The notes under the pieces: generated by a model
The model's database searches: none
What the model was told of the DNA's origin: nothing
The model's input: the letters and a program-made list of their open reading frames with translations, nothing else
Translations under genes and position numbers: made by a program
Assembly: GCA_947363605.1 (NCBI GenBank)
Contig: CANAQK010000008.1
Location: 1-49,388 of the forward strand
DNA: 49,388 bases
Origin: an uncultured Clostridia bacterium
Lineage (GTDB): Bacteria; Bacillota; Clostridia; Oscillospirales; Ruminococcaceae
Direction of reading: 5' to 3'
Part shown: one piece after another, positions 1 through 49,388 of the stretch
How the letters are laid out: each line of letters starts with the position of its first letter
Position numbering within the stretch: the stretch's first letter is position 1

Positions 1-53
1 ATGCCGCAGTGTTGAAAAGAAGCCAATGCTTCTTTTCAAGTGCGTTGACTATA
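1..53 (+). repeat. R1 element, copy A (right end only, cut by window start)
   Basis: This is the right-hand 53 bp of the R1 repeat. It contains the tail of the GC-rich hairpin, the perfect 12-bp hairpin TTGAAAAGAAGC / GCTTCTTTTCAA with loop CAAT, and the terminal GTTGACTATA. It matches the right end of the full copy at 29217-29397 and is cut by the window boundary. It lies 84 bp upstream of the rubrerythrin start. Confidence 0.9.
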
Positions 54-136
54 AGACTGTATTTTTTTCAGCGGCAGAGAAAAGGCCGGGAATAAAATAA
101 AAATGAAAAAGAAAAAGAAAAAGAAAGAAGGAAACC

Positions 137-682
137 ATGATGGCAAATTTGAAAGGCACCAGAACGGAAGCAAACTTGATGGCAGCTTTTGCAGGGGAAT
201 CCCAGGCAAGAAACAAATATACGTTTTATGCTTCCAAAGCAAAAAAGGACGGTTATGTTCAGATCGCCCAGCTTTTTGAAGAGACGGCAAACAATGAAAA
301 GGAGCACGCGAAAATCTGGTTCAAGCTGCTGCATGACAACGGCATCCCAGATACCGCTGCCAACCTGAAGGATGCTGCCGCAGGGGAAAATTACGAATGG
401 ACCGATATGTACGCAAACTTTGCCAAGGAGGCGAAGGAAGAGGGCTTTGACCAGATTGCTTACCTGTTTGAAGCAGTGGGGAAAATTGAAAAAGAGCATG
501 AGGAGCGTTATCTCAAGCTGCTGGCCAACGTGGAAGGCGGCCTGGTTTTCTCTAAAGAAGGGGATACGGTCTGGCAATGCTCCAACTGCGGGCATATCCA
601 TATCGGCAAGTCGGCCCCGGAGCTCTGCCCGGTTTGTTCGCATCCGAAAGCTTACTTCCAGGTTCTCGCCAAGAATTATTAA
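137..682 (+). CDS. rbr: Rubrerythrin
   Basis: Rubrerythrin is a cytoplasmic non-heme iron peroxidase that reduces hydrogen peroxide in anaerobes, taking electrons through its rubredoxin domain. The 181-aa protein has the classic order. Residues about 8-135 are a ferritin-like four-helix domain with glutamates for the di-iron site (E21 and the two ExxH-type motifs EKEH near 54-57 and 118-121). Residues about 146-181 are a rubredoxin-like domain with CSNC (148-151) and CPVC (164-167) to hold one FeS4 iron. Length is normal. ATG 137 and ATG 140 are adjacent; AAGGAAA just upstream serves either, so the true start could be one codon later. The gene appears monocistronic, with a strong terminator at 751-788. 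No clear -10 box was found between R1 copy A and the gene. Family call is secure. Confidence 0.97.
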
Positions 683-750
683 AGGCAGGCCTGCTTCAGA
701 CATGGGAAATTGAAGAAACGGACGGCAGGCAAAGGCTTTGCCGTTCCTGA

Positions 751-788
751 AAGGAACAGACACCTTATAAGGTGTCTGTTCCTTTTTT
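751..788 (+). terminator. Rho-independent terminator of rbr
   Basis: A perfect palindrome (AAGGAACAGACACCTT and its complement) is followed by TTTTTT. A second small hairpin, GGCAAAG/CTTTGCC, precedes it at about 728-742. It ends rbr transcription before the recombinase gene. Confidence 0.9.
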
Positions 789-830
789 ATTTGCGAAAGA
801 CTATATCAAATGACGGAAAGGATTGGGATC

Positions 831-1439
831 ATGGCGTATACATACGGCTATGTCCGGGTTTCAAACCGGGAGCAGCACGAGGACAGGCAGTTGATAAGCC
901 TGATGGATAAAGGGGTGTTGAAGCGGAATATCTATGTGGATAAACAGAGTGGGAAGGACTTTGAACGCCCAAAATATCAGGAGCTGGTGCGGGAAAGGCT
1001 GAAACAGGGGGACTTGCTGATGATAAAAAGCATAGACCGGCTGGGACGGAATTATACGGATATTATCGAGCAGTGGAAGCTGATTACGCGGGAGATCGGC
1101 GCGGATATTATCATTTTGGATATGCCCTTGCTGGATACCACCCAAAACAAGGATCTGCTGGGGACGTTTATCAGTGACCTGGTGCTTCAGATCCTTTCTT
1201 TTATTGCGGAAAACGAGCGGGACAATATCCGGCAGCGGCAGGCGGAGGGAATCCTGGCGGCGCGCCGGAGAGGCGTGCAGTTCGGCCGTCCGCAGGCCCA
1301 GGTTACCCAAGAATTCCTGCTGATCTATACCCGGTGGCAGGAGGGGACGCTCAGTTCGCGGGAGGCCCAGGAGCTTTCGGGGTATGGGCCGGACAAGTTT
1401 TACCGGATGGCGCGTCGGTGCCGGGAGATGGACTTTTAA
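831..1439 (+). CDS. Small serine recombinase (resolvase/invertase family)
   Basis: This 202-aa protein is a site-specific serine recombinase of the resolvase/invertase type, which cuts DNA through a 5'-phosphoserine intermediate. Visible motifs are YGYVRVS near the N-terminus (catalytic Ser in RVS), the DR-LGR-NY segment near residue 75, and ERDNIRQRQAEGI at the start of the long E-helix around residue 135. A short C-terminal helix-turn-helix region (about 160-202, SSREAQELSG) would bind DNA. Start ATG 831 is preferred over an in-frame ATG at 810 because GGAAAGGA precedes 831 at good spacing while 810 has no ribosome binding site. The gene lies directly upstream of R2 copy 1. No obvious res or inversion crossover site is visible next to it, so its substrate is unknown. 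It may be a domesticated resolvase or a remnant of a mobile element. Confidence 0.9.
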   Translation: MAYTYGYVRVSNREQHEDRQLISLMDKGVLKRNIYVDKQSGKDFERPKYQELVRERLKQGDLLMIKSIDRLGRNYTDIIEQWKLITREIGADIIILDMPLLDTTQNKDLLGTFISDLVLQILSFIAENERDNIRQRQAEGILAARRRGVQFGRPQAQVTQEFLLIYTRWQEGTLSSREAQELSGYGPDKFYRMARRCREMDF

Positions 1440-1481
1440 TCGACAGCGCATTGGATCCTGGGCGGTATGAGCTTTTTCTGA

Positions 1482-1897
1482 TTTGTGGGGCTGCGCGCCC
1501 CACGCCCCGCCCTATTTCTTTAGACGCCCAAAGAAATAGGGGAAAGAAATGCGCCAAGGGAGTTCCCTTGGATCCCCGATCATCGTAGGCGACCGGGTTG
1601 CAGGCCATAGGAACCTCTGCTTCCAGGGCATCACAGAAGGCAAGCCTGAAAGCCGTCGCGCGTACAGGCCAGTCCGGAGGAGCACAAGTTGTAAAATGGA
1701 CAGTACTTCCCTTAGGATGGAGCCATAGGAGGTTTGCACAGGAAGATTTCCGTATTTAGGCAGCCTGGGGTAAAAGTGTCCGGGGGGACTGGGGGTGGCC
1801 TCCCTCAGCGGTTTTCTTTTTCCTCCTTTTCTTTGACCGCTCAAAGAAAAGGAGGTGCCAAGCGCGAGGCGGCATGAGCCTCGCATTCTAATGCAGG
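1482..1897 (+). repeat. R2 element, copy 1
   Basis: This is a hairpin-rich repeat of about 415 bp, alignable over its whole length with 23667-24096. It opens with GTGGGGC/GCCCCAC, then CCTATTTCTTT / AAAGAAATAGG, then CCAAGGGA/TCCCTTGG. It closes with CCTCCTTTTCTTTGA / TCAAAGAAAAGGAGG and GCCTCGCATTC. Stem positions that differ from the other copies mostly change on both sides, so pairing is kept. No credible ORF is present. It fills most of the gap between the recombinase and the ABC-F gene. Confidence 0.85.
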
Positions 1898-1953
1898 ACG
1901 AAGCCCTGCCTGCCCGTGCCGCAATCCTGCCAAAACAGCGGCCGGAAACCCTA

Positions 1954-1983
1954 TTGCGTTTTCTCCGGGAGTTGTGTTAAAAT
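1954..1983 (+). promoter_or_regulatory. Putative promoter of the ABC-F gene
   Basis: TTGCGT (1954-1959) and TAAAAT (1978-1983) are separated by 18 bp, about 50 bp upstream of the start. It is a moderate match to sigma-A consensus and lies just beyond the end of R2 copy 1. Confidence 0.45.
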
Positions 1984-2035
1984 AAATAAGTACGATTTTA
2001 TGTGCCCTATCCGGCTGTGCGAAAGGAGGCATTTT

Positions 2036-3943
2036 ATGCTTGCGTCATTGGACCGGGTTGTGAAATATTTCGGCGATAAGTTAATATTGGATGGGGTTTC
2101 TGCCGTGCTGGAGGACAATGACCGGGTTGGCCTGATCGGCGCCAATGGGATCGGGAAATCCACCCTGCTTCATATCCTTTGCGGGAAGCTGGATCCGGAC
2201 GGAGGGGAGGTCGGCGTTTCGGGCGGTGTGCGGATCGGGATGCTGGAGCAGAACAGCGGCCTGTCCCGCGGACGCACGGTTTACGCTGAAATGCAGAGCG
2301 TCTTTGCCGAGGAGCGCACCGTGGAAGCGAAGCTTCGCGAGTTGGAGACGGAGATTTCCGCTTCCCCTGTCCATGACGAGGGGTATAACCGGCTTTGCGA
2401 GGAATATTCCCGCCTGAGCGCCTGGTTTGAAGCGCGGGAAGGATATCAGATGGATGTCCGGATCCGGATGATCCTCAACGGCATGGGATTTGAGGAAAAA
2501 TCCAATGAACTGCCGGTTTCCGCCCTTTCCGGCGGGGAAAAAACCCGGCTGGCCCTGGCCAAGCTGCTGCTGGAGGAGCCCGAGCTGCTGATCCTGGACG
2601 AGCCGACCAACCATCTGGATTTCCGTACCCTGATGTGGCTGGAGGATTATCTTCAAGGCTATCGGGGCGGGCTGCTGGTGGTTTCCCATGACCGTTATTT
2701 CCTGGACAAAATGGTGGGGAAAATCTGGGAGATCGAAAACCGGAAGCTGATTGCCTATAAGGGGAACTATACCAAATATAAACAGCTGCGGGAGGAACGG
2801 ATCCGCCGCGCCCAGAAGGAATACGAGGCGCAGCAGCTCAAAATTTCCGCCATGCGGGAATATGCGGAAAAGAATATCACCCGGGCCTCCACTTCCAATA
2901 TGGCCAAAAGCCGGCTGCATCAGCTGGAAAATATGGACGTTTTGGAAAAGCCTTATGACCGGATCCCAACCCCGCATTTCCAGTTTACCTACAGCCGCCG
3001 CCCGGTGAAGGACGTACTTTCTGTCCGGGACCTGAAAATCGAGGTTGGGCTGGGGACAGAGAAGGTTACTCTGTCTGAGGGGCTTACCTTCCAGGTTCAG
3101 CGGGGGGAAAAGGTCGCCCTGATCGGGCCGAATGGCGTCGGGAAATCCACCCTGCTGAAAGCGCTCCTGGGGATTCAGCCTCAGGAGGGGGATATCCTCT
3201 GGGGGGCGAATGTCCAAACGGGTTATTATGAGCAGGAAAACCGCACCCTCAACCGGGAGCAAACCGCCCTGGAGGAGCTTTGGGGGCGGCATCCCATCGC
3301 GCCGGAATACCAGATCCGGGGTGTGCTGGGGCAGGTGCTGATTACGGGGGACAATTCCTTTAAGAAAATCGGCGTGCTTTCCGGCGGGGAGCGGGCGCGG
3401 GTTGCGCTGGCTGTTTTGATGATGGAACACGCCAACACCTTGATCCTGGACGAGCCGACCAACCATCTTGACCTCCAAAGTAAGGAGGAGCTGGAGAAAA
3501 GCCTGGTCGAATTTGACGGGACGCTGATTTTCGTTTCTCACGACCGTTATTTCCTCAATACCATCCCGACTAAAATCATTGCGCTTTCCCCGGACGGGCT
3601 GACTGTGACGAATGGGAATTTCAATGATTATCTTGCTGAACAGCAGAAGCAGGAGGCTGCCGCGGCCCCTCCGGAAAAACCGGAGAAAAAAGAAACTACT
3701 TCCTTCTACCGCTCCAAGCAGGCCCGGGCGGAGCAGGCGAAACGCCGGGCGCGGCTTGCCCGGCTGGAGGAGGAGATCACGGCTTCGGAATCCCGGATTT
3801 CGGAGCTGGAGGCCGCGATTGCGGATCCGGAAACCGGCGCGGACTATGAGCGGCTGACCGCGCTCTGCGCCGAGCTTGAGGAAACCCGCGCCGCGCATGA
3901 GGCGGCTTTCCTGGAATGGGCGGAGCTTTCTGAAGAGGAATAA
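2036..3943 (+). CDS. ABC-F family ATPase (ribosome-associated, Uup/YdiF-like)
   Basis: This 635-aa cytoplasmic protein has two ABC ATPase domains and no membrane segments, the layout of ABC-F proteins. These act on the ribosomal E site, for example in translation rescue or antibiotic protection. Domain 1 has Walker A GANGIGKST (35-43), signature LSGGEKTRLALAK and Walker B LLILDEPTNHLD. Domain 2 has GPNGVGKST, LSGGERARVALAV and TLILDEPTNHLD. The linker between them is charged and helical (EERIRRAQKEYEAQQ...), and a C-terminal coiled coil (about 545-635) is rich in Glu/Arg/Ala, as in Uup- and YdiF-type members. Start ATG 2036 is chosen for its strong GAAAGGAGG site 6 bp upstream; the open frame extends to 1916 but lacks a start signal there. 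Whether it is a housekeeping or resistance type cannot be told from sequence alone. Confidence 0.93.
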   Translation: MLASLDRVVKYFGDKLILDGVSAVLEDNDRVGLIGANGIGKSTLLHILCGKLDPDGGEVGVSGGVRIGMLEQNSGLSRGRTVYAEMQSVFAEERTVEAKLRELETEISASPVHDEGYNRLCEEYSRLSAWFEAREGYQMDVRIRMILNGMGFEEKSNELPVSALSGGEKTRLALAKLLLEEPELLILDEPTNHLDFRTLMWLEDYLQGYRGGLLVVSHDRYFLDKMVGKIWEIENRKLIAYKGNYTKYKQLREERIRRAQKEYEAQQLKISAMREYAEKNITRASTSNMAKSRLHQLENMDVLEKPYDRIPTPHFQFTYSRRPVKDVLSVRDLKIEVGLGTEKVTLSEGLTFQVQRGEKVALIGPNGVGKSTLLKALLGIQPQEGDILWGANVQTGYYEQENRTLNREQTALEELWGRHPIAPEYQIRGVLGQVLITGDNSFKKIGVLSGGERARVALAVLMMEHANTLILDEPTNHLDLQSKEELEKSLVEFDGTLIFVSHDRYFLNTIPTKIIALSPDGLTVTNGNFNDYLAEQQKQEAAAAPPEKPEKKETTSFYRSKQARAEQAKRRARLARLEEEITASESRISELEAAIADPETGADYERLTALCAELEETRAAHEAAFLEWAELSEEE

Positions 3944-3975
3944 CCGGGCTTTTTCTGCTTCTGTACGGAAAAAGT

Positions 3976-4005
3976 TTGACAATTCTTTGCCTGTTGGGGT
4001 ATACT
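3976..4005 (+). promoter_or_regulatory. Promoter of the LiaF-like gene
   Basis: TTGACA (3976-3981) and TATACT (4000-4005) are 18 bp apart, about 60 bp upstream of ATG 4066. Near-consensus sigma-A promoter. Confidence 0.7.
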
Positions 4006-4065
4006 GAAAGAAAACCCGACACCAAAACGGATGTGCGCCTGTTCAGCAGAAAGGACGGCTTTGAC

Positions 4066-4845
4066 ATGAAACGTAATATCACCCCGCTTTTATTTGGACT
4101 TTGCCTGATTGCAGTGGGCTTCGGTTATTTAGGCACCCTGCTTTTCCATTGGGAATTCAACCTCTTTTTTGACGGTTGGTGGACCTTATTCCTGATTATT
4201 CCGGGGGTGGCGGGGCTGCTTTCCAACGGCCCTCAGACCCTGAACATTTCCCTGCTGCTGGTCGGCTCGCTGCTTCTTTTGCGGGAGCAGGAGGTGCTGA
4301 CCTCCCATGACAGCTGGGTAATTGTGGTCAGTGTGCTGATCCTGATTGCCGGCATAAGCCTGCTGGTCGGTTTCTTCCGCAAGCCGAAGGCTGCCCCGCA
4401 GGGATGGTATCAGCCGCCATATACGTCGGCTTACACAGCGAACAGCGCGGGACCTGCCGGTGCCCCGGCTTATGGGGCAGGGCAGAAAGCCGCGTACGCC
4501 CACCCCTTTGACCATCGGGATTATCCGAAATATACGGCTGTGATGACGGGGATCAACGCCCGCTGTGATGCCCAGGATCTGGCCGGTTTGGAGGCCACGG
4601 CGGTGCTGGGCGGCATTGACCTGGATCTTCGCACAGCCGTGATCCAGCGGGATATTACGATTACTTTGACGGCCGTGCTGGGTGGGATCGATGTTTTTCT
4701 CCCCCAGAACATCCGGATCCAGCTGATCCGGAACGATGTCCTGGGTGGGACGGACTGTAAAGCCGCGGTGCTGGGGCCGGAAAGTGGCGCGCCGATGGTT
4801 ACGCTGGTCTGCCGCTCCTGCCTGGGCGGAATTGAGATTAAATAA
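4066..4845 (+). CDS. LiaF-like membrane protein (cell-envelope stress family)
   Basis: This is a 259-aa membrane protein. Residues about 5-105 form four hydrophobic segments of the kind seen in the LiaI/LiaF-type N-terminal domain. A Pro/Ala/Gly/Tyr-rich linker (about 108-145) follows. The C-terminal domain (about 155-259) is a beta-rich LiaF-like region with four repeated glycine pairs: AVLGGIDLDL, AVLGGIDVFL, DVLGGTDCKA and CLGGIEIK. In Bacillus, LiaF restrains the LiaSR two-component system, but no sensor kinase or regulator gene is adjacent here, so a role in LiaSR control is inference only. Start ATG 4066 is chosen for AAAGGA upstream and because the first membrane helix follows at once. 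It has its own promoter (3976-4005) and seems monocistronic. Confidence 0.82.
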   Translation: MKRNITPLLFGLCLIAVGFGYLGTLLFHWEFNLFFDGWWTLFLIIPGVAGLLSNGPQTLNISLLLVGSLLLLREQEVLTSHDSWVIVVSVLILIAGISLLVGFFRKPKAAPQGWYQPPYTSAYTANSAGPAGAPAYGAGQKAAYAHPFDHRDYPKYTAVMTGINARCDAQDLAGLEATAVLGGIDLDLRTAVIQRDITITLTAVLGGIDVFLPQNIRIQLIRNDVLGGTDCKAAVLGPESGAPMVTLVCRSCLGGIEIK

Positions 4846-4874
4846 CAATCTGGAATGACAAAAGAACCCTGTAA

Positions 4875-4912
4875 GGGCGGCACAAAGATACTGTATGTAT
4901 CAAATGCCGCCC
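4875..4912 (+). other. Two-part hairpin downstream of the LiaF-like gene
   Basis: GGGCGGCA/TGCCGCCC encloses a second stem GATAC/GTATC with small internal loops. There is no T-tract, so it is not a standard intrinsic terminator. It lies 30 bp after the stop codon and 10 bp before R4 copy 1. Confidence 0.6.
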
Positions 4913-4921
4913 GTCGTTCTG

Positions 4922-5083
4922 AGAACCTGTATTCATAACTGGGGATGCCGGACGGCCGAGAGATTTTCCCGGCAGATAAGGCGATTTTTTGCAGGCGTAC
5001 TGGCGTATGGCAAGAAAAATGAACGCAGTATGCCAGGAAAAGGCCCGGCCAGACGGCGTTTTCCGGTTGTGAATACAGGTTCT
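4922..5083. repeat. R4 MITE-like element, copy 1 (long imperfect palindrome)
   Basis: This 162-bp element is bounded by inverted repeats AGAACCTGTATTCATAAC and, on the other strand, AGAACCTGTATTCACAAC. The inner sequence is also an imperfect palindrome up to a short centre near 5000 (GTAC..GTAT), so one strand could fold into a single hairpin of about 75 bp. The ends resemble those of R4 copies 2 and 3, and the lengths agree (162, 160, 163 bp). No ORF. It separates the LiaF-like and parE-like genes. Confidence 0.8.
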
Positions 5084-5122
5084 GCATACAGGACGGCTGA
5101 ATAAAGGAAAGGATGGATGTGC

Positions 5123-7120
5123 ATGGCAAAAAAGGCAGCGAACGATTATGGAAATGATAGTATTTCCTCCCTGAAGGGTGCGGACCGGGTCCGCCGCCGT
5201 CCTGCTGTCATTTTCGGATCGGACGGGCTGGAGGGGTGCGAGCATTCCGCCTTCGAAATCCTTTCAAACTCGATTGATGAGGCCCGGCAGGGCTGCGGCA
5301 ACCGGATTATCGTTACCCGCTATGCCGATTGTTCGATTGAGGTGCAGGATTTCGGACGGGGCTGCCCGGTGGACTGGAATGAAAGCGAGCAGCGGTATAA
5401 CTGGGAGCTGGTTTACTGTGAGCTGTACGCCGGCGGGAAATACAATACCAACGAAGGGGAAAGCTACGAATATTCCCTGGGCCTGAACGGGCTGGGTGCC
5501 TGTGCAACCCAGTATTCCTCAGAATATATGGATGTGGAGGTCTTTCGGGACGGCTTCCAGTATAACCTGCATTTTGAAAAGGGAGAGTTGGTCGGGGAGT
5601 TCCAGAAAAAACCGGCCTCCCGCAAAGCAACAGGGTCCCGGCACCGCTGGCGTCCGGATCTGGAGGTCTTTACAGATATTGCGATTCCGGCGGAGTGGTT
5701 TGAGGATATGATCAAACGCCAGGCGATTGTCAACCAGGGGCTGGTCTTTGAATTCCGGAACGAAACCGAGGAGGGCATGGTCACCAAGGAATTCGTTTAT
5801 ACAAATGGGATTGCCGACTATGTCCGGGAGCTGGCCGGGGATACGGCGATGACGACCCCCCAGCTTTGGGAAACAGAGCGCCGGGGGCGTGACCGGGAGG
5901 ATAAGCCGGAGTACAAGGTCAAGCTGGCCTGTGCATTGGTTTTTTCCAATCGGGTTCGGCTGCTGGAGTATTATCATAATTCCAGCTGGCTGGAATATGG
6001 CGGCGTCCCGGATAAAGCCGTCCGGCAGGCGTTTGTTTCCCAATTGGACGCTTATTTGAAACAGAACGGAAAATATTTGAAGGGTGAAGGCAAGATCAAT
6101 TTTACAGATGTGGAGGACTGTCTGATCCTGGTTTCCTCCTCCTTCTCTACCCAGACCTCCTATGAAAACCAGACCAAGAAGTCCATCAACAATAAATTTA
6201 TTTATGAAGCCATGACGGAATTCCTCAAGCATCAGCTCGAGGTGTATTTCCTGGAAAACCCGGATGAGGCGGCGCGGATTGCCGAACAGGTGCTGGTCAA
6301 TAAGCGTTCCCGCGAGAATGCGGAGAAAACCCGGCTCAACCTGAAAAAGAAGCTGGCCGGGACCCTTGATATATCCAACCGGGTGCAGAAGTTTGTGGAC
6401 TGCCGCACGAAGGATCTTTCCCGGCGGGAGGTCTATATCGTGGAGGGGGATTCGGCGCTCGGCTCCTGCAAGCAGGGCCGCGACGCGGAGTTCCAGGCGA
6501 TTATCCCGCTCCGCGGGAAGATTTTGAACTGCCTGAAAGCGGAATACGGGAAAATCTTCAAGAATGAGATTATCACCGATCTGATTAAGGTCCTGGGCTG
6601 CGGGGTAGAGGTCAACGCCAAGGCGAACCGGGAGCTTTCCAGCTTTGATCTGTCCGGGCTGCGCTGGAGCAAGGTCATTATCTGTACGGATGCCGATGTG
6701 GACGGGTTCCATATCCGCACCCAGGTGCTGACCATGCTCTACCGGCTGACCCCAACCCTGATTGAGCAGGGATATGTGTATATCGCGGAGTCCCCGTTGT
6801 TCGAGATTACGGTGAAGGAAAAGTCCGGCGAAAAGACTTATTTTGCCTATACCGAACAGGAAAAAGCAGAAATTCTGAAAAAAATCGATGGGAAAAAATA
6901 CACGATCCAGCGCTCCAAGGGTCTGGGCGAAAACGAAGCAGACATGATGTGGCTGACAACCATGAACCCTGAAACCCGCCGGCTGATCAAGGTTACGCCG
7001 GAAGGCGCGGAGGAAACCTCCCGGATGTTCGACCTGCTGCTGGGGGACAACCTTCAGGGCCGGAAGGACTTTATTGCGGACAACGGGCAGGCTTACCTGG
7101 AGCTGGCAGATATTTCCTGA
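5123..7120 (+). CDS. parE: Type IIA DNA topoisomerase subunit B (ParE/GyrB-like)
   Basis: This 665-aa protein is the ATPase/TOPRIM subunit of a type IIA topoisomerase, which passes one duplex through another and would act with the ParC-like product downstream. The N-terminal GHKL ATPase has EILSNSIDEA (N box), DFGRGCPVD (G1) and LGLNGLGACATQYSS (G2); G2 is divergent from the usual GLHGVGAS form. The TOPRIM domain has YIVEGDSALGS, IPLRGKILN and CTDADVDGFHIRTQ, and the C-terminal region has the family block RSKGLGENEADMM. Length matches ParE (about 640-670). ATG 5117 and ATG 5123 are in frame; AAAGGAAAGG upstream fits both, and MAKK at 5123 is the commoner family start. The divergent motifs suggest a clostridial paralogue rather than the dnaA-linked gyrase. 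A divergent R1 repeat begins one base after the stop codon. Confidence 0.9.
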   Translation: MAKKAANDYGNDSISSLKGADRVRRRPAVIFGSDGLEGCEHSAFEILSNSIDEARQGCGNRIIVTRYADCSIEVQDFGRGCPVDWNESEQRYNWELVYCELYAGGKYNTNEGESYEYSLGLNGLGACATQYSSEYMDVEVFRDGFQYNLHFEKGELVGEFQKKPASRKATGSRHRWRPDLEVFTDIAIPAEWFEDMIKRQAIVNQGLVFEFRNETEEGMVTKEFVYTNGIADYVRELAGDTAMTTPQLWETERRGRDREDKPEYKVKLACALVFSNRVRLLEYYHNSSWLEYGGVPDKAVRQAFVSQLDAYLKQNGKYLKGEGKINFTDVEDCLILVSSSFSTQTSYENQTKKSINNKFIYEAMTEFLKHQLEVYFLENPDEAARIAEQVLVNKRSRENAEKTRLNLKKKLAGTLDISNRVQKFVDCRTKDLSRREVYIVEGDSALGSCKQGRDAEFQAIIPLRGKILNCLKAEYGKIFKNEIITDLIKVLGCGVEVNAKANRELSSFDLSGLRWSKVIICTDADVDGFHIRTQVLTMLYRLTPTLIEQGYVYIAESPLFEITVKEKSGEKTYFAYTEQEKAEILKKIDGKKYTIQRSKGLGENEADMMWLTTMNPETRRLIKVTPEGAEETSRMFDLLLGDNLQGRKDFIADNGQAYLELADIS

Positions 7121-7121
7121 T

Positions 7122-7268
7122 CTAGTCAGATCACTTAAAAAACAGTAAAGCTGTTTTTCAGGCGGGCAAAGACCTCCGGCGTGTCAAACACGCCGGATTT
7201 GCCTATGAAATCCAAACCGAGACCGTTTGAAAAGGATCAAAACCTCTTTTCAAGCTGTTTGATGATAG
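7122..7268 (+). repeat. Divergent R1-like element between the parE and parC homologues
   Basis: This 147-bp stretch aligns with the R1 family at both ends. The left end CTAGTCAGATCACTTAAAAA matches TATAGTCGGCACACTTGAAA. The right end TTTTCAAGCTGTTTGATGAT matches TTTTCAAGCGCGTTGACTAT. Inside are three hairpins: AAAAACAG/CTGTTTTT, CCGGCGTGT/ACACGCCGG (7176-7196) extended by GGCAAA/TTTGCC, and TTGAAAAG/CTTTTCAA (7227-7253). It begins one base after the parE stop and ends at the parC ribosome binding site. Confidence 0.7.
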
Positions 7269-7283
7269 AAAGGCGGCGCATTC

Positions 7284-9515
7284 ATGGCATCTGAAAAGAA
7301 AAAAGCACCTAAGAGAAAATCGGATCCCAACACGTATATCGCAGGGGCCGGCATCGTCGTGGAACAGCCGATTACCCAGACGCTCGAGCAGAACTATATG
7401 CCCTATGCAATGAGCATCATTGTTTCCCGCGCGCTGCCCGAAATCGACGGGTTCAAGCCCTCCCATCGGAAGCTGCTCTATACCATGTATAAAATGGGGC
7501 TGCTGACCGGGGCCAAAACCAAGTCGGCGAATATTGTCGGGCAGACCATGCGGCTGAATCCTCATGGAGACGGCCCTATCTATGAAACAATGGTTCGCCT
7601 TTCTAAGGGCTACGAGGCGCTGCTGCATCCTTATGTAGAATCCAAGGGGAATTTCGGCAAGGCCTATTCCCGGGATATGGCCTATGCGGCTTCCCGTTAT
7701 ACCGAGGCCAAGCTCGCGCCGATCTGCACCGAGTTCTTCCGCGAAATGGACAAGGATACGGTGGATTTTGTTCCTAACTATGACAATTCCATGCAGGAGC
7801 CAACCCTGCTTCCTACCACGTTCCCTTCGATCCTGGTAAACTCCAACGTAGGGATCGCGGTTTCGATGGCCAGCAATATCTGCCCGTTTAACCTGCGGGA
7901 GATCTGTGAAACGACCATCGCCCTGTTAAAAAATCCGGAGCATGACGTTATGGAAACGGTCAAGGGGCCGGATTTCCCGGGAGGCGGCTTCCTGATTTAT
8001 GACCGGGGGGAGCTCCAAAAGGCAGTGGATACCGGCCGCGGCAGCTTCAAAATCCGGTCGAAATATGGCTATGATAAATCCAACAATTGCATTGAAATTA
8101 CCGAAATCCCGCCGACCACCACGATTGAAGCGATTATGGATAAAATTGTGGAGCTGGTCAAATCCGGGAAGGTACGGGAAATTTCCGACCTGCGGGACGA
8201 AACGGACCTGAACGGGCTCAAGCTGACGCTCGACCTCAAGCGGGGGCAGGACCCGGACAAGCTGATGCAGAAGCTGTTCCGGATGACCCCTCTTCAGGAG
8301 AATTTTTCCTGCAATTTCAACATTCTGATCGCCGGGTATCCGCGGGTAATGGGCGTCCGGGAAATTTTGCAGGAATGGATTGCTTTCCGTTCCGGCTGTG
8401 TCAAACGGCGGGTTTATTTTGACTTGAACAAGAAAAAAGAAAAACTGCATTTGCTCCGCGGCCTGGAGAAAATCCTGCTGGATATCGACAAGGCTGTCCG
8501 GATTGTCCGGGAAACCGAGGAGGAAAAGGAGGTTGTCCCCAACCTGATGATCGGCTTCGGCATCGACGAAACCCAGGCGGAATATGTAGCTGAAATCCGG
8601 CTGCGGCATCTCAACCGGGAATATATTCTCAAACGCACGGAGGAAATTTCGGCGTTGGTGCAGGAGATTGCCGAGATGGAAGGGATCCTGGCCCATCCGG
8701 AAAAAATCCGGACGATCCTGATTGCCGAGCTGAAAGAGGTGATCAAAAAATATGCCCAGCCCCGCCGGACGATGTTTATTTATGCAGACGATCTGGCGGA
8801 GGAGATCGTTGAGGAGGAGACCCCGGATTATCCGGTTCACCTGTTCCTGACGGCAGAGGGATATTTCAAAAAGATCACGCCCCAATCCCTCCGGATGAGC
8901 GGGGAACAGAAATTGAAGGAAACCGACGCGGTGATTCTGCATCTGGAAAGCAGCAATGCAGTAGAACTTCTCTTCTTTACCGACCGCCAGCAGGTTTATA
9001 AGACCCGTGCCAGCGAATTTGACGACACGAAGGCCAGCCTGCTGGGCGATTATATCCCGGCCAAACTCTCCTTTGACCCGGACGAAAAAATCGTCGCTTT
9101 GGTGACAACCCGGGACTACAGTGGGAATCTGCTGTTTTTCTTTGAAAATGGCCGGGCCGCCAAGGTCCCGCTGGCATCCTATGAAACCAAAACCCGCCGC
9201 AGAAGGCTGTCAAACGCCTACTGCGGGAAATTCCCGCTGGTTTGGATGACCGCGGCGGCGGAGGACGGGGAATATATCCTTTCTGCTTCCGGAAGACGGA
9301 AGCTGCTGCTGGATACAGCGATGGTTCTACCCAAAGCGGCGCGGGATACGCAGGGAATCCAAGTCATGGCCCTGAAAAAAAATCAGACGGTAGAATCAGT
9401 AGCGCCGTTCAATGGGGAAAACCTGTCCAACCCGCAGCGGTTCCGGCCTAAGAGCCTGCCTTCCGCGGGTGCGCTGGCGCACGACGAGGAGGAGGACACG
9501 CAGCTGAGCTTATAA
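7284..9515 (+). CDS. parC: Type IIA DNA topoisomerase subunit A (ParC/GyrA-like)
   Basis: This 743-aa protein is the DNA-cleaving subunit partnering the upstream ParE-like protein. The breakage-reunion domain starts with LEQNYMPYAMSIIVSRALPE and contains the catalytic tyrosine in AASRYTEAKL (Tyr139). The tower and coiled-coil regions follow, with a long charged helix around 340-460. The C-terminal part (about 500-720) has only a few beta-pinwheel-like repeats, and no clear GyrA box was seen, which favours topoisomerase IV over gyrase. At the two residues that usually contact quinolones (Ser83 and Asp87 in E. coli GyrA) it has Gly97 and Glu101, in NPHGDGPIYETM. ATG 7284 follows AGAAAGGCGG. It is separated from parE by 163 bp of R1-like hairpins, so read-through may be reduced. 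Confidence 0.9.
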   Translation: MASEKKKAPKRKSDPNTYIAGAGIVVEQPITQTLEQNYMPYAMSIIVSRALPEIDGFKPSHRKLLYTMYKMGLLTGAKTKSANIVGQTMRLNPHGDGPIYETMVRLSKGYEALLHPYVESKGNFGKAYSRDMAYAASRYTEAKLAPICTEFFREMDKDTVDFVPNYDNSMQEPTLLPTTFPSILVNSNVGIAVSMASNICPFNLREICETTIALLKNPEHDVMETVKGPDFPGGGFLIYDRGELQKAVDTGRGSFKIRSKYGYDKSNNCIEITEIPPTTTIEAIMDKIVELVKSGKVREISDLRDETDLNGLKLTLDLKRGQDPDKLMQKLFRMTPLQENFSCNFNILIAGYPRVMGVREILQEWIAFRSGCVKRRVYFDLNKKKEKLHLLRGLEKILLDIDKAVRIVRETEEEKEVVPNLMIGFGIDETQAEYVAEIRLRHLNREYILKRTEEISALVQEIAEMEGILAHPEKIRTILIAELKEVIKKYAQPRRTMFIYADDLAEEIVEEETPDYPVHLFLTAEGYFKKITPQSLRMSGEQKLKETDAVILHLESSNAVELLFFTDRQQVYKTRASEFDDTKASLLGDYIPAKLSFDPDEKIVALVTTRDYSGNLLFFFENGRAAKVPLASYETKTRRRRLSNAYCGKFPLVWMTAAAEDGEYILSASGRRKLLLDTAMVLPKAARDTQGIQVMALKKNQTVESVAPFNGENLSNPQRFRPKSLPSAGALAHDEEEDTQLSL

Positions 9516-9864
9516 CAGGCGACACTATGTAAAAAAGCGGAACAGCTCCAGGATTTCCGCCGCAGTTTTCCGCGCCGGTCCTCGTCCCGGCTTCTGCAAC
9601 GTTGTTTCATCGCAAAAGACGAACGAACTTCCCTTCCCTGCCCGCTTTTTATCAGAATACAGCGGACAGGCAATTGCTCATCCTTTTGCATCCTGGCTGT
9701 CCGCACGGCAAACACAATTCGGTGGGTGTGCGGCCAACACTACTAGTATCGCGGATTCCAGCTTCTTGATTCATGGGAAAATATGGTTTTTCCTTTGATT
9801 CAGAAGCATATTCTTCCCTAATAGGCGCCGAAGGAAAATATTTTTATTTTTATGCAAAATATAC
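9516..9864. other. Gene-free region between parC-like gene and argG promoter
   Basis: No credible ORF or repeat-family member was found here. A weak hairpin GCGGACAG/CTGTCCGC spans about 9662-9703 without a T-tract. The final 60 bp become very AT-rich; TGCATAAAAAT on the minus strand (about 9844-9855) resembles an ArgR (ARG box) half-site, which would fit the arginine genes downstream, but this is a weak motif match. Confidence 0.5.
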
Positions 9865-9892
9865 TTGAAATATTCGGATAATCGTGTATAAT
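9865..9892 (+). promoter_or_regulatory. Promoter of argG
   Basis: TTGAAA (9865-9870) and TATAAT (9887-9892) are 16 bp apart, about 95 bp upstream of the argG start. The AT-rich flanks could hold ArgR sites. Confidence 0.65.
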
Positions 9893-9986
9893 ATTCATCG
9901 ATGACCTTTTCCGTTGTTCGATAGGGAGTTCTGTCCGTATCTGGCGAAACGGCGGGCTTTTGAATATCTTTAGGAGGATTGTTGTT

Positions 9987-11201
9987 ATGCCAAAATACAA
10001 TAAAGTCGTACTTGCTTATTCCGGAGGGCTGGATACGTCGATTATTATTCCGTGGCTGAAGGAGAATTATGGCTGCGAAGTCATTGCGGTTTCCGGCAAT
10101 GTGGGACAGGCCGACGAGCTGGAGGGCCTGGAAGAAAAGGCGATCAAAACGGGTGCATCCAAAATTTATATTGAGGATCTCCAGGACGAATTTGTAGAGG
10201 ATTATATCTTCCCGACCCTGAAAGCCGGCGCGGTTTACGAAAATAAATACCTGCTGGGTACTTCCTTTGCGCGCCCGGTTATCGCTAAACGGATGGTTGA
10301 AATTGCCAAAGCGGAGGGCGCGGACGCCATCTGCCATGGCTGCACCGGCAAGGGGAATGACCAGGTCCGTTTTGAGCTGGCAATCAAGGCCTTCGCACCC
10401 AATATGCCGATCATCGCGCCCTGGCGGATTTGGGATATCAAGTCCCGTGAAGAGGAGATCGAATATGCAGAGCAGCATCAGATCCCGCTGAAAATCAATC
10501 GTGAAACCAACTATTCCAAAGATAAAAACCTCTGGCACCTGTCCCATGAGGGGTTGGATCTGGAAGATCCGTCCAATGAGCCCAAATATCGGGAAATCCT
10601 GGAAATGGGGGTTTCTCCGGAGGAAGCACCGGACAAACCGGTCTATATCACCCTGTCCTTTGAAAAAGGCATCCCGGTTGCGCTGAACGGCGAGAAAATG
10701 AAAGGTGCGGACATAATCAAAGCGCTGAACCAGATCGGCGGCGCCAACGGGATAGGCCTGACAGACTTGGTGGAGAACCGTTTGGTTGGCATGAAATCCC
10801 GGGGCGTGTATGAAACGCCAGGCGGCACCATCCTCTACCACGCGCATGAAGTGCTCGAGAGCATCTGCCTGGACAAGGCCACCCAGCATTACAAACAGCA
10901 GGTTGCCCTGAAATTTGCCGACCTGGTTTACGATGGCCAGTGGTATACCCCGCTGCGGGAGGCACTGTCTGCTTTTGTGGACCAAACCCAGGAAACTGTT
11001 ACGGGCGAGGTCAAACTGAAGCTCTATAAGGGGAACCTGATCAACGCAGGTGTTACCTCGCCGTATTCGCTTTACAGCGAGGAGATTGCGACCTTCGGTG
11101 AGGACGATGTCTACGACCAGACGGATTCCGCCGGCTTTATCAACCTGTTCGGCCTGCCGATTAAGGTCAAAGCGCTGCTCAACGAAAAGAAAATCAAGTA
11201 A
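9987..11201 (+). CDS. argG: Argininosuccinate synthase
   Basis: ArgG joins citrulline and aspartate with ATP to make argininosuccinate, the penultimate step of arginine synthesis, in the cytoplasm. The 404-aa protein has the ATP-pyrophosphatase P-loop [10 protein letters not shown] at residues 8-17, and the family segments [16 protein letters not shown] and APWR. Length is typical. Start ATG 9987 (MPKYNKVV) follows TAGGAGGATT; upstream in-frame codons lack a ribosome site. argH follows after 413 bp filled with R3 and R4 repeats and has its own promoter-like sequence, so the two may be separately transcribed. The stop codon TAA is also the first three bases of R3 copy 1. Confidence 0.98.
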
Positions 11202-11313
11202 TACGATTTCTTGATAAAAAGATAAAAATCTTTTTATCGCGGCGTATCACGCCGCCATGCCGCATTCTGCGGCCCAATAAAACGGCGGCATCGCTTTATT
11301 GAGAATTCGTATA
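11199..11313. repeat. R3 palindromic element, copy 1 (long form)
   Basis: This 115-bp element starts with TAATACGATTTCTTGATAAA and ends with TTTATTGAGAATTCGTATAA. The middle holds hairpins GATAAAAAGAT/ATCTTTTTATC (11213-11238), GCGGCG/CGCCGC and GCCGC/GCGGC. The two ends are the reverse complement of the two halves of R3 copy 2 (20651-20708), which lacks the GC-rich centre. Its first three bases are the argG stop codon. Confidence 0.75.
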
Positions 11314-11473
11314 AGAGCCTGTTTCAAATCTCTCGGCGTAGGTTTGGCGGTGTATTTTCCGCTCTGACTGCGTTAAAAATCCACGGAATCCGGCAAGGAT
11401 TCCTGCGTTTTTGCCTTGTCGGGCAAAAAATTCCTCCGCCATCCCGTACACGCTGAGCTCTTGAGCAGGCTCT
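11314..11473. repeat. R4 MITE-like element, copy 2
   Basis: This 160-bp element is bounded by AGAGCCTGTTTCAA and TTGAGCAGGCTCT (inverse AGAGCCTGCTCAA). Internal hairpins include GGAATCC/GGATTCC and TTTTTGCC/GGCAAAAA. No ORF. It abuts R3 copy 1 directly. Confidence 0.75.
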
Positions 11474-11481
11474 AAAACGGA

Positions 11482-11537
11482 TTGCAGAACGGCAGCTTTC
11501 ATGCTATGATAAAGGGACGCGGAAGCGTCCCTTTTTC
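11482..11537 (+). promoter_or_regulatory. Promoter-like sequence followed at once by a terminator-like hairpin, upstream of argH
   Basis: TTGCAG (11482-11487) and TATGAT (11505-11510) are 17 bp apart, a plausible argH promoter. The next bases, 11511-11535, form AAAGGGACGC/GCGTCCCTTT with T-rich sequence after. Either the hairpin terminates argG transcription just before the argH transcript begins, or the argH RNA starts within the hairpin. Confidence 0.5.
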
Positions 11538-11614
11538 TGATGGGACAGCTTTTCCTGGCTGAGGGTGGCAAACGGCTGGACGCCGTGGACAATAGGGTGA
11601 AAGGACGGAATAAA

Positions 11615-13021
11615 ATGGCAAAGATGTGGGCTGGTAGATTCCAGAAAGAGGAAAACGCGCAGGTGAATGACTTTAATTCATCCATCTCGTTTGATCAGCG
11701 GATGTACCGGGATGATATTGACGGCAGTATCGCACACGCAACGATGCTGGGCGAACAGGGGATTATTGCCCCGGAGGAAGCGGCTGAGATCTGCCGGGAA
11801 TTGGGTGTGATCCGGACAGACCTGGACGAAGGGCGGCTGGAAATTGACCCGGCGGCGGAGGATATCCATATGTTTATCGAAGCCGAGCTGACAGCCCGGC
11901 TGGGGGATACCGGGAAGCGGCTGCATACGGCACGGAGCCGGAACGATCAGGTGGCGTTGGATATCCGGACGAACCTGCGGGGGGAGATCCCGCAGATCCA
12001 GGGGCTGCTCCGGGATCTGACCGAACTGCTCTGCCGGCTGGCCGGGGAGCATACCCGCACGGTTATGCCGGGCTATACCCATCTTCAGCGGGCGCAGCCC
12101 ATCACCTTCGGGCATCACCTGATGGCCTATGCGCAGATGTTTTTGCGGGACTGCGGCCGGCTTTCCGACTGCCTGAAACGGATGAATATTTCTCCTCTGG
12201 GAAGCGGTGCGCTGGCGGGGACGACCTATCCGCTGAACCGGGAACGCGCCGCCGGGCTGTTGGGCTATGACGGCGTTACCCAGAACAGCCTGGACGGGGT
12301 TTCAGACCGGGATTTCTGCATTGAGCTTTCTTCCGATCTCTCCATCCTGATGATGCACCTTTCCCGTTTCAGCGAGGAGATTATCCTCTGGTGTTCCTGG
12401 GAATTTAAGTTTATCGAGCTGGATGACGCCTTTGCGACCGGCTCCAGCATCATGCCCCAGAAGAAAAACCCAGATATTGCCGAGCTGGTACGGGGAAAGA
12501 CGGGCCGTGTAGTGGGGGATCTGGTCGCCCTGCTGACCGTGATGAAGGGCCTTCCTTTGGCGTATAATAAAGATATGCAGGAGGACAAGGAGGCAGTATT
12601 CGACAGTGTAGACACGGTTAAGCTCTGCCTGAGGACTTTTATCCCGATGCTGGAGAGCATGACCGTGCTGAAGGAAAATATGCGTGCAGCGGCGGCCAAA
12701 GGGTTTATCAATGCAACGGACTGTGCGGATTATCTGGTGAAGAAGGGGCTTCCGTTCCGGGATGCGTATAAAGCGGTCGGGCAGCTGGTGGCGCTTTGCA
12801 TCCGGCGGGGGGAAGTGCTTGAAACCCTGCCGCTGGAGGAATACCGGAGGATTTGTCCGGCCTTTGCGGAGGACGTTTACCCGGCGATCGACTTGGAAGC
12901 CTGCGTCAACGGGCGCCGGGTGACAGGCGGCCCGGCGGAAGAAAGCGTGCGTCGGCAGATCGAGTGGGTGCGTCAGGAACTGGTGCAGTTCCCACAGGGC
13001 GCACAGGAAGGGGGCCGCTGA
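11615..13021 (+). CDS. argH: Argininosuccinate lyase
   Basis: ArgH splits argininosuccinate into arginine and fumarate, completing arginine synthesis. The 468-aa protein carries the fumarase/aspartase superfamily signature GSSIMPQKKNPD near residue 279, the N-terminal MWAGRF block, HTARSRNDQVALD, and the TVMPGYTHLQRAQP block. Length is normal. Start ATG 11615 (MAKMWAG) follows AAAGGACGG; an upstream in-frame ATG at 11540 is rejected because homologues begin at MAKMWAG. The ArgJ-like gene starts two bases after the argH stop, so the two are almost certainly one operon with coupled translation. Confidence 0.98.
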   Translation: MAKMWAGRFQKEENAQVNDFNSSISFDQRMYRDDIDGSIAHATMLGEQGIIAPEEAAEICRELGVIRTDLDEGRLEIDPAAEDIHMFIEAELTARLGDTGKRLHTARSRNDQVALDIRTNLRGEIPQIQGLLRDLTELLCRLAGEHTRTVMPGYTHLQRAQPITFGHHLMAYAQMFLRDCGRLSDCLKRMNISPLGSGALAGTTYPLNRERAAGLLGYDGVTQNSLDGVSDRDFCIELSSDLSILMMHLSRFSEEIILWCSWEFKFIELDDAFATGSSIMPQKKNPDIAELVRGKTGRVVGDLVALLTVMKGLPLAYNKDMQEDKEAVFDSVDTVKLCLRTFIPMLESMTVLKENMRAAAAKGFINATDCADYLVKKGLPFRDAYKAVGQLVALCIRRGEVLETLPLEEYRRICPAFAEDVYPAIDLEACVNGRRVTGGPAEESVRRQIEWVRQELVQFPQGAQEGGR

Positions 13022-13023
13022 AA

Positions 13024-14202
13024 TTGACGGTTGATTTTAATGGTTTTTTACCGCTTCCGGGCGGAGCCTGTGCGGCAGAGGGCTTTTCATCGGCGGCTTC
13101 TTTTGCAGAAGCGCGGGAGCATTCCCTGCCGGTGCGGCTGGGTCTGGTTTGGAGCAGACATCCTTGCCATGCGGCGGTCTATACGGCAGGGCGGCAGGCG
13201 GATTCTGCGGCAGCAGCCCTGAATGAGGAATGCCGCTCCATTCTGCGCGGCATCCTGATCCGGAACGGGAGCGCGAATACCGGGCAGGCTGGAGGGATTG
13301 TGCAGGAGCACCGGTTCCGGGAGCAGGCATCCGGGATTTTGGGCATCCCGGCCAAGGAATTGCTGCTGGCTGCGGTCGGACGGAACAGTGTTCCGCTGGA
13401 CCTGGAGCAGCTCGGCGAAGGGCTTTCCCGGCTGGAGCAGGCGCGGTTGCTGGAGGGGGAGGGCCCCCGTCTGGCGGATGTCCTGGCGACCTTTCCAACA
13501 GGACAGACCGAGTACGCCGTTTCCTATCTGGAGGGGGAAACCATCCGGAAAGTGGGAGGATGCACCGGGTATGGTGATCTGCTGGGGATTGATTCGGCTG
13601 GAGCAGCGGGTGTGATTACCACGGATGTCCCGCTCAGTGAGGAACTGCTCAAGCTGGCACTGGACACGGTCGCGGAGAAAACATTTGGGCGGCTTGCCGG
13701 GGAAGAAGAACGCGGCTTTGCGCTGTTCCTTCTCTCTCCGGTGGAGGAAGGACGGATTGAACGCCTGGAGTCCCCGGAATATGAGCTGTTTTTGAACGGG
13801 CTGTATGCCGTATCACTGAATCTGGCCAGGGAGCTGATCCGCAGGCGGGAGCGGGTGCCGAAGCTTTGGGAATGCGTGGTCGGCGGCGCTCCGGACGACG
13901 ACACAGCCCGTCGGATGGCGCTTCATCTCCTTTCGGCGGAGGGGCTTTTCCCGGCACTGACCGCCGAGCATACCGATTGGCCTGCCGTATTGGCCCGCGC
14001 CGCCGGGGTCAAAGGCTGGAACCATCCGGAGGATGTCCGGGTGGAATTGTACGGACGGGCGCTGGGCGGGACTTCTGCGGACCCGGAACGGAAGAAGCGG
14101 GAGATCCTGTCCGGGGAAGAAGTATCGCTGATCTTCCGGCTGGAGGAAGGTGCAGGCCGTGCTGCCGCCTGGGGAGGAACCAAGGTACTGGACCGGCCAT
14201 AG
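13024..14202 (+). CDS. Degenerate ArgJ-like protein (probable pseudoenzyme)
   Basis: This 392-aa protein starts at TTG 13024, after AGGAAGGGGG and two bases past the argH stop. Read by eye it is collinear with ArgJ, the ornithine/glutamate N-acetyltransferase. GGACAAEGF aligns with the ArgJ N-terminus, RNGSANTGQAGG with the NSGNANACTG block, LLAAVGRNSVPLDL with ASTGVIGxxLPM, and KVGGCTGYGDLLGID with VGGxAKGSGMI. AGVITTD (195-201) aligns with LAFITTD, and the end AAAWGGTK aligns with AWGCDLT. ArgJ matures by self-cleavage before a threonine in MATML; here that stretch reads AGAAG, so the nucleophile is missing. The lysine of KGSGMI and the DGDTSTND block are also lost. It keeps full length, an open frame and operon position, so a regulatory or structural role is possible but unproven. 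The family link is inference from alignment by eye. Confidence 0.72.
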   Translation: MTVDFNGFLPLPGGACAAEGFSSAASFAEAREHSLPVRLGLVWSRHPCHAAVYTAGRQADSAAAALNEECRSILRGILIRNGSANTGQAGGIVQEHRFREQASGILGIPAKELLLAAVGRNSVPLDLEQLGEGLSRLEQARLLEGEGPRLADVLATFPTGQTEYAVSYLEGETIRKVGGCTGYGDLLGIDSAGAAGVITTDVPLSEELLKLALDTVAEKTFGRLAGEEERGFALFLLSPVEEGRIERLESPEYELFLNGLYAVSLNLARELIRRRERVPKLWECVVGGAPDDDTARRMALHLLSAEGLFPALTAEHTDWPAVLARAAGVKGWNHPEDVRVELYGRALGGTSADPERKKREILSGEEVSLIFRLEEGAGRAAAWGGTKVLDRP

Positions 14203-14289
14203 GGCAATGAAAACAGGCTGTGCCCGTTTCATCAAAAAGCAGTATCCTGAAATGCTCAAGGGGTTCCACGACATCCCGCCGGCTGCGTC

Positions 14290-14372
14290 CGAATATGGGA
14301 CTCCGCGTCCTGCCCCGCCCCCTTTCCTTTGAGCACTTAAAGAAAAGGGGGGAAAAGAAAACCGCCCCGGCC
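14290..14372 (+). repeat. R2 element, partial copy 4 (5' hairpin region)
   Basis: This fragment matches the start of the R2 family: a CGCCCC-rich run, then the hairpin CCCCTTTCCTTT / AAAGAAAAGGGG, then GGGAAAAGAAAACCGCCC. The stem differs from the other copies but keeps most pairing. It is directly joined to R4 copy 3. Bases 14203-14289, before it, show only a weak ATGAAA/TTTCAT hairpin. Confidence 0.6.
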
Positions 14373-14373
14373 T

Positions 14374-14536
14374 AGAGTCTGTTTTAAAACTCCGAAAAAC
14401 CGTCTTTTTGTCCAGTGACAAACGGTTTCTGTGTTAAACATCCTCGAAAGGCGACAGCTTTTCTTGCGGTTTTCGTCTTGAAACCGCCCGCCTTGAACAA
14501 AAATACTGGCATTTCTCTGGTTTTAAAACAGACTCT
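14374..14536. repeat. R4 MITE-like element, copy 3
   Basis: This 163-bp element has perfect 17-bp terminal inverted repeats AGAGTCTGTTTTAAAAC, each preceded outward by T, so the ends read TAGAGTCTG. Internal hairpins include AAACCGT/ACGGTTT and GCGGTTT/AAACCGC. There is no ORF. This is the best-preserved member of the family in the window. Confidence 0.85.
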
Positions 14537-14612
14537 AACGCCGGAAGAATCTTCCTCTTGAAAGCTGGCTTCCTTTTTTATGGGGCAGCCCTGGAAAACA
14601 GGCAACTGATAA

Positions 14613-14641
14613 TTGACGTTCCTGGTTTTTTCGTGTATACT
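14613..14641 (+). promoter_or_regulatory. Promoter of the hydrogenase operon
   Basis: TTGACG (14613-14618) and TATACT (14636-14641) with a 17-bp spacer lie 68 bp upstream of ATG 14709. Strong sigma-A-type match. Confidence 0.75.
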
Positions 14642-14708
14642 GAAAGATAGAATTTTTAACGGAAGTTCTCGCCGGACCGGCGCGGGCAGGAGAACAGGAG
14701 GAAACGAC

Positions 14709-14981
14709 ATGAAGCCAAGACTAGACGTAGAGGTTTGCGTTTGCACCCAGTGCGTGATGAATGGGGCGCTGGATATAGCAGATTCGGTAGAAAGCTTAAA
14801 GAAACTCAAAAGCCAGCTCCGGCTGAAAAGCAGTGTTCATGTAGATGCCAGCAGAGGGATTTGCGACAAAGATAAGCATGACTGTTCTCCGCTGGTAATC
14901 GTGGATGGCGAGCGGTTGGAAAAAACGACTTCTGAGATGGTGATGTCGAAAGTGATTTCGGCAATGCGGAAGACGGACTAG
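14709..14981 (+). CDS. Thioredoxin-like [2Fe-2S] ferredoxin-type small protein
   Basis: This 90-aa protein has VCVCTQCVMNGA near its N-terminus and GICDKDKHDCSPLVIVDGE in its second half. That spacing resembles the four cysteines of thioredoxin-like [2Fe-2S] domains found in NuoE-type subunits and small clostridial ferredoxins. The first part would be a beta-alpha unit, and CSPLVIVDGERLE matches the strand-turn after the last ligand. It lies 61 bp upstream of the [FeFe] hydrogenase on the same strand behind one promoter, so it probably shuttles electrons to or from that enzyme. Start ATG 14709 follows AGGAGGAAACGAC. Cluster type and partner are inference; the cysteine pattern is directly visible. 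Confidence 0.75.
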   Translation: MKPRLDVEVCVCTQCVMNGALDIADSVESLKKLKSQLRLKSSVHVDASRGICDKDKHDCSPLVIVDGERLEKTTSEMVMSKVISAMRKTD

Positions 14982-15042
14982 GTTCCCAGCGAAAAAGGAC
15001 AGAGGGGATTCAGGTTCAAAGAGAAAGGAATGAATACAAAGG

Positions 15043-16530
15043 ATGAGAGGAATTTTCACTCCTGTTACCAATCTTAGAAGGCAGGTATTTAAAAAGGTGG
15101 CTGAACTGGCCTTCAGCGGCGAGTTCGATCAAATAGACGAGCTTCCCTACCGTATCATCAAGGGGGAAGTCGCTTCCTATCGGGAGAGCGTGTTTAAGGA
15201 ACGCGCCATCGTTGCGGAGCGGATCCGTTTGGCTTGCGGACTGAACCTGCGTTCCGCCAGCGAGCACGCGCCGATCTCCCGGGATTTTAATAAAGCACTG
15301 ACCACCGAGCGGGTGTTCGAACTGCCTTTGGTGGATGTCATCCCGTTTGCCTGCAATGCCTGCGATACCGTCCATTATGAGGTATCCAATAATTGCCAGG
15401 GCTGTCTGGCTCATCCCTGTACCAGTGTTTGCCCGGTTAAAGCGGTTTCGCTGGTGGATGGCCGCTCGACAATCGACCCGGAAAAATGCCTCAAATGCGG
15501 CCGCTGTGCGTCGGTTTGCCCCTACAGCGCGATTATTAAGCGGGAACGTCCTTGTGCGGCAGCCTGCGGCGTAGGCGCGATTGAAAGCGACGATTTGGGC
15601 CGCGCCCGGATTGACCATGAAAAGTGCGTTTCCTGCGGCCAATGCCTGGTTAGCTGTCCCTTTGCTGCTATTGCAGACAAGTCCCAGATCATGCAGCTGA
15701 TTTTGGCGCTCAAGGGCGAAGGGAAGGTATTTGCCGAGATTGCACCGGCGTTTGTCGGGCAGTTCGGCCCTCTGGCGACCCCTTCCAAGGTGAAAGCGGC
15801 GCTGCTGGAAATCGGGTTCGATGGTGTATATGAAGTAGCACAGGGCGCCGATGACGTTTCGGTTTCGGAGGCAGAGGAGTTTTTGGAAAAAGTACCGGAG
15901 GAACTGCCCTTCCTGGCGACTTCCTGCTGCCCGGCCTGGTCTGTTTTTGCCAAGCGTACTCTAGGCGAGAAGCTGGCCGGGTGTGTTTCCTGCTCGCTGA
16001 CACCGATGGTGGCAACGGCGCGGATTATCAAAGCAGAGCATCCGGATTCTAGGGTCTGCTTTATTGGGCCTTGTGCGGCGAAAAAGCTGGAGGCATTCCG
16101 GCGGACGGTGCGCAGCGATGTAAATTATGTCATTACCTATGAAGAGCTGATGGGTATTTTTGCGGCGAAGGAGATTGATTTCTCCAAAGACTGTGAAGAG
16201 CCGATCGGCGACGCAACCGAAACCGGCCGGAATTATGCTGTGTCGGGCGGTGTTGCAGAGGCTGTGGTTTCCTGCATCAAGACGAAGCATCCGGAGCGCG
16301 AGGTTTCCATTGAGCGGGCGGAGGGCCTGGCCAACTGTAAAAAGATGCTGACACTGGCGAAGGCCGGAAAGCGCAACGGGTATCTGCTGGAAGGTATGGC
16401 CTGCGAGGGCGGATGCGTTGGCGGTGCGGGGACGCTCCAGCCGCTGGCAAAGGCGGCGGCGGCTGTGCGGAAATTTGCATCGGAGGCTTCCCGGAAAAAC
16501 AAACTGGTTGACGAAGGGCAGCCGGAATAA
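15043..16530 (+). CDS. [FeFe] hydrogenase, monomeric, group B-like
   Basis: This 495-aa enzyme would interconvert protons and hydrogen using reduced ferredoxin. The N-terminal half carries several Fe-S ligand sets: CNAC...CQGC...CTSVCP (104-130), CLKCGRCASVCP (149-160), CAAAC (171-175) and CVSCGQCLVSCP (195-206). The H-cluster domain shows all three signatures: TSCCPAW (293-299), GPCAAKK (342-348) and MACEGGCVGGAG (452-463). The TSCCPAW and GPC variants, instead of TSCCPGW and MPC, are typical of group B rather than the classic group A enzymes. ATG 15043 is the first codon of the conserved frame; AAAGGA lies 13 bp upstream, a little far. It follows the small ferredoxin-type gene and ends at the terminator 16543-16568. 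No maturases (HydE, F, G) are in the window. Confidence 0.92.
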   Translation: MRGIFTPVTNLRRQVFKKVAELAFSGEFDQIDELPYRIIKGEVASYRESVFKERAIVAERIRLACGLNLRSASEHAPISRDFNKALTTERVFELPLVDVIPFACNACDTVHYEVSNNCQGCLAHPCTSVCPVKAVSLVDGRSTIDPEKCLKCGRCASVCPYSAIIKRERPCAAACGVGAIESDDLGRARIDHEKCVSCGQCLVSCPFAAIADKSQIMQLILALKGEGKVFAEIAPAFVGQFGPLATPSKVKAALLEIGFDGVYEVAQGADDVSVSEAEEFLEKVPEELPFLATSCCPAWSVFAKRTLGEKLAGCVSCSLTPMVATARIIKAEHPDSRVCFIGPCAAKKLEAFRRTVRSDVNYVITYEELMGIFAAKEIDFSKDCEEPIGDATETGRNYAVSGGVAEAVVSCIKTKHPEREVSIERAEGLANCKKMLTLAKAGKRNGYLLEGMACEGGCVGGAGTLQPLAKAAAAVRKFASEASRKNKLVDEGQPE

Positions 16531-16542
16531 TCCAAGCAGCAG

Positions 16543-16568
16543 GGCGCGGCAGAAGCTGCGCCTTTTTT
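16543..16568 (+). terminator. Terminator of the hydrogenase operon
   Basis: GGCGCGGC/GCTGCGCC hairpin with tetraloop AGAA and a TTTTTT tail. Confidence 0.9.
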
Positions 16569-16569
16569 C

Positions 16570-16598
16570 TTGCAGAAAAAGGAAGAGCGGTGTATAAT
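16570..16598 (+). promoter_or_regulatory. Promoter of the PII-like gene
   Basis: TTGCAG (16570-16575) and TATAAT (16593-16598), 17 bp apart, directly after the hydrogenase terminator and 33 bp upstream of ATG 16631. Confidence 0.75.
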
Positions 16599-16630
16599 GG
16601 GTTCATATTCTTTTGAATGGAGGAATTGTC

Positions 16631-16981
16631 ATGCAAGTGGTATTTCTGGTATTGAATAAGGTGGAATGCCTGGAAGAACTGCTGGTCGATCTGGCGGACG
16701 CCGGGGTAAAAGGCGGGACTATCATTGAGAGTACAGGGATGGCGAAAGTGCTGGGGGATTCGGAGGATCTGCACGTATTCGGCAGGCTTCGGATGCTGTT
16801 TGACCCTGCACGGGTAGCCAGCAAAACCCTTTTCTTTGTATTGGAAGATGAACAGGTGGAAACCGTGCGCGCCGTAATCAACGGGGTTTTGGGTGGGCTG
16901 GATCAGCCGAACACCGGGATTCTGTTCGGGATGCCTGTTTCGTTTGTAGAAGGCATGGGGCATTATAGTCAACACGCTTGA
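16631..16981 (+). CDS. PII-like (GlnB superfamily) signalling protein
   Basis: This 116-aa protein has the beta-alpha-beta ferredoxin-like layout of PII-like proteins: MQVVFLVLNKVECLEELL opens the first strand and helix, GTIIESTGMAKVL the second strand, and a final strand and loop read NTGILFGMPVSFVEGM. It lacks the T-loop tyrosine motif of true GlnB, so uridylylation is unlikely. Ligand and partner are unknown. Start ATG 16631 follows GGAGGA. The last five codons, encoding YSQHA, and the TGA stop lie inside R1 copy B, which begins at 16964 exactly on a codon boundary; homologues I recall end near VEG(L/M). The position after the hydrogenase may be coincidental because it has its own promoter. 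Confidence 0.78.
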   Translation: MQVVFLVLNKVECLEELLVDLADAGVKGGTIIESTGMAKVLGDSEDLHVFGRLRMLFDPARVASKTLFFVLEDEQVETVRAVINGVLGGLDQPNTGILFGMPVSFVEGMGHYSQHA

Positions 16982-17144
16982 AAAGAAGCATTGGCTTCTT
17001 TTCAACACTGCGGCATAATGCCGCAGTGGGCCGCGAAGCGGCCATGCGGTAGTGCTTCATAGACGGCGCACCGCGCATTTTATGCGCGGACAGGCAAAGC
17101 CTGACCCTCAAAGCGGGCACCGATTTGAGGGTGTGCCGACTATA
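16964..17144 (-). repeat. R1 element, copy B (complete, 181 bp)
   Basis: This is a complete R1 copy, inverted relative to copies A, C and D. It runs from TATAGTCAACACGCTTGA to GTGTGCCGACTATA. It contains the 12-bp hairpin TTGAAAAGAAGC/GCTTCTTTTCAA, GCGGCAT/ATGCCGC, GGCCGC/GCGGCC, CCGCGCAT/ATGCGCGG, CAGGC/GCCTG and CCCTCAAA/TTTGAGGG, so nearly every base is in a stem. It provides the stop codon of the PII-like gene and fills the gap up to the antiporter gene. Confidence 0.93.
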
Positions 17145-17172
17145 GCCTGCCGGAAAGGAAAGGGTGAGAAAA

Positions 17173-18345
17173 ATGGAGATGAGTGTGCTGTGGTATCTTG
17201 CGCTGATGATTTTCGGCGGGATGCTCTTTGGGCGGCTGGCGAAATTGATCAAGCTGCCGAACGTGACCGGTTATCTGTTGGCAGGGCTTCTGCTGGGGCC
17301 TTGCGTACTGGGGCTGCTTCCTGCGGAAACCGTAGACGGGATGTCGATTATCTCAGATGTCGCGCTGGGTTTTATCGCTTTTTCGGTCGGCGGGGAATTC
17401 CGGATGACCTATATCCGGCGGGTCGGTATGACCCCAGTGACCATCGCCTGCCTGGAGGCGATCGGAGCGACCGTCTGCGTCACGCTGGCGATGCTGGCGA
17501 TCGGGCAGGACCTGGCCTTTTCACTGATGATGGGGGCGATTGCGGCGGCGACCGCACCGGCGGCGACGATTATGGTGATCCGTCAATACCAGGCCAAAGG
17601 ACCGGTCAGCGAAACCCTGCTGACGGTGGTTGCGTTGGATGACGCCGTCGCGCTGATGCTGTTTGGCCTGGCTACAGCAGTAGCACAGCAGCTGGTCAAT
17701 GGGAGCAGCGGAAATATGCTGCTGACCGTATTGAAGCCGCTTTACGAGATTGGCGGGTCCCTCCTGCTGGGCGGGTTGATCGGGCTGCTCCTAACCCTGC
17801 CCCTGCGTTTTTTCAAAAAGCAGGGAAACCGTCTGAGCCTGACGATCGGGACGGTCTTTCTGGCGGTATCCCTGGCGGGGCTGCTGGAACTTTCGGCGCT
17901 GTTGGTCTGCATGGCGCTGGGGGCGGTGTTTGTCAATGTCAGCTCGCAGGCCGGCCCGGTGATGACGATTACGGATCAGTTCACCCCGCCGGTGCTGATG
18001 CTGTTTTTTGTGCTGAGTGGAGCCCAGCTGGATATTGGGGTCCTGCCCAGCATCGGGCTGGTCGGGGTTACTTATGTGGTGATCCGGGCGGCCGGGAAGA
18101 TGCTGGGGGCATTCCTGGGGGCGAAGTGGATGAAGGCCCCGCCCAATGTAGCCAAATACCTGGGGCCGTCGCTGCTCCCGCAGGCCGGCGTTGCGATCGG
18201 GCTTTCCCTGCTGGCAACGGAGGTAGTGCCGGAATATGGCGCGGTTATCCGGGCGGTAGTGCTCTGCGGTACGTTGATTTATGAGATTATCGGCCCAGTT
18301 GTGACCAAGATCTCCCTCCAGAAAGCAGGGGAGATCCAGGGATGA
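17173..18345 (+). CDS. Cation:proton antiporter (CPA2/Kef-type membrane domain)
   Basis: This 390-aa integral membrane protein has about 12 hydrophobic segments over its whole length. It starts with LAKLIKLPNVTGYLLAGLLL, the typical CPA2 family opening, and contains the region TVVALDDAVALMLFG with the conserved acidic pair of the ion-binding site. It would exchange Na+ or K+ for protons across the cytoplasmic membrane. There is no C-terminal TrkA-N/RCK domain, so it is the short form. The start is either ATG 17173 or GTG 17164; AAAGGAAAGGG precedes both, and ATG is preferred. rsmE follows after 27 bp, so the two may be co-transcribed. No promoter was recognised inside the R1 copy upstream. 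Confidence 0.88.
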   Translation: MEMSVLWYLALMIFGGMLFGRLAKLIKLPNVTGYLLAGLLLGPCVLGLLPAETVDGMSIISDVALGFIAFSVGGEFRMTYIRRVGMTPVTIACLEAIGATVCVTLAMLAIGQDLAFSLMMGAIAAATAPAATIMVIRQYQAKGPVSETLLTVVALDDAVALMLFGLATAVAQQLVNGSSGNMLLTVLKPLYEIGGSLLLGGLIGLLLTLPLRFFKKQGNRLSLTIGTVFLAVSLAGLLELSALLVCMALGAVFVNVSSQAGPVMTITDQFTPPVLMLFFVLSGAQLDIGVLPSIGLVGVTYVVIRAAGKMLGAFLGAKWMKAPPNVAKYLGPSLLPQAGVAIGLSLLATEVVPEYGAVIRAVVLCGTLIYEIIGPVVTKISLQKAGEIQG

Positions 18346-18372
18346 CAGCGGCCCAAAAGACAGGAGGATATC

Positions 18373-19098
18373 ATGCCGCGATTTTTCTGCGACCCTGTTC
18401 AGGGGGAAACCGCCCGGATTCTGGGGGAAGACGCCCGCCATCTCAGCCGGGTGTTCCGGCTGAGAGTGGGGGAGAGGCTGACGCTCTGTGACCTGCAGGG
18501 CTTTGACTATCAGGCGGAGGCTATTTCGGTTTGCGACGAGGAGGTTGTTTGCCGGGCTCTGTCCAAAATGCCGAATGAAACGGAACCCAGCGTAAAGATT
18601 ACCTTATATCAGGCGCTTCCCAAAGGGGATAAGATGGAATGGATCCTGCAAAAAGCGGTAGAACTGGGGGTCAGCCGGGTTGTACCGGTGGAAACCCGGT
18701 TTTGCGTGGCGAAGGCCGACCCCAAAAATTTTGAAAAAAAACGGGAACGATACCGGAAAATTGTGAAAGAAGCGGCTAAACAATCCGGCCGGGGAATGAT
18801 TCCGGAGGTTTCGGGAATCCTGAAATTTGAAGAGGCACTGCATGAAATGCAGGCGTCTGAAGGGGCACGGATCCTGTTTTATGAAAAAGGCGGACGCCGT
18901 GTATCCGAATTAGTCCGCCCGGAGGAACGGGCCGTTTCGATTTTAATCGGGAGCGAGGGCGGTTTCAGTGAAGAAGAGGCGCGGGCCTGCGCAGATGCGG
19001 GGATAGCCCTCGGCAGTCTGGGCAGGCGGATTCTGCGGTGTGAAACGGCGCCCTTGGCGGCGCTGACCCTGTTGCTTGCCGTCACAAATAATCTGTAA
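18373..19098 (+). CDS. rsmE: 16S rRNA (uracil1498-N3)-methyltransferase
   Basis: RsmE methylates U1498 of 16S rRNA in the decoding centre using S-adenosylmethionine. The 241-aa protein has a PUA-like N-terminal domain (MPRFFCDP, EDARHLSRVFRLRVGE) and a SPOUT domain. SPOUT features are ALPKGDKMEWILQKAVELGV, IGSEGGFSEEE (knot and SAM loop) and LGRRILRCETAPLAAL near the C-terminus. Length and motifs are standard. ATG 18373 follows AGGAGGATATC. It sits directly downstream of the antiporter gene and is followed by a promoter for the next small gene. Confidence 0.96.
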   Translation: MPRFFCDPVQGETARILGEDARHLSRVFRLRVGERLTLCDLQGFDYQAEAISVCDEEVVCRALSKMPNETEPSVKITLYQALPKGDKMEWILQKAVELGVSRVVPVETRFCVAKADPKNFEKKRERYRKIVKEAAKQSGRGMIPEVSGILKFEEALHEMQASEGARILFYEKGGRRVSELVRPEERAVSILIGSEGGFSEEEARACADAGIALGSLGRRILRCETAPLAALTLLLAVTNNL

Positions 19099-19116
19099 AA
19101 CCGTCATAAAAAATAC

Positions 19117-19145
19117 TTGCGAAACCCATAGAATGCGTTTATAAT
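19117..19145 (+). promoter_or_regulatory. Promoter of the small acidic membrane-protein gene
   Basis: TTGCGA (19117-19122) and TATAAT (19140-19145) with 17-bp spacing, 35 bp upstream of ATG 19181. Confidence 0.7.
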
Positions 19146-19180
19146 GAGAATAAGTTATTAACAGAAAGGAGATTCACAGC

Positions 19181-19495
19181 ATGAGCATCAACCCGAAAAA
19201 AAAGACGGTCATTGGAATCATTGCGGTAGCAGCGGCTATTATTGGCGCGATTGCGGCGGTGGTAACATTTTTAAAGAGAAAATCCAAAGCGCTTTGCGGA
19301 TGTTCCGATCTTGACGGAAATGTCTATGATGAAGACGAAGACGATTATATGGAGGATTATCATTACATTTCGGAAAACGAAGAAGCGCCCGGCGCGGCAG
19401 AAACTGAGGAGGCGGTTTCTTCGGAGGAAACCCCGGAAGAGTCTGCTGATTCAGGTGCTGATTGGGAAAAAAATTCCGAATCTGAAGAGGAATAA
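19181..19495 (+). CDS. Small membrane protein with long acidic tail, unrecognised
   Basis: This 104-aa protein is not recognised. A lysine-rich start (MSINPKKKT) is followed by one transmembrane helix (about 10-30: VIGIIAVAAAIIGAIAAVV) and a short basic stop KRKSK. A very acidic, low-complexity tail (about 45-104, mostly Glu, Asp and Ser) follows, with CGC near residue 40. Charge distribution suggests the N-terminus is inside and may favour a short anchor with a cytoplasmic or external acidic arm; orientation is not certain. It has its own promoter and terminator (19503-19538) and a good AGAAAGGAG site, so it is expressed as a single gene. No partner is evident. Confidence 0.75.
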   Translation: MSINPKKKTVIGIIAVAAAIIGAIAAVVTFLKRKSKALCGCSDLDGNVYDEDEDDYMEDYHYISENEEAPGAAETEEAVSSEETPEESADSGADWEKNSESEEE

Positions 19496-19502
19496 TCGGA
19501 GC

Positions 19503-19538
19503 GGCAGGAAAGGTTCTTTCTTTCCTGCCACTTTTTTT
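19503..19538 (+). terminator. Terminator of the small acidic membrane-protein gene
   Basis: GGCAGGAAAG/CTTTCCTGCC perfect 10-bp stem followed by TTTTTTT. Confidence 0.93.
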
Positions 19539-19548
19539 GGAAAAAGGC

Positions 19549-19577
19549 TTGACTTTTTCTAAAAGAAGTGGTATGCT
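19549..19577 (+). promoter_or_regulatory. Promoter of tRNA-fMet
   Basis: TTGACT (19549-19554) and TATGCT (19572-19577) with a 17-bp spacer, 25 bp upstream of the tRNA. Confidence 0.75.
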
Positions 19578-19602
19578 TAATAAGCACTAAAAAACAGCAT
19601 AT

Positions 19603-19678
<76 letters not shown>

Positions 19679-19685
19679 TCAGATT

Positions 19686-19718
19686 GAATCCGAATGCAAT
19701 TTGCGTTCGGGTTCTTTT
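19686..19718 (+). terminator. Terminator of tRNA-fMet
   Basis: GAATCCGAA/TTCGGGTTC stem (one G-T wobble) followed by TTTTT, just after the tRNA. Confidence 0.8.
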
Positions 19719-19751
19719 TCTAATTCTAGTATGGAGGATGGAGGTATTTTG

Positions 19752-20513
19752 ATGGCGAGTCTTTACGATTTCCCGGATATTTACGACGAACGGTTTTCAG
19801 AGAAAGCGAATACGGTTTACCGGGAGCATTATCAGAAAATGTTTTCCGGCTGTGAAATCACTGATATTTTAGACTGCAGCTTTGGCACAGGGGATCTGAC
19901 CTTCGAGCTCTGCGAGCTGGGATATCAGGTGTCCGGTTCCGATTTGAGCCGGACGATGCTGGCCAAGGCGGAGCAAAAAGCAGAGCAGAAAGGCTTCCCG
20001 GTGGATTTGACCTGCTGTGATTTTAGGGAATTGTCCCAGCATTTTTGCCGGGATTTCAGCTGCGTGATGAGCACCGGAAACGCACTGGCCCATGTGGACA
20101 ACCTAGGAGTTGAACAAACCCTGCGCGAGATGGATCGCTTGGTCCGGCCGGGCGGGTACCTGTATCTGGACTCCCGGAACTGGGACAAGGTGCTGAAAAA
20201 CCGGGACCGGTTTTTGTATTATCCCCCGTTTATCCGCGAGGATGGGGTACGGGTCAATTGCGTGCAGGTGTGGGATTATCATCCGGACGGCGCCATGACC
20301 GCCAATATCCTGAACGCCTACGAGTCGGAAGGGAAAATTATCCGGCAGGAAGTCTATGAAGAACATTGGATGCCCTTTTCTATAGAACTGGTCCGGTCGA
20401 CGCTGAAGGAGCTGGGTTATCGGGATATCACGATCAAGCCGCTGCCCTATTTCCAGGATCTGGATTTTGAAGAAATCGGATGGTATTGCCTGCGGGCCAG
20501 GAAACCGATTTAA
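19752..20513 (+). CDS. Class I SAM-dependent methyltransferase
   Basis: This 253-aa cytoplasmic protein has the Rossmann-type methyltransferase fold. Motif I is LDCSFGTGDLTFEL (about 39-52), motif II SGSDLSRTMLAKAEQKA, and the post-motif loop reads MSTGNALAHV followed by RPGGYLYLDSRN. The C-terminal part (about 160-250) is a beta-rich extension ending WYCLRARKP. It looks like the small-molecule or unassigned methyltransferases of the type-11/25 group; the substrate cannot be named. ATG 19752 follows GGAGGTATTTTG; upstream in-frame codons run back into the tRNA terminator. It is likely monocistronic. Confidence 0.85.
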   Translation: MASLYDFPDIYDERFSEKANTVYREHYQKMFSGCEITDILDCSFGTGDLTFELCELGYQVSGSDLSRTMLAKAEQKAEQKGFPVDLTCCDFRELSQHFCRDFSCVMSTGNALAHVDNLGVEQTLREMDRLVRPGGYLYLDSRNWDKVLKNRDRFLYYPPFIREDGVRVNCVQVWDYHPDGAMTANILNAYESEGKIIRQEVYEEHWMPFSIELVRSTLKELGYRDITIKPLPYFQDLDFEEIGWYCLRARKPI

Positions 20514-20539
20514 TACAGCTTGTTTAATAGAGTCATTCT

Positions 20540-20573
20540 GGGTCTGGACACTGATTGTGTCCCAGACCCTTTG
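20540..20573 (+). terminator. Probable terminator after the methyltransferase gene
   Basis: GGGTCTGG and CCAGACCC enclose a further ACAC/GTGT pair; the tail TTTGTT is weak. The hairpin is strong, the T-tract poor. Confidence 0.6.
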
Positions 20574-20650
20574 TTATGCGGGAATGAGCGGGAAAACCCC
20601 TGTCGGCCCGGTAAAAGCGCATAATCTGCTGGATTCACGGTCATCCTAAC

Positions 20651-20708
20651 CTTATACGAATTCTCAATAAAACGATTTTAATCTTTTTATCAAGAAACAG
20701 TATTATAG
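20651..20708. repeat. R3 palindromic element, copy 2 (short form)
   Basis: CTTATACGAATTCTCAATAA on the left and CAAGAAACAGTATTATAG on the right flank the core CGATTTTAATCTTTTTAT. It equals the two ends of R3 copy 1 in reverse orientation without the GC-rich centre. It stops at the ribosome binding site of the FAD oxidoreductase gene. Confidence 0.75.
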
Positions 20709-20718
20709 AGGTGATAGG

Positions 20719-22023
20719 ATGGATTCAATCTGGACGCAATCGTCAAAACTGCCCCGGTTCGCCCCGCTGGAAGGGGATCTGCGTACGGATGTCGCTATTA
20801 TTGGCGGTGGTATAGCTGGGATTTTATGCGCCTATCAGCTGGCACAGGTTGGTGTGGATTCTGTCCTGGTAGAGGCCGGCTGTATTGGCGGGGGGATTAC
20901 CAAAAACACAACGGCGAAAATTACCTCCCAGCACGGCCTGATTTATGATAAGCTGATCCGGCAGTTTGGCCTGGAAACGGCGCGGCTTTATTTGCAGGCC
21001 AATCAGGAGGCATTAGCCCGGTATCAGGAGCTTTGCCGGGAGATCGACTGCGATTTTCAGGAAAGGGATGCTTTCGTCTATTCGTTGGATGACCGGCGGA
21101 AGATAGAAACGGAACTGGCGGCATTGGAACGATTGGGATTTGCAGCGTCTTTCGAATCAGAGCTGCCGCTGCCTTTCCCTGTGGCAGGTTCGGTGCGCTT
21201 CCCAAAGCAGGCGCAGTTCCATCCCCTGCGGTTTCTGGGAGCGATTGCTCAGGGCCTGCGGATCTTTGAACATACCAAGGTACGAGAGCTGATGCCCGGA
21301 AAGATCGTTGCTACAGGCGGGACAGTCACTGCAAATCAAATCATTATTGCCACCCATTTCCCAATCCTGAATAAGCATGGCGGCTATTTCCTGAAACTGT
21401 ATCAGCAGCGTTCGTATGTGCTGGCTTTGGAGGGTGCGCCCGAGGTAAACGGAATGTATTTGGATGAGCGTACCTCGGGCTTGTCTTTCCGCAATTCTGG
21501 CCGTTTTCTGCTGCTGGGAGGCGGGAGCCACCGTACCGGGAAACCTGGGGGATGGAAGGGGCTGGAATCCTTTGCAGGACAATTCTACCCTCAAGCGCGG
21601 ACCGTTGCCCGCTGGGCGACTCAGGACTGTATCAGCCTGGATGGTATGCCTTATATTGGCGCCTATGCGAAAAATACACCCGGCCTTTGGGTGGCAGCGG
21701 GATTCAACAAATGGGGGATGACTTCTTCGATGGTTGCCGCGCGGCTGCTGACAGACCTGGTACAGGGCAAAAGGAATCCCTATGCTTCGGTGTTCCGGCC
21801 CTCCCGACGGGTTCTCCGGCTGCAGCTGGCAGTCAACGGGTGGGAAGCTGTCTTGAACCTGCTGACCCCTACTGCGCCCCGCTGCCCGCATATGGGATGC
21901 GCGCTGAAATATAATGCGGCAGAGCATAGCTGGGACTGCCCCTGCCATGGCTCCCGGTTCGGGGAAAATGGGGAACTGATCGATAATCCCGCTACGGATG
22001 ATCTCAAAAAGAAAAACGGATGA
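20719..22023 (+). CDS. FAD-dependent oxidoreductase with C-terminal Rieske [2Fe-2S] domain
   Basis: This 434-aa protein joins a DadA/GlpD-like FAD domain to a Rieske iron-sulfur domain. The dinucleotide-binding motif is VAIIGGGIAGILCAYQLA (about 26-43), with the substrate-side sheets in the middle and the second FAD contact near GLWVAAGFNKWGMTSSM (about 322-338). The Rieske ligands are CPHMGC (about 393-398) and CPCHGS, with 15 residues between the first His and the next Cys, which is normal. Such fusions are common in Firmicutes, but their substrates are mostly unassigned. ATG 20719 follows GAGGTGATAGG. It is monocistronic with a terminator at 22052-22086. Confidence 0.9.
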   Translation: MDSIWTQSSKLPRFAPLEGDLRTDVAIIGGGIAGILCAYQLAQVGVDSVLVEAGCIGGGITKNTTAKITSQHGLIYDKLIRQFGLETARLYLQANQEALARYQELCREIDCDFQERDAFVYSLDDRRKIETELAALERLGFAASFESELPLPFPVAGSVRFPKQAQFHPLRFLGAIAQGLRIFEHTKVRELMPGKIVATGGTVTANQIIIATHFPILNKHGGYFLKLYQQRSYVLALEGAPEVNGMYLDERTSGLSFRNSGRFLLLGGGSHRTGKPGGWKGLESFAGQFYPQARTVARWATQDCISLDGMPYIGAYAKNTPGLWVAAGFNKWGMTSSMVAARLLTDLVQGKRNPYASVFRPSRRVLRLQLAVNGWEAVLNLLTPTAPRCPHMGCALKYNAAEHSWDCPCHGSRFGENGELIDNPATDDLKKKNG

Positions 22024-22051
22024 AAAATTTTAGATATTTTAAAGATGGCAG

Positions 22052-22086
22052 GCGGCCGTTTCCCATTTAAGGGAGCGGCCGCTTTT
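22052..22086 (+). terminator. Terminator of the FAD/Rieske oxidoreductase gene
   Basis: GCGGCCG..TCCC and GGGA..CGGCCGC form a long stem followed by TTTT. Confidence 0.8.
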
Positions 22087-22125
22087 GACCTGTTTGGTTT
22101 TCTGAAAGAAAAAGCCCCCTTTCCC

Positions 22126-22155
22126 TTGACTTTTGTAAAGTATCTTTACTATAAT
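22126..22155 (+). promoter_or_regulatory. Promoter and putative operator of the MATE gene
   Basis: TTGACT (22126-22131) and TATAAT (22150-22155) are 18 bp apart. Most of the spacer is a perfect 6-bp inverted repeat, GTAAAGTATCTTTAC (22135-22149), an ideal place for a repressor dimer. The regulator is not encoded next to it. Confidence 0.7.
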
Positions 22156-22203
22156 GGAAACAGAGTGGGAATCTACTGAAATTTGAAAAGGAAGAGGAAG
22201 GTT

Positions 22204-23541
22204 ATGGTAAAAGATCTGACAAAGGGGAATCCGCTGAAACTGATTTTGATCTTTGCCGCCCCGACCCTGCTGGGGGACCTGTTCCAGCAGTTTTATGGGA
22301 TGGTGGATACGATCATTGTGGGGCAGTTCATCAGCACGAATGCCCTGGCCGCGGTTGGGATTACCGGGAGCATGATGTTCCTGCTGTTTGGCTTTACGAT
22401 GGGGTTTACAACTGGCTTCAATATCATTACTGCCCAGCGTTTTGGAGCCGGTGACAAGGACGGGGTAAGACAGGTGGTGGCCCATTCCATTTTGCTTTCC
22501 GTGGGGCTGACAGTGGTCATGACGGCGGTGGGGCTGCTCACGATTGAACCAATGCTGGCAGCGATGAGCACGCCCCCGGAGCTGATGGAGGATGCGCTGG
22601 CTTATATTACGGTTATTTACTGGGGGGTCGGCGGAAGCGTTTTCTATAATTTAGCCGCCGGTACCATGCGGGCGCTGGGAGACAGCCGCTCCCCGCTGTA
22701 TTTTTTAATCTTTTCATCAGCGCTGAATATTGGGCTGGATCTGCTGTTCGTACTGGTATTCCATTGGGGTGTGGCAGGTACGGCGATTGCCACTATTATC
22801 GCACAGGCGTTGTCTTTCCTGCTCAGCCTGTGGTACATGGGCCGGAAATACCCGATGCTTCACTTTAAGAGGCAGGACTTTCAATTGGATTTCCGCCTGA
22901 TTGGCCAATTGCTGAAGCTGGGCGTTTCCATCGGGCTGCAAAGCTCGGTGACGGCGCTGGGTGTTATGATCCTTCAAGGGGCGGTCAACAAGCTGGGCTC
23001 CGACGTCGTAGCGGCTTACACGGCAGCTTCCCGTGTGGAGGGCATCCTGCAAACCCCGCTGATGACATTGGGGGTGGCGATGGCGACCTATACGGCTCAG
23101 AACTTGGGGGCGAAGCGACTGGACCGTATCCAGGAAGGCGTCCACAAATGTATGGCCGTTGCGCTGGGGATCTGCGGGGTTTGTATGGCGGCGATGTTTT
23201 TCCTGGGCAGGCAGATCACGCAGTTTTTCATCGAGGCTTCCGAAACCGAGGTGGTTTCGATCGCGGTGCAGTATATTTGGGTTGTCGCGCCGTTTTTCCT
23301 GGTGCTGACCCTTCTCTTTGTCTACCGGAACGCGGTGCAGGGGATGGGCGATTCAATGACGCCCATGGTTTCCGGGATCATTGAGCTGGTCTGCCGGGTG
23401 ATTGTGGCGGCGTTCTTTTCGGCCCCGTTTGGGTTCTGGGCGATTTGCTGGTCGGAACCGTTTGCCTGGGTGCTTTGTACTATCCCGGTGATTGCGGTCT
23501 ATTATTGGCGGGTTCACCGGCTCCGCCGAAGCCTGGGCTGA
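22204..23541 (+). CDS. MATE family multidrug/organic cation antiporter
   Basis: This 445-aa integral membrane protein has 12 predicted helices in two related halves, the usual MATE layout. The first half starts LTKGNPLKLILIFAAPTLLG and contains FQQFYGMVDTIIVGQF, the family hallmark; the second half has the corresponding LGVMILQGAVNKLG region. MATE proteins expel drugs or metabolites in exchange for Na+ or protons. ATG 22204 (MVKDLTKG) follows AGGAAGG; an in-frame TTG at 22183 is less likely. The promoter spacer holds a palindromic operator, so expression is probably inducible. No standard terminator was found; R2 copy 2 follows. Confidence 0.93.
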   Translation: MVKDLTKGNPLKLILIFAAPTLLGDLFQQFYGMVDTIIVGQFISTNALAAVGITGSMMFLLFGFTMGFTTGFNIITAQRFGAGDKDGVRQVVAHSILLSVGLTVVMTAVGLLTIEPMLAAMSTPPELMEDALAYITVIYWGVGGSVFYNLAAGTMRALGDSRSPLYFLIFSSALNIGLDLLFVLVFHWGVAGTAIATIIAQALSFLLSLWYMGRKYPMLHFKRQDFQLDFRLIGQLLKLGVSIGLQSSVTALGVMILQGAVNKLGSDVVAAYTAASRVEGILQTPLMTLGVAMATYTAQNLGAKRLDRIQEGVHKCMAVALGICGVCMAAMFFLGRQITQFFIEASETEVVSIAVQYIWVVAPFFLVLTLLFVYRNAVQGMGDSMTPMVSGIIELVCRVIVAAFFSAPFGFWAICWSEPFAWVLCTIPVIAVYYWRVHRLRRSLG

Positions 23542-23599
23542 ATGCTGGAGATTCTTGCTGCGATTGTTGCATAAAGAGAATCAAACTTTCAAGAGGAGC

Positions 23600-24096
23600 A
23601 GCGCCCGAGCTGTCGGGACGTTCCTCCGGCGATGATTTGCGGGGTTGCGCCCCCGTTGCCCTATCGATTGTGGGGCTCTGCGCCCCGCGCCCCGCCCCAT
23701 TTCTTTGGACGCCCAAAGAAATGGGGGAAAGAAATGCGCCAAGGGAGTCCCCTTGGATCCCCGATCAGCGTAGGAGACCGGGTTGCAGGCCGTAGAAGCC
23801 TTTACTTCTGGGGCGTCACAGAAGGTAAGCTTAGGAGCTGTCACGCTCACAGGCCAGTCCAGCGGAGCACAAACTGTAAAATAGACAATGCTCCCCTCAG
23901 GATGGAACCATAGGAGATTTGCACGGGAACAATTCTGCATTCAGTCAGCCTGGGGTAAAAGTGTCCAAGGGGACTAGGGGCGGCCTCCTCCCAGCGATTT
24001 TCTTTTGTCATCTTTTCTTTGAGCGTTCAAAGAAAAGGTGTTGCCCGATGCGGGGTCTTGTCCCCGAAGGGGGCGGCCTGAGCCTCGTATCCGGAT
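23600..24096 (+). repeat. R2 element, copy 2 (longest copy)
   Basis: Bases 23667-24096 align with R2 copy 1 throughout. The upstream part 23600-23666 (CCCGA/TCGGG hairpin and GGGACGTTC) matches the beginning of copy 3 instead, so the full element may be about 500 bp. The stem CCCATTTCTTT / AAAGAAATGGG differs from copy 1 on both sides and stays paired. No ORF of substance. It fills the gap between the MATE gene and the next operon. Confidence 0.85.
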
Positions 24097-24138
24097 CGCC
24101 TTTTTCTAAGACAGCTTTGAGATTCTTTCCGGAATCCG

Positions 24139-24167
24139 TTGTGTTCAGGACGGCTTTGTGGTATACT
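24139..24167 (+). promoter_or_regulatory. Promoter of the membrane protein-acpS-nnr operon
   Basis: TTGTGT (24139-24144) and TATACT (24162-24167), 17 bp apart, about 87 bp upstream of ATG 24254. Confidence 0.55.
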
Positions 24168-24253
24168 TCCTTTATAGTCGGAATACTTCAAACGGAACCG
24201 ACCGGTTTTGTTGAAGCCTGCGGACTTTATCACAATATAAAGGGGCTAGTTTA

Positions 24254-24799
24254 ATGGCGGATTTTTTCTCGCAACAAACGACTTTTTTCGAACAAATTAT
24301 AAAACGGAAGAATACCATACAGGTTATGCTGCTGAAATGCCTGATCCTGTTTGTCGGGCTGTTGTTGTTTTTTGCGATGCTGCCTCTCTGCTTTTTAAGT
24401 ATTGGCGGGGTGGGCTTAGGGCCGTTTGCTTTTCTGATCGCGGTGGGCGCGCTGTATTTTGCCTGGTACCTGATCAGCGGGCTGAACCTGGAATTTGAGT
24501 ACATCTTCACGGATGGAGAACTGGATATCGATAAGATCAGCGCCAAGCGGAAACGGAAGCGGATGCTCAGCGTCCGTGTTTCCAGCTTTGAGGAATTTGA
24601 CGCCTTTGACCTGGAGAAATACCGTCAGAAGCAGTACGATGTGGTCTATAACGCTTCCGCTTCACTTCAGGAGCCGGGGAATTATTACGCTGTGTTCCGC
24701 AATGCAGAGAGGAAACAGTGTATTTTGATTTTGACGCCGAATGAAAAAATTCTGGAAGCCATCCAGAAAGCGGCCCGCTGGAAGGTACACGGCAGATGA
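24254..24799 (+). CDS. Two-helix membrane protein upstream of acpS, function unknown
   Basis: This 181-aa protein is not assigned. Two adjacent transmembrane helices (about 25-50 and 52-75) are followed by a cytoplasmic domain of about 105 residues. That domain starts FEYIFTDGELDIDKI and includes RKRKRMLSV, then a mixed alpha/beta region ending ILTPNEKILEAIQKAARWK. The layout resembles small PH-like or DUF membrane proteins with a TDGELDIDKI-type strand pair, common in Clostridia, but I cannot name the family with confidence. The weak site AAGGGG precedes ATG 24254. Its stop overlaps the acpS start by 4 bp (ATGA), so the two genes are translationally coupled. Confidence 0.8.
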   Translation: MADFFSQQTTFFEQIIKRKNTIQVMLLKCLILFVGLLLFFAMLPLCFLSIGGVGLGPFAFLIAVGALYFAWYLISGLNLEFEYIFTDGELDIDKISAKRKRKRMLSVRVSSFEEFDAFDLEKYRQKQYDVVYNASASLQEPGNYYAVFRNAERKQCILILTPNEKILEAIQKAARWKVHGR

Positions 24800-25179
24800 C
24801 CCGCTGTGGGATCGACCTGGTAGAGGTAGCGCGGATTCAGCAAAGCGCAGAGAAAAACCCTCGTTTTGTAACGAGGGTTTTTGGTGATTTAGAACAGGAG
24901 CTTTTCCAAGGGGCTTCCCGTTATCAGCGGATGGCGGCGAATTTTGCCGCAAAGGAGGCGTTTTCCAAGGCGCTTGGCACAGGGCTCCGGGGATTCAGGC
25001 TGACGGAGGTTCAAGTGCTGCGGGATGAGTGGGGAGCGCCGTTTTTCCAGCTGGACGGAACGGCTGCCGAAAAGGCGAGAGGGCTGTGCTTTTCGGTGAG
25101 CCTGACCCACACCCGGGAATACGCTCAGGCGTTTGTGCTGGCGGAAGAAACGGAAAAAGGGGGAATGGATGGATGCTGA
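24796..25179 (+). CDS. acpS: Holo-[acyl-carrier-protein] synthase
   Basis: AcpS transfers 4'-phosphopantetheine from CoA to acyl carrier protein, activating fatty acid synthesis. The 127-aa protein has the two Mg2+-binding motifs CGIDLVEV (residues 4-11) and FAAKEAFSKALGTG (about 50-63), plus FSVSLTHTREYAQAFV near the end. Length is standard. ATG 24796 overlaps the stop of the preceding gene by 4 bp, and the end overlaps nnr by 7 bp. The gene is odd in containing a perfect terminator-like hairpin at 24853-24882 within codons for KNPRFVTRVF. Confidence 0.95.
   Translation: MTRCGIDLVEVARIQQSAEKNPRFVTRVFGDLEQELFQGASRYQRMAANFAAKEAFSKALGTGLRGFRLTEVQVLRDEWGAPFFQLDGTAAEKARGLCFSVSLTHTREYAQAFVLAEETEKGGMDGC
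24853..24882 (+). other. Intrinsic-terminator-like hairpin inside acpS
   Basis: AAAAACCCTCGTT, loop TTGT, AACGAGGGTTTTT: a perfect 13-bp stem whose 3' arm ends in five T, wholly inside the acpS coding sequence. It is symmetric, so it could act on either strand. Confidence 0.75.
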
Positions 25180-26711
25180 CACTGACTACAGTGCAGATGA
25201 AGCGTGCGGAACAGCTGGCGGATGAAGGCGGGCTTTCTTATCGGCAGATGATGGAAAATGCCGGCAGGATGGCGTTTGAATATCTGAACAGCCGGTATGT
25301 GCTGGCCGGCAAGCGCTGTCTGATTCTGGCAGGGAACGGCAATAATGCGGGGGATGGTTTCGTACTGGCCCAGAGGCTTCGGGAAAAAGGGCTGTCTGTA
25401 ACGGTATTGCTTTGCTGCGGCCTGCCTCAGACGCCGTTGGCGAAGCTGGAGTTCCGTCTGGCGCAGGAATCCGGCGCAGAGATTCTGGAGCACACACAGC
25501 CGGACGCGCTTTCCCGGATTGCCTCGGCGCAGGTGCTGGTGGATGCGGTATTTGGCACCGGGTTCCGCGGGGAACTGCCCGCCGGACTGGAAAAGGCGGT
25601 TGATGCCTTCAACGAATCCCCTGGCCTGAAGGCAGCGTTGGATATTCCCAGCGGGGTGAATGCAGATACCGGAGCGTCCGGACGTTTCAGCATCCGGGTG
25701 GATCTGACCCTTGCTTTTGGGGCCTATAAACCGGCCCATACCCATCTGGATTCCCGGGTCGCCTGCGGACAGGTGGAAGTGCTGGATATCGGGATCCCGG
25801 AGGAGGTGGTCCGTGCCGCCCTCAGCAATCAGGTTTCGATTACCTCGGAACAGGTAAGGCAGTATCTTCCGCCGCGTCCCAAAGAGGCACATAAAGGCTG
25901 TTTTGGCAAGCTGCTGAACCTTTCAGGCAGCCTGCGGATGCCGGGTGCGGCAATGATGTCTACGCTGGCGGCCCTGCGTACCGGCGCAGGTGTAACAACG
26001 CTGGCGGCCCCGGCGCAGACTGCCCGGATGCTGGCGCCTCATTTGATGGAAGCCATCTCCCTGCCCCTGCCGGAAGGGGAGAAGGGGGAGGTTTCCTCCG
26101 CGGTATTGCCGGGGCTTCGGCGGCTGCTGGAGGAGATGACGGTTTGCCTGATTGGATGCGGGCTTTCGGTAACGGAGGAAACCCGCCGCCTGGTGGCTGG
26201 ATTAGTGGAGGGCGCTCCCTGCCGGCTGGTACTGGACGCGGACGCGCTGAATTGTATCAGCCAGGAAGATTCCCCTGTGGAGCTGCTCCGGAAATGCTGG
26301 GAAACGCCGGTGATCACGCCTCATCCCGGTGAGATGGCCCGGCTGACAGGGCTGACGCTGGAGCAGGTACGGGCCAATACGGTCAGCGCCGCGCGGCTTT
26401 TTGCCAAGGAAAGCCGCTGCGTCGTGGTATTGAAGGGGCACCATACCCTGATTGCTACCCCGGAAGGCGAGCTTTACCGGAATACCACCGGAAATGCTGG
26501 CTTGGCCAAAGGCGGAAGCGGGGATGTTCTGGCCGGTATGATTGCCGCATTGGCGGCACAGGGGCTGGACGCCAAGCAGGCGGCAGTTTGCGGCGTTTAC
26601 CTGCATGGGCTGGCGGCAGACCGTTTGGCCGAGCGCATGGGCTTAGCCGGGATGCTGGCGCGGGATGTGATTGAGGAGCTGCCGGCAGCGCTGAAGTCCA
26701 TCGGGCGATAA
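25173..26711 (+). CDS. nnr: Bifunctional NAD(P)H-hydrate epimerase / ADP-dependent NAD(P)H-hydrate dehydratase
   Basis: Nnr repairs hydrated NADH and NADPH: the N-terminal YjeF_N-type epimerase interconverts R- and S-NAD(P)HX, and the C-terminal domain dehydrates S-NAD(P)HX using ADP. The 512-aa protein shows MLTLTTVQMKRAEQLADEGG, ILAGNGNNAGDGFVLAQRL and DAVFGTGFRG in the first domain (about 1-215). The ribokinase-like second domain has KEAHKGCFGKLL, TPHPGEMARLTG, VVLKGHHTLIA and GNAGLAKGGSGDVLAGMI (about 445-462). The fused form is the usual bacterial arrangement. ATG 25173 overlaps acpS by 7 bp and follows AAAAAGGGGGAA. Adjacency to acpS is common in Firmicutes. Confidence 0.96.
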   Translation: MLTLTTVQMKRAEQLADEGGLSYRQMMENAGRMAFEYLNSRYVLAGKRCLILAGNGNNAGDGFVLAQRLREKGLSVTVLLCCGLPQTPLAKLEFRLAQESGAEILEHTQPDALSRIASAQVLVDAVFGTGFRGELPAGLEKAVDAFNESPGLKAALDIPSGVNADTGASGRFSIRVDLTLAFGAYKPAHTHLDSRVACGQVEVLDIGIPEEVVRAALSNQVSITSEQVRQYLPPRPKEAHKGCFGKLLNLSGSLRMPGAAMMSTLAALRTGAGVTTLAAPAQTARMLAPHLMEAISLPLPEGEKGEVSSAVLPGLRRLLEEMTVCLIGCGLSVTEETRRLVAGLVEGAPCRLVLDADALNCISQEDSPVELLRKCWETPVITPHPGEMARLTGLTLEQVRANTVSAARLFAKESRCVVVLKGHHTLIATPEGELYRNTTGNAGLAKGGSGDVLAGMIAALAAQGLDAKQAAVCGVYLHGLAADRLAERMGLAGMLARDVIEELPAALKSIGR

Positions 26712-26738
26712 TTGTTTTTTCAATTGAAGCCTAAACGG

Positions 26739-26775
26739 AACACTCTCTGCATAAGCTAAAGCAGGGGGTGTTTTT
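26739..26775 (+). terminator. Terminator hairpin whose 3' arm contains the next gene's ribosome binding site
   Basis: AACACTCTCTGC pairs with GCAGGGGGTGTT over 12 bp with two G-T wobbles, followed by TTTTTC. It ends the operon after nnr, but AGGGGGTG in the 3' arm is also the only ribosome site for the TTG start at 26778. Confidence 0.8.
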
Positions 26776-26777
26776 CT

Positions 26778-27314
26778 TTGAAAAACCGGACTTTTTGGAT
26801 CGCAGTCGGGGTGATTCTGGTGGTATTTGGCGGGCTGTTTTTCCTGAGCGGGCGGAAACCGGCAGCTGTTTCCCCGGAAAAGGCGGCGGCTCAGCTTGCC
26901 CAGCCTTTTGACGCTCATGTGGTCATCCGAATGGAAAATTTTACAATGGATGGAGATCTGAACCGCACAGCGCCGGGTAAAGCCGCTTTGCGGGTAACTA
27001 AGCCGGAAACGCTTTCCGGGATGCAGTTCCTGCTGGATGGGGAAACAGTAGAAGTGCAGTGGATGGGGATATCGGTAAAACTGGATGAGGATTCCAAATT
27101 GGTGCGCGCAGCCCTTTCCCAGATTGTCCGCACTTTGGATGCGGCCGCAGGGGAAAAGGGGATCCGGGCCCGGATAGAGGGGGAAACGCTCCTGATATCC
27201 GGGGAGCAGGGGGAAAACCGTTTCGAGCTTCAGCTTGATCCGGAAACAGGAAGCCTTCTCTCCCTCCGCTTGCCGGAGCTGGATTTTGACTGCCGGTTCG
27301 ATCCCATCGCCTGA
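26778..27314 (+). CDS. Membrane-anchored extracytoplasmic protein, unrecognised
   Basis: This 178-aa protein begins with TTG at 26778. Residues about 6-24 form one hydrophobic helix (FWIAVGVILVVFGGLFFL) followed by SGRKP, an uncleaved signal anchor with no lipobox cysteine. The rest (about 30-178) is soluble and beta-rich with alternating charge. Segments such as AHVVIRMENFTMDGDLNRT and RFELQLDPETGSLLSLRLPEL recall LolA/LppX-like or outer-leaflet lipid-binding folds, but no family is recognised. Its ribosome binding site lies inside the terminator hairpin after nnr, so it may be expressed only when that hairpin is not formed, or by read-through. Confidence 0.8.
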   Translation: MKNRTFWIAVGVILVVFGGLFFLSGRKPAAVSPEKAAAQLAQPFDAHVVIRMENFTMDGDLNRTAPGKAALRVTKPETLSGMQFLLDGETVEVQWMGISVKLDEDSKLVRAALSQIVRTLDAAAGEKGIRARIEGETLLISGEQGENRFELQLDPETGSLLSLRLPELDFDCRFDPIA

Positions 27315-27353
27315 GCGGTCTGACCCCGGCAAAGAGCTGGAACAGGATGCATG

Positions 27354-27383
27354 AAAAACCGGAGCCCGTAGGCTCCGGTTTTT
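27354..27383. terminator. Bidirectional terminator between convergent genes
   Basis: AAAAACCGGAGCC, loop CGTA, GGCTCCGGTTTTT: a perfect 13-bp stem with a T-tract on each strand, 38 bp after the upstream stop and 8 bp before the minus-strand MFS stop. Confidence 0.92.
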
Positions 27384-27391
27384 CCATAGAT

Positions 27392-28666
27392 TTACTCCGG
27401 CTTGCTTGATGGCGCAAGGGCCTTTTTATCCCGGAAGGAAACGGCCAGACATCCTAACAGGAGCAGCAAGATCAACGGGAACAGGATAGCCGCTAACAGG
27501 CCGAGTTTCAATCCCAGCTCGGTGGTTTCGGTGGCAGGGATCAGGGCCTTTAACCCGTCCAGGACCGGAAGGAAACCATCCTGTACGGCGTTGGAAACCA
27601 GCCCGACCAACCCCGGCCCTGCGGAACAGCCGAGGTCCCCGGCCAGCGCCAGGATTGCAAACATGGCCGTCCCGCCCCAGGGATACCGTTTCGCGGACAG
27701 GCTGATGGTGCCCGGCCACATGATGCCGACTGAGAACCCGCAAACCGCGCAGCCAATCAGCGAAATCAGCGGGATGGGGGAGAATACTGCGACCAGATAG
27801 CTGGCCAAGCAGGATATTCCGCTGAAAGCCAGGGCCCGGGTCAGGTTCATCCGGCTTCCCCAGATCCCGTAAATCGAGCGGGCAATCCCCATCAGCGCCG
27901 CAAAAGCGCAGGGCCCAAGCAGGTCGCCCCAGCTTTTGGAGATGTTCAGCCCCAGTTCGGCAAAAAGGGAGGCCCATTGTGCCATGGCTTGCTCTGCTGC
28001 ACCGGAGCAGACCATCAGCAGGAAAAAGATCCAGAAGATTTTCACCCGGAAAAGATGCCCGGGCGGTGCGGCTTCCACTCCTTCCTCCAGTTCCTGGAGG
28101 GGCACCCGGGTGAAAAACCAGATATTGAACAGGGGGATCAGCGCCCAGAGGGAGGTCAGGAATGCCCAGCTTTGGATTCCGGCCAGGCTGAAATACAGGG
28201 TGGAGAGCAGCACCACCGCCACCTGCCCCCAGCAGTAAAAGGCGTGCAGGATGCTCATGGCAGAGGCTTTTTCGTCGCCTGGCAAGGCCTCGATGATCGG
28301 GCTGATGAGCACCTCGATCAGGCCGCCGCCAATGGCGTTGATTACCGTGGCCAGCAGGATGCCGGTATAGCCCAGTCCGAGCACGGAGGGGAAAACCCCC
28401 AGCCCGATGGTCCCGATGGCGCAGAGGATATGTGCAGCGACGACACAGCGGCGGTAACCGAGCTTTCCGGCGAATTTCGCCGCCAGGAAATCCACCAGGA
28501 TCTGGGTGCCGAAGTTGAGGGAGATCATCAGCCCGAGCTGTTCTAATGTGACCTGGAATTCCCGCTGGAATACCACGAAGAGCAGCGGGGGCAGGTTGAC
28601 GATGATTGCCTGGGTGATACAGCCGAGGTAACTGGCGTATTTGGTATGCTTGTAGTTGAACGTCAT
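27392..28666 (-). CDS. MFS transporter, sugar permease-like
   Basis: This 424-aa integral membrane protein has 12 hydrophobic helices in the usual 6+6 layout. It opens with YLGCITQAIIVNLPPLLFVV and has LGYRRCVVAAHILCAIGT between helices 2 and 3, in the place of the MFS loop motif. The longer cytoplasmic loop around 188-205 (FTRVPLQELEEGVEAA) separates the halves. The overall pattern resembles the FucP/HetA-like branch of sugar permeases, but the substrate is not readable. ATG at 28666 (minus) is in good context, with a promoter at 28713-28740. It converges on the small membrane protein gene and shares its terminator. It is 714 bp from the mannosidase gene on the same strand, but repeats and a terminator lie between, so they are not one operon. 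Confidence 0.88.
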   Translation of the reverse strand: MTFNYKHTKYASYLGCITQAIIVNLPPLLFVVFQREFQVTLEQLGLMISLNFGTQILVDFLAAKFAGKLGYRRCVVAAHILCAIGTIGLGVFPSVLGLGYTGILLATVINAIGGGLIEVLISPIIEALPGDEKASAMSILHAFYCWGQVAVVLLSTLYFSLAGIQSWAFLTSLWALIPLFNIWFFTRVPLQELEEGVEAAPPGHLFRVKIFWIFFLLMVCSGAAEQAMAQWASLFAELGLNISKSWGDLLGPCAFAALMGIARSIYGIWGSRMNLTRALAFSGISCLASYLVAVFSPIPLISLIGCAVCGFSVGIMWPGTISLSAKRYPWGGTAMFAILALAGDLGCSAGPGLVGLVSNAVQDGFLPVLDGLKALIPATETTELGLKLGLLAAILFPLILLLLLGCLAVSFRDKKALAPSSKPE

Positions 28667-28712
28667 AGCGGGAACCTCACAGAAAAATCAAGGATAGGGA
28701 TGCGCTTGTTCC

Positions 28713-28740
28713 ATTATAGAGGAATCTGGGAAAAAGTAAA
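28713..28740 (-). promoter_or_regulatory. Promoter of the minus-strand MFS gene
   Basis: On the minus strand TTTACT (28740-28735) and TATAAT (28718-28713) are 16 bp apart, about 47 bp upstream of the start. Confidence 0.6.
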
Positions 28741-28789
28741 GCATTTTTTGCCTGAAAACAGGGACCTTACATAAAAATTATCGCTTTTA

Positions 28790-28997
28790 AGCGCCCCCGC
28801 CCCCAAGCGGGTGGGACGTTCTTTCGGCGGGGACGGCCCGGCTGCAGGGAAGCCGTCCTGCTGTTCATCGTGTGGGGGTTCCAGGGGGATCTCCCCTTGG
28901 GCGGTTTTGTTTTTCCTTCTTTTCTTTGAATGATCAAAGAAAAGAAGATGCCCTGCGCGGGACGTCATAAGCCTCGCATTCAGATCGCGGCCCCGCA
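28790..28997 (+). repeat. R2 element, copy 3 (internally deleted)
   Basis: The first part (CCCGC/GCGGG hairpin and GGGACGTTC) matches the beginning of copy 2. The last part (GGGATCTCCCC, then CTTCTTTTCTTTGA / TCAAAGAAAAGAAG, then AAGCCTCGCATTCAGAT) matches the end of copies 1 and 2. The middle 250-300 bp are missing. The final stem again differs from other copies with pairing kept. Bases 28998-29120, after it, show no gene or repeat. Confidence 0.75.
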
Positions 28998-29122
28998 AAC
29001 TGCCCCTCCCGCACAGCAGCCCACGACAATCTCCATCCCCCCTCAAAAAAAAACAGGCGTATGGTGCGGCGTGGGAATCCTTAAACCTTTCGGGCTACTG
29101 TCTTTTTATGAAACGGGCATAA

Positions 29123-29155
29123 AGAAAACCTGCCTGATTTTCAGGCAGGTTTTCT
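29123..29155. terminator. Terminator downstream of the mannosidase gene (bidirectional hairpin)
   Basis: AGAAAACCTGCCTGA and its complement form a perfect 15-bp stem with loop TTT. On the minus strand it is followed by a T-rich tail. It lies 220 bp past the mannosidase stop, beyond R1 copy C. Confidence 0.8.
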
Positions 29156-29216
29156 GATTTTGACGGTTCCACAGGATTTTCCTGCAAAATCGAAGGGTCC
29201 CCTTTGAAAGCTTCAG

Positions 29217-29397
29217 TATAGTCGGCACACCCTCAAATCGGTGCCCGCTTTGAGGGTCAGGCTTTGCCTGTCCGCACATAAAATGCGCTGTGCGCCGTCT
29301 ATGAAGCACTACCGCATGGCCGCTTCGCGGCCCACTGCGGCATTATGCCGCGGTGTTGAAAAGAAGCATTGGCTTCTTTTCAAGCGCGTTGACTATA
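29217..29397 (+). repeat. R1 element, copy C (complete, 181 bp)
   Basis: This complete R1 copy has the same length as copy B. It runs from TATAGTCGGCACACC to GCGCGTTGACTATA. Stems are CCCTCAAA/TTTGAGGG, CAGGC/GCCTG, CGCACA/TGTGCG, GGCCGC/GCGGCC, GCGGCAT/ATGCCGC and TTGAAAAGAAGC/GCTTCTTTTCAA. The loop of the last stem is ATTG, the inverse of the CAAT in copies A and B read in this orientation. It supplies the last five codons and stop of the minus-strand mannosidase. Confidence 0.95.
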
Positions 29398-32300
29398 GGA
29401 GATTTTGACTGTCTTGATCTCGAACGGGCGGAAGGTCAGCGGGATAGACGTTTCGTTCGGCAGCTCGGACTGGACCTCCTCCAGCATATTGGTCAGCTCG
29501 ACTTTGGCAGCCTGGCAGCCCAGACGGATTGACGTCGCCGTATAGGTGCCCTCTGCTTCATACAGCCGGGCGATAAAGGCGTTTTGGCTGTCCTCGCAGG
29601 GTTTGACGGTTTCCAGGATGATGTTGGGCGCGTCCGCTGTCAGCAGCTGCGGCATCCGGTATTCCCCGGCGGAGACCAGAGGCGGGTAGTTGAGGATATA
29701 GGCCGGTTTGATGACGCTTTCTGCGCTGAATCCTTCCGCGTGGGGCAGGAAGCTGTAGGTCATGCGGTGCTTGCCGGCGTCGCCCCGGGTGTCCGGACGA
29801 ATACCGCCCTTGTGAAGGGACAGGCGCATATTCCCGCCCTCCACCGAGATGCCGTATTTGCAGTCGTTGAGGATGGCGCAGCCGTAACGCGGCTCGCTGA
29901 TGTCGGTATATTTGTGATTGACGACCTCGAACATCGCTTGTTCGATGGTGTTGTTCCGGGTCGTGGGTTTGCAGGCATAGCCGAACTGGATTTCATGTTT
30001 GGCCTGCCGTGTCAGGATGGTGGTATCAAAGGCTGTCTTGAGGAAGCGGCGTTTATCCTGCCAGTCGATCTCGGTTTCGAAGTCGATCCGGGGGGTATGG
30101 ACATGGAAAACCATATCCTGCCGCAGGGTGGATTTATCCGACAGCTTATAGCAGCGGCGGATCCGGAGCTGGGCCGCGCCATTGGAGATCAGTTCCTCGC
30201 TCAGCAGCTCGGCGGTATCCTGGAATTTCATTTCCAGATCGTTGTCGATATCCCAGTTATCCCAAGCGCTGGGGACATCCTCCGCCATCAGGAAGGTGTT
30301 GAAGGGCAGCCCGCCGACCAGCTGGCGGCCGTTAGCTTTGTCGATATAGGAGGAAATATAGCCTTTTTCGTCAAATTCGATTTCCGCATAAGGGGTGATG
30401 ACCCGGCGGCCTTCCAAGGTAAAGTTGGTGTTCCCGCAGGCCGGACGGCCGTCATGCTCCAGGGTCAGCGAAGACTGGGCAGGCAGCTTCAGGCCGGTGA
30501 CCGCCAGCTTATTCTGGCCGTCGAGGTCCCGGATAAACTGTTGGCAGACGGCGTTATCCGCCGCGATACAGCCCTTTTCCCCATCGAGATAGAGCACATC
30601 ACAGATATCGAAAGGAAGCAGGTTGATAACGGTTTCCTTGGAGCAGTCGCCCTCTGCTGTTAGGGAAGCAGCAATTTCCCGGGCTTTTTCGATGATTTCA
30701 GTGGTTTCCCGCACCGAAACCTCATGGGCGGACTGGATGCAGGTACCCGGGAGGATGTCGTGGAACTGGTTGACCAGCAGGTTTTCCAGCAGGGGACGAA
30801 TCGCCTCGTCCGACGCGGGGATACCCTTCTTCACAGCTTCCGCAACGGTCAGAAGCTCGGCGTTGTGCAGCGCGATCTCGGCTTTGCGGTTGTTGTACTT
30901 GATCATATGCTGGTTGGTCAGGGTGCCGCGGTGCAGCTCCAGATAGAGCTCGCCGGCAAAGGTGTTGGGATTGACAACGTTCTTTTCCATTTTCTGCATG
31001 AAACCGGAAACCGAGGTATGGTAGGCCTTGGGGCAGCCGTCCAGGTCGGCGCAGCGGCGCGCCATCTCAATCATCTCAAACTGAGGTCCGCCGCCGCCGT
31101 CCCCGTACCCGTAGGACATCAAGCGCTCGTCGTAAACGGTCTTCTGCTGGAGGGGGTTGGTGTTGCCATGGCCTTCGGTGCGGTTGATGAGGACATCCGG
31201 CTCGGGCCAGTGGTGGATGCAGTTGAAGTGGGTGAGCACCCGGGTGCCGTCGATGCCCTCCCAGTAAAAGGTTTCATAGGGGAAGGTGTTGGTATCCCCC
31301 CAGGAGAGCTTGGTGGTCAGGAAGTAGTGGATCCCGCAGCCCTCCATGATCTGGGGGATGGCAGCGGAATAGCCGAAGGTATCCGGCAGCCAGAAGCAGT
31401 CCGAGGTGAAATCGAAATATTTTTGGGTATAGCGCTGGCCCCACAGGAACTGCCGCACCATGGATTCGCCCGAGGTCAGGTTACAGTCGCATTCCACCCA
31501 AACGCCGCCGTTGGGCTCGTACCGGCCCTCCTTGATTTTTTCGCGGATTTTTTCAAACAGGTCGGGGTAGTGGCGGCGGATCATTTCCAGATGGTAAGCG
31601 CTTGACTGGACAAAACGGTATTCCGGGTACTGCTCCATCAGGGAAATCTGGTTGGCGTAGGTGCGGGCACATTTTTTAATGGTTTGGGAAACATCCCACA
31701 GCCAGGCCGTATCCATATGCGAATGCCCGACGATACCGGCCTTGGGGGCGGATTCCGCGTTTTTTGCTTCCAGGCAGGGGCGCATGATCTCGCGGGCTTT
31801 CGCCAATGCGGGGCGCCATGCTGATTCTTCTGCGTGTTCGGGGGAGTAATAGACGGTTTTATGGACTTCGGTCAGGCAGTTGATGACATCCGCCCGGCGG
31901 AAAGAGGAGGGATCCATGGCTTCCACCAGATGGTTCAGCGCCCGCAGGTCGAACAGGAAGTCGGCAATGTCCTGGTTCTTGGTGCAGATGTCTACGTTTT
32001 CAAAGGTGTAGTAGAAGGGCGGGTTGTCCGGTTCTTCAAAAGGCTGGGTACCTGGCACGTAGGTGCCGGCATAGGCTTCGAAGGCCAGGGAAACGTTGTC
32101 GCCCGCTTTGGGCTCCAGTTTGACCAGGTCGCAGTAGTGATTCCCCATCTTGTTGGCAAAGATGCCGAAAGGGATCCCGTCTACCCACAGCAGGACTTCA
32201 TAGCCGCCGAAATGAGGGTAGGCGTAGAGGGGCTGGCCTGCTAAGTGCTCCGGCACGGTGTAATCCGCACGGAACCAGCAGTAGGTCCGCTCTCCGCCCC

Positions 32301-32481
32301 AGCGGTCACCGGGGCGCGCTTCGGTGAATAGCTCGTCCGCCGGGATGGCATAGAGCTCTTCCGGGGTGGGGTACTTCCGGACAGACAGGGAATCCTGCTT
32401 TTGGAAAACATAGGCTTCCATGGTGAGCTCCAGCTGTTTGAGCTTTTGGAGCATCCGGTTGATTTGGGGTGTGTTGAGCAT
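29380..32481 (-). CDS. Alpha-mannosidase, glycoside hydrolase family 38
   Basis: This 1033-aa enzyme would remove alpha-linked mannose from glycans. The N-terminal accessory region (about 1-250) is followed by the GH38 catalytic barrel beginning GIVGHSHMDTAWLWDV (zinc ligands in HSHMD). The nucleophile segment WLPDTFGYSAAIPQIM and a histidine-rich zinc-side loop (NCIHHW) follow. The middle three-helix domain has LVNQFHDILPGTCI, and the beta-rich C-terminal domains end IKTVKISYSQRA. No signal peptide is visible, so it acts in the cytoplasm on imported oligosaccharides, fitting the divergent sugar ABC importer. ATG 32481 follows AGGAGGAACGTT. The last five codons (YSQRA) and TGA are R1 copy C sequence, starting on a codon boundary. 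Confidence 0.95.
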   Translation of the reverse strand: MLNTPQINRMLQKLKQLELTMEAYVFQKQDSLSVRKYPTPEELYAIPADELFTEARPGDRWGGERTYCWFRADYTVPEHLAGQPLYAYPHFGGYEVLLWVDGIPFGIFANKMGNHYCDLVKLEPKAGDNVSLAFEAYAGTYVPGTQPFEEPDNPPFYYTFENVDICTKNQDIADFLFDLRALNHLVEAMDPSSFRRADVINCLTEVHKTVYYSPEHAEESAWRPALAKAREIMRPCLEAKNAESAPKAGIVGHSHMDTAWLWDVSQTIKKCARTYANQISLMEQYPEYRFVQSSAYHLEMIRRHYPDLFEKIREKIKEGRYEPNGGVWVECDCNLTSGESMVRQFLWGQRYTQKYFDFTSDCFWLPDTFGYSAAIPQIMEGCGIHYFLTTKLSWGDTNTFPYETFYWEGIDGTRVLTHFNCIHHWPEPDVLINRTEGHGNTNPLQQKTVYDERLMSYGYGDGGGGPQFEMIEMARRCADLDGCPKAYHTSVSGFMQKMEKNVVNPNTFAGELYLELHRGTLTNQHMIKYNNRKAEIALHNAELLTVAEAVKKGIPASDEAIRPLLENLLVNQFHDILPGTCIQSAHEVSVRETTEIIEKAREIAASLTAEGDCSKETVINLLPFDICDVLYLDGEKGCIAADNAVCQQFIRDLDGQNKLAVTGLKLPAQSSLTLEHDGRPACGNTNFTLEGRRVITPYAEIEFDEKGYISSYIDKANGRQLVGGLPFNTFLMAEDVPSAWDNWDIDNDLEMKFQDTAELLSEELISNGAAQLRIRRCYKLSDKSTLRQDMVFHVHTPRIDFETEIDWQDKRRFLKTAFDTTILTRQAKHEIQFGYACKPTTRNNTIEQAMFEVVNHKYTDISEPRYGCAILNDCKYGISVEGGNMRLSLHKGGIRPDTRGDAGKHRMTYSFLPHAEGFSAESVIKPAYILNYPPLVSAGEYRMPQLLTADAPNIILETVKPCEDSQNAFIARLYEAEGTYTATSIRLGCQAAKVELTNMLEEVQSELPNETSIPLTFRPFEIKTVKISYSQRA

Positions 32482-32579
32482 AACGTTCCTCCTTTTATAA
32501 AAAGGCCGGGAAAGGCCTGAAATACCGGGAAAAGAAGGCGGGAAAAGCCTCCCCCCTCCTTACGAAAAGAACCGCCCAT

Positions 32580-32585
32580 ATTATA
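32580..32585 (-). promoter_or_regulatory. Possible -10 box of the mannosidase gene
   Basis: TATAAT on the minus strand, about 100 bp upstream of ATG 32481. No good -35 hexamer at 16-18 bp, so it may need an activator. Confidence 0.4.
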
Positions 32586-32627
32586 GCACAGGAAGTTTGG
32601 AAAGTATAGCATAAATTCATGAAAGAC

Positions 32628-32655
32628 TTGACAAAACAGAAACACGTGGTATAAT
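32628..32655 (+). promoter_or_regulatory. Distal promoter of the sugar ABC operon
   Basis: TTGACA (32628-32633) and TATAAT (32650-32655), both consensus, 16 bp apart. It lies 420 bp upstream of the first permease gene, giving a long leader. Confidence 0.7.
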
Positions 32656-32921
32656 TGGAAACATATTACACGGCTTGTCTTTTTTGAGCTTGCCGGAACG
32701 GGCTCCGTTTGGAACCGTTTTGGCTTTTTTCAAAAAGAACTGTGAAATAGTTTGCTTTTTGACCAGAAAATGGAAATTTTTATTAGCAATAGCGCTGAAA
32801 AACAGGAAGAACAGCTTTTCTTTTTTGTCTTTTAACAGCGTACAAATCCCGCCATTACGGGATTTTAGTGAATAATAATAACCCATCCTATTCTTTATTT
32901 AGCGTTTTTGTAAAAAAACTC
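32656..32921 (+). other. Long leader of the ABC operon with terminator-like hairpins
   Basis: No conserved gene is seen in this AT-rich leader. Two hairpins stand out. At about 32690-32735, AACGG/CCGTT with an inner TCC/GGA stem is followed by TTTTTT. At about 32846-32868, AAATCCCG/CGGGATTT is followed by TTAG. They could attenuate the distal promoter. Confidence 0.45.
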
Positions 32922-32950
32922 TTGCAAATTCGTGAAGTGTATAGTAATAT
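32922..32950 (+). promoter_or_regulatory. Proximal promoter of the sugar ABC operon
   Basis: TTGCAA (32922-32927) and TAATAT (32945-32950), 17 bp apart, 125 bp upstream of the first permease gene. Confidence 0.6.
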
Positions 32951-32963
32951 ATATACATACGAT

Positions 32964-32979
32964 ACGAAAGCGAGTTCAG
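32964..32979 (+). promoter_or_regulatory. Possible CcpA site (cre) after the proximal promoter
   Basis: ACGAAAGCGAGTTCAG matches the cre consensus WTGNNARCGNWWWCAW at 13 of 16 positions and lies about 14 bp downstream of the -10 box, a usual place for catabolite repression. The match is imperfect. Confidence 0.35.
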
Positions 32980-33075
32980 AAACCTGCAAAATGAGCACAG
33001 ATATCACAAAGGCAGGGAAGAATTTTGCCGGTTTTGAAACTGCTTTCAGTAATATTTCAGAATAGGAGTGAAGAT

Positions 33076-34026
33076 ATGGCAAAGGCAAAAGTAAAAGGGA
33101 AAAAGTTTACTTTTGACGACCTCGAGTTGATTCTGTTGTCTCTCCCGACGGTCGTTTGGTTCGCAATTTTCTCGTACCTGCCAATGTTCGGCGTCATCAT
33201 CGCGTTTAAGACGTACCGGCTTCAGCCCGGAAAAGGCTTCCTTTACAGCTTGTTTAAGAGCAAGTGGGCGGGATTCAAAAATTTTGAGTTCTTATTCGCG
33301 TCGTCGGATACCTGGGTCATGTTCCGCAACACGATCGGTTACAATCTTATTTTCATCATTTTGGGCGTAGTGATCCCTGTATCGCTCGCAATTATGATCA
33401 GCAATCTGTACAGTCAGCGGCTTGGAAAAGTCTGCCAGACCGCCATGTTCCTCCCGCACTTTATGTCGTGGGTTGTTGCCAGCTACTTTCTCTTCGCGTT
33501 CCTGTCTTCCGAAAAAGGCCTGGTAAACAGCATCATCGTTTCGATGGGCGGTACAAAAGTGAACTGGTACGGTGCGGAGGCGCTGAATTATTGGCCATTT
33601 TTCCTGGTTATGATGAATATTTGGAAGGGTACCGGCTACGGCATGGTCGTTTATCTTGCTACGATCACTGGTATCGATTCTACATATTATGAAGCTGCGG
33701 TAATCGATGGCGCAACCAAATGGCAGCAAACCACCAAAATTACCATCCCCCTGCTGAAGCAGATTATGGTTATCATGACGATCATGGCGATCGGCCGGAT
33801 TTTCAACGCGGACTTCGGTCTGTTCTATCAGGTACCGAAAGCGTCCGGTCCTTTGAGCAACGCGACCCTGACGATGGATGTCTTTATTTACAACGCGCTG
33901 ACCAAGATGAACAACCTCGGTATGTCTTCGGCGGCAGCGCTCTTCCAGTCTGTCTGCGGATGTATCACCATCTGTGTTGCAAACTGGGTTGTATCGAAGA
34001 TTGATAGTGAAAGTGCATTCTTCTAA
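33076..34026 (+). CDS. Sugar ABC transporter permease, LplB-like
   Basis: This 316-aa inner-membrane subunit has six predicted helices. It starts with a soluble lysine-rich stretch, then LILLSLPTVVWFAIFSYLPM, typical of the LplB/carbohydrate-uptake permeases. The EAA-type loop that contacts the ATPase is YEAAVIDGATKWQQTTKITI (about 205-224). It pairs with the next gene as a heterodimeric channel. ATG 33076 follows TAGGAGTG. The second permease starts 17 bp downstream. No ATP-binding gene is in the cluster, so a shared MsmX/UgpC-type ATPase encoded elsewhere is likely. Confidence 0.93.
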   Translation: MAKAKVKGKKFTFDDLELILLSLPTVVWFAIFSYLPMFGVIIAFKTYRLQPGKGFLYSLFKSKWAGFKNFEFLFASSDTWVMFRNTIGYNLIFIILGVVIPVSLAIMISNLYSQRLGKVCQTAMFLPHFMSWVVASYFLFAFLSSEKGLVNSIIVSMGGTKVNWYGAEALNYWPFFLVMMNIWKGTGYGMVVYLATITGIDSTYYEAAVIDGATKWQQTTKITIPLLKQIMVIMTIMAIGRIFNADFGLFYQVPKASGPLSNATLTMDVFIYNALTKMNNLGMSSAAALFQSVCGCITICVANWVVSKIDSESAFF

Positions 34027-34042
34027 GGAGGTGGAATAATAG

Positions 34043-34972
34043 ATGGCTAAAGAGAAAAAGGTCTTGGAAGGTCTTGCGAAATTTAACCGCGTCAGCAAAC
34101 CAATGAACATCTTGTTTTCTGTGGTTTTCATTTTTGCCGCGCTCTGCTGTGTTATTCCGCTGATCTTCGTTGTTATCATTTCGTTTACACATAAGGATTC
34201 GATTGCCCGCAACGGGTATACCTTCTTCCCGGATCAATGGTCGCTTCAGGCTTATTCCACTCTGTGGGACAGCCGCGAATCGATTGTCCGTGCATTTGGT
34301 ATCTCGGTTTTGATCACCGTAGTTGGTACGGTATTGGGCCTTTTCCTGAATGCGTCGATGGGCTATGTTTTGTCCAGAAGCTCGTTCAAATTCAAAGGCT
34401 TATACACGATCATCGTCTTTATCCCGATGATTTTCAACGGCGGTATGGTTTCCAGCTTCTTGATTATGACTCAGCTGCTGCACCTGCGTGATAACCTGCT
34501 GGCCCTGATCCTGCCGCTGGCGGTATCTTCTTTCAACATTATCATCATGCGTACCTTCTTTACCACGACGGTGCCCGATTCTTTGGTCGAGTCCGGGAAG
34601 ATCGACGGCGCGAGCCAGCTCCGTATTTTCTTCCAGATCGTTTTGCCGATCTCTTTGCCGGCAATGGCGACCATCGGTCTCTTCCTTTCTTTCGCGTACT
34701 GGAACGACTGGTGGCAGGCGCTGATGTACCTCAACAATCAGGATCTGTATCCGCTGCAGTATGTGCTGATTTCCATTGAGCGGAGTATCGACTTCGTCAC
34801 GAAGAACGCAGCTTACATGGGTATGTCTGCGGTAGAAATCTCGGCGAAGATCCCGCAGGACGGCGTAAAGATGGCACTCGTTGTTATCGCGGTGCTCCCG
34901 ATCGCCTGCTCGTATCCGTTCTTCCAGCGTTACTTCGTATCCGGTTTGACGATCGGTGCGGTAAAAGGTTAA
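34043..34972 (+). CDS. Sugar ABC transporter permease, YtcP-like
   Basis: This 309-aa second permease of the importer has six predicted helices. MNILFSVVFIFAALCCVIPL forms the first, and the EAA loop is VESGKIDGASQLRIFFQIVL (about 180-199). It ends RYFVSGLTIGAVKG, the typical end of YtcP/AraQ-like permeases. The C-terminal end and the preceding LplB-like partner indicate import of oligosaccharides or complex sugars. ATG 34043 follows AAGGAGGTGGAA. It is followed by a long intercistronic hairpin and then the solute-binding protein gene. Confidence 0.93.
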   Translation: MAKEKKVLEGLAKFNRVSKPMNILFSVVFIFAALCCVIPLIFVVIISFTHKDSIARNGYTFFPDQWSLQAYSTLWDSRESIVRAFGISVLITVVGTVLGLFLNASMGYVLSRSSFKFKGLYTIIVFIPMIFNGGMVSSFLIMTQLLHLRDNLLALILPLAVSSFNIIIMRTFFTTTVPDSLVESGKIDGASQLRIFFQIVLPISLPAMATIGLFLSFAYWNDWWQALMYLNNQDLYPLQYVLISIERSIDFVTKNAAYMGMSAVEISAKIPQDGVKMALVVIAVLPIACSYPFFQRYFVSGLTIGAVKG

Positions 34973-34979
34973 TTTTCGG

Positions 34980-35022
34980 TATTTTATCATGGCGGGCAAT
35001 TCCGCCCGTCATGAATAAAATA
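34980..35022 (+). other. Intercistronic hairpin upstream of the first solute-binding protein gene
   Basis: TATTTTATCATGGCGGGC pairs with GCCCGTCATGAATAAAATA (one bulge, one G-T). There is no T-tract. Such hairpins often mark RNA processing sites and protect a highly expressed binding-protein mRNA. Confidence 0.7.
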
Positions 35023-35045
35023 GACATTTTAGGAGGATTTTTGTT

Positions 35046-36572
35046 ATGAAAGGTAAAGCAAAAGTTTTATCTCTTCTGTTGGCTCTCGCAATGACAGCGT
35101 CTGTTTTTGCTGCCTGCGGTGATAACGGCGGCAGCCCCTCGTCCAACAATGGCGGCGCTGTAAGCAACACTGGAGATGACAAACCAAACAACAGCGGAGA
35201 AGTTGTAGAACTGACCTGGTGGCACTGGGGCGAAGCTTCGAAAAACCCGGATGCAGCTATCGCGGCTCTGAATGAGAAATCGGCAAAGGATATCGGGGTT
35301 AAGATCAAATTCCTTTATTCCGGTACTGACGATACCAAACAGAAAACAGCGATGTCTACCGGCGCGTCTGACGATATCGTGTTCACCTGTTCTTGGTGGG
35401 CGCACTATCCGACCGTTGCTCAGCAGGGCCAGCTGTATGATATCACCGATATGCTGCCGACCGAAACCCCGGATCTGTGGAAGTTCCTGCCGGAATATAT
35501 GTGGAAGGGTGCTGAGGTCAACGGCCGCATCTATGCAGTTCCGACCTACAAAGACTCTGCTGCTTCTCAGTTCTGGAGCTGTAACAAAGACTTCGTTATC
35601 GACGCTGCTGGCGCTGAAGCTGAGTTCAAAGCAACCGGCATGAAGGTTGCTACCGTTACTCCTCTGCTGCAGAAAGTAAAAGCTTATGCAGACGCAAACG
35701 GCGGTACTTATCCGCATGACATGACCGCTCCGTTCAACTACAACAAAGCAGGTCTGAACGGCCACGGCGTATGGTTCAACCCGATCCTGGATACACACAG
35801 AATCGGCGTTCGTAACGATGACAGCAATTACAAAGTTGTCAGCTACTTTGAGGATGCAGACTACGTAGCAGACCTCAAGACTTTGGCTGAATGGTACAAA
35901 GAAGGTCTGGTAAACCAGGACTGCGGCCAGCTCGATAAAGAGCCGGAGTGGCTCGTTGTTGGTACCGGCCAAGGCTGGGAAGGCGTTGAGGACTCCAACT
36001 GGGGCGTTAACAAGGACTACAAAGTTGCGATCAACAGAAGATGCGGTCCGTACGCAAACACCTCTACCATTATCGGTTCGATGCAGGGTATCCTTGCAAA
36101 CTCTAAGCATGTAAAAGAATCCCTGAAGTACATTGAATACATGAACACCAATGCGGAATACCGCAATATGCTGGCTTACGGCGCTGAGGGTGTAAACTGG
36201 AAAGATAACGGCGACGGCACCATCAGCAAGCTGAACGACGACTACGGCCCTGGCGCATTCTCGCAGGCTACCTTCTTCCTGCTGAAACCGGTTTCCCCGG
36301 CTCCGGCAGATATGTACACTGCAATGCAGGTTGAGATGGACAAAGCTGAGCTCTCCGAGCTGCTGGGCTTCCTGCTGAACCAGGATGACATCCAGACCGA
36401 AGTTGCTGCAACCTCTACTGTATTCGAGAAATACACCAACGGTCTGCAGTGCGGTACCTACGCGGATGTTGACGCTACCATCGCTGAGATGATGAAAGAG
36501 CTCGAAGCTACCGGTTACCGGAAGATCATTGAGACTGCACAGGCTCAGGTTGACGCGTTCCTCGGCAAATAA
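35046..36572 (+). CDS. Sugar-binding lipoprotein of the ABC importer (SBP1)
   Basis: This 508-aa extracellular solute-binding protein is anchored as a lipoprotein. MKGKAKVLSLLLALAMTASV leads to the lipobox FAAC (cleavage before Cys24), followed by a Gly/Ser/Asn-rich linker. The mature part has family-1-like binding-protein features: LTWWHWGE, VNGRIYAVPTYKD, NMLAYGAEGVNWKDNGDG and a C-terminal region with a conserved TFFLLKPV. It is closely related to the two other binding proteins at 36723 and 44613. ATG 35046 follows AGGAGGATTTTTGTT. It is preceded by a processing-type hairpin and followed by a strong terminator. Ligand is inferred as mannose-containing glycan from the divergent GH38 gene. 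Confidence 0.93.
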   Translation: MKGKAKVLSLLLALAMTASVFAACGDNGGSPSSNNGGAVSNTGDDKPNNSGEVVELTWWHWGEASKNPDAAIAALNEKSAKDIGVKIKFLYSGTDDTKQKTAMSTGASDDIVFTCSWWAHYPTVAQQGQLYDITDMLPTETPDLWKFLPEYMWKGAEVNGRIYAVPTYKDSAASQFWSCNKDFVIDAAGAEAEFKATGMKVATVTPLLQKVKAYADANGGTYPHDMTAPFNYNKAGLNGHGVWFNPILDTHRIGVRNDDSNYKVVSYFEDADYVADLKTLAEWYKEGLVNQDCGQLDKEPEWLVVGTGQGWEGVEDSNWGVNKDYKVAINRRCGPYANTSTIIGSMQGILANSKHVKESLKYIEYMNTNAEYRNMLAYGAEGVNWKDNGDGTISKLNDDYGPGAFSQATFFLLKPVSPAPADMYTAMQVEMDKAELSELLGFLLNQDDIQTEVAATSTVFEKYTNGLQCGTYADVDATIAEMMKELEATGYRKIIETAQAQVDAFLGK

Positions 36573-36583
36573 TTTTTCTCTTA

Positions 36584-36619
36584 TAAATAAAAGGAACCCT
36601 TAGGGGTTCCTTTTATTTA
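36584..36619 (+). terminator. Terminator after SBP1
   Basis: TAAATAAAAGGAACCC and its complement form a 16-bp stem; the T-rich 3' arm and TTTAG follow. An extra palindrome TTTAGGGATATCCCTAAA lies at 36616-36633. Confidence 0.85.
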
Positions 36620-36662
36620 GGGATATCCCTAAATAGCACAAAGATTGGAACTGTTCTTGGCT

Positions 36663-36700
36663 TTATCCATAGGATTCATCGTTAGGCCTTATGGATGAAA
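36663..36700 (+). other. Hairpin upstream of the second solute-binding protein gene
   Basis: ATCCATAGG and CCTTATGGAT pair around a 13-nt loop, followed by ATGAAATAAAAT and the ribosome site. It mirrors the hairpin placed before SBP1. No clear promoter was found between the terminator and this gene. Confidence 0.55.
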
Positions 36701-36722
36701 TAAAATTTTTGGAGGAATCATG

Positions 36723-38259
36723 ATGAAAGGTAAAGCAAAAATACTCTCTCTTATTGGCGCTTGCGATGAGCGCCTCGGTTTTTGCTGCCTGCGGCGATAA
36801 CGGCGGCGGGAGCAGCACGCCGAGCAACAGCAGCGGATCGGACTCCAGCAAAGTGCAGACCGACAATCAAGAACCGGACGGCAACGGCGATGTTGTGAAT
36901 TTGGTTTGGTGGCATTATGGCGAACAGCCCAAAAACCTGGATAGAGCCATCGCGGCATTGAACGAGAAATCGGCGAAAGACATTGGTATTACCATCACTT
37001 TCAACTATGCCGGCGACGGTACACAGCAGAAGGTTGCCATGCAGACCGGTGCAACAGACGATATCCTGTTCACCTGCGCATGGTATGTAAACTATGCGAC
37101 GGCTGCACAGCAAGGCCAGCTGTATGATATTACGGACAAGGTGCAAAACGATACTCCGGAGCTTTGGAATTATATCCCGGATTACGTTTGGAAAGGTTCG
37201 GAGATCAACGGCCGGATTTACGCAGTTCCAACTTATAAAGACGTTGCGGCTTCCCAGTTCTGGACCTGCAACAAGGACTTTGTTTTTGACACAGCAGACG
37301 CTGAGGCGGAATTCAAGGCAACCGGGATGAAATTCTCCACGGTTACCCCGCTGCTCGAGAAGCTGAAAAACTACGCCGATACCAACCTGGGCGGCAAATA
37401 TCCAAACGACCTGACGGCTCCTTATTATATGAATAAGGGCGGCATCATTGGCGCAGATATGTGGTTCAATGCGGTTTTGGACTCGCTCCATATCGGCATC
37501 AAACAGGGCGACAGCAGCAACAAGGTTGTCAGCTACTTTGACGATGCAGACTACATCGAGGACCTGAAAACCCTTTCCGAGTGGCATAAGGCCGGCTATA
37601 TCAACGCCGACTGTATGCAGATTGACCGTGAACCGGAGTTTATGGTTGTCGGCAGCAGTAAGGTTTGGGAAGGCGGCGAGGCAAACCTCGAAGCAGGCAA
37701 GAACTATAAAGTGGCGATCAACAGAAGATGCGGCCCGTACGCAACCACTTCTTTTGTCACCGGCTCGATGAACGGGATCTTCGCAAACTCGAAGCATCCG
37801 GATGAATCGCTGCAATATTTGCAGTACATTAATACGAATGCAGAGTACCGGAATATGCTGGCCTACGGCGTAGAAGGGGAAAACTGGAAGGACAACGGCG
37901 ACGGCACCGTGACCAAGCTGAATTCGGACTATGAGCCGTATGCGTTCGCGCAGGCAACCTTCTTCCTGCTGAAACCGGTTGCGCCGGCAGCGGCGGATAT
38001 GTACACTACCATGAAAGCAGAGATGGAAAAGGCAGAGCTTTCTGACTTGCTGGGCTTTACCCTGAATCAGGATAGTATCCAAACCGAAGTTGCGGCTTGT
38101 ACCACCGTCTTTGAAAAATACATGAGCAGTTTCATGACCGGTTCGTTTGCGGATGTAGACGCTTCTGTCGCAGAGATGATCAAAGAGCTGGAAGTAGTTG
38201 GCTACCGCAGAGTTATTGAAGAAGCACAGACCCAAGTGGATGCGTTTCTTGGAGAATAA
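36723..38259 (+). CDS. Sugar-binding lipoprotein SBP2, frameshifted in the signal peptide
   Basis: This gene encodes a paralogue of SBP1 with the same domain features (LVWWHYGE, VNGRIYAVPTYKD-like INGRIYAVPTYKD, NMLAYGVEGENWKDNGDG, TFFLLKPVAP). Translation from ATG 36720/36723 after GGAGGAATC reads MKGKAKILSLIGAC and stops after about 26 codons. Adding one CT unit to the CTCTCTCT tract at 36744-36751 restores MKGKAKILSLLLALAMSASV followed by FAAC, nearly identical to SBP1. The downstream frame is open from TTG 36754 to 38259 (501 codons) without other damage, but starting there would leave only a rump signal peptide. So the gene is off in this sequence, phase-variable, or misread by one dinucleotide. 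Terminator at 38274-38306. Confidence 0.85.
36744..36751 (+). repeat. CT dinucleotide tract (four units) at the SBP2 frameshift
   Basis: CTCTCTCT within codons 8-10 of SBP2. Five units put the signal peptide in frame with the mature protein; four units do not. Confidence 0.85.
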
Positions 38260-38273
38260 TCCCGTGTTTGGTT

Positions 38274-38306
38274 GAAAAGAGTCCTTCGGGGCTCTTTTCT
38301 TTTTTA
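38274..38306 (+). terminator. Terminator after SBP2
   Basis: GAAAAGAG/CTCTTTTC with inner CC/GG around TTCG, followed by TTTTTT. Confidence 0.9.
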
Positions 38307-38339
38307 CAAAATATCATTTATTTTTCTGGGGAAATAGTG

Positions 38340-38345
38340 TATAAT
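38340..38345 (+). promoter_or_regulatory. Possible -10 box of the 258-aa protein gene
   Basis: TATAAT at 38340-38345; the -35 region (TTATTT, 16 bp upstream) is weak. R3 copy 3 lies between it and the gene. Confidence 0.4.
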
Positions 38346-38385
38346 AAATCCAGAGTATAATCATTCGAAGAACCAACGGGGTTTA

Positions 38386-38433
38386 TACTAATTCTCGATA
38401 AAACGATTTTAATCTTTTTATCGAGAATTAGTA
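38386..38433. repeat. R3 palindromic element, copy 3
   Basis: TACTAATTCTCGATAAAA and its perfect inverse flank the core CGATTTTAATC. This 48-bp palindrome is the most symmetric R3 copy. It is followed by AGACTGTTTGAACAGG (about 38438-38453), a short hairpin sequence also found at 44243-44258. Confidence 0.8.
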
Positions 38434-38503
38434 TTACAGACTGTTTGAACAGGTTCCCGGCTGGGGAAGATTCGCTCGAAAACGGATAAAGGAGCTGTTT
38501 GTC

Positions 38504-39280
38504 TTGGGTTTGGAAAGACCAGTTTACGAAAAAAAGGGATACAATTCATTTGTTTATTATGTTGCGTTTGGGCTTTGCACGGATAATGTGGATGTTTATC
38601 CCGAGCAGCATCATGTCACCGGGATCCCGGAAGGGGTCAAGCTGCTGGGCATCACCAAGGACATGATCCATGCGGACTTTAAAGGCTATGTGAGCGGCGC
38701 GTTTGGCGAGGCACTCGAGAATAAAGACCCCGAGCTGGCTAAAAAAGTACGCGAGAATGGCAAAGCGATGCAGATTATGGGCGAGGTAGAGGATGACAGC
38801 AGCCTGTCTTATCTGGTCAGCAGCGTTGGGATTGTAGAGGCTCTCTGCGACATGGGGGCGATTGCTGTTCTGGATATGCACCTCTGCCGCTGGTATACCC
38901 CGGAGGAGTGGCATAAGGATGTTTTTGAAAAGGTCACGAATCCGTTTACCCATATTTCCCCGATGATGGGCAAACAGGAGGATGGGATTTGGCTGCATAC
39001 CCGCGGAATGCGGAAATTCGGCCGGCCGGATATCAGCATCAGCGGTGTGCCGGAGGACGATCTTCAGGCGGCGCAGGAGATGGCACAGGAGATGGTGCCG
39101 ATCCAGGCGATCGGTGGGGCTTGGCTGGACAAGGTGATTACTTACCAGACTTGTAAAGGGGACGCGAAATTGAATCCGCATGATTATTATACAGAGGGTA
39201 TGGATAACCCAATGTATAACAACAATTTCTTTGACATCCCTTGGAGCGCGGTTCAATTTGAGAAACCGGCAAAGAAATAA
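38504..39280 (+). CDS. Unrecognised 258-aa soluble protein
   Basis: This protein is not assigned to a family with confidence. It has no signal peptide or membrane helix. Features visible are a conserved-looking N-terminal block (VYYVAFGLCTDNVDVYPEQ), a mid segment DDSSLSYLVSSVGIVEALCD, AVLDMHLCRWYTPEEWHKDV, and WLHTRGMRKFGRPDISISGV. The last has the form seen in some DUF4026/DUF4261-like proteins of Firmicutes, which is a weak resemblance only. It ends with an Asp/Asn/Tyr-rich tail. The start is TTG 38504, after AAAGGAG at good distance; no ATG lies nearby in frame. It is monocistronic, with a hairpin terminator at 39302-39326. Confidence 0.8.
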   Translation: MGLERPVYEKKGYNSFVYYVAFGLCTDNVDVYPEQHHVTGIPEGVKLLGITKDMIHADFKGYVSGAFGEALENKDPELAKKVRENGKAMQIMGEVEDDSSLSYLVSSVGIVEALCDMGAIAVLDMHLCRWYTPEEWHKDVFEKVTNPFTHISPMMGKQEDGIWLHTRGMRKFGRPDISISGVPEDDLQAAQEMAQEMVPIQAIGGAWLDKVITYQTCKGDAKLNPHDYYTEGMDNPMYNNNFFDIPWSAVQFEKPAKK

Positions 39281-39301
39281 AACGGTAAATGTTACGGCTG
39301 A

Positions 39302-39326
39302 AAAAAACTGGGAATCCTGGTTTTTT
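39302..39326 (+). terminator. Terminator after the 258-aa protein gene
   Basis: AAAAAACTGG pairs with CTGGTTTTTT (two G-T wobbles) around GAATC; the 3' arm ends in six T. Confidence 0.7.
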
Positions 39327-39353
39327 AGATAGATGAAAAGAAAAAGAGGTGAG

Positions 39354-39482
39354 ATGAATGAAACTTGCTATTGGCAGTGCTTCATGCAAAGCGTAATCCG
39401 GGCCGGATTGCATGAAGCTGAAAAAATAAATCGGGCTCGGACAGGCTTTGCATTTTTACGAATAAAAAGTAAAAAGAGGTAA
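39354..39482 (+). CDS. Putative 42-aa leader peptide of the MFS exporter
   Basis: ATG 39354, preceded by AAAGAGGTGAG, opens a 42-codon frame (MNETCYWQCFMQSVIRAG...) ending at TAA 39480-39482, eight bases before the exporter start. The frame covers a set of alternative hairpins (39379-39418 and 39384-39453), and the exporter ribosome site overlaps its last codons. This is the layout of leader peptides that control MefA, Erm or Msr-type resistance genes through ribosome stalling. The peptide itself has no recognisable family. It could also be an unused small ORF, but the strong ribosome site and the RNA structure make regulation plausible. Confidence 0.6.
   Translation: MNETCYWQCFMQSVIRAGLHEAEKINRARTGFAFLRIKSKKR
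39379..39475 (+). promoter_or_regulatory. Mutually exclusive hairpins upstream of the MFS exporter (attenuator candidate)
   Basis: Stem 1: GCTTCATGC (39379-39387) with GCATGAAGC (39410-39418), enclosing AATCC/GGATT. Stem 2: ATGCAAAGC (39384-39392) with GCTTTGCAT (39445-39453). They share 39384-39387 and cannot coexist. A third, AT-rich stem TTTTTAC (39453-39459) with GTAAAAA (39469-39475) would come close to the exporter's AGAGG site. Confidence 0.65.
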
Positions 39483-39490
39483 AGTCTGTA

Positions 39491-40795
39491 ATGAAAAGTA
39501 AAACATTGAATTTTAAAGGATTAAAGAATTTCTTTATCCTGTGGGGTACCCAGGCCTTTTCGGCCTTGGGCAGCTCGATGACCAGCTTTGCACTGGTGAT
39601 CTGGTCCTATCAACAGCAGGGATCCGCTCTGACTACGGCAGGGCTGAGTATTTTTTCCTATGCGCCGTATGTGCTGCTGAGCATTTTTGCCGGCAGCTTG
39701 GCGGATCGGTGGGATAAACGGAAAATCCTGGTGCTGTGCGACCTGTTCGCCGCGTTGAGCACCGTGGCGCTGCTGATCCTGCTGAAAACAGGACAGCTTC
39801 AAATTTGGCATCTCTATGGGATCAATATCCTGAACGGCTTGATGAATACCCTCCAGCAGCCTGCTACGGAATTGGCCGTGACTCTGCTGACTCCGAAAGA
39901 ACAGGTTCAGCGCGTCGGTGGACTGCGATCCCTCTCCAGCTCGTTGGTGACGTTATTGTCCCCCGCTTTGGCGACAGCGATGCTCACCCTGCTGGGGCTG
40001 GAGGCGGTAATCGCCTTTGATCTGCTGACCTGTGCGGCAGCAGTGGGAAGCGTGATTTTCCTGATCCGTTTTCCCGAAAGCAAGCCGCCTGAGGAAAAAA
40101 AGAACCTGCTGCGTTCGGCCTGGGAAGGGATGCAATGGCTGCTGAAAAACCGCGGAATTTTGGATATGATCCTATTCCTGGCGGTTATCAATCTGATTGT
40201 CAGCATTTTTAATGCGGCTTTAGCGCCGATGATCCTTTCACGCCCGGGCGGAGGGGAAACCGTATTGGGAATTTTGCAGGTGTTTACCGGGGCGGCCAAT
40301 CTGGTAGGGAGCCTGCTGGTTACGCTTTTACCCGCACCCAAAAGCCGGGTTCGGGTGATTTTCAACAGCCTGCTGTTTTCCATGTCTACGCAGAACCTGC
40401 TGCTGGCTTTGGGACACCAGGCCGGGATCTGGTATTTCAGCAGTATCCTGGGATGGCTGTGTATCCCTATTGTGAATGCGAACCTGGGCGCCTTACTGCG
40501 CCTGTACATCCCGGTGGAGATGCAGGGCCGGGTTTTTGCCGCGCGGAATACCCTGCAATTTTTCACGATCCCGGTGGGGTATTTGCTGGGCGGCTGGCTG
40601 GTTGACCAGGTTTGCGAGCCGTTCATGGCCAATCTGCCGGACGGGGCGTTCCTAACCCAGCTATTGGGTTCCGGAAAGGGCAGCGGGGCAGCGCTGGTAT
40701 TTTTGATTATTGCGGCAGCGGGAGTGCTGGTCTGCTTGGGCTTCCGGAGAAACAAAAATATCTGGCGGCTGGAAAAGACAGAACCAAGCGAATAA
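39491..40795 (+). CDS. MFS exporter of the MefA/MFS_3 type
   Basis: This 434-aa integral membrane protein has 12 predicted helices. It opens FFILWGTQAFSALGSSMTSF, the form seen in macrolide exporters of the MefA group and other MFS_3 members. GSLADRWDKRKILVLCD (about 60-76) is the MFS loop between helices 2 and 3, and NGLMNTLQQPATELAVTLLT and RVFAARNTLQFFTIPVGYLL are the matching half motifs. It would pump a drug or similar compound out using proton motive force. ATG 39491 follows AGAGGTAAAG. The upstream leader peptide and alternative hairpins suggest antibiotic-dependent induction. Drug specificity cannot be told. It shares a bidirectional terminator with alr. Confidence 0.88.
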   Translation: MKSKTLNFKGLKNFFILWGTQAFSALGSSMTSFALVIWSYQQQGSALTTAGLSIFSYAPYVLLSIFAGSLADRWDKRKILVLCDLFAALSTVALLILLKTGQLQIWHLYGINILNGLMNTLQQPATELAVTLLTPKEQVQRVGGLRSLSSSLVTLLSPALATAMLTLLGLEAVIAFDLLTCAAAVGSVIFLIRFPESKPPEEKKNLLRSAWEGMQWLLKNRGILDMILFLAVINLIVSIFNAALAPMILSRPGGGETVLGILQVFTGAANLVGSLLVTLLPAPKSRVRVIFNSLLFSMSTQNLLLALGHQAGIWYFSSILGWLCIPIVNANLGALLRLYIPVEMQGRVFAARNTLQFFTIPVGYLLGGWLVDQVCEPFMANLPDGAFLTQLLGSGKGSGAALVFLIIAAAGVLVCLGFRRNKNIWRLEKTEPSE

Positions 40796-40801
40796 ACGGA
40801 A

Positions 40802-40833
40802 AAAAGGCTGGGGGCTTTTGCCCTCAGCCTTTT
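40802..40833. terminator. Bidirectional terminator between the MFS exporter and alr
   Basis: AAAAGGCTGGGGGC pairs with GCCCTCAGCCTTTT around TTTT (one G-T), with T-rich tails on both strands. Confidence 0.88.
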
Positions 40834-40853
40834 ATGTATGTGCGGAAACCCGG

Positions 40854-42032
40854 TCAGCCGTTCTGCTGGATGTAATCCACAATGCCGACCATTTTGTCCT
40901 GGTCAAAATAAACCCGGGGAACCCGCCGTCCAATCAGGCACATCAGCTCGTAACTGATCGTGCCGATCCGGCGGGCCAGGTCAGCGAAGGTAATCTCCGC
41001 GCTGCCATCCCGGCCGACTACCGTGACGAGGTCGCCGGAATGGACATCCTCAATACCGGTGACGTCCAGCATCAGTTGATCCATGCAAATATTGCCGCAG
41101 ACAGGGGCGGGCTTGCCATGGATCAGCATTTCTGCACGGTTTGATAACAGCCGGGGATAACCGTCCGCATACCCGATCGGGACGGTCGCCAGCTTCATCG
41201 GATGGGAAGAATAGAACGTCCGGCCATAGGAAACCGCCGTATCTGCCGGGATTTCCTTGACCATAGAAACCACCGTTTTAAGCTCCATAACCGGCTCCAA
41301 TGGAAAAGGGAGCGGTTCTGTGCTGGGAGCAACCCCGTATTGGATAATCCCAGCCCGTACATAGTCATAGGCCCGCTCGGAGAGAAAAGCAATCCCAGCG
41401 CTGTTCTGGATATGCCGGCAAAAAGAAACCCCTTCCTGTTCCAATGCTGCGGCGACTTGGCGGTAACGTTCTTCCTGCATGGCCGTATAGGCGGCGGAAT
41501 CCGGATCTAATGCATCCGCACTGGAAAAATGGCTGAACAGGCCCAGACAGCGCAGACGGGGAAGCTTCAGGATTTCCCGCAGTTCCGGCAGGGAGGATAG
41601 GCGGCCGTCCTCCTGGATCCCGATGCGGGTCATCCCGGTATCCAGCTTCAGATGGCAGTCCAAAAAGGTGCCGGGAGGGCAGGAACGGTTCAGCTCCCGG
41701 GCGTAATCCAGGGAAAATACGGTTTGAGTAATCCGGTTTTCCAGCAGGATTGCACTGCATTCCGTGGGAGTGAATCCCAAAACCAGAATATCGCTGGTAA
41801 TTCCGCCTTTACGCAGGGAGAGTGCTTCCTCCAGGTTGGAAACAGCAAAAAAGCGGACGCCCTGCTGTTCCAGCCGGCGTGCGATCATTCGGTCGCCGTG
41901 GCCGTATCCATCCGCTTTAACGACCGACATCAGGCGGGTCTGCGGGGGAAGAGTCCTGCGAAGCTGGGCGAGGTTGCGGTCCAGGCGGTCCAGATGGATT
42001 TCCGCCCAGGTTCGTTTTAAAAAATCCGGCAT
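40854..42032 (-). CDS. alr: Alanine racemase
   Basis: Alr makes D-alanine for peptidoglycan from L-alanine with pyridoxal phosphate. The 392-aa protein starts MPDFLKRTWAEIHLDRLDRN. It carries the PLP lysine in MSVVKADGYGHGD (about 35-47) and the catalytic tyrosine region VSYGRTFYSS (about 257-266). The block VPIGYADGYPR and the C-terminal domain block CGNICMDQLMLDVT follow. Length fits the family. Start ATG 42032 (minus) follows AAGAAAGGAACTGCT; an in-frame ATG at 42059 is rejected. The ribosome site overlaps the end of the upstream small membrane protein gene, so the two are co-translated. In spore formers a second, germination-linked racemase is common, so this may be either copy. Confidence 0.97.
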   Translation of the reverse strand: MPDFLKRTWAEIHLDRLDRNLAQLRRTLPPQTRLMSVVKADGYGHGDRMIARRLEQQGVRFFAVSNLEEALSLRKGGITSDILVLGFTPTECSAILLENRITQTVFSLDYARELNRSCPPGTFLDCHLKLDTGMTRIGIQEDGRLSSLPELREILKLPRLRCLGLFSHFSSADALDPDSAAYTAMQEERYRQVAAALEQEGVSFCRHIQNSAGIAFLSERAYDYVRAGIIQYGVAPSTEPLPFPLEPVMELKTVVSMVKEIPADTAVSYGRTFYSSHPMKLATVPIGYADGYPRLLSNRAEMLIHGKPAPVCGNICMDQLMLDVTGIEDVHSGDLVTVVGRDGSAEITFADLARRIGTISYELMCLIGRRVPRVYFDQDKMVGIVDYIQQNG

Positions 42033-42045
42033 AGCAGTTCCTTTC

Positions 42046-42237
42046 TTAGTCCGGGTCATCCGGTTTGTGCCCCATCAGGGTGAGGCCGGCGGCATTCACC
42101 AAAACAGAGATCAGGATCAGCCAAAGGGAGGAAGACCAGTCGGTGAATAAAAAAAGGCCTAGGCCCAAAAGGAGAAGCAGGATACCGGCCAGGAAAAGCA
42201 GCTTGCCGGCTCGTTGGACAGGGGAGGCAGACTTCAT
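42046..42237 (-). CDS. Small two-helix membrane protein upstream of alr
   Basis: This 63-aa protein has two hydrophobic helices (about 13-31 GKLLFLAGILLLLLGLG and 36-55 LWLILISVLVNAAGLTL) joined by a short loop with DWSS. A charged tail MGHKPDDPD ends it. It is not assigned. ATG 42237 (minus) follows AAAGGAAGCG, and there is a promoter at 42273-42301. It is 13 bp upstream of alr on the same strand with overlapping signals, so the two form an operon. Small proteins of this layout are often found near cell-wall genes, but no function is inferred. Confidence 0.75.
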   Translation of the reverse strand: MKSASPVQRAGKLLFLAGILLLLLGLGLFLFTDWSSSLWLILISVLVNAAGLTLMGHKPDDPD

Positions 42238-42272
42238 GGGAAACGCTTCCTTTCTGCGTAGAGAATGATTTT

Positions 42273-42301
42273 ATGATACAACATCCAGCGGTGAATTACA
42301 A
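42273..42301 (-). promoter_or_regulatory. Promoter of the small membrane protein-alr operon
   Basis: On the minus strand TTGTAA (42301-42296) and TATCAT (42278-42273) are 17 bp apart, about 36 bp upstream of ATG 42237. Confidence 0.6.
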
Positions 42302-42581
42302 GGAAAATTTTCCCGCCCGTATACAGGGGAATTTGCGGAGAATTCGACAAATCGACGGGAAATTTGTCTACAAATCGTAATATTTTGAAAAATGGGATTT
42401 TTTGGATTCCACTGAGAATTCTCCACACTTTCCACCGTGTTTTCCACAATCAAAGCCGGATATTAACGGCATTACCCGGATTTTTGGAAAAGTTCTCCCC
42501 AGTTTCCACACAGTTTTCCACCGGATTGTGGAAATACAACCTGTAATAGTGGGGAAGAAGGATCAGAAAAAGGTGCAATTG
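42302..42581. other. Gene-free region with a cluster of DnaA-box-like sites
   Basis: Between 42419 and 42535 six near-matches to the DnaA box TTATCCACA occur: TTCTCCACA (42419), CTTTCCACC (42428), TTTTCCACA (42440), GTTTCCACA (42502), TTTTCCACC (42514) and, reversed, TGTGGAAAT (42527). The best two differ at one position. The remaining DNA is AT-rich with no ORF. No dnaA, dnaN or recF gene is near. Confidence 0.5.
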
Positions 42582-43061
42582 TCAAGCTTTTTCGGCAAAT
42601 TCCTGCTCTTTTTTTCGAAGCCTTTCAAAAAAGCCGGAAAGTATTTGGCTGCATTCCAGTTCTCGGATTCCGCCCAGGATTTCAAGGCGATGGTTAAAGC
42701 CCATCTGGTTGAAATCCGCCAGCGAGCCGCAGCATCCGGCTTTGAGGTCGTAAGCGCCAAAGACAACCTGGCAGACTCGGGCGTTGATCAGGGCGCCCAT
42801 ACACATGGGGCAGGGCTCCAGCGTGACGTAAAGAGTGCATCCCTCCAGCCGCCAGCTTTGCAGGGCATCACAGGCCTGACGGATCGCGTTGAGCTCGGCA
42901 TGGCCTAAAGCTGTCCGTTCGGTTTCCCGGGTATTATGCCCCCGTCCAAGGATCACGCCGTCCCGTACAATCAGGCATCCAACTGGGATTTCCCCCAGTT
43001 CCAAAGCCAGCCGGGCCTCCTTCAGTGCCAGTTCCATATAATCCGAGTGCTGAAGTTTCAT
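42582..43061 (-). CDS. tadA: tRNA-specific adenosine deaminase
   Basis: TadA converts adenosine 34 of tRNA-Arg (ACG) to inosine for wobble decoding. The 159-aa protein has the zinc deaminase motifs GHAELNAIRQA (HAE, about residues 53-63, catalytic Glu) and LEPCPMCMGALI (PCxxC, about 81-92). It also has the family blocks IPVGCLIVRDG and RVCQVVFGAYDLKAGCCGS. ATG 43061 (minus) lies 3 bp after the stop of the CPBP-like gene, so it is co-transcribed with it. The length is slightly above the 150-aa average due to a charged tail. It could act on other tRNAs or free adenosine only in theory; the call is standard. Confidence 0.96.
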   Translation of the reverse strand: MKLQHSDYMELALKEARLALELGEIPVGCLIVRDGVILGRGHNTRETERTALGHAELNAIRQACDALQSWRLEGCTLYVTLEPCPMCMGALINARVCQVVFGAYDLKAGCCGSLADFNQMGFNHRLEILGGIRELECSQILSGFFERLRKKEQEFAEKA

Positions 43062-43064
43062 GGT

Positions 43065-44102
43065 TCACCATCCTATAATTTGAATCATTTGAATAACCCG
43101 CAGCACCATCAGCAGGATCAGGAATAAAAAGAAGAAGCTGGAGCAGAAATAGCCCAATTTGACTTTGGTCGGGATCCCATCCGGTGCAGGTGACATCCGG
43201 AATGCCTGGGGATCTCGGTAAAGGAAAAGAAGATAGGCGATGAGGGCGGCTCCGACAACCACCAGCCCGGTCAGCAGGGTGATGACCCATACAAGGGAGG
43301 GGTCTAAATAATGGTTGGCGACGCGGAAAGCATACAGCAAAACCAGCGACAGGAGCCGTCCGATCAAAGAGGGCCAAAGGCTCCCCCCTGCCCGGATAGT
43401 AAAATAGCCCGCGCTCAGCCCCAGCAGGAAGGCGGAGATCGCTTCCACCGGGCCGCTGGAAAAGAAGGCACAGATGAGCGAAACAGCCAAGACGGCGAAG
43501 CTGTCCCCGAACCGCCGCAGCCGTGCCAGCAGGATGCCGCGGAACAAAATCTCGCTGAGAAGGATATAGAAAAAGGAGTTTCCAAAGCTGAGGAGCGGCA
43601 ATTCCGGGTATCCGGGATTGGTGTAGAGGATGATCCCGAAGAAGGAGGTCAGCTCATGGAAAATTCCGCTCAGCAGCGCCCCCAGAAGGCTGGAAGCCAC
43701 GATCACCGGGACAGCCAGCGATGTTACGCCGGCGTAAGGCTTTGAAAAAACCCGTTTGCCATGCAGGGCGCGTCTGCTGGCAAGCCAGCAGGCCAGGGTA
43801 GTAATGAACAAGGCGGACAGTGCGCTCAGTGAGCCAATCAGCTCTTTGATAAAAATGGTGGTGTAAATCATCCCGGTGTAGGGATTGATCTGGACGGGCA
43901 GTCCCAGATAGGATACCAGGTAGGTGAGAGGCAAGCTCAGCAGGTTTTTGCTGAGCAGGTAAAGGGTCAGAAACAGGCAGATCAGGTTGGCGTTTCGCCG
44001 GATTGCGGATAAAGTGACCCGGGTGCTGCAGACGGAAAGAAAGCCTAGTCCGGCAACATAGGTTACGCTGTCTTGGGGAAGGGGGGGCTCCTGGCGGTGC
44101 AT
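43065..44102 (-). CDS. CPBP-family membrane protein with degenerate active site
   Basis: This 345-aa integral membrane protein has about eight helices and the CPBP (CAAX protease/bacteriocin-processing) domain in its middle third. Active members use EExxxR, FxxxH and HxxxN/D motifs. Here the first reads SEILFRG (one Glu missing), the second CAFFSSGP (no His), and the third SLIGRLL (no His/Asn), after the normal FLLGLSAGYFTIRAGGSLWP. So it is probably not an active protease. ATG 44102 (minus) is 6 bp after AAAGGAGG and preferred over ATG 44108, which would leave no spacing. It is joined to tadA in one operon. A role in bacteriocin self-immunity or as scaffold is possible but unsupported. Confidence 0.78.
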   Translation of the reverse strand: MHRQEPPLPQDSVTYVAGLGFLSVCSTRVTLSAIRRNANLICLFLTLYLLSKNLLSLPLTYLVSYLGLPVQINPYTGMIYTTIFIKELIGSLSALSALFITTLACWLASRRALHGKRVFSKPYAGVTSLAVPVIVASSLLGALLSGIFHELTSFFGIILYTNPGYPELPLLSFGNSFFYILLSEILFRGILLARLRRFGDSFAVLAVSLICAFFSSGPVEAISAFLLGLSAGYFTIRAGGSLWPSLIGRLLSLVLLYAFRVANHYLDPSLVWVITLLTGLVVVGAALIAYLLFLYRDPQAFRMSPAPDGIPTKVKLGYFCSSFFFLFLILLMVLRVIQMIQIIGW

Positions 44103-44108
44103 CAGCAT

Positions 44109-44470
44109 CCTCCTTTCAGCAGGAACACAGGAACACAGGGACGGTTGGGAGACAGGATCAACATCTTTACAAAACGGATATGCAGGGCACCTGAGTGCTG
44201 CTTTTGCGGTGGTATTTGCCGCAGGTTTGTGCTGACTCCTTTGGACTGTTTGAACAGGCTTCCGCTTTGGCAGGAAGGCAGTATTTTCAACAGTTTAGTA
44301 TAACACATTTTTCTTTCAAATTTACCCTGGAAATGTAAATAAACCATGTCTTTCGTTCTCTTTGGATAGTGCAGCCAAAACGTCTTTATTTCGGGGACAA
44401 AAAGGATAAAATTCTTTACAGGAAAAACGAATTCGACCGAAAACAAAAGAATTAGATATTTTGTGCAAAA
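44109..44470. other. Gene-free region upstream of SBP3
   Basis: No ORF with a convincing start. An imperfect hairpin at about 44243-44298 (GGACTGTTTGAACAGG... to ...TTCAACAGTTTAG) shares its first 16 bases with a site after R3 copy 3. A possible minus-strand -10 box TATACT at 44302-44297 could serve the CPBP-tadA operon, but its -35 is poor. Confidence 0.5.
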
Positions 44471-44474
44471 GGTC

Positions 44475-44503
44475 TTGTAATTTGTTTAACCTTGGAGTAT
44501 AAT
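44475..44503 (+). promoter_or_regulatory. Promoter of SBP3
   Basis: TTGTAA (44475-44480) and TATAAT (44498-44503), 17 bp apart, about 110 bp upstream of ATG 44613. Confidence 0.7.
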
Positions 44504-44612
44504 ATGCCTATAAACAGAAAGAAAACTTTCCTAACAAAAGGAATCTGTTTATGCGGATCCATTTACACGCGTGAATGGAAAAACCATTTTATCAAGAGGG
44601 AGATTTGAGAAA

Positions 44613-46136
44613 ATGAAAAGGAAAATGAAGGTGTTATCACTTCTCGCAGCGGTCGCGATGACCACAGCGGCATTTGCCGGCTGTGGAGCCAACCCATCCG
44701 GTTCGCCCAGTTCCGGCGGCGGGACGCCGTCATCCAGCGGCAATTCCGGCCAAAAGGAAACCGTGGAGCTGACCTGGTGGCATTGGGGTGAATCCCCCAA
44801 AAATCCAGACGCTGTTATCCAAGCGCTGAACAAGAAATCCGCCGAGGATATCGGGGTTACCATCCGGTTCCTTTGGGCTACCGGGGAAGATACCAAACTG
44901 AAAACAGCGCTTTCTACCGGTGCGGAGGATGATATTGCGTTTACCTGTTCCTGGTTTGCTTATTATCCGACTACCGCGCAGAGCGGCCAGCTTTTGGATA
45001 TTACCGACAAGCTGCCTGAGCAGACTCCGGACCTGTGGAATTATATACCAGATTATGTTTGGCAGGGCTCAAGGGTCAACGGCCGTATTTATGCAGTCCC
45101 GACCTATAAAGACGTTGCGGCCGCTTCTTATTGGTACTGCAATAAAGAGTATGTTTTTGACCAGGCTGGTGCGGAAGCCGAATTTATGGCTCCGGGCGAG
45201 CGGAATGCAGTAAAAACCCCGCTGATGAAAAAGCTGTATGAATACGCGCAGCAGGGCAACCCCTACCCGCATGATCTGACCGCCCCATATGTCTATAATA
45301 ACCAAGGGCCGCGTACCGTATCCAACGGGTTTGAGGATGTCTTTGCGGACGCAGGCCTGGTGGTAGAGCTGGGCGACGATACCCATGAAGTAAAATTTAT
45401 GTACTCCACCGATAACTATATCGCCGACCTGCAAACCTTGGTTGAATGGTATAAAGCCGGTTATGTCAACCAGGACTGCGCGCAGCTGGAAAAAGAGCCG
45501 GAATTCTGCGTGGTCAACCAGGCGGCTGGCTGGAAAGGCGCCGAGGTCGCCGTATGGGGCCTGAACAAGGATTATACGGTCGCGATCTGCCAGCGGACAA
45601 AGCCTGTCGCTTCGACCAGCTCGGCAATCGGCTCAATGCAGGGGATTTTTGCGAACTCCAAGCATCCGGATGAAGCGCTGAAATTCATCGAATACATGAA
45701 CCTGAACGAATCCTACCGGAATATGCTGGGTTATGGCATCGAGGGAACCAACTGGAAGGATAACGGTGACGGTACTGTCACACGGCTGGGTTCGGACTGG
45801 GAGCCGGGTTTATTTTCACAGGCTACTTTCTTCACCCTGAAACCGGTGGCTCCGGCTCCGGCAACCATGTATACGGATATGAAAGCAGAAATGGATCAGG
45901 CCATTCAAACCGATCTGCTCGGCTTTGTATTCGATATGAGCAATGTAACCAATGAGGTAGCGGCTTGTTCGGCAGTGATCAACAAACATAAAACCACATT
46001 GGTCTGCGGCACAATGTCCGACGCAAGCAGCTATGTAGCAGATGTCCTCAATGAGCTGAAAACCTGCGGCTGGGATAAAATCCGGGATGAGGCGCAGAAA
46101 CAGGTGGATGAATTCCTGAAGAATAAGGCGTCTTAA
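44613..46136 (+). CDS. Orphan sugar-binding lipoprotein (SBP3)
   Basis: This 507-aa extracellular solute-binding lipoprotein is a paralogue of SBP1 and SBP2. Its signal peptide MKRKMKVLSLLAAVAMTTAA leads to lipobox FAGC (Cys about 24), then a Gly/Ser linker. Shared blocks are LTWWHWGE, VNGRIYAVPTYKDVAAA, GSMQGIFANSKHPDEALKFI, GTNWKDNGDG and FFTLKPVAPAP. No permease or ATPase gene is next to it, so it either feeds the importer at 33-35 kb or another one elsewhere. The start is ATG 44613 after GAGGGAGATTTGAG; a GTG at 44571 is open in frame but unlikely. It has its own promoter and terminator, so it is separately regulated. Ligand unknown. Confidence 0.92.
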   Translation: MKRKMKVLSLLAAVAMTTAAFAGCGANPSGSPSSGGGTPSSSGNSGQKETVELTWWHWGESPKNPDAVIQALNKKSAEDIGVTIRFLWATGEDTKLKTALSTGAEDDIAFTCSWFAYYPTTAQSGQLLDITDKLPEQTPDLWNYIPDYVWQGSRVNGRIYAVPTYKDVAAASYWYCNKEYVFDQAGAEAEFMAPGERNAVKTPLMKKLYEYAQQGNPYPHDLTAPYVYNNQGPRTVSNGFEDVFADAGLVVELGDDTHEVKFMYSTDNYIADLQTLVEWYKAGYVNQDCAQLEKEPEFCVVNQAAGWKGAEVAVWGLNKDYTVAICQRTKPVASTSSAIGSMQGIFANSKHPDEALKFIEYMNLNESYRNMLGYGIEGTNWKDNGDGTVTRLGSDWEPGLFSQATFFTLKPVAPAPATMYTDMKAEMDQAIQTDLLGFVFDMSNVTNEVAACSAVINKHKTTLVCGTMSDASSYVADVLNELKTCGWDKIRDEAQKQVDEFLKNKAS

Positions 46137-46142
46137 TAGCAA

Positions 46143-46186
46143 TAATACGATTTCTTGAAAAAAGGGGGGCTTCGGCCCTCCTTTTT
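46143..46186 (+). terminator. Terminator of SBP3, starting with an R3-like fragment
   Basis: AAAAAAGGGGGGC/GCCCTCCTTTTT with tetraloop TTCG, ending in T-rich sequence. The bases before it, TAATACGATTTCTTGA (46144-46159), equal the start of R3 copy 1. Confidence 0.85.
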
Positions 46187-46209
46187 CTATGAATTTTATT
46201 CTGAAAAAT

Positions 46210-46239
46210 AAAAAAGAGAACGGTAAGAATACCGTTCTC
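46210..46239 (-). terminator. Terminator of rpsT
   Basis: On the minus strand GAGAACGGTA, loop TTCT, TACCGTTCTC, then TTTTTTA. Perfect 10-bp stem. Confidence 0.92.
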
Positions 46240-46260
46240 CATTTTCTTATAAAGACAAGA

Positions 46261-46518
46261 CTAAGCCCGATTCAGCTTGAGCGCAATCTGAGATTTTTTT
46301 CTGGCAGCAGTATTTTTATGAAGCAGCCCTTTTGCACAAGCTTTATCAATTTTGGTGATTGCACATTTTACCGCATCCTGCTTGTTGGCAGCGTCGGACT
46401 CGATTGCAGCGTTTGCTTTCTTGATAGCCGTTCTCAGGTTGGTGATCACCGCTTTATTGGCAGCAGCCTTGGTAGCGTTTACTTTGACTCTCTTTTTAGC
46501 AGATTTAATATTCGGCAT
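46261..46518 (-). CDS. rpsT: 30S ribosomal protein S20
   Basis: S20 binds 16S rRNA early in 30S subunit assembly. The 85-aa protein starts MPNIKSAKKRVKVNATKAAA, the standard S20 opening. It is lysine- and alanine-rich, with helices through AITKIDKACAKGLLHKNTAARKKSQIALKLNRA-type sequence at its C-terminus. ATG 46518 (minus) follows AGGAGGTGCAAGGCG; an in-frame ATG further upstream at 46635 is in the leader. It is monocistronic with promoter 46659-46687 and its own terminator. The leader of about 130 nt may host autogenous control, as known for S20 in E. coli, but no specific site is seen. It is divergent from gpr, the usual clostridial and Bacillus arrangement. Confidence 0.98.
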   Translation of the reverse strand: MPNIKSAKKRVKVNATKAAANKAVITNLRTAIKKANAAIESDAANKQDAVKCAITKIDKACAKGLLHKNTAARKKSQIALKLNRA

Positions 46519-46658
46519 TCGCCTTGCACCTCCTTCACATAAAGCTTGCGTTTTGGAGAACACTAGCTTTGGTGTAATGATGATAGTCCTTGCCCTAATG
46601 ACGGGGTCTGGAAAACCGGGCATAACGAGACACACGTTTGAACTATACAGTAATAATT

Positions 46659-46687
46659 ATGATAGCACGATCCGCTCGAAAATGCAA
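46659..46687 (-). promoter_or_regulatory. Promoter of rpsT
   Basis: On the minus strand TTGCAT (46687-46682) and TATCAT (46664-46659), 17 bp apart. Confidence 0.65.
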
Positions 46688-46754
46688 GTATTTTTTTCAA
46701 GCTTTGTGAGATTTTGAAGCGTTTTCGGCCGGACGGCAGGAAAGGAGAAGGGTG

Positions 46755-47633
46755 ATGGCCATACGTACCGATTTAGCCCTGGAAATGCTGGAAGCAGCAG
46801 GCGAGCTTTTGCCTCAAGGCGTCCGGCAGGAAAAATTTCAAGAAAATGGGATCGAGGTCACCCGGGTGCAGGTGGAAACAGAGGAAGCGGCCCGGATTTT
46901 GAGAAAGCCGGTCGGCTCTTATTATACCATGGAAACGGCGGATTTTAAGTCGGTCCCCCCGGATTTTGCCGCGGAGGTCGAGGCCGCCGCCCGCGTCCTG
47001 TCCAGGCTGCTGCCCCCGAAGGATCAGCCGGTATTGGTGATCGGGCTGGGAAATCAGGAAATCACCCCGGACGCTCTGGGCCCGAAAGCGGTCCGGCTGC
47101 TGCTGGCCACCCGGCATATCCGTGCGGAGCTGGCTGAAGAAATCGGGCTGGGGAAGCTGCGTCCGGTATCCCTGCTGGCTCCGGGTGTGCTGGGGCAGAC
47201 CGGGATCGAAACCGCTGAAATTGCCGCCGCGCTGGCCGGAACGCTCCGCCCCTCCGCCGTGGTGGTAATTGATGCGCTGGCTGCCAAGAGTGTGGACCGG
47301 CTGGCCCGGACCCTCCAGATCAGCACGGCTGGGATTTCGCCCGGGTCGGGGGTGCAGAATACCCGGCGTGAGCTCAGCGAACGCACACTGGGGGTTCCGG
47401 TGATTTCGATGGGTGTGCCGATGGTGGTGGATATGACAACTGTCGCCTGTGATTTGCTTCAGGATGAGGCGGCCGAAGAAAAGGTATCCGAGGCGGGACA
47501 GGGAATGATGGTGACCCCGCGTGAAATTGACCTGGCGGTCGAACACGCCGCAAAGCTGACGGCATTCGGGCTGAACCGGGCCCTCCAGCCGGATTTGAGC
47601 CTGACGGACTTACAGGCGTTGGTCGGCGGCTGA
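46755..47633 (+). CDS. gpr: Spore germination protease GPR
   Basis: GPR degrades small acid-soluble spore proteins during germination; it is made as a zymogen in the forespore. The 292-aa protein has the N-terminal RTDLALEM with a following acidic stretch, the core VLVIGLGNQEITPDALGPKA (about 94-113) with the aspartate and acid residues typical of this aspartyl protease family, and VVVIDALAAKSVDRLARTLQ (about 173-192). GVPVISMGVPMVVDMTT comes near the end. Length is somewhat below Bacillus GPR (about 370 aa), normal for Clostridia. ATG 46755 is preferred; GTG 46752 is also open and AAAGGAGAAGG serves both. It is followed by spoIIP and divergent from rpsT, the usual order. Confidence 0.96.
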   Translation: MAIRTDLALEMLEAAGELLPQGVRQEKFQENGIEVTRVQVETEEAARILRKPVGSYYTMETADFKSVPPDFAAEVEAAARVLSRLLPPKDQPVLVIGLGNQEITPDALGPKAVRLLLATRHIRAELAEEIGLGKLRPVSLLAPGVLGQTGIETAEIAAALAGTLRPSAVVVIDALAAKSVDRLARTLQISTAGISPGSGVQNTRRELSERTLGVPVISMGVPMVVDMTTVACDLLQDEAAEEKVSEAGQGMMVTPREIDLAVEHAAKLTAFGLNRALQPDLSLTDLQALVGG

Positions 47634-47727
47634 GCGCACATATTCCGGCTTTTTTCTGCATAGGAATGGGAAGTAGTGAACGTCCTGCAGTATGCGGACG
47701 ACCTATCGCAGGGAGGAGCACAGGAAT

Positions 47728-48888
47728 ATGGCAAAAGCAAAACGGAAAAAAACCAATATGGACTGGAAACCAGTGGCGGCGGGGCTATTGATCCTGCCGC
47801 TGGTGTATGGTACGGCCAAGGGGACGCTGCCCTATCTCCAGCCGGCTTTGGAACGGGCGGCGCTCTGGTCGGCAGGGCTCAGCTTTCAGACGCAGTTGCC
47901 GGAGGAAGAAGCCCGTTCCCAGACTGTCAACCAAAGCAGTATAGAATTCCTTGCTCAGCATGACGCAGGGGATTGGAACAGCCTGCCCGAGGATCCATAC
48001 GAGGAGCTTCCGCTGAAAGAATCCTCCCCAAAGGAACCGGAGGAGGGGGAAACTGCCCTTCCCCCGGACCCGCCGGAAGAAAAGCCGGCGAATGCCGGGA
48101 CGATCCTGCGGAAAAGCTACCAGGCTGGGACGACCGGGATTTATATCCCGGTGGGGAAAGGCTCGCTGAAAAACTGCACTTCTCTCAGCGCGGCGGAGAT
48201 CCAGCAGGTAATTGCCCAGAAGCCGGCGTTTGAGATTCAGCAGGATTTGGATACGCCGGAGGTATTGATTATGCACACTCATGCGACAGAAGGGTACCAG
48301 AGCAGGGCGCGGGATTGGTTCGATCCCGCCTCCACCTCCCGCACCACAGATTGCAGCCAGAATACCTGCCGCGTGGGAGATGAAATCGAGAAGCAGCTTC
48401 TTGCCGCTGGGATCGGGGTGCTGCATGACCGCACCCTGCATGATTACCCTTCTTATAATGGGGCTTATGAACGCAGTGCGGCAACCGTGAAAGGCTATTT
48501 GGAACAGTATCCGAGCATTAAAGTAGTTCTGGATGTGCATCGGGATGCGATCCAGCCGGATGCGGAAACGATGGTTGCACCGGTTGCGGAAATTAACGGG
48601 AAGTCCAGCGCACAGGTGATGATTATTTCCGGTTGTGATAACGGCAGCTTTAATATGCCGAATTACCGGGAGAACCTGAAATTCAGCGCGTCGCTCCAGC
48701 GTCAGATGGCCGAGGATTACCCCGGGCTGGCCCGGCCGATTCTGTTCGATTACCGGAAATACAATCAGGATCTTACTACCGGGTCGATTTTATTGGAAAT
48801 GGGCGGGCATGGCAATACGCTGGAGGAGGCGGTTTACTGCGGCGAGTTAGTGGGGAAATCACTGGCGAAGGTTCTGTCTTCCTTATAA
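47728..48888 (+). CDS. spoIIP: Stage II sporulation protein P
   Basis: SpoIIP is a peptidoglycan amidase and endopeptidase that, with SpoIID and SpoIIM, thins septal wall for forespore engulfment. The 386-aa protein has a basic N-terminus and one membrane anchor (about 14-34: VAAGLLILPLVYGTA), then an acidic low-complexity linker (about 58-125). The catalytic domain has the zinc ligands in VLIMHTHATEGY (about 184-195), a second acid and VVLDVHRDAI (about 266-275). GSILLEMGGHGNTLEEA comes near the C-terminus. ATG 47728 follows GGGAGGAGCACAGGAAT; an in-frame ATG at 47692 would add 12 residues without a ribosome site. It is directly downstream of gpr and upstream of a small membrane protein gene. 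Confidence 0.96.
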   Translation: MAKAKRKKTNMDWKPVAAGLLILPLVYGTAKGTLPYLQPALERAALWSAGLSFQTQLPEEEARSQTVNQSSIEFLAQHDAGDWNSLPEDPYEELPLKESSPKEPEEGETALPPDPPEEKPANAGTILRKSYQAGTTGIYIPVGKGSLKNCTSLSAAEIQQVIAQKPAFEIQQDLDTPEVLIMHTHATEGYQSRARDWFDPASTSRTTDCSQNTCRVGDEIEKQLLAAGIGVLHDRTLHDYPSYNGAYERSAATVKGYLEQYPSIKVVLDVHRDAIQPDAETMVAPVAEINGKSSAQVMIISGCDNGSFNMPNYRENLKFSASLQRQMAEDYPGLARPILFDYRKYNQDLTTGSILLEMGGHGNTLEEAVYCGELVGKSLAKVLSSL

Positions 48889-48927
48889 GAGGAATGTGGA
48901 TCAAATCAGGAAAAGGATGGAAAACAG

Positions 48928-49293
48928 ATGCAGGAAAAACAAAACAGCCGGGGTTACCCGGCCTTTCTGGGCGGGATGGCGGTGACGCTGCTCCTGTCCT
49001 TACTGGTATCGGGGTGCCTGTTGGCATTGGTGCGGATGGAATCGACCATTGCGCCGGAGGACTACGTGCTCTTCCGGATGACAGCCGGGGAGGAGCAGGT
49101 GAACCTGGTCGCCTTTAACCAAGAGTATGAATGGGACCTGACACAGGCGGAGGGGTGGGATCTCCCGCTGAAACAGGTGGAACAGCTTTCCCCAGCCGGG
49201 GCCGGGGCTTTTCTGGGGGCGCTGGACTGGCTGACAGGACTGGCGGAGAGGGGTTACCGCCGGATTTTGAACGGATATAGTCGGCACACTTGA
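48928..49293 (+). CDS. Small membrane protein after spoIIP, ending in R1 repeat
   Basis: This 121-aa protein is unassigned. A basic stretch and one transmembrane helix (about 13-35 FLGGMAVTLLLSLLVSGCLLALV) are followed by a domain of about 80 residues with alternating strands (LFRMTAGEEQVNLVAFNQEYEWDL split around the Gly-Glu turn). The VSGC motif at 27-30 could be a lipobox, but it lies within the helix and the protein more likely spans the membrane. Position after gpr-spoIIP suggests a sporulation role by context only. ATG 48928 follows AAAAGGATGG. The last five codons (YSRHT) and TGA come from R1 copy D, which begins on a codon boundary at 49276, so the natural C-terminus may have been replaced. 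Confidence 0.72.
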   Translation: MQEKQNSRGYPAFLGGMAVTLLLSLLVSGCLLALVRMESTIAPEDYVLFRMTAGEEQVNLVAFNQEYEWDLTQAEGWDLPLKQVEQLSPAGAGAFLGALDWLTGLAERGYRRILNGYSRHT

Positions 49294-49388
49294 AAATCGG
49301 GCGCCGATTTTCAAGTCAGGCTTTGCCTGTTCACGCATAAAATGCGCTGTGCGCCGTCTATGAAGCCCTACCGCATGGCCGCTTCGCG
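49276..49388 (+). repeat. R1 element, copy D (left part, cut by window end)
   Basis: This is the left 113 bp of an R1 copy. It starts TATAGTCGGCACACTTGA. Its first hairpin CTTGAAAATCGG/CCGATTTTCAAG is a perfect 12-bp stem that differs in sequence from copies B and C while keeping the fold. CAGGC/GCCTG, CGCAT/ATGCG and GGCCGC follow. The window ends about 15 bp short of where copy A begins in the consensus. Confidence 0.93.

Follow-up and report, generated by a model that had tools for sequence, protein, structure and literature searches.

A small TA-inserting repeat supplies in-frame stop codons at gene ends in a Clostridia genome, very probably as a by-product of its target site

The window, the whole stretch of 49,388 nucleotides analysed here, comes from the draft genome of an uncultured Clostridia bacterium and carries copies of R1, a hairpin-rich repeat of about 181 bp with the ends TATAGTC…GACTATA (in fuller form TATAGTC(GG)CACAC... 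and ...GTGCG(TT)GACTATA). A PII-like gene, a mannosidase of family GH38 (profile match) and a gene downstream of spoIIP (itself identified by profile match) end inside such copies, and a divergent copy follows parE. The features are:

1 to 53, + strand: R1 right end, cut by the contig start
7121 to 7269, + strand: R1-like copy, old and divergent, directly after the TGA of parE; far end uncertain, by eye
16964 to 17144, - strand: R1 copy, 181 bp, in the TAG stop codon of gene 16613-16963, right end toward the gene; 96% complementary to 29217-29397
16964 to 16981, + strand: tail TAT AGT CAA CAC GCT TGA (YSQHA, stop) from R1, read from the sequence
29217 to 29397, + strand: R1 copy, 181 bp, interrupting the final sense codon (TAC) of the GH38 mannosidase, its right end toward the gene
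29380 to 29397, - strand: tail TAT AGT CAA CGC GCT TGA (YSQRA, stop) from R1, read from the sequence
49276 to 49388, + strand: R1 copy truncated by the contig end, with a TTGA-subtype left end
49276 to 49293, + strand: tail TAT AGT CGG CAC ACT TGA (YSRHT, stop) from R1, in gene 48928-49275 after spoIIP

The first-pass annotation had claimed that the element starts on a codon boundary and adds five residues and a TGA, and all four cases that it cited are present in the sequence. The PII-like gene ends CAT|TAT AGT CAA CAC GCT TGA (16961-16981, +), the mannosidase TCC|TAT AGT CAA CGC GCT TGA (29400-29380, -) and the gene after spoIIP GGA|TAT AGT CGG CAC ACT TGA (49273-49293, +), while in parE the stop TGA (7118-7120) is followed by TCT AGT CAG ATC ACT TAA at 7121-7138. 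The coding score of gene 48928-49275 is 35 in the frame of the tail and negative in the other five frames; its product matched no family in Pfam or NCBIfam. The same two collections returned no family for the PII-like protein, and no PDB sequence fell below E 0.3, so that the family name finds no support in these databases. The contigs of the draft often break inside R1 copies, and as positions 1 and 49388 of the window both lie within copies, R1 probably caused these assembly breaks.

Other repeats are interspersed in the window. These include a 57-bp R1-like palindrome (24173-24229), a dispersed hairpin repeat CTTTTCTTTGA...TCAAAGAAAAG (1825-1851, 24012-24038 and 28919-28948), and a second palindromic repeat family (TTATACGAATTCTCGATAAAACG...) at 20652-20709, 38383-38440 and 11199-11256, which was also seen at L020 and L052. 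Three paralogous genes (35046-36572, 36754-38259 and 44571-46136), 66-77% alike in long repeated segments, have lipoprotein-like starts (LALAMTASVFAACGDNGG in the gene at 35046-36572) and presumably encode solute-binding proteins.

In the draft assembly (2.22 Mb, 133 contigs, 94.9% completeness), the end pattern of R1 with at most 3 mismatches matched 252 times, against 4 times for a reversed control, and from the 115 right ends with flank we estimate the real number at about 120 copies. Ends were taken from 100 of 133 matches listed, from 80 of 82 planned stretches and from 30 further loci, amounting to 410 kb of the draft genome, window included. Within the stretches fetched, 96 copies could be paired, and the 85 retained were at least 100 bp long and had proper ends with 150 nt on either side; rows of 82-94 bp, most of which reflect internal mispairing, were left out, as were copies cut by a contig end, whose single ends were kept in a count of 219 ends. 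Genes were called by codon log-odds rather than taken from curated annotation. As in the short (under about 300 bp), multicopy MITEs of bacteria, copy length ranged from 124 to 195 bp (copies of at least 100 bp), and the terminal inverted repeats TATAGTC/GACTATA were found on both ends of 34 aligned copies, a few with single-base variants. R1 encodes no protein of its own; in 84/85 copies, a phase-0 frame that runs into the right end meets a stop within 5 residues. A very short derivative of 24 bp, with the left end joined straight to the right end, lies at C64:4606.

The distribution of R1 is narrow. Besides the genome studied here, it was found in one other, closely related species of the genus (genome G006), that is, in two of eight genomes of the genus and two of 31 genomes overall. 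Across the GTDB genome collection, from which our own genome may be excluded, the exact right end occurred only in one uncultured Clostridia MAG, in 17 stretches. A sister family of 193-195 bp (C5:13773-13965, C9:30077-30271, C20:6818-7010, C21:15248-15440 and C45:7091-7283) has the ends TATAGT(C/T)GAAACAC and, at the opposite side, TATA(G/A)TCAACACAC; it behaves as R1 does with respect to TA and phase 0, and once lies within the stop codon of an ABC-transporter-like gene.

The fixed frame noticed in the window extends to the genome. A gene was scored as entering an R1 end if a coding frame with codon log-odds of at least 15 ran into it, the ends considered being those flanked by 90 nt or more. 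Of the 219 ends, 20 were entered, 16 in phase 0 (NNN|TAT AGT), four in phase 1 (NTA|TAG) and none in phase 2; two of the phase-1 rows (C21:28231 and C39:4894) look antisense, as judged by eye from the peptides. All TAs within genes are distributed over the three phases as 3254:1867:4248, and the frame bias is therefore real (P 4e-5 against the codon phase of gene TAs, 2.5e-5 against one third), as the first-pass annotation had proposed. At the G006 loci, 4/34 ends were entered, all in phase 0, and two of these are common to both genomes. An earlier counting rule, applied to both genomes together, had given 23 entries (19 in phase 0, four in phase 1); it missed the gene after spoIIP, owing to a stronger gene ending within 400 nt, and was superseded.

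The target of R1 can be read from sites that are empty in G006, identified by joining the flanks of our copies with a single TA and searching the loci at hand (gene-targeted or R1-bearing). Among 11 empty sites judged single-locus, the TA was intact in nine and read CA in two. Occupied sites have TA on both sides and empty ones a single TA, which represents the target duplication of a MITE and shows that the inserted element itself is TAGTC...GACTA, placed within a TA. In the 67 intergenic copies, the base after the right-side TA was A in 53, G in 12, C in one and T in one, against a background of A 28, G 13, C 20 and T 39%; a purine occupies this position in 65/67 copies, so that R1 targets TA with a purine behind it, TAA being the most frequent form. 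Eight sites that fell within or close to other repeat families were excluded from this tally (C1:2633, C1:90982, C10:23555, C14:26908, C24:9328, C31:1705, C64:3407 and C65:729). R1 was also found inserted in at least two copies of the TTATACGAATTCTCGATAAAACG... family, at TGATAAAA, which yields more empty-site pairs.

Orthologues without R1 show where in a gene these TAs lay. Of the 20 genes entering R1 in our genome, 12 were queried for orthologues and all 20 were then compared with the loci obtained; gene names in this comparison are by eye unless a profile match is named. In five of ten unoccupied G006 orthologues, the gene stops exactly at the insertion TA: the PII-like gene (TAG; the empty site of the 16964-17144 copy reads CAT TAG, with one TA), C19 (TAA), C49 (TAG), C56:13589 (TAA, a Fur-like gene by eye) and C89 (TAG). 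In C21 the TAA is conserved, but the G006 gene stops three codons earlier. In the mannosidase, the empty site reads TCC TAC TGA and the protein ends in K(I/F/L)S-Tyr-stop in the six genus genomes shown, so the last codon (TAC, Tyr) was struck, and R1 restores the Tyr before adding its tail. In C25, beside a truncated R1, the last codon (Leu) was struck and R1 gives Leu and TAG, leaving the protein end unchanged. A rRNA methyltransferase-like gene (C14, by eye) lost 22 residues, the frame at C56:10310 differs in G006, and the proB-like gene (C13) carries R1 in both genomes. The proposal that R1 inserts at or next to stop codons and carries its own stop is thus borne out; the fixed frame is equally real, and is explained by the TA target, since TAA and TAG begin with TA.

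Clues to the origin of the R1 ends come from the transposons of related genomes. The transposase domain PF13358 (DDE_3) was found in one of the eight genus genomes, G002, where four IS630 copies at contig ends terminate in TATAGTCACCACAGGTGAAAAG beside the transposase C-terminus. These ends equal the R1 right end at 18/22 bases (the IS end beside DDE_3, one end being seen). G045, a genome of the same family, carries TATAGTCACCACAGTTGAAAAG, in 2/3 copies beside a related transposase piece; it equals the R1 right end at 19/22 bases, of which the search pattern itself had fixed 15. The IS ends read TAT AGT CAC CAC AG(G/T) TGA, in the same phase as R1 and with the TGA at the matching codon. Five other genomes matched the end pattern with no transposase match at the locus, and these matches are probably due to chance. 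In common with IS630/Tc1-mariner elements, R1 has a TA target and a shared terminal repeat, but no cognate transposase was detected in its genome: PF13358 was found neither there nor in G006, and the stretches fetched from our genome held no longer, autonomous element with R1 ends.

Based on these results, we consider it highly probable that R1 is a MITE of the IS630/Tc1-mariner kind, its frame being set by the TA target and filtered by selection and its stop being a by-product, even though both carriers lack a PF13358 transposase. R1 inserts in TA with a preference for a purine after the right-side TA. Where this TA opens a TAA or TAG stop codon, or a TAY codon just before the stop, the gene reads NNN|TAT AGT CAA CGC ACT TGA, its final five residues and its TGA being supplied by R1. 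A TA within an NTA codon gives NTA|TAG and an immediate stop. Insertions in the remaining phase or far inside genes would be lost by selection, making the survivors look frame-locked. The TGA lies within the terminal-repeat motif TTGAAAAG, which IS630 transposons of this genus and family also carry; as this motif is shared with the IS630 ends, the TGA is probably there for recognition by the transposase, and the stop would be a by-product that makes insertions nearly harmless. The selective filter is consistent with placement. Of the 85 copies, placed on the spliced sequence, 67 were intergenic, nine lay in stop TAs, four in the last ten codons and five deeper, several of which may reflect wrong gene starts. 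Coding sequence is depleted of R1 (9/85 copies vs 52% of target-weighted TAs, P 1e-15), in agreement with the suggestion that insertion elsewhere is selected against.

Target choice explains less well the difference between the two left ends of R1. Both ends of the element can supply a tail, as first noted in the window; for the left end this applies almost exclusively to the subtype TTGAAAA, which has an in-frame TGA and gives a tail of 5 in 24/24 copies. The subtype CCCTCAAA (CCCTC) is without such a TGA, and its median tail is 42 in 49 copies; the 85 copies comprise 49 CCCTC and 24 TTGA ends, or 53 and 24 once point variants of CCCTC are admitted. Genes of our genome enter 8/35 TTGA vs 1/65 CCCTC left ends (Fisher P 0.0008), one further TTGA-type end, at C56:13589 (labelled R by the script), falling outside the 8/35. 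In the sole CCCTC case (C5:37309), a T-to-A change has created a TAA at the first codon. TTGA left ends lie at stop codons in 6/23 copies vs 4.7% expected (P 0.0005), an excess beyond what target choice alone would give, and CCCTC copies in 1/46 (P 0.36 for a deficit), so that the signal is more an excess of TTGA at stops than a deficit of CCCTC. Because TTGA agrees with both the right end and the IS630 ends, it is perhaps the ancestral form, and age could therefore confound the contrast. A further reading, which we regard as possible but doubtful, is that in this IS630 lineage, ends that keep a TGA at the sixth codon of the sole frame available in TAA and TAG would make life in stop codons nearly cost-free, the CCCTC form being barred from this niche by its loss of the TGA.

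The same observations could be read in favour of R1 as a domesticated portable terminator, in which selection would keep copies at gene ends, where the TGA, with the hairpin right behind it, would stop translation and either shield or terminate the mRNA. The excess of TTGA left ends at stops would fit this, as would the single gene-facing copy of the TGA-less subtype having gained a TAA, and the two insertions kept in both species, in genes resembling proB and RNase H (by eye). The first hairpin also points both ways: the two left-end subtypes pair with different 3' arms, giving double changes in 10/34 copies, but in 5/34 aligned copies the arms are mixed and unpaired (four one way, one the other). 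Against a home at gene ends, the 67/85 intergenic copies lie in tandem (36), convergent (14) and divergent (12) gaps, with five assigned to no gap type, much as intergenic TA sites do (62, 23 and 15%). As these copies match TA availability, R1 has no general taste for gene ends, and a general preference for gene 3' ends, suspected from the window, is not supported. The 3'-end hairpin role suggested there found no support either, as a simple scan for Rho-independent terminators, with a G+C-rich stem-loop and a T run, detected no terminator-like site in the two complete window copies (16964-17144 and 29217-29397). Such domestication is thus improbable, and R1 is best read as not being a dedicated terminator. 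For promoter-like sites, the scan matched once in the 16964-17144 copy, at 16991-17019 on the + strand, with 0.3 matches expected across the region; the 29217-29397 copy had no such match. At Rfam gathering thresholds, only a tRNA was detected in the window and R1 matched no curated model, which rules it out as a known Rfam RNA.

Direct recognition of stop codons or gene ends by R1 or its transposase, going beyond TA and acting for example through termination or 3' mRNA structure, is very improbable, as stop matches (9/76 stop and intergenic copies) barely exceed the TA and flank expectation (5.2% unweighted, P 0.017; 6.3% flank-weighted, P 0.050), the small excess is missing in the most numerous left-end subtype (2/46 in this tally), and intergenic insertions share the TA-purine signature; recognition of the stop codon as such was therefore rejected.

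A TA-targeted MITE with a by-product stop offers a simple and testable reason why small TA-inserting repeats may supply stop codons, namely that two of the three stops are TA targets and that insertion there sets the frame. The left ends with and without an in-frame TGA constitute a natural experiment on the cost of C-terminal extensions, and if the cost-free life in stop codons considered above were true, the transposon would have been selected for having its end read by the ribosome. Annotators should take five-residue tails of the type YSQRA or YSRHT as belonging to the transposon and not as features of a protein family.

Repeats near gene ends are known from several bacteria; the MIRU elements of mycobacteria, for example, sit at stop/start overlaps. 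Repeats that supply stops are already published for pneumococcus (BOX) and Coxiella (QMITE). The term 'stop codon' is absent from the main text of a 2024 MITE review (PMC10969869, term search), and in the portions of the open-licence literature covered, no text was found in which a fixed frame is traced to the TA of a stop codon; one may exist elsewhere. As described in the relevant parts of PMC3049150, BOX of Streptococcus pneumoniae resembles R1 in supplying gene stops: 36 genes take their stop codon from a BOX at their very 3' end, with no strong evidence that they are truncated; unlike R1, it is modular, differs in sequence and in its proposed transposon (ISSpn2), and no TA-in-stop mechanism is described in those parts. 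QMITE1/2 of Coxiella burnetii are, like R1, MITEs at gene 3' ends: in the sections of PMC5896051 dealing with them, all functional annotated genes affected have the insertion at the 3' end, and two listed genes gain only a STOP. They differ from R1 in sequence, in the direct repeats of QMITE2, which vary per copy, and in the length of the extension, which may reach tens of residues, with 33 added in one instance (PMC5896051, same sections).

The review PMC2229807, as far as its relevant sections go, deals with MITEs that have TA ends, form structured RNA and make in-frame fusions. Correia/NEMIS and ERIC share TA ends and structured RNA with R1 (for ERIC/RU-1 see also the pertinent part of PMC2759123), but the frames fused to them stay open and are translated for tens of residues, whereas the right end and the TTGA left end of R1 allow no more than five residues before a stop in two of the three phases. 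The Rickettsia palindromic elements, in the account given in part of PMC2229807, are likewise small palindromic repeats lying in frame in genes; they are read through as part of the protein, whereas R1 ends the gene. RUP of S. pneumoniae, in the passages devoted to it in PMC2229807 and PMC3049150, has 107 bp, no protein and about 110 copies; it differs from R1 in sequence, and no fixed-frame stop is described for it in those passages. According to the same passages, RUP together with IS630-Spn1 resembles R1 in its TA ends, its TA target and its terminal repeats, which are similar to those of an IS630-family transposon (PMC2229807, PMC3049150).
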